Notes under the pieces: generated by a model | Databases searched by the model: none | The model's input: only the letters and a program-made list of their open reading frames with translations | Told to the model about the DNA's origin: nothing | Translations under genes and position numbers: made by a program | Origin: Phenylobacterium sp. | Lineage (GTDB): Bacteria > Pseudomonadota > Alphaproteobacteria > Caulobacterales > Caulobacteraceae | Length of the DNA stretch: 50,174 bases | Reading direction: 5' to 3' | Assembly: GCF_016793225.1 (NCBI RefSeq) | Contig: NZ_JAEUMN010000107.1 | Coordinates: 1-50,174 of the forward strand | Part shown: positions 1 to 50,174 of the stretch, one piece after another | How the letters are laid out: each line of letters starts with the position of its first letter | Position numbering within the stretch: the first letter of the stretch is position 1

Positions 1-828
1 TCGATGGGCGTGCCGTCCACCATCCCGTTCGTCTCGCGCTGGGTGAACAAGCGCTACCAATTCTACGACACCGACGCGAGTTCGCTGCTCTACTCGATCC
101 GACACGCCTGCGCGCTCGACGAGGACCGCAAGTCCTTCGACATCACGCCGGTGAACAACATCCACAGGCTCAACCAGGCCTGGGCGCGCGCCCGGGGGCG
201 GCAGGTGGACGATCCGGAGCAGCCGGACACCTTCGTCCGCTATGGCGACCGGCCGTTCCAGCAGCAGTGGTTTCCCGGCACGCACGGCTCGGTGGGCGGC
301 GGCAACCGTCAGCACGGGATTTCGAGCGGCGCGCTGGTCTGGATCGCGGTCGGCGCGCTGCGGGCGGGCCTGAAACTGGACTGGAGCGCTGAGTCCGAGC
401 TGGGCCGGGCGAAGAACCCTCAGAACCCGGGCGGCCGCAACGCGCTGGCGCCGTTCCGCATCGGCAAGCGGGGCGAGCTTCTGAAGCCGTGGCAGTTCGA
501 CTTCATCGGGTTCATGACCGGCTACGCCGACCGGGTCGGGACGATTCCGAAGTCGAAGCCCCCCGCGCCGAAGAACCCCACCACGGCGGACGAGCTGAAC
601 GCCATGGCGCTGGAGCGGGTCGAGAAGGATCCCGGCTACCGCCCGGCGACGCTGAAGTTCCTCACCGGCGAGGCGCAGAGTAAGCCGTTGCACCGCTCGG
701 TGGCGGAGGTGGTCCGGGTGGTGGCGATCGCCGGGGTCCTCCTGCTGACGTGGGGGATCGTACGGGCGTGGCCGGCGATCGAGGCCGCCGTGAGGGGCTG
801 GTTCTGCGGCGGTCAGTGCGCCCTGTAG
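1..828 (+). CDS. DUF2235 (Tle1-like lipase domain) protein, 5' truncated
   Basis: The reading frame is open at the left edge, so the N-terminus is missing. The visible part carries DUF2235 landmarks: a G-V-P after the lost aspartate strand, a segment resembling the conserved 'RHAxALDExR..F' (RHACALDEDRKSF), and 'QQWFPGTHGSVGGG', which matches the family's 'W.pG.HsdvGGG' histidine/aspartate region. DUF2235 is the alpha/beta-hydrolase family that includes type VI secretion phospholipases of the Tle1 type and many stand-alone predicted hydrolases. The GxSxG nucleophile would lie upstream of the window. Near the C-terminus (about residues 236-254) is one hydrophobic helix, followed by a short Cys-containing tail, so the protein is probably membrane-anchored. 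No T6SS genes are visible beside it. The gene overlaps the end of the opposite-strand amidohydrolase by 16 bases. Confidence 0.75.
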   Translation, partial: SMGVPSTIPFVSRWVNKRYQFYDTDASSLLYSIRHACALDEDRKSFDITPVNNIHRLNQAWARARGRQVDDPEQPDTFVRYGDRPFQQQWFPGTHGSVGGGNRQHGISSGALVWIAVGALRAGLKLDWSAESELGRAKNPQNPGGRNALAPFRIGKRGELLKPWQFDFIGFMTGYADRVGTIPKSKPPAPKNPTTADELNAMALERVEKDPGYRPATLKFLTGEAQSKPLHRSVAEVVRVVAIAGVLLLTWGIVRAWPAIEAAVRGWFCGGQCAL

Positions 829-2444
829 ACGACCCGGCCGTCCACGACCGTGAGCACGGCCCGGCCCTTGGGGATCTCGGCCTCGGGCGCCGTCATCAGG
901 TCCACCGAGAAGGCCGAGAGGTCGGCGCGCTTGCCGACCTCGATGGTGCCCAGCTCACGCTCGGCGAAGCGGGCGTAGGCCGGCGCCGAGGTGAAGAGCG
1001 CGAGCGCCTCGGCGCGGCTCAGCTTCTGGCCGGGCCGCCAGTCCGGCGCCGAGAAGCCGGCCAGGTCCCGGCGTGACACGGCGGCGTAGAACTCGATCAG
1101 GGGATCCCCCCGCTCGACCGGCGCGTCCGACCCGCCCACCACCAGCACCTTCGCGTCGCGCATGGACTTCCAGGCGTAGGCGCCGTCGAGGCGCTCGTCG
1201 CCGAGCCGCGCCGGGGCGAAGTGGAGGTCCCCGATCGCGTGGCTGGGCTGCATCGATGCGATGACACCGAGCTGCGCGAAGCGGGCGATGTCGGCCGGCC
1301 TGACGACCTGGGCGTGCTCGATCCGCCAGCGCAGGTCCCTGGCGCCCACCGCCGCATAGAGGTCGAGGACGTTGGCGTTGCCGCGGTCGCCGATGGCGTG
1401 GCTGGCGACCTGGACTCCGGCGGCCTTGGCCTTGTCCATGGTCGCCCGCATCTGCTCGGGCGTCGTGCGCACCAGGCCCCGGGTTCCCGGCTCGTCGGCG
1501 TAGGGCTCGAAGAGCGCGGCGCCGCGTGAGCCCAGCGCGCCGTCCTCGTAGAGCTTCACGGCGCGCGTGGTGACGCGCCCGTCGGGGGTGGCGCGCGGGC
1601 CGCCGGCGAAGAGCGGGGCGGCTTCGCCGGCGTCGACGGCGTTGTAGACGCGGAGCGGCGCGCGGCCCTCGGCCGCGAGGCGCTCGAGCAGGCCCACGTC
1701 GGCCCAGGCGACGCTCATGGAATGCACGCCGGTCCAGCCGTAGGCGGCTTCCACCCGGAACGCGGCCTCGAACGCGGCCCGCCGATCGGCCTCGGTGGGC
1801 GGGGTCCGGAGCCTGGCGACCAGGGCCATGGCGTTGTCGACGAGCATGCCGGTGGGGGCGCCGTCCGGACCCTTCAGGATCTCGCCGCCCGCCGGCGCCT
1901 GGGTCGCGCCGTCGATCCCCGCCGCGCGCAGGGCGGCCGAGTTGGCCACCAGGGCGTGGCCGTCCGCGCGCGTGAGCAGCACCGGCTGGTCGGGTGCGAC
2001 GGCGTCGAGGTCCCGCCGATCGAGGAACCGGCCCTCGGGCCAGCCGGTCTCGATCCAGCCCCGTCCCCACACCGGACCGGAAGGCTTGCGGGTCTCCAGA
2101 TAGGCCTTGAGGCGCGCGGCGACCTCGGCGGCCGACTTCGAACCCTCGAGGTTCAGCGAAAGCTCGCGCTCGCCGATCCCGCGCAGGTGCGCATGGCCGT
2201 CGGTGAAGCCGGGAAAGAGGGCCGCGCCCTTCAGGTCGATGCGCTCCGTCCCCGGCTTCAGCCGGAACGGCGCGTCCGCGTCGCCGACGAAGGCGATGCG
2301 GCCGTCCTGCACGATCACCTTCCGCGCCGTCGGCTGCGCCGCCGCGCCCGTGTAGATCGGGCCGCCGGTGATCACGAGGTCCTGGCCGGCGGCCGGACCG
2401 GCCAGCGCGGCGAGGCAGAGGAGAGCGGCGGCGAGTGATCTCAT
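813..2444 (-). CDS. Exported amidohydrolase family 3 (YtcJ-like)
   Basis: A 543-residue metal-dependent hydrolase of the amidohydrolase_3/YtcJ group. The ATG at 2444 is chosen because it places a clean signal peptide (MRSLAAALLCLAALAGPAAG) at the N-terminus; an upstream in-frame start would bury it. Family landmarks are the beta-sandwich start 'DLVITGGPIYTG', the HxH metal motif in 'FTDGHAHL' (H84, H86), 'RIEHAQVV' later in the barrel, and 'VVGGSDAPVERGDP', which holds the metal-binding Asp. Members hydrolyse C-N bonds of imides, ureas or N-acyl compounds; the substrate cannot be told from sequence. It likely acts in the periplasm. It reads tail-to-tail with the DUF2235 gene and starts 48 bases downstream of the small gene ending at 2493, so the two could be co-transcribed. 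Confidence 0.88.
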   Translation of the reverse strand: MRSLAAALLCLAALAGPAAGQDLVITGGPIYTGAAAQPTARKVIVQDGRIAFVGDADAPFRLKPGTERIDLKGAALFPGFTDGHAHLRGIGERELSLNLEGSKSAAEVAARLKAYLETRKPSGPVWGRGWIETGWPEGRFLDRRDLDAVAPDQPVLLTRADGHALVANSAALRAAGIDGATQAPAGGEILKGPDGAPTGMLVDNAMALVARLRTPPTEADRRAAFEAAFRVEAAYGWTGVHSMSVAWADVGLLERLAAEGRAPLRVYNAVDAGEAAPLFAGGPRATPDGRVTTRAVKLYEDGALGSRGAALFEPYADEPGTRGLVRTTPEQMRATMDKAKAAGVQVASHAIGDRGNANVLDLYAAVGARDLRWRIEHAQVVRPADIARFAQLGVIASMQPSHAIGDLHFAPARLGDERLDGAYAWKSMRDAKVLVVGGSDAPVERGDPLIEFYAAVSRRDLAGFSAPDWRPGQKLSRAEALALFTSAPAYARFAERELGTIEVGKRADLSAFSVDLMTAPEAEIPKGRAVLTVVDGRVVYRAH

Positions 2445-2492
2445 GACCGCGAGGCTAGTCGGTTTCGGGGCCGACGCCACCCGATGCGGGCG

Positions 2493-2669
2493 TCAGTGCG
2501 AGCCTTCCCCGCTCATGAGGTGGTCGTAGACCGCCTTGGCCGTCCCCGCGAGCGTCGTGGCCGCGGTCTGCAGCGCCGCGTTGCCCACATAGGTCTCGGC
2601 CTGCTCCGCCAGCCTGGCCAGTTCGTCGGCCACCTCGGCCAACTTCAGGTACACGTCGCGGTCGGTCAT
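2493..2669 (-). CDS. Small hypothetical protein, 58 aa
   Basis: A short open frame starting MTDRDVYLKLAEVADEL. It is rich in Ala, Leu and Glu with heptad-like spacing, so it is predicted to be mostly alpha-helical and soluble. The same frame stays open far upstream, but the ATG at 2669 is preferred because upstream residues are Arg/His-rich antisense noise over the 2730-3749 gene. It sits between the amidohydrolase (same strand, 48 bases away) and the divergent DUF4118 gene. I do not recognise the family. The regular codon use and helical composition support a real gene, but no motif gives a function. Confidence 0.5.
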   Translation of the reverse strand: MTDRDVYLKLAEVADELARLAEQAETYVGNAALQTAATTLAGTAKAVYDHLMSGEGSH

Positions 2670-2729
2670 GCCGAAGCTTTCCGATGCTTCGCGCAAGCGC
2701 GCCAGTCCGCCATGTGCTAAAGCCGCTGA

Positions 2730-3749
2730 ATGTTCCCGCCGCCCCTGCGTACCCCGGGCTCCAACCCCCTGTCGTCCGCCATGCCCTGGGTCTGGACCAC
2801 GGGCATGGTCGCGGTGGCGTTCGCATTGCGCTCGGCGATGGAGCCCCTGCTGGGCGGCGGTCCCTCGTTCGCCGTCTTCTATCCGGCGGTGATCCTGCCG
2901 GCCTACGCCTTCGGGCGCGCGCCGGCGATCGCGGCGACGGTGGTGTCCTCGGCCATCGGCTTCTGGTGCTTCATCGAGCCGGCCTATGCGTGGAAATCGA
3001 CGCCGGACTCCATCGCGAGCCTCCTGTTCTTCGTGATCACCTGCGCGGTGATGATCACGGTGATCACGGGCGCGACCCGTGCGCTTCGCCAGCTTTCGGG
3101 CGAACTCGGCCGCGCCCAGGCGGTCGCCGACAACCATGCGGCCCTCTTCCGCGAGCTGAATGTCCGGATGAGCCACCAGATGCGGCTGGTGGCCGGCGTG
3201 CTGGCGCTGCAGGCGAAGGGGGAGCCCGAGCCGCAGGTGGCCGAAAGCCTGCGCCGGGCCATGGAGCGTTCGCTGCTGATATCCCGCGTGCACCGCGACC
3301 TGGGCGGGCAAGGCGAGCAGGCGGTGGACTTCGACGCCTTCGCCGCGGCGTTGGCCCGGGCCATCTGCCTGGAGCGCGAGCAGCCGGCGGACCGGATCGA
3401 GATCGAACCGTCCGGCCTGAGGCTGAGCGTGGAAGACACCACCTCCCTCGCCGTGGCGCTGGCGGAGTGCCTGGGCGCGCTGTTCGACGCGGGCGTCAGC
3501 GGCCGCATGCGGCTGCGGGTGGACGCCCAGGGCCGGCAGGCCGAGGTGGCGATCATGGAGGCGGGCGAGAACGCCGAGGGTACGCTGGTGTCCGTCAGCA
3601 ACGGCTACCTGCTGCGCGCCATGATCGAGCAGCTGGGCGCGGGGCTCGCGCTGCGGGCCGACGCGCGGGGCTCGGCCCTGGTCGTCTCGATGCCGCGGAG
3701 CGGCGCGGGCGCGGCGGCCGATCCGGGGTCCGCCGCCACGCTGCACTAG
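2730..3749 (+). CDS. DUF4118 membrane protein with degenerate HisKA_2-type kinase module
   Basis: 339 residues. About residues 20-115 are four hydrophobic segments resembling DUF4118, the membrane domain seen in KdpD-like kinases. They are followed by a linker helix and a segment (about 136-190) that aligns with the HisKA_2 dimerisation/phosphotransfer helix: 'LFRELNVRMSHQMRLVAGVL' against 'LLREVHHRVKNNLQxxxSLL'. At the phosphoacceptor position the usual His is Val145, and the next His (149) is four residues later. The C-terminal part resembles an HATPase fold but lacks a recognisable N box ('ALAECLGALFDAG') and a DxGxG G1 box ('IMEAGENAEG'). It is therefore likely a pseudo-kinase or signalling scaffold. 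ATG at 2730 has no strong ribosome site; Met18 (2781) is an alternative start. It is divergent from the 58-aa gene. Confidence 0.7.
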   Translation: MFPPPLRTPGSNPLSSAMPWVWTTGMVAVAFALRSAMEPLLGGGPSFAVFYPAVILPAYAFGRAPAIAATVVSSAIGFWCFIEPAYAWKSTPDSIASLLFFVITCAVMITVITGATRALRQLSGELGRAQAVADNHAALFRELNVRMSHQMRLVAGVLALQAKGEPEPQVAESLRRAMERSLLISRVHRDLGGQGEQAVDFDAFAAALARAICLEREQPADRIEIEPSGLRLSVEDTTSLAVALAECLGALFDAGVSGRMRLRVDAQGRQAEVAIMEAGENAEGTLVSVSNGYLLRAMIEQLGAGLALRADARGSALVVSMPRSGAGAAADPGSAATLH

Positions 3750-3826
3750 CCGGCCGCCGGGGTCCGTACTCAAGACCCGGCCATCCCGGCGAAGGCGCGC
3801 CGATATCGTATGGAAGCCGGCGGCCA

Positions 3827-3874
3827 GAGCCTCACCCGTTCAGACGGAACTGCCTGAACGGGATAATGAGGCTC
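3827..3874. repeat. Two-step inverted repeat between convergent genes
   Basis: The 157-base gap between two convergent genes holds a perfect 9-bp stem, CCCGTTCAG (3835-3843) and CTGAACGGG (3854-3862), around a 10-base loop. An outer perfect 8-bp stem, GAGCCTCA (3827-3834) and TGAGGCTC (3867-3874), is offset by a 4-base ATAA bulge. It could act as a bidirectional transcription stop or mRNA end protector. There is no T-tract, so a classical rho-independent terminator is not supported. Confidence 0.6.
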
Positions 3875-3906
3875 CAAATCACGAGCTTGAGCGTGTTGGG
3901 CACGCG

Positions 3907-4440
3907 CTAGTAGCGGTCGAGCAGCACCTCGGCGATGAGGCCCGTGGCGAGCGCCATCAGAACGAAGTTGCCGTCCGCGTACACCCAGCGATAGCCGCGG
4001 GGCGGGGCGCGCAGGCCGTAGTAGTAGGGATCCTGCACGTAGAAGCGCCGGTAGCTCGTGGGCACGTAGGCGCCGCGCCGCCACGAGTAGCCGCGCGCGA
4101 CGGGCCGATAGCCATAGCCGGGGGCGTACCAGTAGCCATTGCGCGCGCCGCGGTATTCGCGCCATTCGGCGCGGTTGCGCCAGGTCTCGGCCTGTCGGCG
4201 GTCGTAGCGGAGCTCGCGCCGCCCTTCGCGGATTTCCGCCCGGTCGCGGCGCAGCTCCCGCGCCTCGTCGCGGGTGATCACGCCGTCGCGGCGGGCGTCC
4301 CGCCGGTCCTCGCGATACTCGCGCCGGTCTTCCCGCAGTTCGCGGCGATCTTCGCGGCGCTCGTGCCCCGGCTGGGCGGAGGCGGCGATGGGGGCGGAGA
4401 CGGCCGCGATGGCGACCGCGGCATAAAGCATGTGTTTCAT
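3907..4440 (-). CDS. RcnB-family periplasmic protein
   Basis: 177 residues with a signal peptide ending near ASAQ (about residue 22). Residues 25-85 are a highly charged repeat built on (E/R)-x-R-R-E-D-R-R units, predicted to form one long helix. The C-terminal half is the RcnB module: Tyr/Arg-rich '[15 protein letters not shown]', then '[33 protein letters not shown]', whose last ~20 residues are hydrophobic. RcnB of E. coli is a periplasmic protein that modulates Ni/Co efflux, but many members in Alphaproteobacteria have no proven metal role, and no RcnA-like pump is adjacent. It is monocistronic, with the 3' hairpin at 3827-3874 downstream and a 250-base gap upstream. Confidence 0.82.
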
Positions 4441-4690
4441 TCGGGTCCTCGGGTTTCCCCAGCGGGGTCAGTGGATGTCCCTCGCACTGAACCCGTCCTG
4501 AACCCGCGACAGGCGGATCAGTTCACCGAACCCGGCGGCCGCGCCCGCACGCTCAAGCCTGCAATCTTCCGGACTCATCGCGCGCCTATCCTCGGGTCCG
4601 AGCCAGACGCCGATGGCGCCGGACTTGCAGTTCGAGGGCCTGCGGCGCTTGCCACCGCCGCCGTCCCGGCGACGTAATTGCGAACGGTAC
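4441..4690. other. Intergenic region between divergent RcnB and LuxR-hydrolase genes
   Basis: This 250-base spacer separates two divergently read genes, so it should contain both promoters. I could not identify convincing -35/-10 boxes, an operator palindrome or a small gene in it. Frames open through it give Arg/Pro-rich low-complexity peptides and are not supported as coding. Confidence 0.4.
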
Positions 4691-6535
4691 ATGAGCTCCA
4701 AGTCCGTCGTCCGCCTGTCCGACCTCCTCGACGCCCGTGCGCCCACGGGCGCGCCGGTGCGGCTGCTGCTCGATTCCTGGGCCGAGGTGGAAGACGCGGT
4801 GCGGGCCGACGCGGGCGACACCCGCGAAGCGCTGAACGCTGCGGCCGAGGCCTTGCCCCCCGTGGCCGGCGCCATCGCCGACCGCCGTACGCTGGCCACC
4901 GCGGTCCTGAACCCGCGCGGCGACGTCTTCTACGCGGACGCGGCCTACCTCGCGCTGTTCCCGGACTCGGCCGACCTGCGACCTCTGCTGAAGCGGGCGA
5001 GGCGCGAGGCTCCGCTCGTGAGCCTGGTGGACGGCGCGGCGGGCGCGGCCTTCGTCGCCTGGGTGGGCGATGCGGCCGCCGCGGCGCGCTGGCCGCTGGA
5101 CCCCGAGGCCACGGCGGCGCTCCGGGCCAGTCCCGAGCGCCTGGTGGTGGTCGTCAGCGCGCCCTCCCGGTCCTCGGAGCTCGCCCGGCGCGCCGCGCAG
5201 GCGCTGGACCTGACGGCGCTCGAGGCGCGGCTCGCGGAGGCCTTGCTGTTCGCCCCGAACCTGGACGTGGCCGCCGCCGACGCGGGCGTGGGCCGCGAGA
5301 CCGCGCGCGACGCGCTGCGCCGCATCAACGCCAAGCTGGGCGTGCGCCGGACGCCCGAGCTGATCTCGCGCCTGGTCGGCCTGATGTGCGCCGCCCAGAG
5401 CCAGCAGGCGGGCGGCGACCCGACCGACGACGAAGCGGTTGCGCAGCACGCCCTGAACCTGACGCCCGCCGAGGCCCGGGCGGCGGCTCTGGTGGCCCGC
5501 GGCGCCACCGCGCCGGAAGCCGCCAAGGCGCTGGGCCTGAGCGCCGAGACGATCAAGACCCACATGAAGTCCGTGCTGGCCAAGACCGGGGCCCACAGCG
5601 CCAAGGACCTCGCGCGGCTGCTGGCCGAGGCCCGGGAGCTGGTCGCCCTGACGTCGGCTGCCGAGCCGGTCTTCGCGGAGGAGGAGGGCGGCGGGCGGCT
5701 GCGCATCCTGCCGTCGCTGGACGGCGATCGCCGGATCGCCCTGATCGACTACGGCCCCTATGACGGCGAGCCGGTCTTCGTGTTCCACGGCGCCGCGGCG
5801 GGTCGCCGCCTGCCGGAGGGCCTGAGATCGCGCCTTGCGGCGGCGGGCCTGCGTGCCCTCGTCCTGCAGCGCCCGGGGTTCGGGCTGACAGACCCTGCGC
5901 GGGGCGACTACGTGGAAACGGGCGCCGCGGACATGGCCGCCGCGGTGGAGCGGCTGCGCCTCAGGTCCGCCCATCTCCTTGGACGCGACACGGGGACGCC
6001 GGTGGCCCTCGCGTTCGCCGCCGCGTACCCGGAGCGTCTCGGCCGCGCCGCGCTGCTGAACCCCCAACCGCCCATGCGGCTCGCCCCGGACCGCGACAAC
6101 TTCACCGGCTCGGTGCAGAAGCACCTGCTGCGCAATCCGGACCTGGTGGCCGCCTTCGCCGAGTTCCTGCGCCGGCAGGCCACCACCCAGCTCCTCGAGC
6201 GCATTCTCGCGCGCATGCTCGGCGAGGCGGCGTGCGACGCCCAGGCGCTGTCGGATCCCGCTGTGCGCCGTTTCCTGATCCGTGACATCCAGGCGCTCTG
6301 CGCGCGCTCGGCGCATGGATTCGCGGCGGAGCACGCGGTCTACGCGAACGGCTGGGAAGCGCCCCGCGACCTTCCCGCCCGCGGCTGGACGGTGGCGATC
6401 TCCGCCGGCTTCCCGAACCAGGTCGACCCCAGCTGGCTGGGACTGCGCGACCTCAAGCTGGTGGAGCTCGCCGGCGCGGGGATGCTGCCCCAGTTCACCC
6501 ATGCGGCGGAACTCGCGGCGCTCCTGACCGGCTGA
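4691..6535 (+). CDS. Tandem LuxR-type HTH regulator fused to a degenerate alpha/beta-hydrolase
   Basis: 614 residues from the ATG at 4691; the frame is open upstream but that part is low-complexity. Residues 175-228 ('VGRETARDALRRINAKLGVR') resemble a first, weaker LuxR-type helix-turn-helix. Residues 257-312 are a clear one ('LTPAEARAAALVARG', then 'LGLSAETIKTHMKSVLAKTG'). Residues 360-613 align with an alpha/beta-hydrolase: 'VFVFHGAAAG' oxyanion strand, 'VLQRPGFGLTD', and an elbow reading G431-R-D433-T-G435 where GxSxG is usual. The late motif where the catalytic His is expected reads 'GAGMLPQ' (Met598), and no clear acidic triad member is seen. Thus Ser is Asp and His is Met, which suggests a ligand-sensing rather than catalytic fold. 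It is probably a cytosolic transcription regulator; target genes are unknown. Confidence 0.82.
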   Translation: MSSKSVVRLSDLLDARAPTGAPVRLLLDSWAEVEDAVRADAGDTREALNAAAEALPPVAGAIADRRTLATAVLNPRGDVFYADAAYLALFPDSADLRPLLKRARREAPLVSLVDGAAGAAFVAWVGDAAAAARWPLDPEATAALRASPERLVVVVSAPSRSSELARRAAQALDLTALEARLAEALLFAPNLDVAAADAGVGRETARDALRRINAKLGVRRTPELISRLVGLMCAAQSQQAGGDPTDDEAVAQHALNLTPAEARAAALVARGATAPEAAKALGLSAETIKTHMKSVLAKTGAHSAKDLARLLAEARELVALTSAAEPVFAEEEGGGRLRILPSLDGDRRIALIDYGPYDGEPVFVFHGAAAGRRLPEGLRSRLAAAGLRALVLQRPGFGLTDPARGDYVETGAADMAAAVERLRLRSAHLLGRDTGTPVALAFAAAYPERLGRAALLNPQPPMRLAPDRDNFTGSVQKHLLRNPDLVAAFAEFLRRQATTQLLERILARMLGEAACDAQALSDPAVRRFLIRDIQALCARSAHGFAAEHAVYANGWEAPRDLPARGWTVAISAGFPNQVDPSWLGLRDLKLVELAGAGMLPQFTHAAELAALLTG

Positions 6536-6537
6536 AC

Positions 6538-6563
6538 GGCGCCCCCAATCGGGGGAGGGCGCC
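6538..6563. repeat. GC hairpin just after the LuxR-hydrolase gene
   Basis: GGCGCCCCC (6538-6546), a 4-base loop and GGGGGAGGGCGCC (6551-6563) form a strong stem with one internal mismatch two bases after the stop codon. It lacks a following T-tract, so it may stabilise the mRNA end rather than terminate transcription. Confidence 0.4.
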
Positions 6564-6613
6564 CCGCGCCCGCCGCCCTAGTCTCCCGGGCGTCAGGTAA
6601 CATGGGGGCGTCA

Positions 6614-7069
6614 ATGATCAGACTTCTCGCCACGGGCGCGGCGTGCGCCCTGCTCGCGTCTACGACAGCGTTCGCGACGGAGCCGCTGCAGGTCAGCTAT
6701 CCCGCGGACGCCCAGATGGACTGCGCCGCGATCGCCACCGAGTCCGGGCGCATGGACCAGGTCATCGCGGACGCGAACGCCCAGATCGCCAAGGCGGAAA
6801 GCTCGGCCAAGGGCGCGGGCGTGGCGGGCGCCGTCGCCGTGGAAGGCATGCTTCGCACCGGCCTGCTCGGGCGCATGCCCGGCGTGGGCCAGATGGCCAA
6901 CCAGGCCACCAACATGGCGCGGCAGCGGGCGGAGCAGGTGAAGGCTCAGGCGGGCCAGACCATCAGCACCGCCGGGACCCGCAAGGCTCTGCTGGCCGGC
7001 CTCTACTCGGGCAAGGGCTGCGACGCGCCGGCTGCGGCGGCGGCCCCCACGGAGCCGACAGGCTTCTAG
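6614..7069 (+). CDS. Exported hypothetical protein, Ala/Gln-rich
   Basis: 151 residues from the ATG at 6614; an ATG four codons upstream (6602) is equally possible. The N-terminus MIRLLATGAACALLASTTAFA is a signal peptide, probably cleaved after AFA. The mature part has two Cys ('MDCAAI' and 'GKGCDAP') that could form a disulfide. It also has a long helical Ala/Gln/Met-rich middle with a Gly-rich stretch ('AKGAGVAGAVAVEG') that could be a hairpin or membrane-associated segment, and an Ala/Pro tail. I recognise no characterised family; similar small exported proteins of unknown role are common in Caulobacteraceae. The downstream gap carries a large inverted repeat. Confidence 0.7.
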   Translation: MIRLLATGAACALLASTTAFATEPLQVSYPADAQMDCAAIATESGRMDQVIADANAQIAKAESSAKGAGVAGAVAVEGMLRTGLLGRMPGVGQMANQATNMARQRAEQVKAQAGQTISTAGTRKALLAGLYSGKGCDAPAAAAAPTEPTGF

Positions 7070-7115
7070 CTGCGGCCGGGATCGGTTTGGCGCGCGCTCG
7101 CCGCGTCGTCAGAGG

Positions 7116-7204
7116 CCGGTCACCCGTGGACTCCGCGCAGGCCGGACGGGCGGGCGTGAGCCCCCATGCGACCTCCCGCGCGTCCGGCTTCCACGGGTGA
7201 CCGG
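7116..7204. repeat. 89-bp imperfect palindrome with perfect 15-bp ends
   Basis: CCGGTCACCCGTGGA at 7116-7130 is the exact reverse complement of TCCACGGGTGACCGG at 7190-7204. Inside lies a second exact pair, GCCGGACG (7141-7148) and CGTCCGGC (7181-7188). The element lies wholly between two genes and codes for nothing obvious. It looks like a small palindromic repeat or folded RNA element upstream of the DUF4118-like gene. Confidence 0.65.
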
Positions 7205-7276
7205 AACCGCCCGATCGCGCTCGCGCCAGCGGCGAAGCCGGTTGCGTCACGAGAAGGGTTCGCCAAAGGTATCGCC

Positions 7277-7678
7277 ATGGCACTGAAGAAACGGACCGCG
7301 AGCGTGGTCGCGAGCGCGCTGATCAGCGTCGTCGTCGCGGCCATCCTGGTCGGGGTCGCGACGGCGGTGCGGGCTTCGCTGACGCCCTACCTGGGCGCGC
7401 TCTCCCCGTTCATGCTCTACGTGGCCGCGGTGCTCGTCGCCGGCCTGATCCGGGGGCCGTTCTGCGGCGCGCTGGTGATGCTGGCGGGCGGCGTGATCGG
7501 CTATCGGTTCTTCCTGTCTCCCAACGGCGTGGCGCAGCATGGGGCGATGATCGCCCTGATGCTGTTCTGGGGCGTCTCGGCGCCGGTGCTCGTCACGGCC
7601 AACGAGCTACGCAACCAGCTGGGCCGCGCCATGGCCCGGCTTTCGGCCGCCCTGGACCGCAGCGGCCGCACCGCCTGA
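7277..7678 (+). CDS. DUF4118-like membrane protein without kinase domain
   Basis: 133 residues from the ATG at 7277; the frame extends upstream through the palindrome but that part is not protein-like. It has three to four hydrophobic helices. The centre, 'SPFMLYVAAVLVAGLIRGPF' followed by 'GGVIGYRFFLSP', matches the DUF4118 pattern seen in KdpD-type sensors and in the 2730-3749 protein of this window. After the membrane part only a ~30-residue amphipathic tail remains ('ELRNQLGRAMARLSAALDRS'), which resembles the start of a signalling helix with nothing behind it. It is either a stand-alone membrane sensor or partner, or a sensor that lost its kinase. Stop at 7676-7678; no frameshifted kinase remnant was seen downstream. 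Confidence 0.6.
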   Translation: MALKKRTASVVASALISVVVAAILVGVATAVRASLTPYLGALSPFMLYVAAVLVAGLIRGPFCGALVMLAGGVIGYRFFLSPNGVAQHGAMIALMLFWGVSAPVLVTANELRNQLGRAMARLSAALDRSGRTA

Positions 7679-7815
7679 ACGGCGCGACTGTCGGGTCGGT
7701 GACTCTCCTCCGGCGCGAATGGTGTATGGTGCCGCTGTCGCCGGACGACGGGCCGACGATAGAGAGACAGGGACAAATCCCCGTGCTCCCGCCAGCTGAG
7801 AGGGAGTTTCGACCA

Positions 7816-8010
7816 ATGCTCTTCACGTTCTACCCCTGCCGAGCGGACGGTTCGTCCACGGCCCTGGAAACCTTCGACTGCGCGGACGACGACGGCGCCC
7901 TGAACCGCGCGGAGCGGGTGCTGGCCGAGCACCTGAGTTCGGTGGAGGTGGTCGTGTGGCAGGGCGAGCGCCGCGTCGGCGCCGTGAGCCGGGCGGCCCT
8001 GCCGGCCTGA
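7816..8010 (+). CDS. Small hypothetical protein, 64 aa
   Basis: The ATG at 7816 is preferred because the protein starts MLFTFYPCRADGSSTALETFD right after a poorly coding upstream stretch, with an AG-rich ribosome site (gagagggag) about 9 bases before. The protein is acidic, with Cys8 and Cys22, a helix 'GALNRAERVLAEHLSSVEVVVW' and a beta strand end. It resembles many short Caulobacteraceae proteins of unknown role that begin with the same aromatic 'FxFYPCRxDG' pattern. It is cytosolic by composition. No motif points to a function. Confidence 0.65.
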   Translation: MLFTFYPCRADGSSTALETFDCADDDGALNRAERVLAEHLSSVEVVVWQGERRVGAVSRAALPA

Positions 8011-8058
8011 AGGCCGCGCCCCCTTGCCCTGAGCGGCGGCATCAGCCAAAGCGTTCTC

Positions 8059-8238
8059 ATGCCCAAGGTCTCCCGCGCCATCGTCGCGGTCCGTATCCTG
8101 ACGGCCGTCAGCGTGGCGCTGGCGGTCATGTGCGCCGTGCTCGCCTGGGCCTGGAGCGCCGCGCGCGAGGAGGCCGCCTGCTGGCGCACCGCCGCGGAGT
8201 TCCAGCTTCAGCCCGAGGGCGGCTGCCCGGGCGGCTGA
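8059..8238 (+). CDS. Small single-pass membrane protein, 59 aa
   Basis: The ATG at 8059 opens a 59-residue frame to the TGA at 8236-8238. The translation starts MPKVSRAIVAVRILTAVSVA and has one hydrophobic helix (about residues 8-32) preceded by basic residues. This predicts an N-in inner-membrane anchor, or an uncleaved signal, with a ~27-residue periplasmic tail holding two Cys. It lies 48 bases after the 64-aa gene in the same direction, so it may be co-transcribed. Its function is unknown. Confidence 0.5.
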   Translation: MPKVSRAIVAVRILTAVSVALAVMCAVLAWAWSAAREEAACWRTAAEFQLQPEGGCPGG

Positions 8239-8283
8239 CGCGGCCGGGCGCGACCCCTGCGGCGACGACGATCGCCGCGGCGC

Positions 8284-8763
8284 TCAGGCGTTGAAGCGGC
8301 CGCCGACCACGCAGCTCGCCTTGCCGTCCTGCATCCTGATCGTCGCCCGCTGGCCGTAGGGCGGCTGGAAGGTGACCGGCCCGTCGACCGTGGACACCGT
8401 CACGGCGCCCGGATTGTTGAACATGCAGACGTGGTAGGACTCGCCCGGCCACCACCACCGCTCGGGCACGGCCGCGCAGCTGACGGCGGCGAACTGCCGG
8501 GTGATCTGGTGGCCGCCATAGCTGAACTGCCGCGGCGCGCTGCGGTGGTTGGTGGCCCAGGACGCCGGCGTCTCGACGATGTCGCACGGGGGGCCCGTGA
8601 ACGACCACTCGGTCTGCAGCGCCCGCGCCTCGCTCCAGGTCTGCCAGACGACGAAGCTGGGCAGGGCGCAGACGAGGGCGAGGCAGATCACGGCCTGCGC
8701 CGCCAGGGCCCACCAGGCCCGCCAGCCGCCGCCGAGGGTCCGGGGCGCATAGGTCTGCGTCAT
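8284..8763 (-). CDS. Membrane-anchored hypothetical protein with Cys pairs
   Basis: 159 residues. One hydrophobic segment (about 16-42) follows a short cytoplasmic N-terminus, so the remainder faces the periplasm. The soluble part contains four Cys ('GPPCDIV', 'VSCAAVPERWWWPG', 'HVCMFN', 'ASCVVGG') that could form two disulfides, plus several Trp/Tyr. I recognise no family. It is the last gene of a minus-strand run that begins with podJ. The gap to the preceding gene is 65 bases, so co-transcription is possible but not shown. Confidence 0.65.
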   Translation of the reverse strand: MTQTYAPRTLGGGWRAWWALAAQAVICLALVCALPSFVVWQTWSEARALQTEWSFTGPPCDIVETPASWATNHRSAPRQFSYGGHQITRQFAAVSCAAVPERWWWPGESYHVCMFNNPGAVTVSTVDGPVTFQPPYGQRATIRMQDGKASCVVGGRFNA

Positions 8764-8828
8764 CCCGCCGGTTCCGCGCTCGTCATGCGAGGGAGGCTAC
8801 TTGCTGAGCCCGCCGCCGTCGACGGACT

Positions 8829-9308
8829 CTAGTCGGAAAGGCGGATGTCCACGCGGCACCCGTCGGGCGTCGCCACCAGCTCGAGCGAGGCCGCGCCGAA
8901 GCGCCACAGCGCCGTGGCCGCACGCCCCGACCGATGAATCCGGACGCGGCCGAGGTAGAGGCTGACCTCGTCTGCGGTGAGCCGCAGGTCGCCGGCGGGA
9001 TCGCCGCCTCGGCGAACGAGGGCGCTGAATGCGGTCGCCGGGCGGTCTCGCGGGGCGTGCGGATCGAGGGCGGCGGAAAGCGGTCGTACGAGCCCGGGCA
9101 GGAACGGCTGCGCCGTGGGGATCTCGACCCGGCCGTCCGTCTCGCCGAAACGCTGGACCAGGTCCGCCGCCGTCAGGCGCCAGGGGACGCCGCGCTGGTC
9201 GAGCAGGGTGTGTATGGGCGTCGCGTCGGGCGGTCCGCTCCAGCGCTGCGTGGGATCGTGCGCGCGGCGTCTCGACCGAAGGCTCCCGAACAGGCGGGCG
9301 AGCGGCAT
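8829..9308 (-). CDS. Hypothetical protein, 159 aa
   Basis: A basic N-terminus (MPLARLFGSLRSRRR) is followed by a soluble alpha/beta region without signal peptide or membrane helix. The pattern 'PIHTLLDQRGVPWRLTAADL...FG' near residues 30-55 and the beta-rich C-terminus ('ATALWRFGAASLELVATPDG') suggest a small folded domain. I do not recognise the family. It follows the DUF3429 gene by 67 bases on the same strand, so it probably belongs to the podJ-distal run. Confidence 0.6.
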   Translation of the reverse strand: MPLARLFGSLRSRRRAHDPTQRWSGPPDATPIHTLLDQRGVPWRLTAADLVQRFGETDGRVEIPTAQPFLPGLVRPLSAALDPHAPRDRPATAFSALVRRGGDPAGDLRLTADEVSLYLGRVRIHRSGRAATALWRFGAASLELVATPDGCRVDIRLSD

Positions 9309-9375
9309 GGTCAGGGATGATGCGCTCCAGGCCGCGCAAGGCCAAGCTGTTTCGCCGCGCGGGTCGCGGGGCGGC

Positions 9376-9843
9376 TCAGCTCGACATCGCCTTCTCGAGC
9401 GCGAGCGCGAGGGAGACGCAGGCCCCGGCGGTGAGCGTGGTCGAGAGCATCGGATACCGGCTGGGCGTGTCGGGCGTCTGGTGGTCGAAGAGCCACTGGA
9501 TCAGGAAGGCGGCGATGAAGCCGCCGAGAATCCAGGTGTCCGGCGCGCGGTTATGGGCGAGCAGCACGACCCACGCCGCGACGGCGCACATGGCCGAGAA
9601 GGCCTGCCGGGTCAGCCGCGGACTCGGCTCGCGGGTCTCGAGGCCCCACCGGACGCCCCCGAGGAACGCCAGAACCACGGCGCTCCAGCCGAGCAGGCCC
9701 GTCAGCGCCGCGCGCATCAGGTCGGCGGGGCCGAAGCAATACAGCAGCGCCGCGACCGGGAAGGGCGACAGGGCGAGGAGGGCGATCGCCCAAAGTCCCG
9801 CCGGGATGGATTCCGCCCGCGGAACGGACCGCACGTCATCCAT
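9376..9843 (-). CDS. DUF3429 family integral membrane protein
   Basis: 155 residues from the ATG at 9843; a TTG two codons upstream is the only alternative. Five hydrophobic helices are visible. The hallmark is 'GWSAVVLAFLGGVRWGLE' (about 50-70), the conserved core of the DUF3429 family found in Proteobacteria and mitochondria (TMEM69-like). The biochemical role is unknown. The start lies only 6 bases after the stop of the TIGR02186 gene, so the two are almost certainly translated from one mRNA. Confidence 0.85.
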   Translation of the reverse strand: MDDVRSVPRAESIPAGLWAIALLALSPFPVAALLYCFGPADLMRAALTGLLGWSAVVLAFLGGVRWGLETREPSPRLTRQAFSAMCAVAAWVVLLAHNRAPDTWILGGFIAAFLIQWLFDHQTPDTPSRYPMLSTTLTAGACVSLALALEKAMSS

Positions 9844-9849
9844 GAGCAA

Positions 9850-10671
9850 TCATTCTCTCCGGAATGCCGTCGAAGCCGCCCAACCGGCCCCAAGCGCAAA
9901 CGCCATGGCGGCCAGACCGTAGGACCATGGGCCCTGATGAGCCCAGACGTAAAGAGCCCTTTCGATGCCGACCTTTTCGACCGTGAGGGTCCGGGTTCGC
10001 CGCGAGACGGCGCGCCCGTTCTGGAACAGCAGGATGTCGACGCGATAGACGCCTGTCGGCGCGCCCGTCGGAAGCGCGATCTCGGCCCGGAAGAGCCCGC
10101 GGTCCACAAAGCGCACGCCGCCGTCGTCCTCGTGGTAGAGCCCCGCCTTCTCCTTCAGCCGCACGACCGCCCGCCGCCACACGAAGTAGTCGCCGCCCAG
10201 GCGCGAGACCACGACGTCCTTGACGCCGTAGCGGGTCTCGACCCGCTGCTCGGCCGGCGCGTTGATGGTGAGGTGGTCGATGCCCGCGCCCAGGCGCCGC
10301 AGGGTCCCGAAGGTGGCGATGTCCCCCAGCGGCCGGTTCGAGGCGGCGCGGTAGAACCCCGGCGCGCCGCGGAAGACCACGGGGCGGCTGTTGAGCCATA
10401 GTCCGGCGACCTGCTGCTTGCGGGACAGGCGGACCGGCTGCTCGGGTCCGCGGACGAGGATCACCACGTCGCTGGGCCGGGCCGCGGCGTCGAAGACGGC
10501 GCCGTAGAGGACGATGCGGGCGCCCCGGAAGTCCGACTTCACCTGTACGGTCGCGTCGGTGAGCGCCGCCGAGATCACCGGCGACGCCGCGGCCGCCGGA
10601 GAGGGCGGGAGGGGCGGCGATGGCGGCCCGGGGGCGGCGATGGCCGCCAGCGCGGCGAGAGCTGCGATCAT
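9850..10671 (-). CDS. TIGR02186 family envelope protein
   Basis: 273 residues. An N-terminal signal-like stretch (MIAALAALAAIAAPG) is followed by a large beta-rich exported region. One C-terminal hydrophobic helix ('SYGLAAMAFALGAGWAAS') ends in a basic tail, so the protein is anchored in the inner membrane with the main domain in the periplasm. Sequence and context fit TIGR02186, an alphaproteobacterial family of unknown function usually encoded next to a TSUP permease. Its ATG (10671-10669) overlaps the TGA of the permease gene (10670-10668) as ATGA, implying translational coupling. The pair may form one envelope complex; that is inference from context. Confidence 0.85.
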   Translation of the reverse strand: MIAALAALAAIAAPGPPSPPLPPSPAAAASPVISAALTDATVQVKSDFRGARIVLYGAVFDAAARPSDVVILVRGPEQPVRLSRKQQVAGLWLNSRPVVFRGAPGFYRAASNRPLGDIATFGTLRRLGAGIDHLTINAPAEQRVETRYGVKDVVVSRLGGDYFVWRRAVVRLKEKAGLYHEDDGGVRFVDRGLFRAEIALPTGAPTGVYRVDILLFQNGRAVSRRTRTLTVEKVGIERALYVWAHQGPWSYGLAAMAFALGAGWAASTAFRRE

Positions 10672-11591
10672 CCGCTTGCTCCCGACAGCAGGACGAAGGG
10701 CTCCTCCGGAGCCAGGAACAGGCCCAGCCCCATGCGCAGCCCGACGATGAGGACGATGAGGGCGAGGATGGCCCTGAGCTCCTCCGCCCGGAAGCGGGAC
10801 GAGGCCCGCGCGCCGAACTGAGCGCCGATGATCCCGCCCAGGATCAGCAGCGCGGCGAGCAGGATGTCGACGGTCTGGTTGCGTCCCGCCTGCAGCACGC
10901 CGGTCAGGCTGGCGGTCACGATGATCTGGAGGAGGCTCGTGCCGACCACCATGCTGGCGGGCATGCGCAGGACGTAGACCATGGCCGGGACGAGGATGAA
11001 GCCGCCGCCGACGCCCATGATCGCCGACAGCACGCCCACGAAGGCGCCGAGCATGAGCGGCGGGATGACGCTGATGTAGAGCCGCGAGCGCGGGAACCGC
11101 ATCTTCAAGGGAAGGCCGTACAGCCAGATCGGCCGGCGGTCGCGCCGGGGCGGCTTGGGCTCTCCCCGGCGGCGCCGCAGGATCGCGCCGAGGCTCTCGA
11201 TCAGCATCAGGCCGCCGATCACGCTCAGGAACAGCAGATAGGACACCGACACCACCAGGTCGGCCTGCCCGAGGAGCCGCAGCCAGCGGAAGAACTCGAC
11301 GCCGGCGAAGGCGCCGACGACGCCGCCGGCCGCCAGGACCCCGCCCATGCGCAGGTCCACCGCCCGGCTCCGGCTGTAGGCCATGACGCTGGACATCGAG
11401 GACGCCGCCACATGGTTGGCCATGGACGAGACGGCGACCGGGGCCGGAATGCCCAGGAACACCAGCATCGGCGTCATCAGGAAGCCGCCGCCGATGCCGA
11501 ACATTCCGGAGATGAAGCCCACGACGGCGCCCAGGGCGACGATGAGCGGCGCGTTCACGGAGACTTCGGCGATGGGCAGATAGATGTCCAC
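10668..11591 (-). CDS. TSUP (TauE/SafE) family permease
   Basis: 307 residues beginning at a GTG codon (11591). The protein has eight or so hydrophobic segments in two homologous halves, each opening with the TSUP signature: 'GFISGMFGIGGGFLMTPMLV' (about 25-44) and 'GVLSAIMGVGGGFILVPAMV' (second half). TSUP proteins export small organosulfur or organic anions such as sulfite, sulfoacetate or taurine-derived compounds. A basic loop ('RRRRGEPKPPRRDRRP') separates the halves. It is translationally coupled to the TIGR02186 gene and lies 32 bases after podJ on the same strand. The substrate cannot be read from sequence. Confidence 0.9.
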   Translation of the reverse strand: MDIYLPIAEVSVNAPLIVALGAVVGFISGMFGIGGGFLMTPMLVFLGIPAPVAVSSMANHVAASSMSSVMAYSRSRAVDLRMGGVLAAGGVVGAFAGVEFFRWLRLLGQADLVVSVSYLLFLSVIGGLMLIESLGAILRRRRGEPKPPRRDRRPIWLYGLPLKMRFPRSRLYISVIPPLMLGAFVGVLSAIMGVGGGFILVPAMVYVLRMPASMVVGTSLLQIIVTASLTGVLQAGRNQTVDILLAALLILGGIIGAQFGARASSRFRAEELRAILALIVLIVGLRMGLGLFLAPEEPFVLLSGASG

Positions 11592-11623
11592 GGACCCGCG
11601 CTACGACCGGAGCGGGTTCGAGG

Positions 11624-14083
11624 TCAACGCGCCGCGGTGATGATGGGGCCGCCGTCGACCTGCTCGCGCCGGTATTCGGCCAGGGCGCGATCGTAGGCGA
11701 CGCTGGCGCGACCATCGATGGGGCCGCTGTAGTAGCCGAGGCGGGCCAGGACGCCCTGGGTCTGCCGCACGTTCATGGACCCGCCGGCCAGGCTCGCCCC
11801 GCCGCCGGCGGCCGGCTCGCGGGACGCCATGGGCTTCGCCGCCGGCTTCGTCCGCGGGCTGAGGTCGCTCAGCGCGCGCCGGGCTTCCGCGTCGCCGCGC
11901 GAAGCCGCCTGACCGAACCAGTGGCGCGCTGCGGCGAGATCCCGCGGCACGCCGCTGCCGGACTGATAGAGCAGGCCGAGATTGTACTGGCTCTCGACGA
12001 CGCCGGCCTCGGCCGCCTTCCGGAACCAGCGGGCGGCGCTGACCGCATCGGCCGGCCCGCCTTCCCCCCGGAAGAGATAGACCGCCAGGTTGTGCATGGC
12101 CTTGGCGTCGCCGGCCTCGGCCGCCAGGATCGTCAGGCGACGGGCTTCCACGGGGTCGCGCGGCAGGCCGGCTTCGCCGCTGTCGTAGAGCTGGGCGAGA
12201 TACAGCAGCGCCGGGGCGTGACCCGTCTGGGCGAGGGCCTTCAGTTGCGGCAGGGCGCCCGGAAGGCCGGCCTCCACGTCCGCCCGGACCTGGGCGAAGA
12301 CCGGGGGCGGGGCGCGGTCGGTCGCATCGACCGGCGTGGCGGCCAGCGACGCGGGGCCGCGGGCCATGGCGGCCCGCGACGTCTCGGGCAGCTTCGCCTG
12401 TTCGACGGCCGGAGCCGGGCCCTGCATGAGGGTGAGGCCCGCGGCGCCGACGCTCAGGAACGCCGCGCCGCCGGCGATCATCATCGCGGTCTGCAGCGCG
12501 GTGTTGGGCGCGGGCCGGCGAGGCTTGGCGCCGAACCCCTGGAACAGCCGCCCCGTCGCGGACGCGGAGTCGACCCGCGCGCGCATCTCGAGCGGCTGCG
12601 CCTTGGCCGCCCGCGCCGCGACCCTTGCGCGCTCGATGACCTCGCGCGTGGAAAGCTCCGCGTTCGCCTCGGCCGTTTCCTTGCGCGACTCGAACAGCGC
12701 CTCGTCGACGTCATCGGCGATCGGCGCGAACTCCTGCGGGATGTCCGCTTCGGGAACGTCCAGGTCGAGGCGGCGCCAAGGCGGGCTCACCACCTCGTGC
12801 TCCGGCTCCGCCTCCGCGCGCGACAGCAGCTCGGGCCCGAAGGGCGCGGCGGCCGGGTCGGCGGCGCCCGCGTTCAGGTTCCGCACGATGTCGGTCCAGT
12901 TCGGATCGGCCGCTTCGGTCTCCGGCGGGGCCGCAGGCGCGGCCTCGACGGCGGCGGCGAGGTCCTCGTCCTGTGCGGCTGCGTCCGCAGCCGGGCGCCC
13001 GGACAGGGATTTGGTGACCTTCGACAGCTCGGCCTGCAGGCGCTCGAACGCCTCGGCCTGCGTCTGCTCCTGGCGTGCGAGCCGCAACTCCACCGCGCCG
13101 GCGATGCGCGCCACCTCCGTCCCCACCTGATCGATGGCCTCGGCGCTCTTCGCGTCGACGTCGCCGAGCTTCCGGCTCACCGCCTCGGCCATGGCGAGCA
13201 CCTGGCGGCCGATGTCTTCGACCGCCTGCACGGAGCGGCGCTCCGCCGCGCGGACCTGCTCGGTGAGCTCCGCGAACCGGGTCTCGATGCCGGCCCCGGC
13301 CGCCGTGGAGAGCATCTCCGCCACCTGGCCGCGGGTCGCCTCGACCTTCTCCGTGAGAGTCTGGGCCAGGGCTTCGAAGCGCGCGTCCAGGGGAGCCGCC
13401 GAGTGCCCCGCGCCCCCCTCGACCGCGGAGAGCCGCCGGTCGAGGCCCGCCAGGGCGTTCGTCAGGTCCTCGAGAGCCGTCGTCGTGTGAGCCTCAGCCG
13501 CCGCGAGGCGCTCGCCCAGGCGTTGCAGCACGGTCTCGACCACGATCTCGGGTTCGGCCCGGGCCAGTCGCGTCTCGAGCGCGCGGAGCGCCTCGGCCGA
13601 CCGCGGGCCGGCCGGCTCCGACTCCAGCCGTCCCAGGCGCTCGCCCAGGCTGCCCTGGTGGGTCTGGGCCTCGGCGAGCAGGCTTTCCAGATGGTTCGAG
13701 CGCGCCTGCTGCTCGCGCTCGGACGCCTCGATCCGCGCCAGGGCCTGGCGGACCGAATGCTCGATGCCGTTGATCGCCAGGCCGGTGCGCGTTTCCGAGG
13801 CTTCGATGCGGTCGGTCAGGCGGTCCAGGGCCGCGGCGACGCCGGCGAGTTCCGGCTGTGGCGGCGCGCTGGGGACGGGGCGAAGGCGCGGCTCTTCCGC
13901 CATGCGCGACAGGCGCTCGCCGAACTGGCTCTCGACCGTGATCTCGTCGGGGATGTCATCCTCGAGGATGACTCGGTTCAGCCACTCGCCGAGCGTCATG
14001 CCCGAGCGCCTGGCGAGGTCCTTGGCGACCTCTCGGGCCTTGGGGTCGATCCCCTTCACGCTCCAGGGCGCCCCCGCGCTCAT
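11624..14083 (-). CDS. podJ: PodJ-like polar organising protein (coiled coil, TM, Sel1 repeats)
   Basis: 819 residues. The N-terminus 'MSAGAPWSVKGIDPKAREVA' followed by 'ARRSGMTLGEWLNRVI' is typical of PodJ. About residues 80-360 are coiled-coil, and 365-520 are a Pro/Ala/acidic linker. One membrane helix spans about 529-553. Residues 607-742 are Sel1-type repeats ('AMHNLAVYLFRGEG', 'SQYNLGLLYQSGSGVPRDL'), and 770-808 resemble a peptidoglycan-binding module ('VRQTQGVLARLGYYSGPIDG'). In Caulobacter, PodJ organises the flagellated/piliated pole, binds PleC and is cleaved in the periplasm; that protein is longer (about 974 aa), mostly in the coiled coil. The gene heads a minus-strand run with TSUP, TIGR02186 and DUF3429. 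Confidence 0.87.
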   Translation of the reverse strand: MSAGAPWSVKGIDPKAREVAKDLARRSGMTLGEWLNRVILEDDIPDEITVESQFGERLSRMAEEPRLRPVPSAPPQPELAGVAAALDRLTDRIEASETRTGLAINGIEHSVRQALARIEASEREQQARSNHLESLLAEAQTHQGSLGERLGRLESEPAGPRSAEALRALETRLARAEPEIVVETVLQRLGERLAAAEAHTTTALEDLTNALAGLDRRLSAVEGGAGHSAAPLDARFEALAQTLTEKVEATRGQVAEMLSTAAGAGIETRFAELTEQVRAAERRSVQAVEDIGRQVLAMAEAVSRKLGDVDAKSAEAIDQVGTEVARIAGAVELRLARQEQTQAEAFERLQAELSKVTKSLSGRPAADAAAQDEDLAAAVEAAPAAPPETEAADPNWTDIVRNLNAGAADPAAAPFGPELLSRAEAEPEHEVVSPPWRRLDLDVPEADIPQEFAPIADDVDEALFESRKETAEANAELSTREVIERARVAARAAKAQPLEMRARVDSASATGRLFQGFGAKPRRPAPNTALQTAMMIAGGAAFLSVGAAGLTLMQGPAPAVEQAKLPETSRAAMARGPASLAATPVDATDRAPPPVFAQVRADVEAGLPGALPQLKALAQTGHAPALLYLAQLYDSGEAGLPRDPVEARRLTILAAEAGDAKAMHNLAVYLFRGEGGPADAVSAARWFRKAAEAGVVESQYNLGLLYQSGSGVPRDLAAARHWFGQAASRGDAEARRALSDLSPRTKPAAKPMASREPAAGGGASLAGGSMNVRQTQGVLARLGYYSGPIDGRASVAYDRALAEYRREQVDGGPIITAAR

Positions 14084-14215
14084 CCGAATCGCATCTCCGA
14101 TGAAGGGAAACGCTACCGGCCATTTGTGGGGGTGTAAACGAAGCCTTAACGCAACATATAGTGGCGAACCACCGTTCCTGTGGATGGCGCGACGCGATTG
14201 CGCTAGGGCTCCCGC

Positions 14216-14422
14216 ATGGATATCCGCACGGCGCTGGCGCTCTCAGGAGCCTGTCTGGCGGTCGGCGTCCTCGCGGGCTGGCGGGGCGCGCGACCACCGG
14301 ATCCGATGCGGGGGCCGCGCATGGTTCCCTGGCGCTTCCTCATGCTGCTGGCGGTCTCGGGCGCGATCATCTTCGGCTTTGCCGCTGCGCAGCTCGCCGG
14401 GTTCGGGCCGCCGCCTCGCTAA
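14216..14422 (+). CDS. Small two-helix membrane protein, 68 aa
   Basis: The ATG at 14216 opens a 68-residue protein with two hydrophobic helices (about 4-22 and 40-62) joined by a basic, Pro-rich loop ('GARPPDPMRGPRMVPWR'). This size and pattern recur in small Alphaproteobacterial inner-membrane proteins of unknown function. It overlaps the 3' end of the opposite-strand lysyltransferase by 4 bases (14419-14422) and is divergent from podJ, 132 bases away. The function is unknown. Confidence 0.7.
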   Translation: MDIRTALALSGACLAVGVLAGWRGARPPDPMRGPRMVPWRFLMLLAVSGAIIFGFAAAQLAGFGPPPR

Positions 14423-16095
14423 GCCGCCGCCTTGGGCTCTGAGGCGCCGGGCGGGTCGCCGTTGCGCTTCGGTCGTTTCGCGAGGCCGGCCATGCCGCCC
14501 GAGGCCAGGAGGCCGGCGTCGGCCATCAGCCGCGGGATCGCCCATTTGCGCGGCGCGGCCACGAAGCGGGGCTGCCAGGTCGGGTCGTACTTCGCCTTGT
14601 AGTGACGCACGCCCTGGAAGTTGTAGATCTCCTCGCCCCGGTCATAGATCAGCCGGCCGACCCGGCTGAGCGTCGGCGCGAGGGGACGGTCGTCGAGCCC
14701 GGAAAGCGGCGCCATGCCGAAGTCGAACGCGGCGTATCCCTGCTCCTGGCCCCACCGGATGAGCTCCACGAACAGGAAGTCCATGATCCGCGGCGGGCCT
14801 TCGGGCACGAAGCGCATCAGGTCGATGGAGAAGGCGCTGCGGGAGGCCACCGGCCAGAGCGTGGCGAAGGCGATGATCCGGCCGTCCCAGCGCACGACGG
14901 CGATGGGGAACTCCAGCACATAGGGCTCGATGAAGCCGCCGAGGGAAAATCCCTTCTCGCCGCCGGCGTGCGTCTCGAGCCAGGCGTCCGAGATGCGGCG
15001 GAACTCGGGCATGAGGGGCGGGATGTCCGGAGGCTGGATCATCTCGAAGACGGCGCCGTCGTCCTTGGCGCGGCGCCACGCGCGGCGAAGGTTGCCCCGG
15101 CGCGTGCCTTCGATGGTGAAGCTCTCCAGGGGCGCCACCGCGCCCTCGCCCATCTTCTGGATGGCGAAACCCAGCTCGACGATGTCGGGCAGGTCGTCGG
15201 CCTCGAGATTGTAGAAGCCGGGGCGGGCCGCGTGGGCGTCCGCCAGTTCGCGGAACCGCCAGAGCAGTTCCAGGCGCTCGTCGCGCCGCCCCACGGTCGA
15301 GCCCAGGGCGATCCAGCTGCGCCCGCGGACGCCGAACATGAGGAAGCTCTCGCCCGAGGCGGAGAACAGGAACCGCTTGTCGCCGAGGAGGGCCAGGTTC
15401 GACGTGGGCCGCGCGACCTCGGCCTTCGCCAGGATCGCCCTGACGCGGTCCAGGTCGGGGTCTTCCTCGCCCACGATCGGCGGCATCGCGGCCGATCCCA
15501 GCATGCGCCAGACCCCGAAGACGAACAGCAGGATGGCCGCGCCGCCCCAGGCCCGGAGGGAACGCGCGGCGTCCTCGTCCGCCATCACCTGCCACCAGGG
15601 GAATTCGCCGTAGTCCGCGTTCTGGAACGACCACAGGCCGATCATCCCCGCGCCGAGCAGGAAGCAGGCGGCGGAGAACAGCCACCCGGGGGTCACCTCC
15701 ATCCGCGTGAGCGCGGCCTTCCGGGGAAACGCATGGTGGAACGGCGCGAGGGCGACCGCGAGCGCGGCCAGCATGGCCGTCTCCTCCCACACGAAGCCCT
15801 TGATCAGGCTCAGCGGGGCCGCGACCAGCAGGGTCACGATGGTGGCGGCCCAGGCGGCGTCGAGCCGGGCGCGCAGGCCGAAGGCCAGGACCACGAGGAC
15901 CAGCCCGAGGATGCTCGACAGGAAGTGGCTGATCTCGATCAGGATCGCCGGCTCGATCTCCATCACGCGTATGAAGCGCGTGGGGATCGAGGGGCGCGCG
16001 CCGGACGCGAGCAGCAGCACCCCCAAGGCCAGCGTCAGCAGCGCAGCGCCCCAGGGGGCGAGGGCGGTGACGGCGGGATGGCGGAGAAAGCGCAT
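14419..16095 (-). CDS. Phosphatidylglycerol lysyltransferase-like protein (MprF/LpiA, DUF2156)
   Basis: 558 residues. The N-terminal ~220 residues hold about six membrane helices, fewer than the full flippase domain of Staphylococcus MprF. The C-terminal half (about 235-530) is the DUF2156 aminoacyl transferase domain, with 'GDKRFLFSASGESFLMFGVR' opening it and 'RIMDFLFVELIRWGQEQGYA' plus 'FDFGMAPLSGL' near the end. The domain transfers lysine (or another aminoacyl group) from tRNA to phosphatidylglycerol, reducing surface negative charge and protecting against cationic peptides and acid. No atvA/virJ-like partner is adjacent. Its promoter region is shared with the dehydrogenase array, so the palindrome at 16133-16148 could affect both. 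Confidence 0.85.
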   Translation of the reverse strand: MRFLRHPAVTALAPWGAALLTLALGVLLLASGARPSIPTRFIRVMEIEPAILIEISHFLSSILGLVLVVLAFGLRARLDAAWAATIVTLLVAAPLSLIKGFVWEETAMLAALAVALAPFHHAFPRKAALTRMEVTPGWLFSAACFLLGAGMIGLWSFQNADYGEFPWWQVMADEDAARSLRAWGGAAILLFVFGVWRMLGSAAMPPIVGEEDPDLDRVRAILAKAEVARPTSNLALLGDKRFLFSASGESFLMFGVRGRSWIALGSTVGRRDERLELLWRFRELADAHAARPGFYNLEADDLPDIVELGFAIQKMGEGAVAPLESFTIEGTRRGNLRRAWRRAKDDGAVFEMIQPPDIPPLMPEFRRISDAWLETHAGGEKGFSLGGFIEPYVLEFPIAVVRWDGRIIAFATLWPVASRSAFSIDLMRFVPEGPPRIMDFLFVELIRWGQEQGYAAFDFGMAPLSGLDDRPLAPTLSRVGRLIYDRGEEIYNFQGVRHYKAKYDPTWQPRFVAAPRKWAIPRLMADAGLLASGGMAGLAKRPKRNGDPPGASEPKAAA

Positions 16096-16132
16096 CGAAT
16101 CGCTTGTATAGGCGACGTTGGCTGCGGTGTGC

Positions 16133-16148
16133 TCAAACGTCCGTTTGA
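16133..16148. promoter_or_regulatory. PsrA/FadR-like palindromic operator candidate
   Basis: TCAAACGTCCGTTTGA is a perfect inverted repeat with 7-bp arms and a 2-bp centre. It sits in the 122-base gap between the divergent lysyltransferase gene and the first acyl-CoA dehydrogenase. It fits the published pattern for PsrA-type TetR regulators of fatty-acid breakdown, [C/G]AAAC-N(2-4)-GTTT[G/C] (here CAAAC-GTCC-GTTTG). The match and the neighbour make a fatty acyl-CoA-responsive operator plausible. No TetR gene lies in the window, so the regulator would act from elsewhere. Confidence 0.55.
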
Positions 16149-16217
16149 TTGCCCTTGCCCGTGGTCCGGCGGTCGCTAGAGTTGGCGATCAAAGTGCAAG
16201 TATCTTGGGAGACCGGC

Positions 16218-17417
16218 ATGGCCGATTTCGGCGCCTCGGAGCTCGACGCGTTCGCCCGCGAAGTTCGCGCGGAACTCGCCGCAATGTATCCGCCCGAGCT
16301 GAAGGACGGCAGCGCGCGGACGGACCCGGAAGCGGTCTGGGGCGGTCGCCGCTTCGCCGGCTCGGACGATCCCCAGGTCACCTGGATGAAGCGCGTGGCG
16401 GCCAAGGGCTGGACCACGCCCACGTGGCCCAAGGCCTACGGCGGCGCCGGGCTGTCGGCGGCCGAGGCGCGGGTGGTCGAGAAGGAACTGGCGAAGTACC
16501 GCCCGCCGCTGCTGGCCTTCGGCATCTGGATGCTGGGGCCGGTCCTGCTCGAGTACGCCAACGAGGAGCAGAAGCAGGAGCACCTGCCGAAGATCGTCAA
16601 CGGCGAGATCCGGTGGTGCCAGGGCTACTCCGAGCCGGGGGCCGGCTCGGACCTGGCCGGGCTCGCCACCCGCTGCGAGGACAAGGGCGACCACTGGCTG
16701 ATCAACGGGTCGAAGATCTGGACCAGCTATGCCGATAAGGCGGACTGGTGCTTCTGCCTGGTCCGTACCGATTTTTCGAAGAAGCACGAGGGCATCAGCT
16801 TCGTGCTGATCGATATGGCCTCGCCGGGCGTCGAGACGAGGCCGATCCAGCTGATCTCGGGCGAGAGCCCGTTCTGCGAGACCTTCTTCACGGACGTGAA
16901 GATCCCCAAAGGCAACCTCGTCGGCCGGGTGAACGGCGGGTGGGAGATCGCCAAGCGCCTGCTGCAGTACGAGCGCCAGAACATCTCGGCCGGCTTCGGC
17001 GAGGGCGGCTCGGCGGGCGGCGCCTCGGGCGACCTGGCCTCGATCGCGAAGACCTACGGCGCGGCCGAGGACCCGGACCTGCGCCGCCGGATCACCGAGA
17101 ACAAGATGAACTTCCAGGCGCTGCGGCAGACCATCGCCCGCTCGGCCGCGGAGTCCCGGGCCGGCAACGGCCCCTCGGCGACGACGTCGATCATCAAGTA
17201 CGCGGCCGCCGAGTTCGCCAAGGAACGGTCCGAGCTGATGATCGAGGCGCTGGGCCACCAGGGCCTCGGCTGGGACGGCCCGGGCTTCGAGACGCCCGAG
17301 ATCATGGCCACCCGCGGCTGGCTGCGGACCAAGGCCAACTCGATCGAGGGCGGCACCTCGGAAGTGAACCTCAACGTGGTGGCCAAGCGCGTGCTGGGCC
17401 TGCCCGACCCGAAATAG
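16218..17417 (+). CDS. Acyl-CoA dehydrogenase, large (alpha-type) subunit, array copy 1
   Basis: 399 residues from the ATG at 16218 (MADFGASELDAF, shared by the paralogues; GGGAG upstream). Family marks are 'WCQGYSEPGAGSDLAGL' (about 133-149), the flavin-contact strand 'NGSKIWTS' and 'FCETFFTDVKIP'. Glu252 in 'LLQYERQ' aligns with the isovaleryl-CoA-dehydrogenase catalytic Glu. Glu377 in 'SIEGGTSE' sits where medium-chain enzymes keep theirs, so this copy has both candidate bases. It oxidises an acyl-CoA to the 2,3-enoyl-CoA with FAD, passing electrons to ETF. It is most like the ~400-aa subunits (FadE26/ChsE4 type) of alpha2beta2 dehydrogenases acting on steroid side chains. It is first of six in a row, 10 bases before the next. 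Confidence 0.92.
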   Translation: MADFGASELDAFAREVRAELAAMYPPELKDGSARTDPEAVWGGRRFAGSDDPQVTWMKRVAAKGWTTPTWPKAYGGAGLSAAEARVVEKELAKYRPPLLAFGIWMLGPVLLEYANEEQKQEHLPKIVNGEIRWCQGYSEPGAGSDLAGLATRCEDKGDHWLINGSKIWTSYADKADWCFCLVRTDFSKKHEGISFVLIDMASPGVETRPIQLISGESPFCETFFTDVKIPKGNLVGRVNGGWEIAKRLLQYERQNISAGFGEGGSAGGASGDLASIAKTYGAAEDPDLRRRITENKMNFQALRQTIARSAAESRAGNGPSATTSIIKYAAAEFAKERSELMIEALGHQGLGWDGPGFETPEIMATRGWLRTKANSIEGGTSEVNLNVVAKRVLGLPDPK

Positions 17418-17427
17418 GAGTACCCCG

Positions 17428-18639
17428 ATGGCCGACTTCGGCGGCGCGGACCTGGACGCCTTCCGGGTCGAGGTGCGGGACTGGCTGGACGCCAATTTCC
17501 CGAAGAGCCTGGCGAACGACGTCAACGCCCAGCTGGCCAAGCTGCAGGCGCGGCCCGAGAGCGAGGACGCCCTGAAGTGGCGCCGTGCGCTGGGCGCCAA
17601 GGGCTGGGGCACGCCGACCTGGCCGACGAAATACGGCGGCGGCGGGCTGTCGCGCGATCAGGCGCGGGTGCTGGCCGAGGAGATGGCGAAGGTGGGCGCC
17701 CGCAACCCCATCGGCGGCATGGGCGTGTCGATGTTCGGCCCGACCCTGCTGGAGTACGGCAGCGAGGCGCTGAAGCAGGAGCACTTCCCCGGCATCGTCT
17801 CGGGCGATGTCTGGTGGTGCCAGGGATACTCCGAACCCGGCGCGGGTTCCGACCTTGCGAGCCTGCAGACGCGGGCCGAGGACAAGGGCGACCACTTCCT
17901 CGTAAACGGTTCAAAAATTTGGACTTCTGGAGCTCAGTACGCCGATAGGTGTTACTGCCTGGTGCGTACCGATACCTCAAAGAAGCACGAGGGGATCAGC
18001 TTCTTGCTGATCGACATGAAGGCGCCGGGCGTCGAGGTGCGGCCGATCCTGCTGATCAACGGCACGTCGCCCTTCTGCGAGACCTTCTTCACCGACGTGA
18101 AGGTGCCGAAGGACCAGCTGTTCGGCCCGCTGAACGGCGGCTGGACCATCGCCAAGCGCCTGCTGCAGCACGAGCGCGACGGGATCGGGGCCAGCCTGGG
18201 CGCCGGGAACATCGGCGGGGCCGCGGTCGTGCCGACGGTGATCGAGGCGGCGAAGGCCAATGTGGGGCTGGACGCGTCCGGCCGGTTGGCCGACCCCGAC
18301 CTGCGCCGGCGGGTCACCGAGCACCTGATGGAGAACCGGGCCTTCCAGCTCACCGTCAGCCGCCAGCGCGACGAGGCCAAGGCGGGCAACGGGCCGTCCA
18401 ACCTGGCCGCCGCGATGAAGTACGCCGGCGCCAAGATCGCCCAGGACCGCAACGAGCTGGTGATCGAGAGCCTCGGCCACCAGGGCCTGGGCTGGGACGG
18501 CGAGGGCTTCGGCGCCGGCGAACTGGCCGCCATGCGCTCCATGCTGCGCTCGAAGGCCAATTCCATCGAGGGCGGCAGCTCGGAGATCAACCTCAACGTC
18601 GTCTCGAAAAGGGTTCTCGGTCTGCCGGACCCGAAGTAA
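17428..18639 (+). CDS. Acyl-CoA dehydrogenase, large (alpha-type) subunit, array copy 2
   Basis: 403 residues. Same architecture as copy 1: 'CQGYSEPGAGSDLASL' near 131-146, 'NGSKIWTSGAQYA' near 160-172, 'LLQHERDGIGA' with Glu249 at the IVD-type catalytic position, and 'SIEGGSSEINLN' with Glu381 at the MCAD-type position. The last ~27 residues closely match copy 1, so copies 1 and 2 form the closest pair by that criterion. About 17,900-17,995 the codons turn AT-rich (gta, tca, aaa, att, act, tct), unlike the rest of the gene; the encoded residues remain family-typical. It starts 10 bases after copy 1, so it is surely the same transcript. Confidence 0.92.
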   Translation: MADFGGADLDAFRVEVRDWLDANFPKSLANDVNAQLAKLQARPESEDALKWRRALGAKGWGTPTWPTKYGGGGLSRDQARVLAEEMAKVGARNPIGGMGVSMFGPTLLEYGSEALKQEHFPGIVSGDVWWCQGYSEPGAGSDLASLQTRAEDKGDHFLVNGSKIWTSGAQYADRCYCLVRTDTSKKHEGISFLLIDMKAPGVEVRPILLINGTSPFCETFFTDVKVPKDQLFGPLNGGWTIAKRLLQHERDGIGASLGAGNIGGAAVVPTVIEAAKANVGLDASGRLADPDLRRRVTEHLMENRAFQLTVSRQRDEAKAGNGPSNLAAAMKYAGAKIAQDRNELVIESLGHQGLGWDGEGFGAGELAAMRSMLRSKANSIEGGSSEINLNVVSKRVLGLPDPK

Positions 18640-18687
18640 GGTCTTAGAAGAAGCGGTACGAGAAGCCGCGAATAGGGAGAAACGGCG

Positions 18688-19887
18688 ATGGCGGATTCCG
18701 GCGGCGCCCTGGACGCGTTCCGCGCCGAGGCGCGGGCGTGGCTCGAGGAGAACTATCCGAAGTCGCTGCGCGAGGACCGGCGCGCCGGCGAGCGCGCCAT
18801 GGTCGGCGGCTTCAAGCCCGAGGGCGACCACCTGCTCTGGAAGCAGCGCATGGCCGAGAAGGGCTGGGGCACGCCGACCTGGCCGAAGAAGTACGGCGCG
18901 GGCGGCCTGTCGCCGGCCGAGGCGCGGGTGCTGCAGCAGGAGATGGAGCGCATCGGGGCCTACAACCCGATGGTGGGCATGGGGCTCTCCATGTTCGGCC
19001 CGACGCTGCTGGAATACGGCACCGAGGAACAGAAGCAGCGGCACATTCCGCCCATCGTTCGTGGTGAAATCCGCTGGTGCCAAGGGTATTCGGAGCCCGG
19101 CGCAGGGTCTGACCTGGCGTCTCTGCAGACAAAGTGCGAGGACGCCGGAGATCACTGGAAGATCAACGGCCAAAAGATCTGGACAAGCGGAGCGCAATAC
19201 GCCGACTGGTGCTTCTGTCTTGTTCGAACCGACACCTCGAAGAAGCATGAAGGCATCAGCTTCGTCCTGATCAACATGCACCAGCCGGGCGTCGAGACGC
19301 GGCCGATCCGGCTGATCGCCGGGTCGTCGCCCTTCTGCGAGACCTTCTTCACCGACGCGCGGGCCGAGAAGGACGACATGGTCGGGCCGCTGAACGGCGG
19401 CTGGACCATCGGCAAGCGCCTGCTGCAGCACGAGCGCTCGGGCCAGGGCGGCGGCCGGATGACCGGCGGCGCCTCGATCTCGGACCTCGCCAAGAAGTAC
19501 GTGGGCCTCGACGACGAGGGCCGGCTGGCCGACCTGGACCTGCGCTCGCGGGTCGTGGCCAACCAGATGAACGCCAAGGCCCACGCGCTGACCATCGTCC
19601 GCGCCATCGAGGAGTCGAAGGGCAACGTGAATCCCTCGGCGACGACCTCGGTGATGAAGAACTCCGGCACCTGGATCGGCCAGGAGCGGGCCGAGCTGGC
19701 GCTGGAGATCATGGGCCACCAGGGCCTGGGCTGGGAGGGCGAGGCCTTCGACAAGGACGAGCTGGAGGCGGTGCGCAACTGGCTGTCGGGCAAGGCCTGG
19801 ACCATCTTCGGCGGCAGCCAGGAAATCCAGTCGAACATCGTCTCGAAGCGGATCCTGGGCCTGCCGGACACGACGCAGGCGGTGTGA
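18688..19887 (+). CDS. Acyl-CoA dehydrogenase, large (alpha-type) subunit, array copy 3
   Basis: 399 residues. It carries 'CQGYSEPGAGSDLASL' (131-146), 'NGQKIWTSGAQYADWC', 'FCETFFTDARAEKDD' and 'LLQHERSGQ' with Glu249 at the IVD-type catalytic position. At the MCAD-type position it has Phe374 in 'TIFGGSQEIQSN' instead of Glu. The 'DARAEK' stretch and the C-terminal 'IFGGSQE' are shared with copy 5, so these two are close paralogues. A run of AT-ending codons covers about 19,055-19,265, the same protein segment as in copies 2 and 4. A 48-base gap with a GGGAGAAA ribosome site precedes the start. Confidence 0.92.
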   Translation: MADSGGALDAFRAEARAWLEENYPKSLREDRRAGERAMVGGFKPEGDHLLWKQRMAEKGWGTPTWPKKYGAGGLSPAEARVLQQEMERIGAYNPMVGMGLSMFGPTLLEYGTEEQKQRHIPPIVRGEIRWCQGYSEPGAGSDLASLQTKCEDAGDHWKINGQKIWTSGAQYADWCFCLVRTDTSKKHEGISFVLINMHQPGVETRPIRLIAGSSPFCETFFTDARAEKDDMVGPLNGGWTIGKRLLQHERSGQGGGRMTGGASISDLAKKYVGLDDEGRLADLDLRSRVVANQMNAKAHALTIVRAIEESKGNVNPSATTSVMKNSGTWIGQERAELALEIMGHQGLGWEGEAFDKDELEAVRNWLSGKAWTIFGGSQEIQSNIVSKRILGLPDTTQAV

Positions 19888-19889
19888 CA

Positions 19890-20036
19890 TCCGTCATGGC
19901 CCGGCTTGTCCGGGCCATCCACTGGGCTGTGAGGTGACGGTTAGAGTGCGGGGCGCCGCCATCCGTCGCCTTCGACTCACAGCCCAATGGGTCCCCCGGA
20001 CAATCCCCCGGACGAGCCGGGGGAGGGGGATGACGA
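19890..20036. repeat. REP-like palindromic pair between dehydrogenase copies 3 and 4
   Basis: The gap holds a short palindrome (GGCCCGG-CTTGT-CCGGGCC region, 19897-19915). It also holds a stem TGGGCTGTGAG (19923-19933), whose exact reverse complement CTCACAGCCCA lies at about 19976-19986. A second GC palindrome (CCCCCGGACGAGCCGGGGG region) ends near 20036 in GGGGATGAC. It belongs with the 'GTCATCCCG..CGGGA(T)CC' elements at 21297 and 43192. It is non-coding. Confidence 0.6.
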
Positions 20037-20079
20037 CGGGCAGCGGCGACGATGGGCTGGGAACAGGGAGGAGCTGGGC

Positions 20080-21282
20080 ATGGCTGACTTCGGCGGACCT
20101 GATCTGACGGCGTTCCGGGGCGAGGTCCGGGACTGGCTGGCGGCCAGCTTCCCCGCGTCGCTGAAGGGGCAGGCGCCTCCGGAGGGGCGGGAGCTGACGC
20201 CGGATCAGGACGCGTGGCGCAGGGCCATGGGCGAGAAGGGGTGGGGCGTGCCCACCTGGCCCAAGGCCTATGGCGGCGGCGGGCTGTCGCGGGCGGAGGC
20301 GAGGGTCATCGCCGAGGAGCTGGCCGCCATCGGGGCCTACAATCCGATCGGCGGCATGGGCGTCATGATGTTCGGGCCCACGCTGCTGGAGTACGGCAAC
20401 GAAGAACAGAAGCAGCGCCACATCCCGCCGATCGTCCGCGCCGACCTGCGCTGGTGCCAGGGCTTCTCGGAGCCCGGCGCGGGCAGTGATCTGGCGTCGC
20501 TACAGACCAAGGCGGAAGACAAGGGCGATCACTGGCTTGTCAGCGGCCAGAAGATCTGGACAAGCGGAGCCCATACGGCCGACTGGTGCTTCTGCCTCGT
20601 CAGGACCGACAACACGAAGAAGCATGAAGGCATCAGCTTTCTGCTGATCGACATGCGCTCTCCCGGCGTGGAGACGCGGCCGATACTGCTGATCAACGGC
20701 ACGACGCCCTTCTGCGAGACCTTCTTCACCGACGTGAAGGTTCCGAAGGAGAACCTCGTGGGGCCGCTGAACGGCGGCTGGACCATCGCCAAGCGGCTGC
20801 TGCAGCACGAGCGGCAGGGCATCTCGGGCGCCAACCAGACGGGCGCCCCGGGCGTGACGCCGGGCGGGCCCATCGCGGCGAAGGCGGCGGCCTATGTGGG
20901 CCTCGACGACACCGGCCGGCTGGCCGACCCCGACCTGCGCCGCCGGCTGACCGAGCACCTGATGGAGGAGCGGGCGTTCCAGCTCACCGGCCGGCGCGCG
21001 GCCGAGGAGGCGCGGTCGAACTCGGGACCGTCGGCGGCCAGCTCGGTGCTGAAGAACGTCGGCTCGAAGGTGCGGCAGGACAAGGCCGAGCTGACCGTCG
21101 AGCTCCTGGGGCACCAGGGCCTGGGCTGGACGGGCGAGGCGTTCCACGCGGACGAGTTGGGCGCCACGCGGGCCTGGCTGCGCGGCAAGAGCGGGACGAT
21201 CGCGGGCGGGTCCTGGGAGGTCCAGCTCAACATCATCTCGAAGCGCATCCTGGGACTGCCGGAGGCGACGCAGAAGGGGTAA
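20080..21282 (+). CDS. Acyl-CoA dehydrogenase, large (alpha-type) subunit, array copy 4
   Basis: 400 residues from the ATG at 20080 (MADFGGPDLTAFRG; GGGAGGAG about 8 bases upstream). The open frame before it is only the repeat element. Family marks are 'CQGFSEPGAGSDLASL', 'SGQKIWTSGAHTADWC' and 'LLQHERQGISG' with Glu244 at the IVD-type catalytic position. At the MCAD-type position it has Ala375 ('TIAGGSWEVQLN'), so Glu244 should be the only base. A milder patch of AT-ending codons lies at about 20,485-20,690. Palindromic repeats on both sides separate this copy from copies 3 and 5, so transcript processing between copies is possible. Confidence 0.92.
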   Translation: MADFGGPDLTAFRGEVRDWLAASFPASLKGQAPPEGRELTPDQDAWRRAMGEKGWGVPTWPKAYGGGGLSRAEARVIAEELAAIGAYNPIGGMGVMMFGPTLLEYGNEEQKQRHIPPIVRADLRWCQGFSEPGAGSDLASLQTKAEDKGDHWLVSGQKIWTSGAHTADWCFCLVRTDNTKKHEGISFLLIDMRSPGVETRPILLINGTTPFCETFFTDVKVPKENLVGPLNGGWTIAKRLLQHERQGISGANQTGAPGVTPGGPIAAKAAAYVGLDDTGRLADPDLRRRLTEHLMEERAFQLTGRRAAEEARSNSGPSAASSVLKNVGSKVRQDKAELTVELLGHQGLGWTGEAFHADELGATRAWLRGKSGTIAGGSWEVQLNIISKRILGLPEATQKG

Positions 21283-21296
21283 TGTCGAGCTTTCCA

Positions 21297-21380
21297 GTCA
21301 TCCCGCGGCTTGTCCGCGGGATCCATGCCGAGGCCGAGCGCGGCGGAACGATGGGTCCCGCGGACAAGCCGCGGGATGAC
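21297..21380. repeat. REP-like inverted pair between dehydrogenase copies 4 and 5
   Basis: Two 30-base arms, 21297-21326 and 21351-21380, are reverse complements with a single mismatch. Each arm is itself a palindrome, CCCGCGG-CTTGT-CCGCGGG. The element begins GTCATCCC and ends GGGATGAC, as in similar elements elsewhere in this window. It fills most of the 131-base gap and should fold into a strong hairpin in RNA. Confidence 0.8.
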
Positions 21381-21413
21381 GGTCAGAGATTTTAGCGAGG
21401 ACGGATATTTCCG

Positions 21414-22619
21414 ATGGCTGATTTTGGTGGCGGTGCGGATCTCGACACCTTCCGCAAGGAGGTCCGCGAGTGGGTGGAGGCGAATTTCCCCGCCTCGCTC
21501 AAGGGCAAGCCCAACCCGATGGCGGGCGAAGGCCGGGCCGAGAAGCCCACGGCCGATCAGGAAGCCTGGCGCAAGGCCGTCGGCGAGAAGGGCTGGGGCA
21601 CGCCCACCTGGCCGAAGGCCTACGGCGGCGGCGGGCTCTCGCCGGCCGAGGCGCGCGTGATCCAGGGCGAGTTCGCCCGGGCCGGCGCCTACAACCCCAT
21701 CGGCGGCATGGGCGTCATGATGTTCGGCCCGACGCTGCTGGAATACGGCACCGAGGCGCAGAAGAACGAGCACATCCCGCCCATCTGCCGCGGCGACCTG
21801 CAGTGGTGCCAAGGGTTCAGCGAGCCGGGCGCCGGCTCCGACCTCGCGGCGCTGTCGACGAAGGCCGAGGACAAGGGCGATTACTTCGCCATCACCGGCC
21901 AGAAGGTGTGGACAAGCGGCGCGCAGTACGCCGACTGGTGCTTCTGCCTGGTGCGGACCGACCCGTCGAAGAAGCACGAGGGCATCTCGTTCGTGCTGAT
22001 CGACATGCACCAGCCGGGCGTCGAGGTGCGGCCGATCGTCCTGATCAACGGCCAGGCGCCCTTCTGCGAGACCTTCTTCACCGACGCGCGCGCCGAGAAG
22101 AAGGACCTGGTAGGCCCGCTGAACGGCGGCTGGACCATCGCCAAGCGCCTGCTGCAGCACGAGCGCAGCGGCATCTCGGGCATGGGCGGCGGCATGATGG
22201 GCCCCTCGCTCTCGGACCTCGCCAAGAAGTACGTGGGCGTGGACGAGGAAGGCCGCATCGACGACCAGGACCTGCGCAACCGGATCATCCGCAACGCCAT
22301 GGAGACCAAGGTCTTCCAGCAGACCGCGTTCCGCGTGATGGCCGAAAGCCGGGGCAATTCCGGTCCGTCGGCCGCCACCTCGATCATGAAGAACGCCGGC
22401 ACCTGGATCGCCCAGGAGCGCCACGAGCTGACGCTGGAGATCATGGGCCACCAGGGCCTGGGCTGGGAGGGCGAGGCCTTCGACAAGTCCGAGCTCGAGA
22501 TCGTCCGCGCCTGGCTCTACGGCAAGGCCTTCACGATCTTCGGCGGCAGCCAGGAGGTGCAGTCGAACATCGTCTCCAAGCGCATCCTGGGCTTGCCTGA
22601 CCTTACGCAAGCGAAGTGA
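21414..22619 (+). CDS. Acyl-CoA dehydrogenase, large (alpha-type) subunit, array copy 5
   Basis: 401 residues. It shows 'CQGFSEPGAGSDLAAL', 'TGQKVWTSGAQYADWC', 'FCETFFTDARAEKKD' and 'LLQHERSGISG' with Glu250 at the IVD-type catalytic position. The MCAD-type position is Phe376 ('TIFGGSQEVQSN'), as in copy 3. Codon use is uniformly GC-ending here, unlike copies 2-4. It follows the strong palindrome at 21297-21380 and precedes the element at 22626-22762. Confidence 0.92.
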   Translation: MADFGGGADLDTFRKEVREWVEANFPASLKGKPNPMAGEGRAEKPTADQEAWRKAVGEKGWGTPTWPKAYGGGGLSPAEARVIQGEFARAGAYNPIGGMGVMMFGPTLLEYGTEAQKNEHIPPICRGDLQWCQGFSEPGAGSDLAALSTKAEDKGDYFAITGQKVWTSGAQYADWCFCLVRTDPSKKHEGISFVLIDMHQPGVEVRPIVLINGQAPFCETFFTDARAEKKDLVGPLNGGWTIAKRLLQHERSGISGMGGGMMGPSLSDLAKKYVGVDEEGRIDDQDLRNRIIRNAMETKVFQQTAFRVMAESRGNSGPSAATSIMKNAGTWIAQERHELTLEIMGHQGLGWEGEAFDKSELEIVRAWLYGKAFTIFGGSQEVQSNIVSKRILGLPDLTQAK

Positions 22620-22625
22620 TGGATT

Positions 22626-22762
22626 GACCACGGACCACACGGACAACACGGACGAACGCGTGACAGGACCAGCCGCGGGAAACTTGAGTGGAGGCGCGCC
22701 GACGGCGCGCGGTCCTGCCAGCGGCATGTCGATTGTCGGTGTGGTCCGTGTGGTCCGTGGTC
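22626..22762. repeat. 137-bp symmetric element with GACCACGGACCACACGGAC ends
   Basis: GACCACGGACCACACGGAC at 22626-22644 is the exact reverse complement of the sequence at 22744-22762. Inside, an AGGACC/GGTCCT stem and a small GC palindrome continue the symmetry. When translated, such elements give runs like 'TTDHTDHTD', a familiar artefact of dispersed intergenic elements in many genomes. It fills the gap between copy 5 and the small-subunit dehydrogenase. Confidence 0.75.
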
Positions 22763-22831
22763 GAAATTATTCTGGTCGCCGCGCCGGCGGCGGACTTTAT
22801 TGAAAACGCACAGAATTTCACGAGGAAAGAC

Positions 22832-23920
22832 ATGGCCGTACTGACCGAAGAACAGAGCATGCTGCGGGACTCGGCGAAGAGCTGGGTCCAGGAGAAGTCG
22901 CCCGTCACCGCCTTCCGCAAGATGCGCGATAGCGGGGCCGAGCTGGGCTACGACGTGGCCGCCTGGAACGAGATGGCCGAGATGGGCTGGGCCGGGGTGA
23001 TCATCCCCGAGGAGTACGGCGGCTCGAACTTCGGCTACCTGAGCCTGGGCCTGGTGCTCGAGGAGCTGGGCCGCACGCTCACCGCCTCCCCGCTGATCGC
23101 CTCGGGCCTGGCCGCGGCCTCGGCCCTGATCCTGGGCGGCAACGACGCCCAGAAGGGCGAGTGGCTGCCGAAGATCGCCGACGGCTCGGCCGTGGCGACC
23201 CTGGCGGTCGACGAGGGCCCGCACCACCGGCCCGACAAGGTCGAGGCGACCGTCTCGGGCGGCAAGCTGACCGGCAAGAAGACCTTCGTGCTGGAGGGCA
23301 TGGCCGCCAACGTCTTCGTGGTCTCGGCCAAGGAGAACGGCCAGGTCGAGCTCTTCCTGGTGAAGGCCGACGATCCGGGCGTGTCGCGCCAGAAGCTGTC
23401 GCTCGCCGACAGCCGCGGGGCGGCCAATGTCGAGTTCAACGGCGCGGCGGCCGAGAAGCTCTCGGGCGGCGCGGCGCTGCTCGAGAAGGTGCTGGACCGG
23501 GCGCGGGCGGGCATCTCCGCCGAGATGCTGGGCGCCGCCACGCAGGCCTTCGAGACCACGCTGGACTACCTGAAGACCCGCGTGCAGTTCGGCCAAGTCA
23601 TCGGCAGCTTCCAGGCCCTGCAGCACCGCGCGGCCAAGATGTTCACCGAGCTGGAGCTGTCGCGCTCGGCCGTCGAGGCGGCGCTGGCGGCCATCGACGC
23701 GGACTCGCCCGACGTGCCCGAGCTGGCCAGCCTGGCGAAGGCCAAGATGGGCGACACCTTCCACCTGATCTCGAACGAGATGGTGCAGATGCACGGCGGC
23801 ATCGGCATGACCGACGCCCACGACGCGGGCTTCTACCTGAAGCGCGCCCGCGCGGCCGAGGCGGCCTACGGGAACCAGGCGTTCCACCGCGACCGCTACG
23901 CGCGGATCCAGGGGTACTGA
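22832..23920 (+). CDS. Acyl-CoA dehydrogenase, small (beta-type) partner subunit
   Basis: 362 residues from the ATG at 22832 (MAVLTEEQSMLRDSAKSW; AGGAAAGA upstream). It keeps the fold marks 'YGGSNFGYLSLGLVLEELGR', 'RVQFGQVIGSFQALQHRAAKM' (flavin and dimer contacts) and 'MVQMHGGIGMTDAHD'. It lacks both catalytic positions. The stretch aligned with 'HERxGI' of the large copies reads 'RARAGI' (Ala224), and the chain ends at 'RIQGY' without the late Glu loop. The size and losses match the FadE27/ChsE5-type subunit of alpha2beta2 acyl-CoA dehydrogenases. It is likely the shared structural partner of the upstream large subunits; that pairing is inference. A rho-independent terminator follows 28 bases later. 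Confidence 0.88.
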   Translation: MAVLTEEQSMLRDSAKSWVQEKSPVTAFRKMRDSGAELGYDVAAWNEMAEMGWAGVIIPEEYGGSNFGYLSLGLVLEELGRTLTASPLIASGLAAASALILGGNDAQKGEWLPKIADGSAVATLAVDEGPHHRPDKVEATVSGGKLTGKKTFVLEGMAANVFVVSAKENGQVELFLVKADDPGVSRQKLSLADSRGAANVEFNGAAAEKLSGGAALLEKVLDRARAGISAEMLGAATQAFETTLDYLKTRVQFGQVIGSFQALQHRAAKMFTELELSRSAVEAALAAIDADSPDVPELASLAKAKMGDTFHLISNEMVQMHGGIGMTDAHDAGFYLKRARAAEAAYGNQAFHRDRYARIQGY

Positions 23921-23948
23921 TCGCCCCGACATCGCCGAGTTGACGGAG

Positions 23949-23978
23949 CCCCGTCGGTCGAGAGACCGGCGGGGTTTT
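23949..23978 (+). terminator. Rho-independent terminator of the dehydrogenase array
   Basis: CCCCGTCGGTC (23949-23959), a GAGA tetraloop and GACCGGCGGGG (23964-23974) form an 11-bp stem with one G-U pair, directly followed by TTTT. It sits 28 bases after the small-subunit stop codon. Confidence 0.9.
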
Positions 23979-24236
23979 CGTTCCTGGGGGAGGGGCTCTC
24001 GTCTTCCTTTCCCGCTCGCGGGAAAGGGGGACCGTCCGCCGACGCCGGCGCAGGCCGGCCGGAGAGCGGATGGTGGAAAGGGCAGGCGGCCGGCAGGGCG
24101 GATGGGCTCGCTGCAGCATGGCGTCGGGACTGAAGCTTTCCCTCTCCACCCCCCGCTCTTCGGCGGGCGGTCCCCCTCTCCCGCTCGGCGGGAGAGGAAG
24201 GGCGTCCGGGTCTGGCGTGGGTGGGGGGCAGGTGGC
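23979..24236. repeat. Inverted pair of REP-like elements in a gene-free stretch
   Basis: A copy beginning CTTCCTTTCCCGCTCGCGGG (24003) and running to ACCGTCCGCC (24040) recurs in inverted orientation at about 24162-24200, starting GGCGGGCGGTCCCCCTCTCC. Each half contains a small GC hairpin. The ~120 bases between them show no gene or further structure I can support. This accounts for most of the 316-base gap after the dehydrogenase array. Confidence 0.65.
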
Positions 24237-25064
24237 CTAGCGCCCGCCCTGCAGCACGAAGAACTGGCGGTCGGGGTCGGTCTGGGGGAGGCGCTGGCCG
24301 TCGGGGAGGACCACGACGGCGCCGTCGGGGGCGTATTGCAGGATGTAGGCCTTGCGCACGGCGTCGCCGAGGTTCGGGCCGGTGCGGTGCGGGGCGAGGG
24401 AGGAGAAGACCACGACGTCGCCGATCCGCGCGGGGGCGGCCACCGCGTCGGGCGCGGCGTCCAGGCAGACGAGGCCGATGTCGGTGGGGCGGTGCTCGAG
24501 CGTGCCCAGGCGGTGCAGGCCGGGCGCGATCCAGGGGCAGCCGTTGGCCTCGTCCACGTCGACCAGCGGGATCCAGAGGGTCAGGTACTGCTGGGGCTCG
24601 ACGAACGAGTAGCCGTTGTCCTGGTGCCAGGGGAAATCCTGCGGCTTCTCGGTCTTCTTGTAGACGGCCTGGTCCCAGTAGAGGCGCACGTCGGGGCCGA
24701 TGAGGTCGTGGACGATGTCCTTGATCGCCGGATGGGCGGCGAAGGCCCGCAGGACCGGGGAACGCTTCACCAGGTGCAGGGTGAAGGTGATGGCCTCGGC
24801 GTCGGTGAGCCGCACGCGGCCGCCGCGCGCGCGGGCGAACTCGGCGTGGGCGGCCTCCATCGGGTCGATCTCGGCGGCGACGGCGGCGATCTCGGCGGGG
24901 GTGAAGGCGCCGCGGACGACACAGAAGCCGTCGCGGTTGAAGCCGTCGATCGCGGCCGGCGACAGGCGGCGCGCGGGCTCGGGACGGGCGGGGCGCCATT
25001 CGAAGCCCTCGCTCTGCGGGTGGCGGCGCGGGGCCGTGCGTTCGAGGGGGCCGGGATCGTCCAT
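24237..25064 (-). CDS. Phytanoyl-CoA dioxygenase (PhyH) family protein
   Basis: 275 residues from the ATG at 25064. This is the non-haem Fe(II)/2-oxoglutarate oxygenase fold: '[20 protein letters not shown]' opens the domain. The iron triad is H147 and D149 in '[10 protein letters not shown]' plus H226 in 'LAPHRTGPN', and R237 ('[11 protein letters not shown]') fits the 2-oxoglutarate carboxylate clamp. Members hydroxylate diverse substrates, including alpha-hydroxylation of phytanoyl-CoA so that branched chains can enter breakdown. Its position beside six acyl-CoA dehydrogenase genes suggests a role with branched or isoprenoid acyl-CoAs, but this is inference. It is divergent from the formaldehyde dehydrogenase gene, with a 68-base shared promoter gap. 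Confidence 0.88.
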
Positions 25065-25132
25065 GGGGGCGGCTTCACATTGCTGTCGGCATAGGTAAAT
25101 GCTGCGCGGCCAGCCGAGTCGAGGACCCACGC

Positions 25133-26245
25133 ATGAAGACCCGCGCCGCCGTCGCCTTCGCGGCCAAGACGCCGCTCGAGATCGTGGAGCTGGACCTGGA
25201 AGGCCCGCGCGCCGGCGAGGTGATGGTCGAGATCAAGGCGACGGGGGTGTGCCACACCGACGCCTACACCCTGGATGGGCTGGATTCGGAAGGCATCTTC
25301 CCGTCGATCCTGGGCCACGAGGGCGCGGGCGTGGTGGTGGAGGTGGGGCCGGGGGTGACCTCGGTGGCCGTGGGCGACCACGTGATCCCGCTCTACACGC
25401 CGGAATGCCGGCAGTGCAAAAGCTGCCTCTCCCGCAAGACGAACCTGTGCACGGCGATCCGGGCGACCCAGGGCAAGGGCCTGATGCCCGACGGGACCAG
25501 CCGGTTCTCGTACAAGGGCCAGACGATCCACCACTACATGGGCTGTTCGACCTTCTCGAACTACACCGTGCTGCCCGAGATCGCGGTGGCCAGGATCCGC
25601 AAGGACGCCCCGTTCGACACCGCCTGCTACATCGGCTGCGGGGTGACCACGGGCGTGGGCGCGGTGGTGAACACCGCCGGCGTGGAGCCGGGCAGCCGCT
25701 GCATCGTGTTCGGCCTGGGCGGCATCGGGCTGAACGTGATCCAGGGCCTGAAGATGGTGGGCGCGAGCCAGATCGTGGGCGTCGACATCCAGCCCAAGCG
25801 CGAGGAATGGGGCCGCAGGTTCGGCATGACCCACTTCGTCGACCCGCACCGGCTGGGCGACAAGGACCTGGTGGCGCACCTGGTGGAGCTGACCGACGGC
25901 GGCGCGGACTACACCTTCGACGCCACGGGAAACACGACGGTCATGCGCCAGGCGCTGGAGGCCTGCCACCGCGGCTGGGGCGAGAGCATCATCATCGGCG
26001 TGGCCGAGGCGGGCAAGGAGATCGCCACCCGGCCGTTCCAGCTGGTCACCGGGCGCGTCTGGAAGGGCACGGCGTTCGGCGGCGCGCGGGGCCGCACCGA
26101 CACCCCGAAGATCGTGGACTGGTACATGGACGGCCAGATCGAGATCGACCCGATGATCACCCACCGGCTGCCGCTGGACCGCATCAACGAGGCCTTCGAC
26201 CTGATGCACGCCGGGGAGAGCATCCGCACCGTCGTGGTCTATTAG
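25133..26245 (+). CDS. adhC: S-(hydroxymethyl)glutathione dehydrogenase / class III alcohol dehydrogenase
   Basis: 370 residues, the usual length. It oxidises S-hydroxymethylglutathione (formaldehyde plus glutathione) to S-formylglutathione with NAD+, and the family also reduces S-nitrosoglutathione. Visible residues are catalytic zinc ligands C40 ('ATGVCHTD') and H62 ('LGHEGAG'), the structural zinc cluster C92, C95, C98 and C106, '[16 protein letters not shown]', and the Rossmann loop '[13 protein letters not shown]'. No S-formylglutathione hydrolase gene is adjacent. One possible source of formaldehyde or formyl-CoA is alpha-oxidation of branched acids, which would link it to the divergent PhyH gene; this is speculative. 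Confidence 0.93.
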
Positions 26246-26325
26246 GACCCGCAGAAGTAGTACGTCCGTTCGCGGGGCGCCGCAGGATCCCGGGTCCCGC
26301 GCCGGCTCCGGACCCGCTCCGCCGA

Positions 26326-26370
26326 GCGCCCAAGAGGTGGGCGCCGTTAACCATGTTACACAACTCACAG
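26326..26370. promoter_or_regulatory. Hairpin and AT-rich stretch before the PEP-CTERM gene
   Basis: GCGCCCA-AGAGG-TGGGCGC (26326-26344) is a perfect 7-bp hairpin that may end the upstream dehydrogenase transcript. It is followed by an unusually AT-rich run, GTTAACCATGTTACACAACT (from 26346), the lowest-GC stretch nearby and a likely promoter for the PEP-CTERM gene. No convincing sigma-factor boxes were identified in the rest of the 235-base gap. Confidence 0.35.
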
Positions 26371-26480
26371 AAGAATCCCGTCGGGTCCCCAGCACGCCGT
26401 GGTATCTGGTTAGCCAGGCTTTAACGCCGCCACGGGCCATGGAGGCGCCGGGGCGGCCCGCTGTCTGGGGGTCATGACAC

Positions 26481-27680
26481 ATGCGTAGCTTGTTCCTAGC
26501 GGTCGCTTCGGTGGCTCTGTTGACGGCGACGTCGGCGGCGGCCAGCTCGATCAGCAACATCAACGCCACCGCGGGTTCGCGGGCGAACGTTCCGGGCAGC
26601 GGGGAGTGCGTGTCCTCCGTCTGCAACAACAACATCGACCTGCCGGGCGGCGAGGGCGTGCTGCGCAACGCCCCGGGCTCGACCGGCGGGGCGGCTTACA
26701 ACTCGTTCGTGAACATTGGGCCCTCGTCGATCTTCTTCGAGAGCTCGAACTCGACGTCCGAGGGGAATTTCAGCTCGTTCCAGTCGTTCTCGACGGTGAG
26801 CTTCGACTTCCTCAACTCCGAGGACGCGCCGGTGGCGTTCCACTCGGAGATCACGCCCCAGGGGCTGGGCATGTACCTGGCCGACACCAGCGGCGGCTGC
26901 CTCTTCACCAACAGCTGCGTCCAGGTCTCGCACCACGTGGCGCAGCTGTCCGACCTGTACGCGCCCGGCGAGACGAACGGGATCATCGGCGCCGTCGGCT
27001 TCCAGTTCGACATCCTGGACAACGGCGACACGCTCTACACCCTGTCGGGCTTCCTGGCGCTGGCGCGCAACGCGCTGGGCTGCGACGGCTACTGCGTGGT
27101 CGACGCCCTGGGCGAGGAGGCCTTCTACGAGGGCGACTTCCTGGTGGAGGCCACCGGCGCGCGATCGCTGAACGGCTTCGCGCGGCAGACCGACCCGACC
27201 GACACCTCGGCCATCGCGTTCGGCTGGGACGCCACCCCGGTGCTGCTGTCGCTGCTGCCCGGCGAGCACACCATCGAGTACCGCACCTCGGTGTTCAGCA
27301 TCACCAACACCGACTGCATGGGCATGACGAGCGAGATCTGCCTGGTGGCCTACTCGGGCTTCGGTGATCCCATCGGCCGGGGCGGCGGGATCGACGCGCT
27401 CCGCGGCGACCTCCGCGCCGGCATGTCGTTCGGCAACATGCCGGGCGGCCTGGGCGGCTTCGACGCCGAGCCGTTCCACGACCTGCCGGGCGGGCTGATC
27501 CAGGGCCTGAACTTCTCGCCGGCCCGCTTCTCGCTGCCGGTGTTCCGCAACGGCGTGCTGACCTACGACTCCAGCACGAGCGGCGCGGTGCCGGAGCCCG
27601 GCACGTGGGCCCTGATGATCCTCGGCTTCGGCGCGATGGGAGCGGCGTTGCGGCGCCGTCGCATTCCGGCGCATATCTAG
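26481..27680 (+). CDS. PEPxxWA-type PEP-CTERM exported protein
   Basis: 399 residues with a signal peptide (MRSLFLAVASVALLTATSAAA). The C-terminal sorting tail 'AVPEPGTWALMILGFGAMGA' is followed by a basic RRRR stretch: PEP motif, membrane helix and Arg cluster, the tripartite signal read by exosortase/PEP-CTERM systems. The subtype PEPxxWA is typical of Caulobacterales and Sphingomonadales. The exported part is Ser/Asn-rich at first ('SSISNINATAGSRANVPG') and carries at least eight Cys, several close together ('NTDCMGMTSEICLVAY'), suggesting disulfides in the cell exterior. No exosortase gene is in the window. Its stop is 7 bases before the TIR-TPR gene, so the two are likely one transcript. 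Confidence 0.88.
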   Translation: MRSLFLAVASVALLTATSAAASSISNINATAGSRANVPGSGECVSSVCNNNIDLPGGEGVLRNAPGSTGGAAYNSFVNIGPSSIFFESSNSTSEGNFSSFQSFSTVSFDFLNSEDAPVAFHSEITPQGLGMYLADTSGGCLFTNSCVQVSHHVAQLSDLYAPGETNGIIGAVGFQFDILDNGDTLYTLSGFLALARNALGCDGYCVVDALGEEAFYEGDFLVEATGARSLNGFARQTDPTDTSAIAFGWDATPVLLSLLPGEHTIEYRTSVFSITNTDCMGMTSEICLVAYSGFGDPIGRGGGIDALRGDLRAGMSFGNMPGGLGGFDAEPFHDLPGGLIQGLNFSPARFSLPVFRNGVLTYDSSTSGAVPEPGTWALMILGFGAMGAALRRRRIPAHI

Positions 27681-27687
27681 CGTCGGC

Positions 27688-29640
27688 ATGACGCAAACAG
27701 AGTCGCCCGGGGGCGCGCCGTCGCAAGGCGGTCGCGCCTACCGGGCCTTCATAAGTTACAGTCACCGCGACAAGCAGCACGCGGCGTGGCTCCACCGCAC
27801 GGTGGAGGCCTACCGCATTCCGAAGAAGCTGGTGGGCAAGGAGACCCCGATCGGGCCCGCGCCCGCCCGTCCGTCCCCCATCTTCCGCGACCGTGACGAA
27901 CTGCCGGCGTCGGCCGACCTCGGCGGCGAGCTGATGTCGGCCCTGCAGCGGTCGATGTTCCTGATCGTCATCTGCAGCCGCGCCTCGGCCAAGTCGCACT
28001 GGGTGATGCAGGAGATCCTCAGCTTCAAGCGCATGCACGGCGAGAGCCGGGTGCTGGCCCTGATCGTCGACGGCACGCCCTACGCCTCGAACACGCCGGG
28101 CCAGGAGGACGAGGAGTGCTTCCCGCTCAGCCTGCGCTTCAAGCTGGGGCCCGACGGCCAGCTCTCGGACGTCCCGGCCGAACCGATCGCGGCCGACATG
28201 CGGCCCGAGGGCGACGGCAAGCGCCTGGCGCAGATGAAGCTGATCGCGGGCCTGACCGGCCTGCGGCTGGACGAGCTGGTGCAGCGCGAGGCGCAGCGCC
28301 GGAACCAGCGGCTGATGATGGTGGCCTCGGGCGCCATGGCCGGCATGGTCGTGACCGGCGGCCTCGCGGTCTACGCCAACTTCCAGCGCATCGAGGCCGA
28401 CCGGCAGCGCCTGATCGCCGAGAAGGAGAGCGCCGCCGCCCGGGCCGCCTCGGACTACCTGGTCGGCACCTTCGAGCTGTCGAACCCCGCCACCGAGAAC
28501 CCGCGCACCATCACCGCCCTGACCATCCTGGGCCGAAGCGCCGAGCGGGCGCGCACCGAACTGGCCAACCAGCCCGAGATCCAGGTGCGGCTGCTGGCGA
28601 CTCTGGGCCGCGCGTACAACAACCTCGGCCTGCTGGGCGAGGCGAAGACCGCGGTGGAGTCGTCGCTGCCGGCGATCCGCAAGGCCGGCCCGGACGGCGC
28701 CGAGGCGCTGCTCGTGCTCTCGGCCACCTATGTGCGCCAGGGCGCGCTGGACAAGGCGGCGGCCACCGTGAAGCAGGCGGTGGCGCTGCTGGGCCCGGAC
28801 CCCGAGGACCACCCCGAGCTTCGCGCGCAGGCCGCGCTGACCGAGGGGCGGATCGCTACCTCGCGGTCCGACGTGAAGGCGGGCGTCGCCGCCTTCGACC
28901 GCGCGCTGGCGTTCTATCGGGTCGCGCCCGACGCTTCGCCGCGCGACATGGCGGTGGCCTACAACAACCGCGGCCTGCTGCTCTCGGACGACGGCCAGTT
29001 CGACCAGGCCGAGGCGTCGCTGAAGCAGTCGCTGGCCATCTTCCGCCGCGCCTCGGGCGAGAACCACCTGCTCACCGGCCGCGCCTGGTTCGCGCTGGCG
29101 CAGAACTCGTTCAACGCCGGGAAGCTGGAGGGCGCCGAGAGCGAGATCGCCCAGGCGCTGAAGATCCAGCGCGTGGTGCTGGACGGCGACAACCCCCTGC
29201 TGGCCGACACGCTGTCGATGCAGGGCCAGATCCTGCAGGGCCGCGGGAAGCTGGCGGAGGCCGAGCGGGCGCTCCGCGAGGCGGTGTCCATCTACCGCAA
29301 GGCCTTCGAGGGCCAGCCGCACTACCTGATCGGCATCGCCGACGTGTACCTGGCGCTGATCGAGAGCGAGACCGGCCGCACCGAGGCGGCGCTGGCCACC
29401 CTGGCCGACGCCAAGCGGAACTACGACGGCAGCTACGGCGAGATCCACCCCAACCACGGCGACCTGCTGGTGAACCGGGCCAAGGTGCTGGCGCGCGCGG
29501 GCCGCATGGGCGAGGCGCGCGTCGACTGCGCGGCGGGTATCGACATCCTGCGCAAGACCCTGGGGGCGAACGCCAGCTTCACCCGGCAGATGGCGGCCGA
29601 ATGCGGCGCCCTGGGGACCTCGCGCCAGGCGCGGCTCTGA
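27688..29640 (+). CDS. TIR domain - transmembrane - TPR protein
   Basis: 650 residues. A TIR domain occupies about 17-150: 'YRAFISYSHRDKQHAAWLHR' opens it, 'IFRDRDELPAS' forms the BB-loop region, and 'SHWVMQEI' gives the W105-x-x-x-E109 pattern whose Glu is catalytic in NAD-cleaving TIR enzymes. Residues 208-229 are one membrane helix, followed by a coiled coil and roughly eight TPR-like repeats to the end ('LGRAYNNLGLLGEAKTAVES', 'AYNNRGLLLSDDGQFDQAEA'). The TIR side should be cytosolic and the TPRs periplasmic. This layout recurs in bacteria without a settled role. No other defence gene is beside it; its partner appears to be the PEP-CTERM gene 7 bases upstream. Confidence 0.9.
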   Translation: MTQTESPGGAPSQGGRAYRAFISYSHRDKQHAAWLHRTVEAYRIPKKLVGKETPIGPAPARPSPIFRDRDELPASADLGGELMSALQRSMFLIVICSRASAKSHWVMQEILSFKRMHGESRVLALIVDGTPYASNTPGQEDEECFPLSLRFKLGPDGQLSDVPAEPIAADMRPEGDGKRLAQMKLIAGLTGLRLDELVQREAQRRNQRLMMVASGAMAGMVVTGGLAVYANFQRIEADRQRLIAEKESAAARAASDYLVGTFELSNPATENPRTITALTILGRSAERARTELANQPEIQVRLLATLGRAYNNLGLLGEAKTAVESSLPAIRKAGPDGAEALLVLSATYVRQGALDKAAATVKQAVALLGPDPEDHPELRAQAALTEGRIATSRSDVKAGVAAFDRALAFYRVAPDASPRDMAVAYNNRGLLLSDDGQFDQAEASLKQSLAIFRRASGENHLLTGRAWFALAQNSFNAGKLEGAESEIAQALKIQRVVLDGDNPLLADTLSMQGQILQGRGKLAEAERALREAVSIYRKAFEGQPHYLIGIADVYLALIESETGRTEAALATLADAKRNYDGSYGEIHPNHGDLLVNRAKVLARAGRMGEARVDCAAGIDILRKTLGANASFTRQMAAECGALGTSRQARL

Positions 29641-29673
29641 TCGCCGCGCACGTTCGGGAAGCACGGAGTCTGT

Positions 29674-29711
29674 GGGTCCCGGTCTTCACCCGCGGCGAAA
29701 CCGGGATGGCA
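29674..29711. repeat. REP-like palindrome (GGGTCCCGGT..ACCGGGAT)
   Basis: GGGTCCCGGTCTTC (29674-29687) faces GAAACCGGGATGGCA (29697-29711), a single hairpin in the gap between the TIR gene and the convergent acetyltransferase. It is nearly identical to the elements at 34559 and 43192. Confidence 0.7.
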
Positions 29712-29727
29712 GCGGGAGGAGGAGCGG

Positions 29728-30147
29728 TCAGTCCTCCAGTTCGTACACCACCATCTCGGTCCCCTTGAACCGGCGGCTCTCGTAGAGGCCTCGCGCCTCG
29801 ACGTTGTCCAGTTCGGTGCCGAGCCAGGCGTACGCGCAGCCGCGCTCGCGGCCCCACGCCAGCAGTTCGTCGAGCAGCCGTCCGCCGATTCCGCGCCGCC
29901 AGAGGGCCGGCGTCACGCCCATGTTGTCGATGTAGAGCCCCGGCGGCTGGTCGGGCGACAGGTGCACGATCCCGCGGGTCTGGCCCACCACCTGACCGTC
30001 GGCCATCGCCAGCACCATGAGGTGCCGGTCGTCGGCCAGGTAGCCCGCCAGGAAGGCCGGCGAGATGTCCTCGTCGAAGACATCCTGCGCCACCCGGTCC
30101 AGGAGGCCGGCGTCCGCGGGCCCGACGCGCACGATCTTCGTTTCCAT
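29728..30147 (-). CDS. GNAT family N-acetyltransferase (AAC(3)-I-like)
   Basis: 139 residues from the ATG at 30147 (METKIVRVGPAD); the frame runs upstream but that part is over the beta-helix gene. The acetyl-CoA-binding loop is visible as 'MGVTPALWRRGIGGRLLDEL' (R-R-G-x-G-G), followed by 'GTELDNVEARGLYESRRFKG', the usual C-terminal strand-helix of GNAT enzymes. 'YIDNMGV' before the loop and the overall order resemble the aminoglycoside 3-N-acetyltransferase type I group, but general small-molecule acetylation is as likely. It is single, convergent with the TIR gene and divergent from the beta-helix gene 118 bases away. Confidence 0.82.
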   Translation of the reverse strand: METKIVRVGPADAGLLDRVAQDVFDEDISPAFLAGYLADDRHLMVLAMADGQVVGQTRGIVHLSPDQPPGLYIDNMGVTPALWRRGIGGRLLDELLAWGRERGCAYAWLGTELDNVEARGLYESRRFKGTEMVVYELED

Positions 30148-30265
30148 GGCCGCGACCTTAAGGGTTGCCACCGGCTTGTGAACAGCGGCAGGGTCCAAAC
30201 CTGAACGGGGCGTCAATTCCGGTCTCACCGACGCGAAGGCCGGGGCCCCGAGGGAGGCCGGATCC

Positions 30266-31477
30266 ATGACCCGTTTCGCCATCGCCCTTCTGGCCGCCAC
30301 CGCGCTTGCGGGCGCCGCCGGCGCGAAGACGCTCACCGTCACCCCGGGCCCCGACGCCCAGGAGCGCATCCAGACCGCGCTGCTCGACGCCAAGCCGGGC
30401 GACGTCGTCGAACTCGCCGCAGGCCGCTACGACCTCACCGACGGCCTGTCGCTGGACGTCGACGACGTGGTGGTGAAGGGCGCGGGCCCCGACAAGACCG
30501 TGCTCTCCTTCAAGGGCCAGAAGGGCGCGGGCGAGGGCCTGCTCGTGACGTCCGACCGGGTGACCCTGCGCGACTTCGCCGTCGAGGACACCAAGGGCGA
30601 CGGGTTGAAGTCGAAGGGCTCGGACCAGATCAGCTTCATCAACGTGCGCGTCGAGTGGACCGGCGGCCCGAAGGAGACCAACGGAGCCTACGGCGTCTAT
30701 CCGGTCTCATCCTCCAACGTGCTGGTGGACCGGACCCTCGTGCGGGGCGCGTCCGACGCCGGCATCTACGTGGGGCAGTCGAAGAACATCGTGGTCAAGC
30801 GCAGCCGCGCCGAGTTCAACGTCGCCGGGATCGAGATCGAGAACTCGATGAACGCCGACGTGTTCGACAACGTGGTCACCCGCAACACCGGCGGCATCCT
30901 GGTGTTCGACCTGCCGAACCTGCCGGTCATGGGCGGCCATTCGCACCGCGTGTTCCGCAACCAGGTGGTCGACAACGACACGCCGAACTTCGCGCCGAAG
31001 GGCAACATCGTCGCCGGCGTCCCCGTGGGCGCGGGCATCATGGTGATGGCCAACCGCGACGTGCACGTCTTCGAGAACCGCATCGACGGCAACCAGACCG
31101 CCGCCGTCATGCTGGTCAGCTACACCCAGAAGTTCGACGACAAGGCCTACAATCCCCTGCCCCGCGACATCGTGGTGCGCGACAACCAGCTGGGCCGGAA
31201 CGCCTGGGACCCGCAGTTCAGCGGCGGGCAGGTCATCAAGGCCATGCTGGGCGGCAAGGTCCCGCCGATCATGTGGGACGGGGTCACCACCCACGCCCAG
31301 AGCCCGGGCGTCGCCAAGGTCCGCATCTCGGACGGCCCGGTGCTGAACCTCAACCTCCCGGCGCCGGGGCAGGTGGAGGCCGCGAAGCCCGCCATCACGC
31401 CCACCGTGGGCGACGTGCACGTCGCCGAGCCGAAGGCCGTCGTGCTGCCCAAGACGCAGGCCGACCTTGGCGCCTGA
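30266..31477 (+). CDS. Exported parallel beta-helix protein (TIGR03805 type)
   Basis: 403 residues with a signal peptide (MTRFAIALLAATALAGAAGA). The mature protein is a right-handed beta-helix: 'ERIQTALLDAKPGDVVELAAG' caps it, then repeated short strands follow ('NVLVDRTLVRGASDAGIYVG', 'IVVKRSRAEFNVAGIEIENS', 'NADVFDNVVTRNTGGILVFD'). Sequence and neighbour match TIGR03805, a family found almost only beside the SO_2930/HNE_0200-type diheme cytochrome, encoded here 15 bases downstream. No catalytic residues of pectate lyases are evident to me, so a binding or scaffold role is as likely as polysaccharide cleavage. It is the first gene of a three-gene set. Confidence 0.88.
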   Translation: MTRFAIALLAATALAGAAGAKTLTVTPGPDAQERIQTALLDAKPGDVVELAAGRYDLTDGLSLDVDDVVVKGAGPDKTVLSFKGQKGAGEGLLVTSDRVTLRDFAVEDTKGDGLKSKGSDQISFINVRVEWTGGPKETNGAYGVYPVSSSNVLVDRTLVRGASDAGIYVGQSKNIVVKRSRAEFNVAGIEIENSMNADVFDNVVTRNTGGILVFDLPNLPVMGGHSHRVFRNQVVDNDTPNFAPKGNIVAGVPVGAGIMVMANRDVHVFENRIDGNQTAAVMLVSYTQKFDDKAYNPLPRDIVVRDNQLGRNAWDPQFSGGQVIKAMLGGKVPPIMWDGVTTHAQSPGVAKVRISDGPVLNLNLPAPGQVEAAKPAITPTVGDVHVAEPKAVVLPKTQADLGA

Positions 31478-31492
31478 GTCCGATCCGGTGTG

Positions 31493-32548
31493 ATGCGTCT
31501 GGGTCTTGCCCTTCTCGCGGCGCTGGCCAGCCTCGGCGCCGCCCCGAAGCCCGAGCCGGTCGCGCTCGAGGCGCTGCTGGCCGAAGCGCCCGCCCCCAGG
31601 CTCAGCGACTACCGCCTGTTCGCCGACGCTGCCGGCCGGCGGCCGAACGGGGGCGTCACGCCCTACGCCCTCAACACGCCGCTGTTCACCGACTACGCCG
31701 AGAAGTTCCGCTACCTCTACCTGCCGCCGGGGGCCAAGGCGCGCTACCGCGCCGACGGCGTCTTCGACTTCCCGGTGGGCGCCGCCCTGGTGAAGACCTT
31801 CGCCTATCCGGCCGACCTGCGGCGCCCGGACCAGCAGGTCCGCTACCTCGAGACGCGGCTCCTGGTGCGCAAGGCGGACGGCTGGGTCGCCCTGGCCTAC
31901 GTCTGGAACGCCGAGCAGACCGAGGCCGTGCTGAAGCGCGCCGGCGCGCGCTTCGAGGTCGCGTTCACCGACGGCCAGGGCGCGCAGCGGCGCATCGACT
32001 ACGCCGTCCCCAACCAGAACCAGTGCAAGGAGTGCCACCAGCTCGACAGGACGCTGCAACCGGTCGGGCCCAAGGCGCGCAACCTCAACGGCGACTTCGC
32101 CTACGCCACCGGCCCGGAGAACCAGCTCGCGCACTGGACCCGCCAGGGCCTGCTGGCCGGCGCGCCGCCGCCGGGGCGGGCGCCGCGCACCGTACGCTGG
32201 GACGACCCGGCCGAGCCGCTCGAGGCGCGGGCGCGCGCCTACCTCGACGCCAACTGCGCCCACTGCCACCAGCCGCGCGCCATCGCGTCCAACTCGGGCC
32301 TCTTCCTCAACGTGGAGGAGACGCGGCCCTCCCACCTCGGCGTCGGCAAGGGGCCGGTGGCGGCCGGCCGCGGCTCGGGCGGGCTGAGCGTGGGCATCGC
32401 GCCCGGGCGGCCGGACGCCTCGATCCTCGCGTTCCGCATGGCCTCGAACGAGCCCGGCGTGATGATGCCCGAACTGGGGCGCTCGCTCGTCCATGACGAG
32501 GGCGTCCGCCTGATCCGCGAGTGGATCGCCGCCATGCCGGCCTCATGA
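31493..32548 (+). CDS. Exported diheme c-type cytochrome (SO_2930 / TIGR03806 family)
   Basis: 351 residues from the ATG at 31493 (a GTG lies one codon earlier), with a signal peptide MRLGLALLAALASLGAAP. Two haem-attachment motifs are present: C178-K-E-C-H182 ('NQNQCKECHQLD') and C255-A-H-C-H259 ('DANCAHCHQPRA'). Between and around them are the family's conserved blocks 'YALNTPLFTDYAEKFRYLYL' and 'GLLAGAPPP'. The protein is periplasmic and should carry electrons, perhaps to or from a substrate handled with the beta-helix partner. The partnership of this cytochrome with TIGR03805 is a known conserved pair of unknown purpose. Its TGA overlaps the next start codon. Confidence 0.9.
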   Translation: MRLGLALLAALASLGAAPKPEPVALEALLAEAPAPRLSDYRLFADAAGRRPNGGVTPYALNTPLFTDYAEKFRYLYLPPGAKARYRADGVFDFPVGAALVKTFAYPADLRRPDQQVRYLETRLLVRKADGWVALAYVWNAEQTEAVLKRAGARFEVAFTDGQGAQRRIDYAVPNQNQCKECHQLDRTLQPVGPKARNLNGDFAYATGPENQLAHWTRQGLLAGAPPPGRAPRTVRWDDPAEPLEARARAYLDANCAHCHQPRAIASNSGLFLNVEETRPSHLGVGKGPVAAGRGSGGLSVGIAPGRPDASILAFRMASNEPGVMMPELGRSLVHDEGVRLIREWIAAMPAS

Positions 32549-33351
32549 GGGTCACCCGGCGCGCCGCGCTGGCCGCGGGCCTCGCCACGTTCGCCGTTCC
32601 GGCCGCGGCCGACGGGATCCGCGACGCCGCCCCGCCCGCCACGGACGTGGCCGCCTGGCGCGCCTACGAGGCGCGGCTTCGCGCCCGCATGGCCGACGCG
32701 GGCGGCGGGCGCTTCGACCAGACGGCCGCCCGCGCGGCCTTCGACCTCGGCAACGCCGCGCGCCGCGCGGCCGGCGCGCCTCCGCTCGAATGGCACGAGG
32801 ACCTCGCCCAGGCGGCCCGCGCGCATGCCGGCGACCTCGCGCGGCGGGGCTACGTCGAGCACCTCTCCCCCGAGGGGTTCGACCCCAGTCATCGCTTCTG
32901 GCTGCTCGCCCGCCGCACCATAGGCTCTCCGTCCGAGAACATCGGCTACCACTCGGGTGCCCCGGTCGGCGCCGACCACTTCCTGCGCACCTGGCGGCGA
33001 AGCCCGGGGCACTGGGCCAACCTGCTGCGCGCCAGCCACTCCCACGGCGGCTACGCCTTCGTCCGCGGGCCCCGCCAGGCCGTGGCGGTCGGCCTCTACT
33101 GCCGGCCGCTGGCCGAGCTGGACGAACCGCTGCCCTTCCAGGCCACCGGACCGGACATCGCACGCGCCTTGCGGAACCTGCCGGCCGAGCTGCGGCCGCG
33201 CCTCGCCGTTCCCCAGGGCTCGCGCCTCGGCCGCGTCGAAGGGGCGCCTCCGGTGATGCAGATCACCGCGCTGCGCCGCGTGGACGTCGGCCGCGCGGAC
33301 GTCATCGGCGGCCCGATCTTCCTGGCCGCCCCGGGTCCCGCGGCGGGCTGA
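32545..33351 (+). CDS. Exported CAP (SCP/PR1) domain protein
   Basis: 268 residues. The ATG at 32545 overlaps the cytochrome's TGA as ATGA, so translation is coupled. The N-terminus 'MRVTRRAALAAGLATFAVPA' has twin arginines before a hydrophobic stretch and may be a Tat signal. About residues 55-190 form a CAP domain: 'NAARRAAGAPPLEWHEDLAQ', 'ARAHAGDLARRGYVEHLSPE' with the conserved His, 'GSPSENIGYH' with the conserved Glu, and 'RRSPGHWANLLRASHSHGG' with the second His. Bacterial CAP proteins are exported and mostly of unknown activity. Its place in this operon is not part of the standard beta-helix/cytochrome pair. Confidence 0.86.
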   Translation: MRVTRRAALAAGLATFAVPAAADGIRDAAPPATDVAAWRAYEARLRARMADAGGGRFDQTAARAAFDLGNAARRAAGAPPLEWHEDLAQAARAHAGDLARRGYVEHLSPEGFDPSHRFWLLARRTIGSPSENIGYHSGAPVGADHFLRTWRRSPGHWANLLRASHSHGGYAFVRGPRQAVAVGLYCRPLAELDEPLPFQATGPDIARALRNLPAELRPRLAVPQGSRLGRVEGAPPVMQITALRRVDVGRADVIGGPIFLAAPGPAAG

Positions 33352-33459
33352 ACCGGCGCAGGGCGGCCTCCAGGCTGACGGCGCTTGCAGAAAGGCTGGT
33401 TTGCCGGACGCCGCGGAACCCCGCTAACCCTCGCAGCCACGCACTTCCGGAGCTTCGCC

Positions 33460-34548
33460 TTGGCCGACCTCTTCTCGCCGCTGTCCTTCGCCCACGGCCC
33501 CGCCATGAAGAACCGCTTCATGCTGGCCCCGCTCACCAACCTGCAGAGCCATCCCGACGGCCGCCTCTCGGACGACGAGTACAAGTGGCTCACCATGCGG
33601 GCGCAGGGCGGCTTCGGCCTGACCATGACCTGCGCGGCCCACGTCCAGGCGGTGGGCCAGGGCTTTCCGGGCCAGCTGGGCATCTTCGGCGACCAGCACC
33701 TCGAAGGCCTGACCCGCCTCGCCGCCGGCATCAAGGCCGCCGGCAGCGTCTCGTCCGTGCAGCTTCATCACGCCGGCAACCGCAGCCCGAAGGACCTGGT
33801 CGGCACGCCCGTCTGCCCCTCCGACGATCCCGAGACCGGCGCGCGGGGCCTCTCCCTGGGCGAGGTGGAGCAGCTGGTGGAGGACTTCGTCGCCGCCGCC
33901 GTCCGCGCCGAGCGGGCCGGCTTCGAGGGTGTGGAGATCCACGGGGCCCATGGCTACATCCTGGCCCAGTTCCTCTCGCCCGAGCTCAACCGGCGCGAAG
34001 ACCGCTACGGCGGCTCGGTGGAGAACCGCGCCCGGATCGTCCGCGAGATCCTCGACGGCGTGCGCGCCCGCACCGGCCCGGACTTCCAGCTCGGCCTGCG
34101 CCTGTCGCCCGAGCGCTTCGGCCTCAAGCTGGCCGAGATCCTCGAGACCGCGCAGGCGATCCTCAGCGACGGCAAGATCGACTACCTCGACATGAGCCTG
34201 TGGGACGTCGCCAAGGAGCCGGTCGAGCCCGAGTTCCAGGGCCGCAGCCTGATGAGCTGGTTCACCGCGCTGGACCGCGGCCAGGTCCGGCTGGGCGTCG
34301 CCGGCAAGGTGACCTCGCCCGCCATCGCCGCGAAGATGCTGGACGACGGCGCCGACTTCGTCCTGATCGGCCGCGCCGCGATCCTGCATCACGACTTCCC
34401 GGAGCGGTCGCGCGACCCGGCCTTCACGCCCGCGCCGCTGCCGGTCACCGCCGAGCACCTGCGCAACGAGGGCCTGGGCCCGGCCTTCGTCACCTACATG
34501 TCCACCTGGCCCGGCTTCGTTCAGGCGCCGGAGACCGTCGAGGCCTGA
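33460..34548 (+). CDS. NADH:flavin oxidoreductase, Old Yellow Enzyme family
   Basis: 362 residues if the TTG at 33460 is the start (MADLFSPLSFAHGPAMKNRF). It is preceded by CCGGAG about 8 bases upstream and fits family N-termini; the first ATG (33505) would remove the first strand. This is the FMN-binding TIM barrel: 'SVQLHHAGNR' provides a substrate-side His-Ala, and 'GVEIHGAHGYILAQFLSPEL' then 'NRREDRYGGSVENRARI' is the OYE signature. 'LIGRAAI' lies near the phosphate site. Members reduce activated C=C bonds of enones, nitro compounds or enoyl-CoAs. The gene stands alone between the CAP gene and the convergent glycolate oxidase operon; its substrate is unknown. Confidence 0.88.
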   Translation: MADLFSPLSFAHGPAMKNRFMLAPLTNLQSHPDGRLSDDEYKWLTMRAQGGFGLTMTCAAHVQAVGQGFPGQLGIFGDQHLEGLTRLAAGIKAAGSVSSVQLHHAGNRSPKDLVGTPVCPSDDPETGARGLSLGEVEQLVEDFVAAAVRAERAGFEGVEIHGAHGYILAQFLSPELNRREDRYGGSVENRARIVREILDGVRARTGPDFQLGLRLSPERFGLKLAEILETAQAILSDGKIDYLDMSLWDVAKEPVEPEFQGRSLMSWFTALDRGQVRLGVAGKVTSPAIAAKMLDDGADFVLIGRAAILHHDFPERSRDPAFTPAPLPVTAEHLRNEGLGPAFVTYMSTWPGFVQAPETVEA

Positions 34549-34558
34549 TCAGCGCGTA

Positions 34559-34597
34559 GGGGTCCCGGTCTTCCGCTGCGCGGAAACCGGGATGACA
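34559..34597. repeat. REP-like palindrome between OYE and glcF
   Basis: GGGGTCCCGGTCTTCC (34559-34574) faces GGAAACCGGGATGACA (34582-34597) around a GCTGCGC loop. It sits between convergent genes and is the same family as 29674 and 43192. Confidence 0.75.
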
Positions 34598-34623
34598 GCG
34601 AGGGAGAAGCGCCCGGGGGCGGC

Positions 34624-35904
34624 CTATTCGGGGGGCCGTACGGCCGTGGGGGCGATGGCGGCTGGCATCGGGCCGCCGGTCGCCCAGTCGAGCAGCTCGA
34701 CCGGATGCACCACGGGCATGCCCACCGCCGGCGAAAGCTGCGCCATGCAGCCCACGTTGCCCGCGGCCAGCACCTCGGCGCCCGTGGCGAGGATGTTCGC
34801 CGCCTTGCGGTCGCGCAGCCGCCCGGCCATCTCGCTCTGAAGGATGTTGTAGACCCCGGCCGAGCCGCAGCAGAGGTGGCCCTCGGCGATGGGACGCACC
34901 TCGAAGCCGGCCTCGGCCAGCAGCCGCGGCGGCGCCGCCTTGATCTGCTGGCCGTGCTGCAGCGAGCAGGCCGCGTGGTAGGCCACCGTCGGGCGGCGGA
35001 TGCGGACCACCTCGGGCAGGCCCGCCTCGGCGATGAACTCCAGCACGTCCCGGGCCTGGGCCGCGGCGCCCGCCCCCGGCTCGCCCAGCAGCCGGCCGTA
35101 GGCCTTCAGCGCCGTGCCGCAGCCCGCCGCCGTGGTGACGATGGCGTCGACCCGTCCCGCGCGGGCCCAGGCGGCCAGGTTGGCCCGCGCCATCGCCCGG
35201 GCCTCGTCGGCGCGGCCCAGGTGTTCGGAGATCGCCCCGCAGCACCCCTCGCCCTCGGCCAGGATCACCTCGTAGCCAGCCCGCGTGATCAGCCGGATCG
35301 CCGCGGCGCGGACCTGCGGCGTCATGGCAGGCTCGACGCAGCCCTGCAGCAGGATCACCCGCCCGCGGGTCTTGCCGCGCGGCGGCTGAGGCGCCTGCGC
35401 GGCCCGGACCCGCGCCGGCACGAGCCGAAGCAGCGCCGCCAGGGGCGCGAGCTTCAGCCGCGCGAACGCCGGCTCCAGCGGCCGCGCCAGCCGTCCCAGC
35501 CGCAACGCCCAGCGCAGGCGCGTCCGGTTGGTCAGCACCGCCGGGATCAGCGCCCGCAGGGTGCGCTCGAACCACGGCCGGCGATGGTTCGCCTCGATGT
35601 GCGCCCGCGCATGGTCGATCAGCTGCGCGTAGTCGACGCCCGAGGGGCAGGTCGTCGTGCAGGCGAGGCACGACAGGCACCGGTCGATATGCGTCACCGT
35701 GGACGGCGCCGGCGGGCCGCCGTGCTCGAGCATCTCGCGGATCAGCTCGATCCGGCCCCGGGGACTGTCCCGCTCGTCGCCGGTGAGCACATAGGTCGGG
35801 CAGGTCGCCGTGCAGAAGCCGCAGTGCACGCAGGTACGGATGGCGGCGGCGGACGCAGCCGTCTTCGGATCGGCGAGCTGCGCCGGGGTGAACGCCGTCC
35901 TCAC
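34624..35904 (-). CDS. glcF: Glycolate oxidase iron-sulfur subunit GlcF
   Basis: 426 residues. Two 4Fe-4S motifs, C25-x2-C28-x2-C31-x3-C35 ('CVHCGFCTATCP') and C76-x2-C79-x2-C82-x3-C86 ('CLSCLACTTTCP'), are followed by two CCG-type modules ('GEGCCGAISEHLG', 'GHLCCGSAGVYN'). With GlcD and GlcE it oxidises glycolate to glyoxylate at the inner membrane and hands electrons to the respiratory chain. It is last in the minus-strand operon and starts 15 bases after the HWE kinase gene, which separates it from glcE. Length and motifs are normal. Confidence 0.93.
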   Translation of the reverse strand: MRTAFTPAQLADPKTAASAAAIRTCVHCGFCTATCPTYVLTGDERDSPRGRIELIREMLEHGGPPAPSTVTHIDRCLSCLACTTTCPSGVDYAQLIDHARAHIEANHRRPWFERTLRALIPAVLTNRTRLRWALRLGRLARPLEPAFARLKLAPLAALLRLVPARVRAAQAPQPPRGKTRGRVILLQGCVEPAMTPQVRAAAIRLITRAGYEVILAEGEGCCGAISEHLGRADEARAMARANLAAWARAGRVDAIVTTAAGCGTALKAYGRLLGEPGAGAAAQARDVLEFIAEAGLPEVVRIRRPTVAYHAACSLQHGQQIKAAPPRLLAEAGFEVRPIAEGHLCCGSAGVYNILQSEMAGRLRDRKAANILATGAEVLAAGNVGCMAQLSPAVGMPVVHPVELLDWATGGPMPAAIAPTAVRPPE

Positions 35905-35919
35905 GCGCGGCCCCGCGTG

Positions 35920-36960
35920 TCAGGCGGCCGGACCGGCCGGCGGCGGGACGTCGGCCGCAAGGCCCTCGAGGGGCGACTCGAATCTCCAGCGCAGGCCATC
36001 AGGCGCGTAGCTTACCTCGGATTTGCGCCCCGCGCCCCGCAGCGCCGTCTGGATCAGCCGCGACCCGAAGCCCAGGCGCTGCGGGGCCGCGACCGGCGGG
36101 CCCCCGCTCTCGACCCAGTCGACGATCAGCTTCGATCCCTCCGGACGCCACGAGATGGAGACCCGGCCGCCGGGCGACGTGAGCGCGCCGTACTTCATGG
36201 CGTTGGTCGCCAGTTCGTAGAGCACGAGCGTGAAGCCGAGCACCACGCCGCTCGCCAGCATCAGGTCCGGCCCCTCCAGCTCCACCTGCGCCGGGTCGAT
36301 GCGCGGGACCCGGAGCGTCGCCTCGGTCAGCGCGCGCAGCGGGGCCGACTGCCAGTGGGCGGCGAAGAGCAGCTCGTACGCCTCGGCCATCGCCGCCAGC
36401 CGCTCGTCGATCAGCGCCGTCGCGGCTTGCGGATCGGGCGCGGCTCGCAGGGTCTGGCGGACCAGCGACTGCACCACGCTCAGGGTGTTCTTCACACGGT
36501 GCTGCAGCTCCTGCACCAGCAGCGCGTGCTGGGCCTCGATCCGCTTCATGTCGGTGATGTCGCGCGAGATGGAGAGCAGGTGTCCGACACGGCCGTCGCC
36601 GCTGCGGATCGGCGAGACCATCACGTCCCACCACTTCATCGTCCCCTTCGCGGTCGGCGCCTCGGCCTGGAAGCGGCCCACCTCGCCCGCGGCGGCGGCG
36701 GCGAGCGCGGCCATCGCCGCCGTGCGCCCCGGCTCAGGGAAGTTGTCGGGCCAGTACACGCCGCGCAGGAGGGCGAAGTCGTCGACCTCCATCACCCGGC
36801 GGCCGCCCTCGCTCATGAACTGCAGCCGGCCCTCCCGGTCGATCAGCTTCACGCAGTCGTGGCTGGCCGACATCAGGTCGTTGAGCAGCACGCCCCGCTC
36901 CACGAGGTCGGTGTCCAGTCGCCGCAGGTCGTCGAGTTCGGAAGCGGCGTCGCTGCTCAT
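35920..36960 (-). CDS. PAS-domain HWE-family sensor histidine kinase within the glc operon
   Basis: 346 residues from the ATG at 36960 (MSSDAASELDDLRRLD). About residues 25-140 are a PAS sensor ('LMSASHDCVKLIDREGRLQF' to 'HLLSISRDITDMKRIEAQ'), followed by the phosphoacceptor helix 'LLVQELQHRVKNTLSVVQSL' with H154. The ATPase part has an N box ('LYELATNAMKYGALTSPGG') and 'VDWVESGGPPV', the W-x-E of the HWE group. There is no membrane helix, so sensing is cytosolic. No response regulator is adjacent. It lies between glcE (84-base gap) and glcF (15-base gap) on the same strand, which makes regulation tied to glycolate or glyoxylate use a reasonable idea. Confidence 0.9.
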   Translation of the reverse strand: MSSDAASELDDLRRLDTDLVERGVLLNDLMSASHDCVKLIDREGRLQFMSEGGRRVMEVDDFALLRGVYWPDNFPEPGRTAAMAALAAAAAGEVGRFQAEAPTAKGTMKWWDVMVSPIRSGDGRVGHLLSISRDITDMKRIEAQHALLVQELQHRVKNTLSVVQSLVRQTLRAAPDPQAATALIDERLAAMAEAYELLFAAHWQSAPLRALTEATLRVPRIDPAQVELEGPDLMLASGVVLGFTLVLYELATNAMKYGALTSPGGRVSISWRPEGSKLIVDWVESGGPPVAAPQRLGFGSRLIQTALRGAGRKSEVSYAPDGLRWRFESPLEGLAADVPPPAGPAA

Positions 36961-37044
36961 GTCCGTCGGCGGGCTTTCCTTGCATCCGCGCCGATGTCGG
37001 CGCTCGTCCCGGGGGGCCGGGCCAGATAGCACAGGTTTTCGAAT

Positions 37045-38214
37045 TCAGGCGCCCTCCATGCGCCCGGGATTGAGGATGCCCAGCGGATCGAACGCCGCCT
37101 TCACGCGCGCCTGCAGCGCGCCCAGCGCGCCCTCCCGCGGGCCGAAGGCCTCGCCGCCGCGCAGCCGCAGGGCGTGCCCGCCGAGGCCCGCCGCCACCGC
37201 CCGCACCTTCGCCGCCGGCTCCTCGGTCAGCAGCCAGGCCAGGCCGCCGCCCCAGTCGTAGAGCGCGTCCCCCGGCAGCCCGTGCGGCCCTTTCCAGCCC
37301 GAGGCCGGCGGCAGCGAGAGCCGCCACAGCGGCCGCGGGTCGCCCGCGAACGCCTCGACCTCGCGGATCTGGCCCCAGAACTCGGCCGAGTGGGCGCCCG
37401 AGAGCTCGTCGATCCGGCCGAAGCCCTTCAGCGCGCCGTAGAGCGCCTCGGCCCGCGCCGCCACCGACGTGTCGAAGCCCTCCAGCCGCAGCGCCGTGAC
37501 CGGCATCTCGGCCTTCAGCGGCCGCGCGCGGGCGGCGAAGCTGGGCAGGTGCGCCGCGGCCGACACCTCGAACGGCCCGTTCAACGCCGCGGTCATCGCC
37601 TCGCTCGCGCGCACGTCGGCCAGGCCGAACAGCAGCAGGGTCGCCTCGGCGCGCGGCGCGGGCATCACCTTGATCGTGACCTCGGTCAGCACCGCCAGCG
37701 TGCCCCACGACCCGGCCATCAGCTTCATCAGGTCGTAGCCCGTGACGTTCTTGACCACGCGCCCGCCGGCCTTGAACGCCTCGCCCCGGCCCGACACGGC
37801 CTCGAAGCCCAGGAAGTGGTCGCGCGCCGCGCCCGCCCGGATGCGTCGCGGCCCGGACAGGTTCGCCGCCAGGATCCCGCCCAGCGTCGGCTCGCCGAGC
37901 GCCGACAGGAGCCGCGTCCAGCGCGGCGGCTCGAAGGCCAGCATCTGGCCCTTGGCGGCCACCAGCCGCTCCAGGTCCGCGATCCGCACGCCGGCCTGGG
38001 CGGTCAGCGTCAGCTCCTCGGGCGAATAGTCCACGATCCGGTCCAGGCGCGCCGTCGAGAGCACCGCATCGACCGGGTCCATGCCGCCCAGGCCCCGCTT
38101 GGTGCCGCCGCCTACGACCTCCACGTGGCGCGCCGCCGCGCCGGCCTCGGCGACGATGGCGCAGACCTCCTCGGGGCTTGAGGGCTTCAGGACCTTGATC
38201 GCCTCGTCCAGCAT
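37045..38214 (-). CDS. glcE: Glycolate oxidase FAD-binding subunit GlcE
   Basis: 389 residues from the ATG at 38214, whose A is shared with the glcD stop (TGATG overlap), so translation is coupled. It has an N-terminal PCMH-type FAD-binding fold, shorter than GlcD: 'HVEVVGGGTKRGLGG', 'LTLTAQAGVRIADLERLVAA', 'GEPTLGGILAANLSGPRRIR' and 'GGRVVKNVTGYDLMKLMAGS'. The C-terminus 'AAFDPLGILNPGRM' is the usual family end. It pairs with GlcD and GlcF to form glycolate oxidase. Confidence 0.93.
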   Translation of the reverse strand: MLDEAIKVLKPSSPEEVCAIVAEAGAAARHVEVVGGGTKRGLGGMDPVDAVLSTARLDRIVDYSPEELTLTAQAGVRIADLERLVAAKGQMLAFEPPRWTRLLSALGEPTLGGILAANLSGPRRIRAGAARDHFLGFEAVSGRGEAFKAGGRVVKNVTGYDLMKLMAGSWGTLAVLTEVTIKVMPAPRAEATLLLFGLADVRASEAMTAALNGPFEVSAAAHLPSFAARARPLKAEMPVTALRLEGFDTSVAARAEALYGALKGFGRIDELSGAHSAEFWGQIREVEAFAGDPRPLWRLSLPPASGWKGPHGLPGDALYDWGGGLAWLLTEEPAAKVRAVAAGLGGHALRLRGGEAFGPREGALGALQARVKAAFDPLGILNPGRMEGA

Positions 38215-39701
38215 CAGAACCGCGGCAGCTCCGGGAACGCCAGCTTGCCGCGGTGTACGTGCATCCGGCCCAGCTCGGCGCAGCGGTGCAGCGTCGGGAA
38301 CACCTTGCCGGGGTTCAGCAGCAGGCCGGGATCGAACGCGCACTTCACGCGCTGCTGGCAGGCGAGGTCGGTGGCGTCGAACATCTCGCCCATCAGGTCC
38401 CGCTTCTCCACCCCCACGCCGTGCTCGCCGGTCAGCACGCCGCCCACGGCCACGCACAGCTTCAGGATATCGGCCCCGAACGCCTCGGCCTTGTCCAGAT
38501 CGCCCGGCCTGTCGGCGTCGTACAGGATCAGCGGGTGCAGGTTGCCGTCGCCGGCGTGGAAGACGTTGGCCACGCCCAGCCCGTACTGCGCCGACAGTTC
38601 GCCGATGCGGGTCAGCACCTGCGGCAGCGCCCGCCGCGGGATGGTGCCGTCCATGCAGAAGTAGTCGGGGGCGATCCGGCCCACGGCCGGGAACGCGGCC
38701 TTGCGGCCCGCCCAGAAGGCCAGCCGCTCGGCCTCGTCCTGCGACACCTTCACGAAGTCGGCCCCGCGCTGCGCCGCCAGCGCCCGCACATGGCCGGTCA
38801 GCTCGGCGCACTCGGCCTCGGGGCCGTCCAGCTCGACGATCAGCAGCGCGGCGGCGTCCACCGGGTACCCGGCGCCCACGAAGGCCTCGGCCGCGCGGAT
38901 CGCCGGGTTGTCCATCATCTCCAGGCCGGCGGGGATCACGCCTGCGGCGATGATGTCGCCCACACAGGCGCCGGCCGCCTCCACCGACGGAAAGCCCAGC
39001 AGCAGCGCCTGCGCCGTCTGGGGCTTCGGCAGGATGCGCACGGTCACCTCGGTGACCACGCCAAGCAGCCCCTCGGATCCGGTCACCAGGCCCAGCAGGT
39101 CGTAGCCGCCGGCGTCCATCGCCTTGCCGCCCAGCCGGACGATCTCGCCGCTCATCAGGACCAGCTCGCAGCCCAGCAGGTTGTTGGTGGTCAGCCCGTA
39201 TTTCAGGCAGTGCACCCCGCCCGAGTTCTCGGCCACGTTGCCGCCGATGGTGCAGGCGATCTGGCTGGACGGATCGGGCGCATAGTAGAAGCCCTGCGCC
39301 TCCACGGCGGCGGTGACCCCCAGGTTCGTGACCCCCGGCTGCACCACGGCGCAGCGGTTGGCGTAGTCCACCTCGAGCACGCGGTTGAACTTGGACAGGC
39401 CCAGCACGACCCCGTCGGCCAGCGGAAGCGCCCCGCCCGACAGCGAGGTCCCGGCCCCGCGCGGCACCACCTTCACGCCGTTCGCCTGGCACCAGCGCAG
39501 CACCTGCGACACCTGCGCCGTCGTCTCGGGCAGCACGACGGCCAGGGGCGTCTGCCGATAGGCCGACAGGCCGTCGCTCTCGAACGGGACCAGCGACGCG
39601 GGGTCCGACACCACGCCTTCGCCGGGCACGATCCGGCGCAGGGCGCGGACGATCTCGGCCTTGCGGGCGATCAGCGCGTCGTCGGGCGCGGGCATCCTCA
39701 T
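38214..39701 (-). CDS. glcD: Glycolate oxidase subunit GlcD
   Basis: 495 residues from the ATG at 39701; an ATG two codons on (39695) is also possible. FAD-linked oxidase: 'VVPRGAGTSLSGGALPLADG' and 'IACTIGGNVAENSGGVHCLK' build the FAD site. The C-terminal cap carries 'GVANVFHAGDGNLHPLILYD' and 'GVLTGEHGVGVEKRDLM', with the His residues typical of 2-hydroxyacid oxidation. It ends 'CAFDPGLLLNPGKVFP'. It is the catalytic subunit converting glycolate to glyoxylate. It heads the operon glcD-glcE-kinase-glcF and is divergent from an SDR gene, with a 125-base shared promoter gap in which I found no clear operator. Confidence 0.94.
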   Translation of the reverse strand: MRMPAPDDALIARKAEIVRALRRIVPGEGVVSDPASLVPFESDGLSAYRQTPLAVVLPETTAQVSQVLRWCQANGVKVVPRGAGTSLSGGALPLADGVVLGLSKFNRVLEVDYANRCAVVQPGVTNLGVTAAVEAQGFYYAPDPSSQIACTIGGNVAENSGGVHCLKYGLTTNNLLGCELVLMSGEIVRLGGKAMDAGGYDLLGLVTGSEGLLGVVTEVTVRILPKPQTAQALLLGFPSVEAAGACVGDIIAAGVIPAGLEMMDNPAIRAAEAFVGAGYPVDAAALLIVELDGPEAECAELTGHVRALAAQRGADFVKVSQDEAERLAFWAGRKAAFPAVGRIAPDYFCMDGTIPRRALPQVLTRIGELSAQYGLGVANVFHAGDGNLHPLILYDADRPGDLDKAEAFGADILKLCVAVGGVLTGEHGVGVEKRDLMGEMFDATDLACQQRVKCAFDPGLLLNPGKVFPTLHRCAELGRMHVHRGKLAFPELPRF

Positions 39702-39826
39702 GGGCGGGACCGTAGGCGCAGACTCGACCCCGCGCCAGCGCGCCGGCGCCAGGCTCTGGCGTGACCCCACGGCAGGGCCGGAATACTCGCCCCCGCGCGG
39801 CTCCAGACCCCTGCAGGAAGGCATCC

Positions 39827-40624
39827 ATGACCGACATCCTCGACCTTTCGGGCCGCGTGGCCCTCGTCACCGGCGCCGGGCAGGGCGTCGGCCGCCAGAT
39901 CGCCCTGCACCTGGGCGGCGCCACCGGCAGCGGCGGCGTGGTGGTGAACGACTACGTCCTCGACCGCGCCGAGGCGGTGGCCGAGGAGATCCGCGCCGCC
40001 GGCGGCAAGGCGGTCGCCGCCCAGTGCGACGTCTCGAACCACGAGGCGGTGAAGGCCATGGTGGCCAAGGCGTCCGCCGACCTCGGCCCCATCGGCATCC
40101 TGGTCAACAATGCCGGCAATGCGGGCGCGACCCCCTCGGCCGAACTGGGCAAGCCCTTCTGGGAGACAGGCCCCGACGTCTGGCAGAGCTTCATCGGCGT
40201 CAACCTGTACGGGGTCATGAACTGCACCGCGGCGGTCATCCCGGGCATGCTGCAGCGCCAGGCCCCCGGGCGCATCGTCACCATCATCTCCGACGCCAGC
40301 CGCTGGGGCGACGCGGGTCTCGAGATCTACGCGGGCGCCAAAGCCGGCGCGGCCGGCTTCATGCGCAGCTGCGCCCGCTCGCTGGGCCGCTACGGCATCA
40401 CTGCCAACTCGGTGGCCATCGCGCTGACCGCCACGCCGGCCGTCGAGCGGACCCTCAAGGGCGACCCCGAGCGGCTGAAGCGCACCCTGGAGAAGTACAT
40501 CATCCGCCGCCCGGGCCAGCCCGACGACGTGGCCAACATGGTGCTGTTCCTGGCCTCCGACGCGTCCAGCTGGATCACCGGCCAGGTCTATCCCGTGAAC
40601 GGCGGCTTCTCGTTCGCGCTATAG
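39827..40624 (+). CDS. Short-chain dehydrogenase/reductase
   Basis: 265 residues from the ATG at 39827 (GCAGGAAG ribosome site 7 bases before). Classical SDR: 'VALVTGAGQGVGRQIALHLG' nucleotide motif (TGxxxGxG, 15-22), N94-N-A-G, Asn126 in 'GVNLYG', S155/S158 in 'IISDASRWG', and Y168-x3-K172 in 'YAGAKAG'. 'SSWITGQVYPVNGG' near the end is the family's usual C-terminus. It should oxidise a hydroxyl or reduce a ketone with NAD(P); the substrate, possibly a 3-hydroxyacyl-CoA, cannot be fixed. A truncated repeat half (40646-40660) lies just after it. Confidence 0.88.
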   Translation: MTDILDLSGRVALVTGAGQGVGRQIALHLGGATGSGGVVVNDYVLDRAEAVAEEIRAAGGKAVAAQCDVSNHEAVKAMVAKASADLGPIGILVNNAGNAGATPSAELGKPFWETGPDVWQSFIGVNLYGVMNCTAAVIPGMLQRQAPGRIVTIISDASRWGDAGLEIYAGAKAGAAGFMRSCARSLGRYGITANSVAIALTATPAVERTLKGDPERLKRTLEKYIIRRPGQPDDVANMVLFLASDASSWITGQVYPVNGGFSFAL

Positions 40625-40645
40625 GACGTCTGGCTCAAACAGACT

Positions 40646-40660
40646 GTCATCCCGCGCGGC
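40646..40660. repeat. Half copy of the GTCATCCCG repeat
   Basis: GTCATCCCGCGCGGC matches the start of the REP-like elements at 21297 and 43192, but no inverted partner follows. It looks like a decayed or partial copy between the SDR and the MFS gene. Confidence 0.4.
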
Positions 40661-40786
40661 GCCTGGCGGTCAGCGGATTTGGCGGAGCGGCGACGCGGCC
40701 GCGGCGTCGCGCTTGTCCGCCGGGCCGCGGCCTGCCATGCCGCTTCGGGCGGGTGCTCGCGGCCTGGACATGAGCGGGGTGGGGCG

Positions 40787-42046
40787 ATGAACAGCAGCGG
40801 CGCAACCGCCCGCAACGCCGCCGGCTTTCCGGCCTACCTCTTCGCGCACGGCGCCTGGTTCCTGGCGTTCGGCGTGCAGATGGTCATCTTCCCCTACCTC
40901 GTGCGGGTGGTGCTGCAGGAGAACGAGGTCCGCTTCGGCGTGGCCCAGATGTGCCTGCAGCTGCCGACCACGCTGCTGATCCTGCTGGGGGGCTTCGTCG
41001 CCGACCGGGCCGACGGCCGCCGCATCGTCGTCGCCGCCTGCGTCGCGGCCACCGTCACCTTCCTGGGGCTCGGCCTCGCCGTCGCCGCCGGACGGCTCAC
41101 CTACGGCCTGATGATCGCCTACGCCCTGATCGTGGGCGTGATCGGCGCCTTCGCCACCCCCGCCCGCGACGCGCTCCTCAGCCACGTGGCGCCCGACCCG
41201 GCGAACATCCAGCGCGCCGTCTCCGGCGCCTTCCTGGCCCAGTTCGTGGGGCAGATCCTCGGCATGCTGCTCGCCATGGCGACGCCGATCATCGGGGTGA
41301 CGGCGCTGCTCCTGGGCCAGGCTGGCCTGCTGGGGCTCGCGGGCGTCGCGGCCACGCGCATGCGGCCCCGGGCGAGCGGTGAGCGGCCGCCGCGCGAAGG
41401 CCATCCGTTCCGCTTCCTCGGCCGCCAGATCGCCGAAGGCTTCGCCGCCGTGCTCGCCTCGCCGGTGATCGCCCCGGTGCTGCTGCTCTCCATCGGCATG
41501 GGCGTCTGCTTCTTCGGCGCCTTCTCCGTGCTCCTGCCGCTCATCGTGCAGGGATACTTCCCGGACACCGCCGACGGCCGCGCGAACCCGGCCATCGCTA
41601 CCGCCCTCGGCGCCTTCACGCTCTGCTTCTGGGTCGGCTCCACGGTCTCGGCGGTGCTGCTGATGCGCCGCGGCGCGCCGCGCCGGAAGGGCGCGGCCTA
41701 TCTCGCCGCCCTGGCGTCCGGCGCGCTGGTGCTGCTCGCCTGCGCCCTGCCCATGCCGCTCTGGACCCTCTGCGCGCTGAACTTCGCCTGGGGCCTCGGC
41801 GGCGGGGTCGCCATGACCCTGGGCCGCGGCTTCGTCCAGGAACACGCCCCGCCCGAGACCCGGGCGCGGGTGCTGTCCATCTTCACCCTCGGCCAGATGG
41901 GCGGCGCGCCGGTGGGCGCCGTGGTCTACGGCGTGCTGGCGCACGCGGTCGGGCCGCGCCTGGCCATCGTGGCGCCGGCCCTGCTGATGGGCGCGATCGT
42001 CGCCGCCGTGGCCGCCCGCTCGCGCCTGCTCCAGCTCAGAAGCTGA
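40787..42046 (+). CDS. MFS transporter
   Basis: 419 residues from the ATG at 40787 (GGGGTGGGG upstream). About twelve hydrophobic helices are visible. The loop after helix 2 reads 'GGFVADRADGRRIVVAAC', a version of the MFS motif A (G-x3-D-R-x-G-R-R). 'FVQEHAPPETRARVLSIFTL' in the second half resembles drug- and siderophore-exporter types (EntS-like). The protein moves small molecules across the inner membrane by proton coupling. Substrate and direction are not evident. It lies between an SDR and an HSL-type esterase on the same strand, gaps 162 and 85 bases. Confidence 0.88.
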   Translation: MNSSGATARNAAGFPAYLFAHGAWFLAFGVQMVIFPYLVRVVLQENEVRFGVAQMCLQLPTTLLILLGGFVADRADGRRIVVAACVAATVTFLGLGLAVAAGRLTYGLMIAYALIVGVIGAFATPARDALLSHVAPDPANIQRAVSGAFLAQFVGQILGMLLAMATPIIGVTALLLGQAGLLGLAGVAATRMRPRASGERPPREGHPFRFLGRQIAEGFAAVLASPVIAPVLLLSIGMGVCFFGAFSVLLPLIVQGYFPDTADGRANPAIATALGAFTLCFWVGSTVSAVLLMRRGAPRRKGAAYLAALASGALVLLACALPMPLWTLCALNFAWGLGGGVAMTLGRGFVQEHAPPETRARVLSIFTLGQMGGAPVGAVVYGVLAHAVGPRLAIVAPALLMGAIVAAVAARSRLLQLRS

Positions 42047-42131
42047 AGATCCGGTCGCCGACCCCGCGGGTCTGGACTTCCCCTTCGTCGCCCTGCGAAG
42101 GTGCCGAGGACCCACGCCAAGGACCTTCGCC

Positions 42132-43178
42132 ATGAACGACGTGCCCGCCTCCAAGCTCGCCCGCGACCCGCGCATCGATCCGCGCATCAAGGCGGTCTTC
42201 GGCTGGCCCGACCGGCCGCCTGTGGGCGACATCGCCTCGCGCGAGGCCCTGATCGCCGAGGCCAACACCCCCGCGGCGCTGGCCGCCGAGGCCGCCATGC
42301 AGGCGCTATTCGACGCGTGCGACAGCGAGGCCAACGCGCCGAGCGCCGGGCTCTCCATCCGCCGCGAGACCTACGTCTCCCAGCCCGACGGCAACACCAT
42401 CCAGGCCGCGGTCATCCGCCCCGACACGGCCGAGCGCCTCGCCTGCGTGGTCTACCTCCACGGCGGCGGCATGCAGTCCATGAGCGCCTTCAACGGCATG
42501 TACGCGTCCTGGGGCCGGATCATCGCCGCCGCCGGGGTCTGCGTGGTGATGCCCGACTTCCGCAATGCGCTGCGGCCCTCCTCCGCGCCCGAGGTGCTGC
42601 CGTTCCCGGCCGGCCTGAACGACTGCGTCTCGGCCGTGAAGTGGGTGGCGGCGAACGCCGAGGCGCTGAACATCGACCCGGGCCGCATCGTCGTCGCCGG
42701 CGAGAGCGGGGGCGGCAACCTCACGCTGGCCACCGGGCTGAAGCTGCTGAAGGACGGCGACATCGGCCTGATCCAGGGCCTCTACGCCCTGTGCCCCTAC
42801 ATCGCCGGCCAGTGGCCCCACCCCGACAACCCTTCGTCGGTGGAGAACAACGGCCTGCTGCTGGAGTTGCACAACAACCGCGGCGCCATGGCCTACGGAA
42901 TCGAGCATCTGCACGCGAAGAACCCGCTGGCCTGGCCCGGCTTCGCCACCGAGGCCGACGTGCGCGGGCTGCCGCCGGTGGTCATCAGCGTCAACGAGTG
43001 CGATCCGCTGCGCGACGAGGGCGTGAACTTCTACCGGCTGCTCCTGCGCGCCGGCCAGCCCGCCCGCTGCCGCCAGCTCATGGGCACGATCCACGGGACC
43101 GAGATCTTCTCCATCGCCTGCCCCGAAATCAGCCGCGACACCGCCGTCGACCTCGCCCGCTTCGCCCGCGGCGCCTGA
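42132..43178 (+). CDS. Alpha/beta-hydrolase, hormone-sensitive-lipase (HSL) type esterase
   Basis: 348 residues. The HSL signature H110-G-G-G113 ('VVYLHGGGMQS') forms the oxyanion hole, and S192 in 'VAGESGGGNLTL' is the nucleophile. 'VVISVNECDPLRDEG' gives the Asp and 'GTIHGTEIF' the His, so the triad is complete, in contrast to the pseudo-hydrolase at 4691. Members cleave short acyl esters. There is no signal peptide, so it is cytosolic. It starts 85 bases after the MFS gene; a joint role in taking up and hydrolysing an ester is possible but unproven. Confidence 0.9.
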   Translation: MNDVPASKLARDPRIDPRIKAVFGWPDRPPVGDIASREALIAEANTPAALAAEAAMQALFDACDSEANAPSAGLSIRRETYVSQPDGNTIQAAVIRPDTAERLACVVYLHGGGMQSMSAFNGMYASWGRIIAAAGVCVVMPDFRNALRPSSAPEVLPFPAGLNDCVSAVKWVAANAEALNIDPGRIVVAGESGGGNLTLATGLKLLKDGDIGLIQGLYALCPYIAGQWPHPDNPSSVENNGLLLELHNNRGAMAYGIEHLHAKNPLAWPGFATEADVRGLPPVVISVNECDPLRDEGVNFYRLLLRAGQPARCRQLMGTIHGTEIFSIACPEISRDTAVDLARFARGA

Positions 43179-43191
43179 GCCGGAACGGCCC

Positions 43192-43263
43192 CGTCATCCC
43201 GGTTTCGCCGCCAGGCGAACACCGGGTCCCGGTCTTCCGCTGCCGCGGAAGCCGGGGTGACAA
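43192..43263. repeat. Double REP-like element between esterase and adenine deaminase
   Basis: CGTCATCCCGGTTTCGCC (43192-43209) and GGGTCCCGGTCTTCCGC (43224-43240) with GCCGGGGTGACA (43251-43262) form two adjoining inverted copies of the palindrome seen at 29674 and 34559. It sits between convergent genes. Confidence 0.75.
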
Positions 43264-43268
43264 TGCCC

Positions 43269-44282
43269 CTAGTTCGCGGCGGCGTAGGCTTCGAGCGCGG
43301 CGATGTGGGCGGCGGCCTGGTCAGGCGGGAGGAACGAGCCCTGGAAGCTGTTGCGGGCCAGGGTGACGAGGTCGGCCCGGGACAGGTCGAGGGCATTTGC
43401 GATCTGCACGTAGTTCTCGCCCACGTAACCGCCGAAATAGGCGGGATCGTCGGAATTGACCGTGGGCCTGAGGCCCAGGTCCAGCATGCGCTTCAGCGGG
43501 TGCTGGCGCAGGTCGCTGACGCCGCAGAGCTTGAGGTTTGAGAGCGGGCAGACGGTGAGCGTCAGGCCCTCGGCGGCGAGGCGCTTCACCAGCGCGGGAT
43601 CCTCGAGCGCGCGGTTGCCGTGGTCGATCCGGTCGACGTGCAGCAGGTCGAGCGCCTCCCAGACGTAGGCGGGCGGGCCCTCCTCGCCGGCGTGGGCGAC
43701 GCGCTTGAGGCCCCGCTCGCCCGCGGCGGCGAACACCCGGGCGAACTTCGACGGCGGGTGGCCGACCTCGGAGGAGTCGAGGCCGACGCCCACGATGCGG
43801 TCGAGGTAGGGTTCGGCGGCCTTCAGCGTGGCGAAGGCGGCGTCCTCGTCCAGGTGGCGCAGGAAGCACAGAATGAGGCTGGAGGTGATGCCGAGGTCGC
43901 GCCCAGCCTCGGCCATGGCGCCCAGCAGGCCGTCCGCGGCCACCGCGAACGGCACGCCGCGGTCGGTGTGCGTCTGGGGGTCGAAGAACAGCTCCACGTG
44001 GCGGACGCCGTCGGCGGCCACGCGGCGGAAGTAGGCCATCCCCATGTCGTGGAAGTCGCGCTCGGTGAGCAGCACCGCGGCGCCCTGGTAGTAGATGTCG
44101 AGGAAGTCCTGGAGGTTGCCGAAGGCGTAGGCCGCCCGCACCTCCTCCACGCTGCGGAAGGGGATCGCCACCCCGTTGCGGCGCGACAGCTCGAACATCA
44201 GCTCGGGCTCGAGGCTGCCCTCGATGTGCAGGTGCAGCTCGGCCTTGGGCAGGCCCCGGATGAAGGCGGAGAGGTCGCTCAT
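43269..44282 (-). CDS. Adenine deaminase (Aah1-type, ADA superfamily)
   Basis: 337 residues. Zinc-dependent deaminase: H17-x-H19 in 'KAELHLHIEGSLEPELM', then 'RVAHAGEEGPP' with the zinc His and catalytic Glu, 'DRIDHGNRALED', and 'NSDDPAYFGGYV' with the Asp pair. The segment 'GVGLDSSEVGHPPSKFARVF' is characteristic of adenine deaminases of the yeast Aah1/Pseudomonas type, whereas adenosine deaminases read 'GIDLAGDE' here. The enzyme turns adenine into hypoxanthine for purine salvage. It is a single gene with no neighbouring purine genes. Confidence 0.88.
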   Translation of the reverse strand: MSDLSAFIRGLPKAELHLHIEGSLEPELMFELSRRNGVAIPFRSVEEVRAAYAFGNLQDFLDIYYQGAAVLLTERDFHDMGMAYFRRVAADGVRHVELFFDPQTHTDRGVPFAVAADGLLGAMAEAGRDLGITSSLILCFLRHLDEDAAFATLKAAEPYLDRIVGVGLDSSEVGHPPSKFARVFAAAGERGLKRVAHAGEEGPPAYVWEALDLLHVDRIDHGNRALEDPALVKRLAAEGLTLTVCPLSNLKLCGVSDLRQHPLKRMLDLGLRPTVNSDDPAYFGGYVGENYVQIANALDLSRADLVTLARNSFQGSFLPPDQAAAHIAALEAYAAAN

Positions 44283-44325
44283 CCGATTGTCGTCGCGCCT
44301 GCGGCCCCCAGGGTCAAGGGGCGGG

Positions 44326-45018
44326 TCAAGGGCCGGGTCCAGGCTTGCGGAAGCGCAGCATGAACTGGTCGGTGCGGCCGCGCACGGCGGGGTCGAAGAC
44401 CGATGCGGTCCGCGGGTCGGCGGGATTGGCGAGCTGGTCGCCCGCGGCCTCGAAGCGGAACCCAGCCGCCTCGGCCTCGCGCCGGACCTGGGCCGGATCG
44501 ATCCGGTGCAGGCGGTCGGGTTCGTCGCCGCGGTGGTCGACGACGACGTAGGTCCCGCCCGGCTTCAGCGCCCGGAAGACGGCGGCGTTGAAGGCCGCCG
44601 CGGCGCCCGGCGGGGCGAAGCGGGTGTGCAGGTCGTGGTAGTTCTGGGCGGTGAAGACGAGGTCCAGCGCCTCGGGCGCCGCGAAGGCCGCGGTGGCGCC
44701 GGTGACCACGGTCACGTTCCTCAGCGGCGCGGCCGCCGCGCCGGCCCTGGCGTCCGCGAGGTGGCGCGGCAGGAGGCGCACGATTTCGTCCGGGGGATAG
44801 GCATAGACGTGGCCGGCGGGTCCGACCGCGGGCGACAGGAGGCGCGTGAAGTAGCCGCCCCCGGGCGTGTACTCGCCCACCTTCCAGCCGGGCTGCACGC
44901 CCGAGAATTCCAGCACCTGCAACGGCCTGCGGGCCGCGTCGGCGCCGCGGTCGGCCTCGGTCCGGCCGGGGGCCGCGAGGATGGCGGCCAGCGCGGCCGC
45001 AAGGGCGATGAAGCTCAT
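44326..45018 (-). CDS. Exported class I SAM-dependent methyltransferase-like protein
   Basis: 230 residues. It begins with a signal-like stretch (MSFIALAAALAAILAAPGRTEA), so it is predicted to be exported, which is unusual for a methyltransferase because SAM is cytosolic. The Rossmann part shows 'LEFSGVQPGWKVGEYTPGGG' (motif I, G-x-G-G), an acidic strand 'DLVFTAQNYHDLHTRF', and 'ALKPGGTYVVVDHRG' (post-motif III). This exported group recurs in Alphaproteobacteria without known substrate. It stands 43 bases after the adenine deaminase start and may share its transcript. Confidence 0.8.
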   Translation of the reverse strand: MSFIALAAALAAILAAPGRTEADRGADAARRPLQVLEFSGVQPGWKVGEYTPGGGYFTRLLSPAVGPAGHVYAYPPDEIVRLLPRHLADARAGAAAAPLRNVTVVTGATAAFAAPEALDLVFTAQNYHDLHTRFAPPGAAAAFNAAVFRALKPGGTYVVVDHRGDEPDRLHRIDPAQVRREAEAAGFRFEAAGDQLANPADPRTASVFDPAVRGRTDQFMLRFRKPGPGP

Positions 45019-45198
45019 GCAGGTTCCTCCTGCCGGAAAGACGTTCGAAACCCGGCGGATTCGACGCGTCCGCTTCGCGCGTTCCCGGAGGGCTCGTGGG
45101 GCCCGCGCCCGGGCTCCCGACCTCGCGGTGGGGGATGTTAACCCTGCGTGAGGTTAGGTGTCGACGCGCAGAGCTGCAGCGGGGAGTCCGAGGTCGAG

Positions 45199-46203
45199 GT
45201 GAGCCTGGAGATCACGATCCGGCCGGAGCGCCTGGCGCTTTCCGCCCCGTTCCGCATCTCGCGGGGGGTGAAGACCCACGCCGACGTGGTGACCGTGGGG
45301 CTGCGGGACGGCGAGGCCGAGGGCTGGGGCGAGTGCGTGCCCTATCCACGCTACGGCGAGACCACCGACACCGTGGAAGCCCAGTTGCGGGCCGCGGCGC
45401 TTCGGCTGGCCGAGGGCGAGGACGCGCGGCGCGTCGTCGCTGAGCTGCCGCCCGGCGCGGCCCGGAACGCCCTCGACTGCGCGCTCTGGGATCTTGCGGC
45501 GCGGCGCGACGGCCGGACGGTCGGCGCGCGCCTGGGCCGCAGCCGCCCGGGGCGTATGGCGACCGCGGTGACGATCAGCCTGGACTCGCCCGAGGCCATG
45601 CGCGCCGCCGCCGCGGCCATGGCCGACGCCCCGCTGCTGAAGGTCAAGCTGGACGCGGAGTCGCCGCGCGAGCGGCTGCTGGCGGTGGCGGAAGGCGCGC
45701 CCGAGGCGCGGCTGATCGTCGATCCCAACGAGAGCTGGACCCCCGACGTCCTGGACCGGATGGCCGACCTCGTGGCGCGGCTGCACGTGATCCTCGTCGA
45801 GCAGCCGCTGCCGGCGGGCGACGACCTGGCCCTGGAGGGGCTGGACTATCCCGCGCCCATCTGCGCCGACGAGAGCGCGCATGTGGCCGGCGACGTCGGC
45901 CGGCTGCTGGGGCGCTACCAGAGCGTCAACGTGAAGCTCGACAAGGCCGGCGGCCTCTCCGCCGCGCTGGCCATGGTGCAGCAGGCGCGGGACCTGGGCC
46001 TGGGCGTGCTGGCCGGCTGCATGGTGTCGAGCTCGCTGTCGATCGCGCCCGCGATGTGGGTCGGCGCGATGGCCGACGCGGTGGACCTGGACGGGCCCTG
46101 GTGGCTCGCGCAGGACCGGGCGGGCGGGTGCCGGATCGAGCGGGGCGTGCTCTATCCGCCACAGCTTGGCTTCTGGGGTGAGGCTGCGCCCGCATCGCGT
46201 TGA
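45199..46203 (+). CDS. Dipeptide (L-Ala-D/L-Glu type) epimerase, enolase superfamily
   Basis: 334 residues if the GTG at 45199 is used; an in-frame GTG at 45148 adds 17 residues that do not look like the family. The barrel has the catalytic lysines K148 and K150 ('PLLKVKLD'), metal ligands D175 ('VDPNES'), E201 ('LVEQPL') and D224 ('CADES'), the opposite base region 'NVKLDKAGG', and the DxD motif in 'VDLDGPWWL' typical of dipeptide epimerases. It racemises the second residue of L-Ala-L/D-Glu, helping to recycle muropeptides or use peptides as nutrients. Its stop is 51 bases before the TPR-sulfotransferase gene on the same strand. Confidence 0.88.
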   Translation: MSLEITIRPERLALSAPFRISRGVKTHADVVTVGLRDGEAEGWGECVPYPRYGETTDTVEAQLRAAALRLAEGEDARRVVAELPPGAARNALDCALWDLAARRDGRTVGARLGRSRPGRMATAVTISLDSPEAMRAAAAAMADAPLLKVKLDAESPRERLLAVAEGAPEARLIVDPNESWTPDVLDRMADLVARLHVILVEQPLPAGDDLALEGLDYPAPICADESAHVAGDVGRLLGRYQSVNVKLDKAGGLSAALAMVQQARDLGLGVLAGCMVSSSLSIAPAMWVGAMADAVDLDGPWWLAQDRAGGCRIERGVLYPPQLGFWGEAAPASR

Positions 46204-46254
46204 CTTTGCCGGCGCATCATCGATGTCATCGTTCCGTGAAATGACGGAGTCCCC

Positions 46255-48075
46255 GTGTCGGGCGCTGCGACAGAGACATTCGGCGCCCTCGAGGTGGCCC
46301 TCGAGCACGCGGCGCGCCTGCTTCCCCTGGACGCCGCCGCCGCCGAGGAACAGGCCCGGGAAATCCTGAGGGCCGTGGGGGAGGAGCCCCAGGCGCTGCG
46401 CCTGCTGGGCGCGGCCCTGCGGCGGCAGGGCGAGACCGAGGCGGCCGAGGCCGCCTACCTGCGCTCGGTGAAGGCTTCGGTGAGCGACCCCGAGCTGGTG
46501 CGCGCCGCGGCGGCGCTTTGCGAGAACCGGCTGGCCGTGGCCGAGCAGACCCTGCGCGGCGTCCTGATGCAGCGCCCCACCGATGTCGCGGCGATCCGGA
46601 TGCTGGCCGAGACCGGCATGCGCCTGGGGCGCTACGACGACGCGGAGAAGCTGCTGGCGCGTTGCGTCGAACTGGCGCCCGGCTTCTCGGCCGCCCGGCA
46701 CAACTACGCCACCGTCCTCTACCGGCAGAACAAGCCGGTGGCGGCCATCGCCGAGGTCGACCGCCTGCTGGCGGAGGACCCGGCCAATCCCGGCTACCGC
46801 AACCTCAAGGCCGCGGCGCTGGGCCGGATCGGCGAGTTCGAGGCCGCGATCGAGCTGTACGGCTCGGTGGTCCGCGACCAGCCCCGCCAGCCGAAGGTCT
46901 GGATGAGCCTAGGGCATGCGCTGAAGACGGTGGGCCGGCAGGCCGAGGCGATCGACGCCTACCGCCGGTGCGTGGCCCTGGCCCCCCAGTTCGGCGAGGC
47001 CTGGTGGAGCCTGGCCAACCTGAAGACCGTGCGGTTCTCGGACGCCGACGTGGCGGCCATGGAGGGCCAGCTGCGCCGGGCGGACCTGAGCGAGGAGGAC
47101 CGGTTCCACCTGGAATTCGCGCTGGGCAAGGCGCGCGAGGACGAGGGCGCGTTCGAAGCGTCGTTCGGACACTATGCGCGCGGCAACGCCCTGCGCCGCG
47201 AGGGCCTGGACTACGACGCCGACGAGACCCGCGACCAGGTCCGCCGCGCGAAGGCGCTGCTGGCGCCGGCGTTCCTGGCGGCGCGGGCGGGGCAGGGATG
47301 CCCGGCGGCCGATCCGATTTTCGTGGTCGGCCTGCCGCGGGCGGGCTCGACGCTGGTTGAGCAGATCCTGGCGAGCCACAGCCAGGTCGAGGGCACCCAG
47401 GAACTGCCCGACATCATCAGCCTCGCGCGGCGGCTGGGCGGCCGGGCGAAGCGGGCGTCCGAGGGGCGCTATCCCGAGGTCCTCGCCGACCTGGGCCCGG
47501 ACGACCTGGCGGCGCTGGGGGCGGAGTACCTCGAGCGGGCGCGGCCGCACCGCAAGCTGGGCCGGGCGTTCTTCATCGACAAGATGCCCAACAACTGGGC
47601 CCACGTGGGGCTGATCCACCTGATCCTGCCCAACGCGAAGATCGTCGACGCGCGGCGCCACCCGATGGGCTGCGGCTTCTCGGGCTTCAAGCAGCACTTC
47701 GCCCGCGGCCAGGGCTTCACCTACGATCTCACCGACATCGGCCGCTACTACGCCGACTACGTGGACCTGATGGCGCACGTCGACCGCGTGCTGCCGGGCC
47801 GCGTCCACCGTGTGATCTACGAGCGGATGGTGGCCGATCCCGAGAGCGAGACGCGGGCCCTGCTCGCCCACTGCGGCCTGCCGTTCGAGGAGGCCTGCCT
47901 GCGGTTCTACGAAAACGACCGGGCCGTGCGTACGGCCAGCTCCGAGCAGGTGCGCCGGCCGATCTTCACCGACGCCGCCGACCACTGGCGGAACTACGAA
48001 CCCTGGCTCGGCCCGCTGAAGGCCGCGCTGGGGGACGTGCTTACGGCCTATCCGGAAGCTCCCGGGGGCGACTGA
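46255..48075 (+). CDS. TPR-repeat sulfotransferase
   Basis: 606 residues from a GTG at 46255 (GGAG 6 bases before). Residues 10-330 are TPR repeats ('FSAARHNYATVLYRQNKPVA', 'PKVWMSLGHALKTVGRQAEA'). The C-terminal domain (about 350-600) is a sulfotransferase: 'PIFVVGLPRAGSTLVEQILA' (354-373) is the 5'-phosphosulfate loop for PAPS, 'IDKMPNNWAHVGLIHLILPN' and 'DARRHPMGCGFSGFKQHFA' give the 3'-phosphate side. Such TPR-sulfotransferases resemble tyrosylprotein sulfotransferases and are often encoded beside TonB-dependent receptors, as here (22 bases upstream of one). The acceptor is unknown. There is no signal peptide. Confidence 0.92.
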   Translation: MSGAATETFGALEVALEHAARLLPLDAAAAEEQAREILRAVGEEPQALRLLGAALRRQGETEAAEAAYLRSVKASVSDPELVRAAAALCENRLAVAEQTLRGVLMQRPTDVAAIRMLAETGMRLGRYDDAEKLLARCVELAPGFSAARHNYATVLYRQNKPVAAIAEVDRLLAEDPANPGYRNLKAAALGRIGEFEAAIELYGSVVRDQPRQPKVWMSLGHALKTVGRQAEAIDAYRRCVALAPQFGEAWWSLANLKTVRFSDADVAAMEGQLRRADLSEEDRFHLEFALGKAREDEGAFEASFGHYARGNALRREGLDYDADETRDQVRRAKALLAPAFLAARAGQGCPAADPIFVVGLPRAGSTLVEQILASHSQVEGTQELPDIISLARRLGGRAKRASEGRYPEVLADLGPDDLAALGAEYLERARPHRKLGRAFFIDKMPNNWAHVGLIHLILPNAKIVDARRHPMGCGFSGFKQHFARGQGFTYDLTDIGRYYADYVDLMAHVDRVLPGRVHRVIYERMVADPESETRALLAHCGLPFEEACLRFYENDRAVRTASSEQVRRPIFTDAADHWRNYEPWLGPLKAALGDVLTAYPEAPGGD

Positions 48076-48097
48076 CCCGAAGTTTGTGGGGGATCAC

Positions 48098-50174
48098 ATG
48101 AGACAACGCCTACCCATCACTCTGCTGGCGACGACGGTGCTTACGGCCGTGGGCTCGCCCGTGTTCGCCCAGACGGCGGCGCAGGACACAGCCGTCGGCC
48201 TGGAAGAGGTGGTGGTCACCGCCCAGAAGCGCAGCGAGAACCTGCAGGACGTGCCGATCTCGATCCAGGCGATCGGGACCGAGCGCCTGGAGGCTCTGCA
48301 GGTTTCCGACACCAACGACTATGTGCGGTTCATGCCGAGCGTCACCGCGCCCACGGGCGCGCCGGGCTTCTCCAACTTCTACATCCGCGGCGTGGCGTCC
48401 GGCGAAAACAACAACCACTCGGGCCCGCTGCCCTCGGTCGGCGTCTACCTGGACGAACAGCCGGTGACGACGATCACCGGGCCGCTGGACATCCACATCT
48501 ACGACATCGCCCGGGTCGAGGTGCTGGCCGGGCCGCAGGGCACGCTCTATGGCGCGAGCTCGCAGGCCGGCACCATCCGGATCATCACCAACAAGCCCAG
48601 CACCTCGGGCTTCGAGGCCTCGTACGACCTTGAGGTCAACGCGGTCAGCCACGGCGACGTGGGCTATGCCGCCGAGGGCTTCGTGAACCAGCCGCTGGGC
48701 GACCGGGCGGCCATCCGCCTGGTGGCCTGGGCGCAGCATGACGCCGGCTACATCGACAACGTCCCGGGCTCTTTCGTCTTCCCGACCGGATCGGTCCGCG
48801 TGAACAACGCCCGCGAGGTGGAGAAGGACTACAACGAGGTCGACATCGTGGGCGCCCGCGCCGCGCTGAAGATCGACCTGAACGAGAGCTGGACGGTGAC
48901 GCCCCAGCTGATGGGCCAGCGCACCCAGGCCGACGGCGGCTTCGCCGCCGACCCCACCGTCGGGGACTACAAGATCCGCCGCTACTACCCTGAGGGCTCC
49001 GATGACAAGTGGGCGCAGGCGGCGCTGACCATCGAGGGCCAGCTGGCCAACCTCGACGTGCTGTACTCCGGCGCGCACATGCGCCGCTGGATCGACACCG
49101 ACAGCGACTATTCGGACTACAGCTACTTCTACGACGTGCTGTTCGGCTACGGCGCCTACACCACCGACAACGCCGGCAACTTCATCAACACGTCGCAGTA
49201 CATCCAGGGCCGCGACTACTTCAAGAAGAGCAGCCACGAGCTGCGGATCGCGAGCCCCGCCGAGAACCGCTTCAAGGCCGTCGCGGGCCTGTTCTACCAG
49301 CGGCAGACCCACAACATCGAGCAGCGGTACCGCATCGACAACCTGCAGGACCTGATCGAGGTCCCCGGCTGGAACGACACGCTGTGGCTGACCAAGCAGC
49401 TGCGGACGGACCGCGACTACGCGGCCTTCGTCGACGCCACGTTCGACGTCACCGAGCAGTTCTCGATCACCGGCGGCGTGCGGTTCTTCAAGTACAAGAA
49501 CTCGCTGCAGGGCTTCTTCGGCTTCGACCGCGACTTCTCCTCGCGGACCGGCGTGGCGGCCTGCTTCAATCCCACGGCGGTGGTGGAGGGCGGGCCCTGC
49601 ACCAACATCAACACGACCACCAAGGGCGACGGACGAACCTACCGGATCAACGCCCAGTACAAGTTCGACGACCGCCGGATGGTCTACGCGACCTATTCGA
49701 CCGGCTTCCGGCCGGGCGGCGTGAACCGGCGCGGCGGCCAGCCGCCCTACGACGCCGACTTCCTGAAGAACCGCGAGGTGGGCTGGAAGACGAGCTGGGC
49801 CGACAACCGGCTGCGGTGGAACGGCGCCTTCTTCTACGAGACGTGGAACGACTTCCAGTTCTCGTACCTCGGCGCGAACGGGCTCACCGAGATCCGCAAC
49901 GCCGGCAAGGCCAAGATGAAGGGCGTGGAATCCGACATCAACTGGCTGGTCACGGACGGCCTCACGGTGATCGGGTCGATGGCCTACACCGACGCCGAAC
50001 TGGGCGAGGACTACATCCCCGACCCGACGGCGGCGCCCGAGGCGCGCAAGGGCACGCGGCTGCCGGTGACGCCGAAGTTCAAGGGCAACCTGATCGCGCG
50101 CTACGAGTGGACCTGGAACGACTGGGACGCGCACGTGCAGGGCGCGCTGGTCCACACGGGCTCGGCCTTCCCGG
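48098..50174 (+). CDS. TonB-dependent outer-membrane receptor, 3' truncated by the window edge
   Basis: 692 residues are visible, with no stop in the window. The ATG at 48098 follows GGGGGAT and gives a signal peptide (MRQRLPITLLATTVLTAVGSPVFA). Residues 35-45 ('GLEEVVVTAQKR') are the TonB box region. The plug domain follows, with 'DVPISIQAIGTERLEALQVS', 'FYIRGVASG' and 'DIARVEVLAGPQGTLYGASS', then the beta-barrel to the edge. There is no N-terminal STN domain, so it is a plain transporter rather than a signal-transducing one. It imports a ligand, often siderophores or carbohydrates in this family. It probably shares the transcript of the sulfotransferase gene 22 bases upstream. Confidence 0.93.
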   Translation, partial: MRQRLPITLLATTVLTAVGSPVFAQTAAQDTAVGLEEVVVTAQKRSENLQDVPISIQAIGTERLEALQVSDTNDYVRFMPSVTAPTGAPGFSNFYIRGVASGENNNHSGPLPSVGVYLDEQPVTTITGPLDIHIYDIARVEVLAGPQGTLYGASSQAGTIRIITNKPSTSGFEASYDLEVNAVSHGDVGYAAEGFVNQPLGDRAAIRLVAWAQHDAGYIDNVPGSFVFPTGSVRVNNAREVEKDYNEVDIVGARAALKIDLNESWTVTPQLMGQRTQADGGFAADPTVGDYKIRRYYPEGSDDKWAQAALTIEGQLANLDVLYSGAHMRRWIDTDSDYSDYSYFYDVLFGYGAYTTDNAGNFINTSQYIQGRDYFKKSSHELRIASPAENRFKAVAGLFYQRQTHNIEQRYRIDNLQDLIEVPGWNDTLWLTKQLRTDRDYAAFVDATFDVTEQFSITGGVRFFKYKNSLQGFFGFDRDFSSRTGVAACFNPTAVVEGGPCTNINTTTKGDGRTYRINAQYKFDDRRMVYATYSTGFRPGGVNRRGGQPPYDADFLKNREVGWKTSWADNRLRWNGAFFYETWNDFQFSYLGANGLTEIRNAGKAKMKGVESDINWLVTDGLTVIGSMAYTDAELGEDYIPDPTAAPEARKGTRLPVTPKFKGNLIARYEWTWNDWDAHVQGALVHTGSAFP

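What the first reader, a model, noticed from the sequence alone, without database searches (positions are those of the whole stretch)
16218..23920. Five paralogous large acyl-CoA dehydrogenase subunits feeding one inactive-looking small subunit
Five consecutive genes encode ~400-aa dehydrogenases that share N-termini (MADxGG), the core and a conserved Glu in 'L-L-Q-(H/Y)-E-R' (residues 252, 249, 249, 244, 250), the IVD-type catalytic position. The sixth gene (362 aa) has Ala at that position and ends before the MCAD-type Glu loop. This is the split seen in alpha2beta2 dehydrogenases such as ChsE4-ChsE5 of steroid side-chain catabolism. The usual arrangement is one alpha with one beta; here five alphas precede one beta, suggesting exchangeable catalytic subunits with different chain preference around a common partner. 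Copies 1-2 also keep a Glu at the MCAD-type position (377, 381), while copies 3-5 have Phe, Ala and Phe, so the array may hold two mechanistic classes.
Basis: partly seen in the sequence, partly recalled or inferred. Interest (0 to 1): 0.75.

Follow-up and report, generated by a model that had tools for sequence, protein, structure and literature searches.

The report
Five enzyme subunits, one shared partner
A Phenylobacterium-type bacterium carries five sister genes for the catalytic half of a fatty-acid- or steroid-oxidising enzyme beside a single gene for the other half, and comparison with relatives suggests that one common partner serves several exchangeable catalytic halves.

Summary
Five tandem genes (A1-A5) encode catalytic alpha subunits of the alpha2beta2 acyl-CoA dehydrogenase (ACAD) type; the sixth (B6) encodes the beta. 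The FAD site is split reciprocally: among 272 alphas and 101 betas, alphas keep the flavin and catalytic motifs and lack the ADP-end motifs, and betas the reverse, with two exceptions on each side for one motif. Nearest solved alpha relatives are ChsE4 and Tcur3483.

The array is conserved. In 53 named loci that reach the same upstream gene, 15 have five alphas, 29 four, 5 three, 2 two, 1 one, and 1 looks frameshifted; each has one beta. Other genera mostly have one A1-type alpha and one beta. Among disjoint pairs, beta diverges faster than A1 in single pairs (8 of 9) but slower in arrays (18 of 18). Whether arrays grew from pairs or shrank to them is not settled by the trees.

The extra Glu of A1/A2 is invariant and sits where Tcur3483 was mutated (G363A). 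Most likely one beta is the needed partner of several alphas. Complexes and substrates are untested.

The parts
16218..17417 (+). A1, catalytic alpha subunit; Glu252 (IVD position) and Glu377 (MCAD position); the type found in single pairs of other genera
17428..18639 (+). A2, catalytic alpha subunit; Glu249 and Glu381
18688..19887 (+). A3, catalytic alpha subunit; Glu249, Phe374 at the MCAD position
20080..21282 (+). A4, catalytic alpha subunit; Glu244, Ala375 at the MCAD position; an upstream ATG at 19987 is possible but MADFGG matches the paralogues
21414..22619 (+). A5, catalytic alpha subunit; Glu250, Phe376 at the MCAD position
22832..23920 (+). B6, beta subunit; no catalytic Glu, keeps R-x-Q-F-G and Q-x-x-G-G-x-G (FAD ADP half-site)
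14419..16095 (-). MprF-like (LPG_synthase_C) gene, divergent, the upstream syntenic anchor in many relatives; not part of the enzyme

Best explanation
The array encodes a set of alpha2beta2 acyl-CoA dehydrogenases built on one common beta. Each alpha brings the flavin-ring site, acyl-CoA pocket and catalytic Glu (IVD position). B6 brings the other half of the FAD site (the ADP end) and no base. An alpha therefore needs beta to hold FAD and work. Most likely a single A1-type alpha with one beta expanded by tandem duplication of alpha while beta stayed single, so that beta is shared among A1-A5 and perhaps with a dispersed sister alpha. The alphas differ at the residue reported (by title) to tune side-chain specificity in Tcur3481-Tcur3483, so they probably act on different acyl-CoAs. 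Shown: gene order, reciprocal motif loss, conservation, slower beta in arrays. Inferred: complexes, sharing, direction of copy-number change, substrates.
For: Reciprocal half-sites: flavin and catalytic motifs in 272 of 272 alphas and 0 of 101 betas; R-x-Q-F-[GND] in 0 of 272 and 101 of 101; Q-x-x-G-G-x-G in 2 of 272 and 99 of 101 (the same after removing repeats, 269 and 97). PMC11153573 (section 12 read) states that in ChsE4-ChsE5 alpha binds the isoalloxazine and carries the Glu and substrate site, and beta contacts the FAD ADP-ribose. The four best PDB folds for A5 are alpha chains of 4x28 and 6wy8/6wy9; ranks 1, 2 and 4 for B6 are chains of 6wy8/6wy9. One full-length beta per locus in 80, 20 and 20 loci, all found through beta. 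Over 149 family genomes beta and alpha co-occur in 82, beta alone in 6, alpha alone in 1. Beta's distance relative to MprF is lower in arrays (disjoint medians 0.35-0.46 against 1.17, Mann-Whitney P 1.3e-4) while A1's does not differ (P 0.74).
Against: No complex was predicted or measured. The arrays are one radiation, so the rate difference is close to one event; in all-pairs comparisons beta is slower than a given alpha in 69 to 105 of 105 pairs, not always. Betas in 1:1 pairs or alone inside the array part of the beta tree are not consistently faster (L162 0.29, L160 0.34, L158 0.36, L155 0.49, L101 0.47 against an array median of 0.40; that clade's support is 0.27), and root-to-tip distance is longer, not shorter, for array betas (1.76 against 1.50). 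The root of the alpha tree depends on one distant sequence, L164. A profile search with beta ranks nine other ACADs above Tcur3481, and ChsE5 is not among the 20 matches shown. Alpha-type genes without a neighbouring beta exist. The A5 model is poor after residue 376.
Confidence: 0.72

Rival explanations
1. B6 pairs with only one array alpha (A1, as in single pairs, or the adjacent A5); the other alphas use other betas or work as homo-oligomers.
For: Other genera have one A1 with one B. Alpha-type genes without a neighbouring beta exist in the genome and in three one-contig relatives, so alphas may not need a partner in cis.
Against: The array alphas all lack the ADP half-site. The few other betas found in the genome lie beside their own alpha (C114, C162, and C153 with C123 perhaps its other end). 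The array alphas are kept together with one beta in many species and are under purifying selection.
Confidence: 0.18
2. The alphas are redundant gene-dosage copies with the same substrate.
For: 54-71% identity on one strand; copy number varies from one to five between species.
Against: Copies are old and mostly match the same copy in other species better than each other. Clades differ by nearly fixed residues next to the catalytic Glu and at the MCAD position.
Confidence: 0.08
3. B6 is vestigial and the alphas are ordinary homotetrameric ACADs.
For: All subunits share the ACAD fold.
Against: The half-site split is near absolute, beta is conserved, and it co-occurs with alpha in 82 of the 89 genomes that hold either.
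Confidence: 0.02

Closest known systems
ChsE4-ChsE5 (FadE26-FadE27, PDB 4x28)
   Same: alpha with IVD-position Glu and flavin site, beta without Glu that binds the FAD ADP end; array alphas keep a Pro in the helix-E stretch (269 of 272 by a crude test), which in A5 aligns with ChsE4 Pro89, tied to a large cavity in PMC11153573
   Different: one alpha to one beta; Gly at the MCAD position; cholesterol side-chain substrate, not shown here
Tcur3481-Tcur3483 steroid ACAD (PDB 6wy8, 6wy9)
   Same: nearest solved relatives by sequence and among the top folds
   Different: one alpha to one beta; Gly363 where array alphas have Glu, Phe/Tyr or Ala (mapped through the G363A chain)
PimC-PimD pimeloyl-CoA dehydrogenase (TIGR03204/TIGR03203)
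   Same: best NCBIfam models for alphas and beta; large and small subunits
   Different: scores of 261-294 and 182 bits lie far below the cut-offs of 624 and 653
IpdE1-IpdE2 (NF050027 for IpdE2)
   Same: B6 also matches the IpdE2 model at 153 bits
   Different: below the cut-off of 450

Membership tests
alpha2beta2 heterotetrameric ACAD | two different ACAD subunits from adjacent genes | tested here: met
alpha2beta2 heterotetrameric ACAD | alpha has the catalytic Glu and flavin motifs | tested here: met
   272 of 272
alpha2beta2 heterotetrameric ACAD | beta lacks the catalytic Glu | tested here: met
   L-x-x-E-R in 0 of 101; residue Ala 79, Val 14, Thr 2, Gly 1, not read by the pattern in 5
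alpha2beta2 heterotetrameric ACAD | beta supplies the FAD ADP half-site that alpha lacks | tested here: met
   motif level only; the motifs' place in the FAD site is recalled from MCAD structures, the subunit roles are from PMC11153573
alpha2beta2 heterotetrameric ACAD | closest solved structures are of this type | tested here: met
   alpha. Beta: yes; the profile search ranks nine other ACADs higher
alpha2beta2 heterotetrameric ACAD | 2:2 tetramer with two FAD in solution | not testable with these tools
   needs purified protein or a complex prediction
alpha2beta2 heterotetrameric ACAD | one alpha gene per beta gene (usual, not strictly defining) | tested here: not met
   four or five alphas per beta in 44 of 53 bounded loci
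PimCD pimeloyl-CoA dehydrogenase | score above the curated cut-offs of TIGR03204/TIGR03203 | tested here: not met
steroid side-chain ACAD | steroid-CoA substrate, steroid gene neighbourhood | tested here: inconclusive
   no conserved catabolic neighbour recognised, but ORF clusters were only partly annotated; substrate not testable; steroid genes not sought genome-wide

The most novel reading that the evidence does not exclude
One beta is a common FAD-anchoring partner for a whole set of alphas, the five in the array and dispersed sister alphas such as the lone C15 gene, so that mixed tetramers (two different alphas on two betas) form. The enzyme's specificity is then assembled combinatorially, and A1/A2 with two active-site Glu form a separate catalytic class.
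Probability: 0.35. Interest if true: 0.8.

Novelty: new variant of a known kind. Interest (0 to 1): 0.6.

Why it matters
In the passages I read, heterotetrameric ACADs are described as one alpha with one beta. A lineage in which alpha number varies from one to five around an unduplicated beta gives a natural series for asking why the alpha2beta2 form exists: beta as a fixed cofactor scaffold may free alpha to diversify. The array also holds natural variants (Glu, Phe/Tyr, Ala) at the very residue that was mutated in Tcur3483 G363A.

Tried and rejected
A substrate from the gene neighbourhood: upstream the MprF-like gene recurs (53 of 80 loci) and a Sel1-repeat protein; no downstream ORF cluster recurs in more than 16 of 80 loci apart from frames overlapping beta, and the few that I annotated differ (a zinc alcohol dehydrogenase, an ECF-type sigma factor, BacA). 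The PhyH and class III alcohol dehydrogenase genes after B6 are not conserved neighbours (the latter in 1 of 80, the former in none). Rejected that the array is an assembly artefact: a one-contig genome (G099, locus L163) holds A1-A2-A3-A5-B. A clean reversal of beta's rate in non-array betas was sought and not found. A whole-protein motif test on the window's own ACADs was too loose: four alphas outside the array (C55, the second of C184, C26, C114) show R-x-x-F somewhere and several homomeric ones miss a pattern, so the own-genome sorting rests on the aligned columns, read by eye. Phenylobacterium J367 (45 matches, many partial) and J426 (L060) look frameshifted; neither was used for rates, and L060 is kept apart in the census. 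iqtree timed out and FastTree replaced it. A first census placed alphas by frame start, missed one locus and undercounted another; one search places them by stop codon and replaces it.

Tree direction: the first tree groups A1 with A2 against A3-A5; with single pairs and L164 added, A2-A5 form a clade apart from A1; without L164 the outgroup joins on the A3 side and A1+A2+single pairs group.

Literature: eight searches listed nothing that I could recognise, from titles and starts of abstracts, as several alphas sharing one beta among ACADs; only openly licensed papers are held, and two of the original ChsE papers are not. Papers used: PMC11153573 (passages and section 12), PMC8399759 and PMC12543098 (passages). 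The 2020 'key glycine' paper was seen as a title in the reference list of PMC8399759 only.
Full report
WHAT IS THERE. The six ORFs are as described. NCBIfam's best models are the large subunit of pimeloyl-CoA dehydrogenase for A1-A5 and the small subunit for B6, all far below their cut-offs. Among solved structures A5 is nearest to Tcur3483 and ChsE4 and B6 to Tcur3481 and ChsE5: the alpha and beta chains of two solved alpha2beta2 ACADs. A fold search with predicted models agrees for alpha (top four hits are chains of 4x28 and 6wy8/6wy9, TM 0.68-0.73) and largely for beta (ranks 1, 2 and 4 are 6wy8/6wy9 chains, 4x28_C is rank 43). A profile search for beta puts 4l1f first and Tcur3481 tenth, and ChsE5 is not among the 20 shown. 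The beta model is good (pLDDT 89.5); the alpha model is fair (82.6) and unreliable from residue 377 on.

HALF-SITES. In ChsE4-ChsE5 the alpha subunit binds the flavin ring and holds the Glu, and beta contacts the ADP-ribose of FAD (PMC11153573, section 12). The sequences show the same split. Flavin motifs and the catalytic L-x-x-E-R are in 272 of 272 alphas and 0 of 101 betas. R-x-Q-F-[GND] is in 0 of 272 alphas and 101 of 101 betas; Q-x-x-G-G-x-G is in 2 of 272 and 99 of 101. A few sequences repeat (L156 is L073 again); without repeats the counts are 269 and 97 with the same result. Fourteen partial alphas were left out (258 found, 244 full-length). Of twenty further single pairs, one alpha shows Q-x-x-G-G-x-G and two beta frames show K-x-W-T-[ST] somewhere; the rest agree. 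That these motifs line the FAD site is recalled from MCAD structures.

CONSERVATION. The window's genus is Phenylobacterium by kinship: the same-genus genome G007 holds its 92% identical beta at the coordinates of the contig titled Phenylobacterium sp. RIFCSPHIGHO2. The usual order is A1-A2-A3(-A4)-A5-B; 15 of 80 loci have all five alphas and 29 have four. In 26 loci the gene taken as A3 is A3-like by best match but is not placed in the window's A3 clade by the tree. Exceptions: L073 has a further alpha after beta, L096 and L111 have beta before alpha, five loci show beta only, L060 is broken, and many are cut by contig ends. In the 53 loci that reach the MprF-like gene, 15 have five alphas, 29 four, 5 three, 2 two, 1 one and 1 (L060) one full and three partial; each has one beta (which replaces). 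L056 shows an extra 44-aa beta-like piece. In 149 genomes of the family, beta (E at most 1e-90) is in 88 and an A5-like alpha (E at most 1e-120) in 83; both are in 82, the six beta-only genomes are of genus g3 with 44-47% identity, one genome (G037) has alpha only, and 60 have neither by subtraction. Shared ancestry alone could give some of this.

ORIGIN. Other genera mostly hold one A1-type alpha and one beta. In the 16 loci of genus g22 taken the pair lies beside the MprF-like gene in all 16; of the loci L147, L148, L157 and L165 also do, L151 probably, while L146, L150, L153, L159 and L161 show no MprF-like gene in the stretch taken, L154 only a partial match some 9 kb away, and the four g20 loci L182-L185 none. 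L149 (g19) has two alphas and one beta. In a few genomes a second locus carries an A3-type alpha with its own beta (L155, L158, L160, L162). The simplest reading is growth from A1-B. The trees do not settle it: with the distant A1-B pair L164 included, A2-A5 form one clade (0.997-1.0) apart from A1 and the single pairs; without L164, or in the first tree, A1 and A2 group (0.999) and the root moves. Either way alpha number varies and beta does not. All six genes are under purifying selection (dN/dS 0.11-0.46).

TWO CLASSES. The IVD-position Glu is present in every full-length alpha (249 with the window's). The MCAD-position residue is Glu in 57 of 57 A1 and 45 of 45 A2 sequences, and never Glu in A3 (62: Tyr 35, Phe 27), A4 (26: Ala 20, Tyr 5, Phe 1) or A5 (59: Tyr 37, Phe 22), labels by best match; it is Glu in 20 of 20 further single-pair A1. 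Which state is older depends on the root. The solved chain 6wy9_A, titled the G363A variant, shows Ala exactly in this column (chain position 383, which I take as 363 plus a 20-residue tag; the wild-type alignment stops before it). The title of the paper on that variant says that a key glycine modulates side-chain specificity. The residue before the catalytic Glu is also clade-typical: Tyr in A1, Phe in A2 (His in the window's A2), His in A3-A5.

RATE TEST. If beta serves several alphas it should be more constrained. With the neighbouring MprF-like protein as yardstick, disjoint closest pairs give a median beta/A1 distance ratio of 1.49 in single pairs (21 loci, 9 pairs, beta faster in 8) and 0.51-0.61 in three array groups (37 loci, 18 pairs, beta faster in none), P 3.5e-5. 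Beta/MprF falls from 1.17 to 0.35-0.46 (P 1.3e-4); A1/MprF does not differ (P 0.74). I used 14 of 15 five-alpha, 19 of 29 four-alpha and 4 of 6 A1-A3-A5-B loci, chosen by hand and by having a full MprF-like frame, and dropped pairs with MprF distance of 0.03 or less. An earlier all-pairs test pointed the same way less uniformly: beta slower in 1 of 55 single-pair comparisons and in 69-105 of 105 in the larger array groups. The pairs are within one radiation, so this is nearly one event. Betas outside arrays but inside that part of the beta tree are not clearly faster, and root-to-tip distance is longer for array betas. It is suggestive, not proof.

GENOME-WIDE. Of 37 ACAD matches in the genome, 14 are alpha-type by aligned motifs read by eye (five array, nine elsewhere). 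Four or five are beta-type: B6, C114, C162, and C153 and C123, which may be two ends of one gene cut by contigs. C98, at a contig edge, was left unclassified. C15 is an alpha nested in the array clade with no other match to the small-subunit model on its contig. Three one-contig relatives show the same excess by my reading of scores and adjacency, not motif-checked: 13-14 alphas to 5-6 betas. Either lone alphas borrow a beta in trans or they work without one; the data do not decide.

VERDICT. A conserved many-alpha, one-beta variant of the alpha2beta2 ACAD family. Sharing of beta is the best reading; substrates are unknown.

Noticed in passing
window 21283-21413 and 22620-22831 (and by eye 19888-20079): The gaps A4/A5 and A5/B hold paired inverted repeats; the A4/A5 motif has 30 matches in the genome and the A5/B motif 10, against 0 for reversed controls. 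A similar palindrome in the A3/A4 gap was seen by eye only. They look like REP-type elements inside a putative operon.
   Followed up: partly
L091 10028-11134 and L095: Beta genes with no array alpha found in the 21-kb locus, in assemblies that also hold another beta locus (L063, L078); L091 lies near a P450-like gene (NF041802, below cut-off) and an ORF that looks like a TonB receptor by eye. L114 is likewise without alpha.
   Followed up: partly
L111 and L096: Beta precedes alpha, in a MAG titled Ramlibacter and in an alphaproteobacterial MAG; transfer or binning error.
   Followed up: no
window 30266-32548: Parallel beta-helix protein (TIGR03805) followed by an SO2930-family diheme cytochrome c (TIGR03806), both above cut-off.
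   Followed up: no
window 26481-27680: PEPxxWA-CTERM sorting-domain protein.
   Followed up: no
window 14419-16095: MprF-like protein that matches only positions 316-839 of the 841-position MprF model, below its cut-off, so it seems to lack the N-terminal part.
   Followed up: no
own genome C162, C55, C184 (two), C186, C26: A clade of six PimC-like alphas (support 0.998) with only one PimD-like beta (C162), dispersed rather than in an array.
   Followed up: partly
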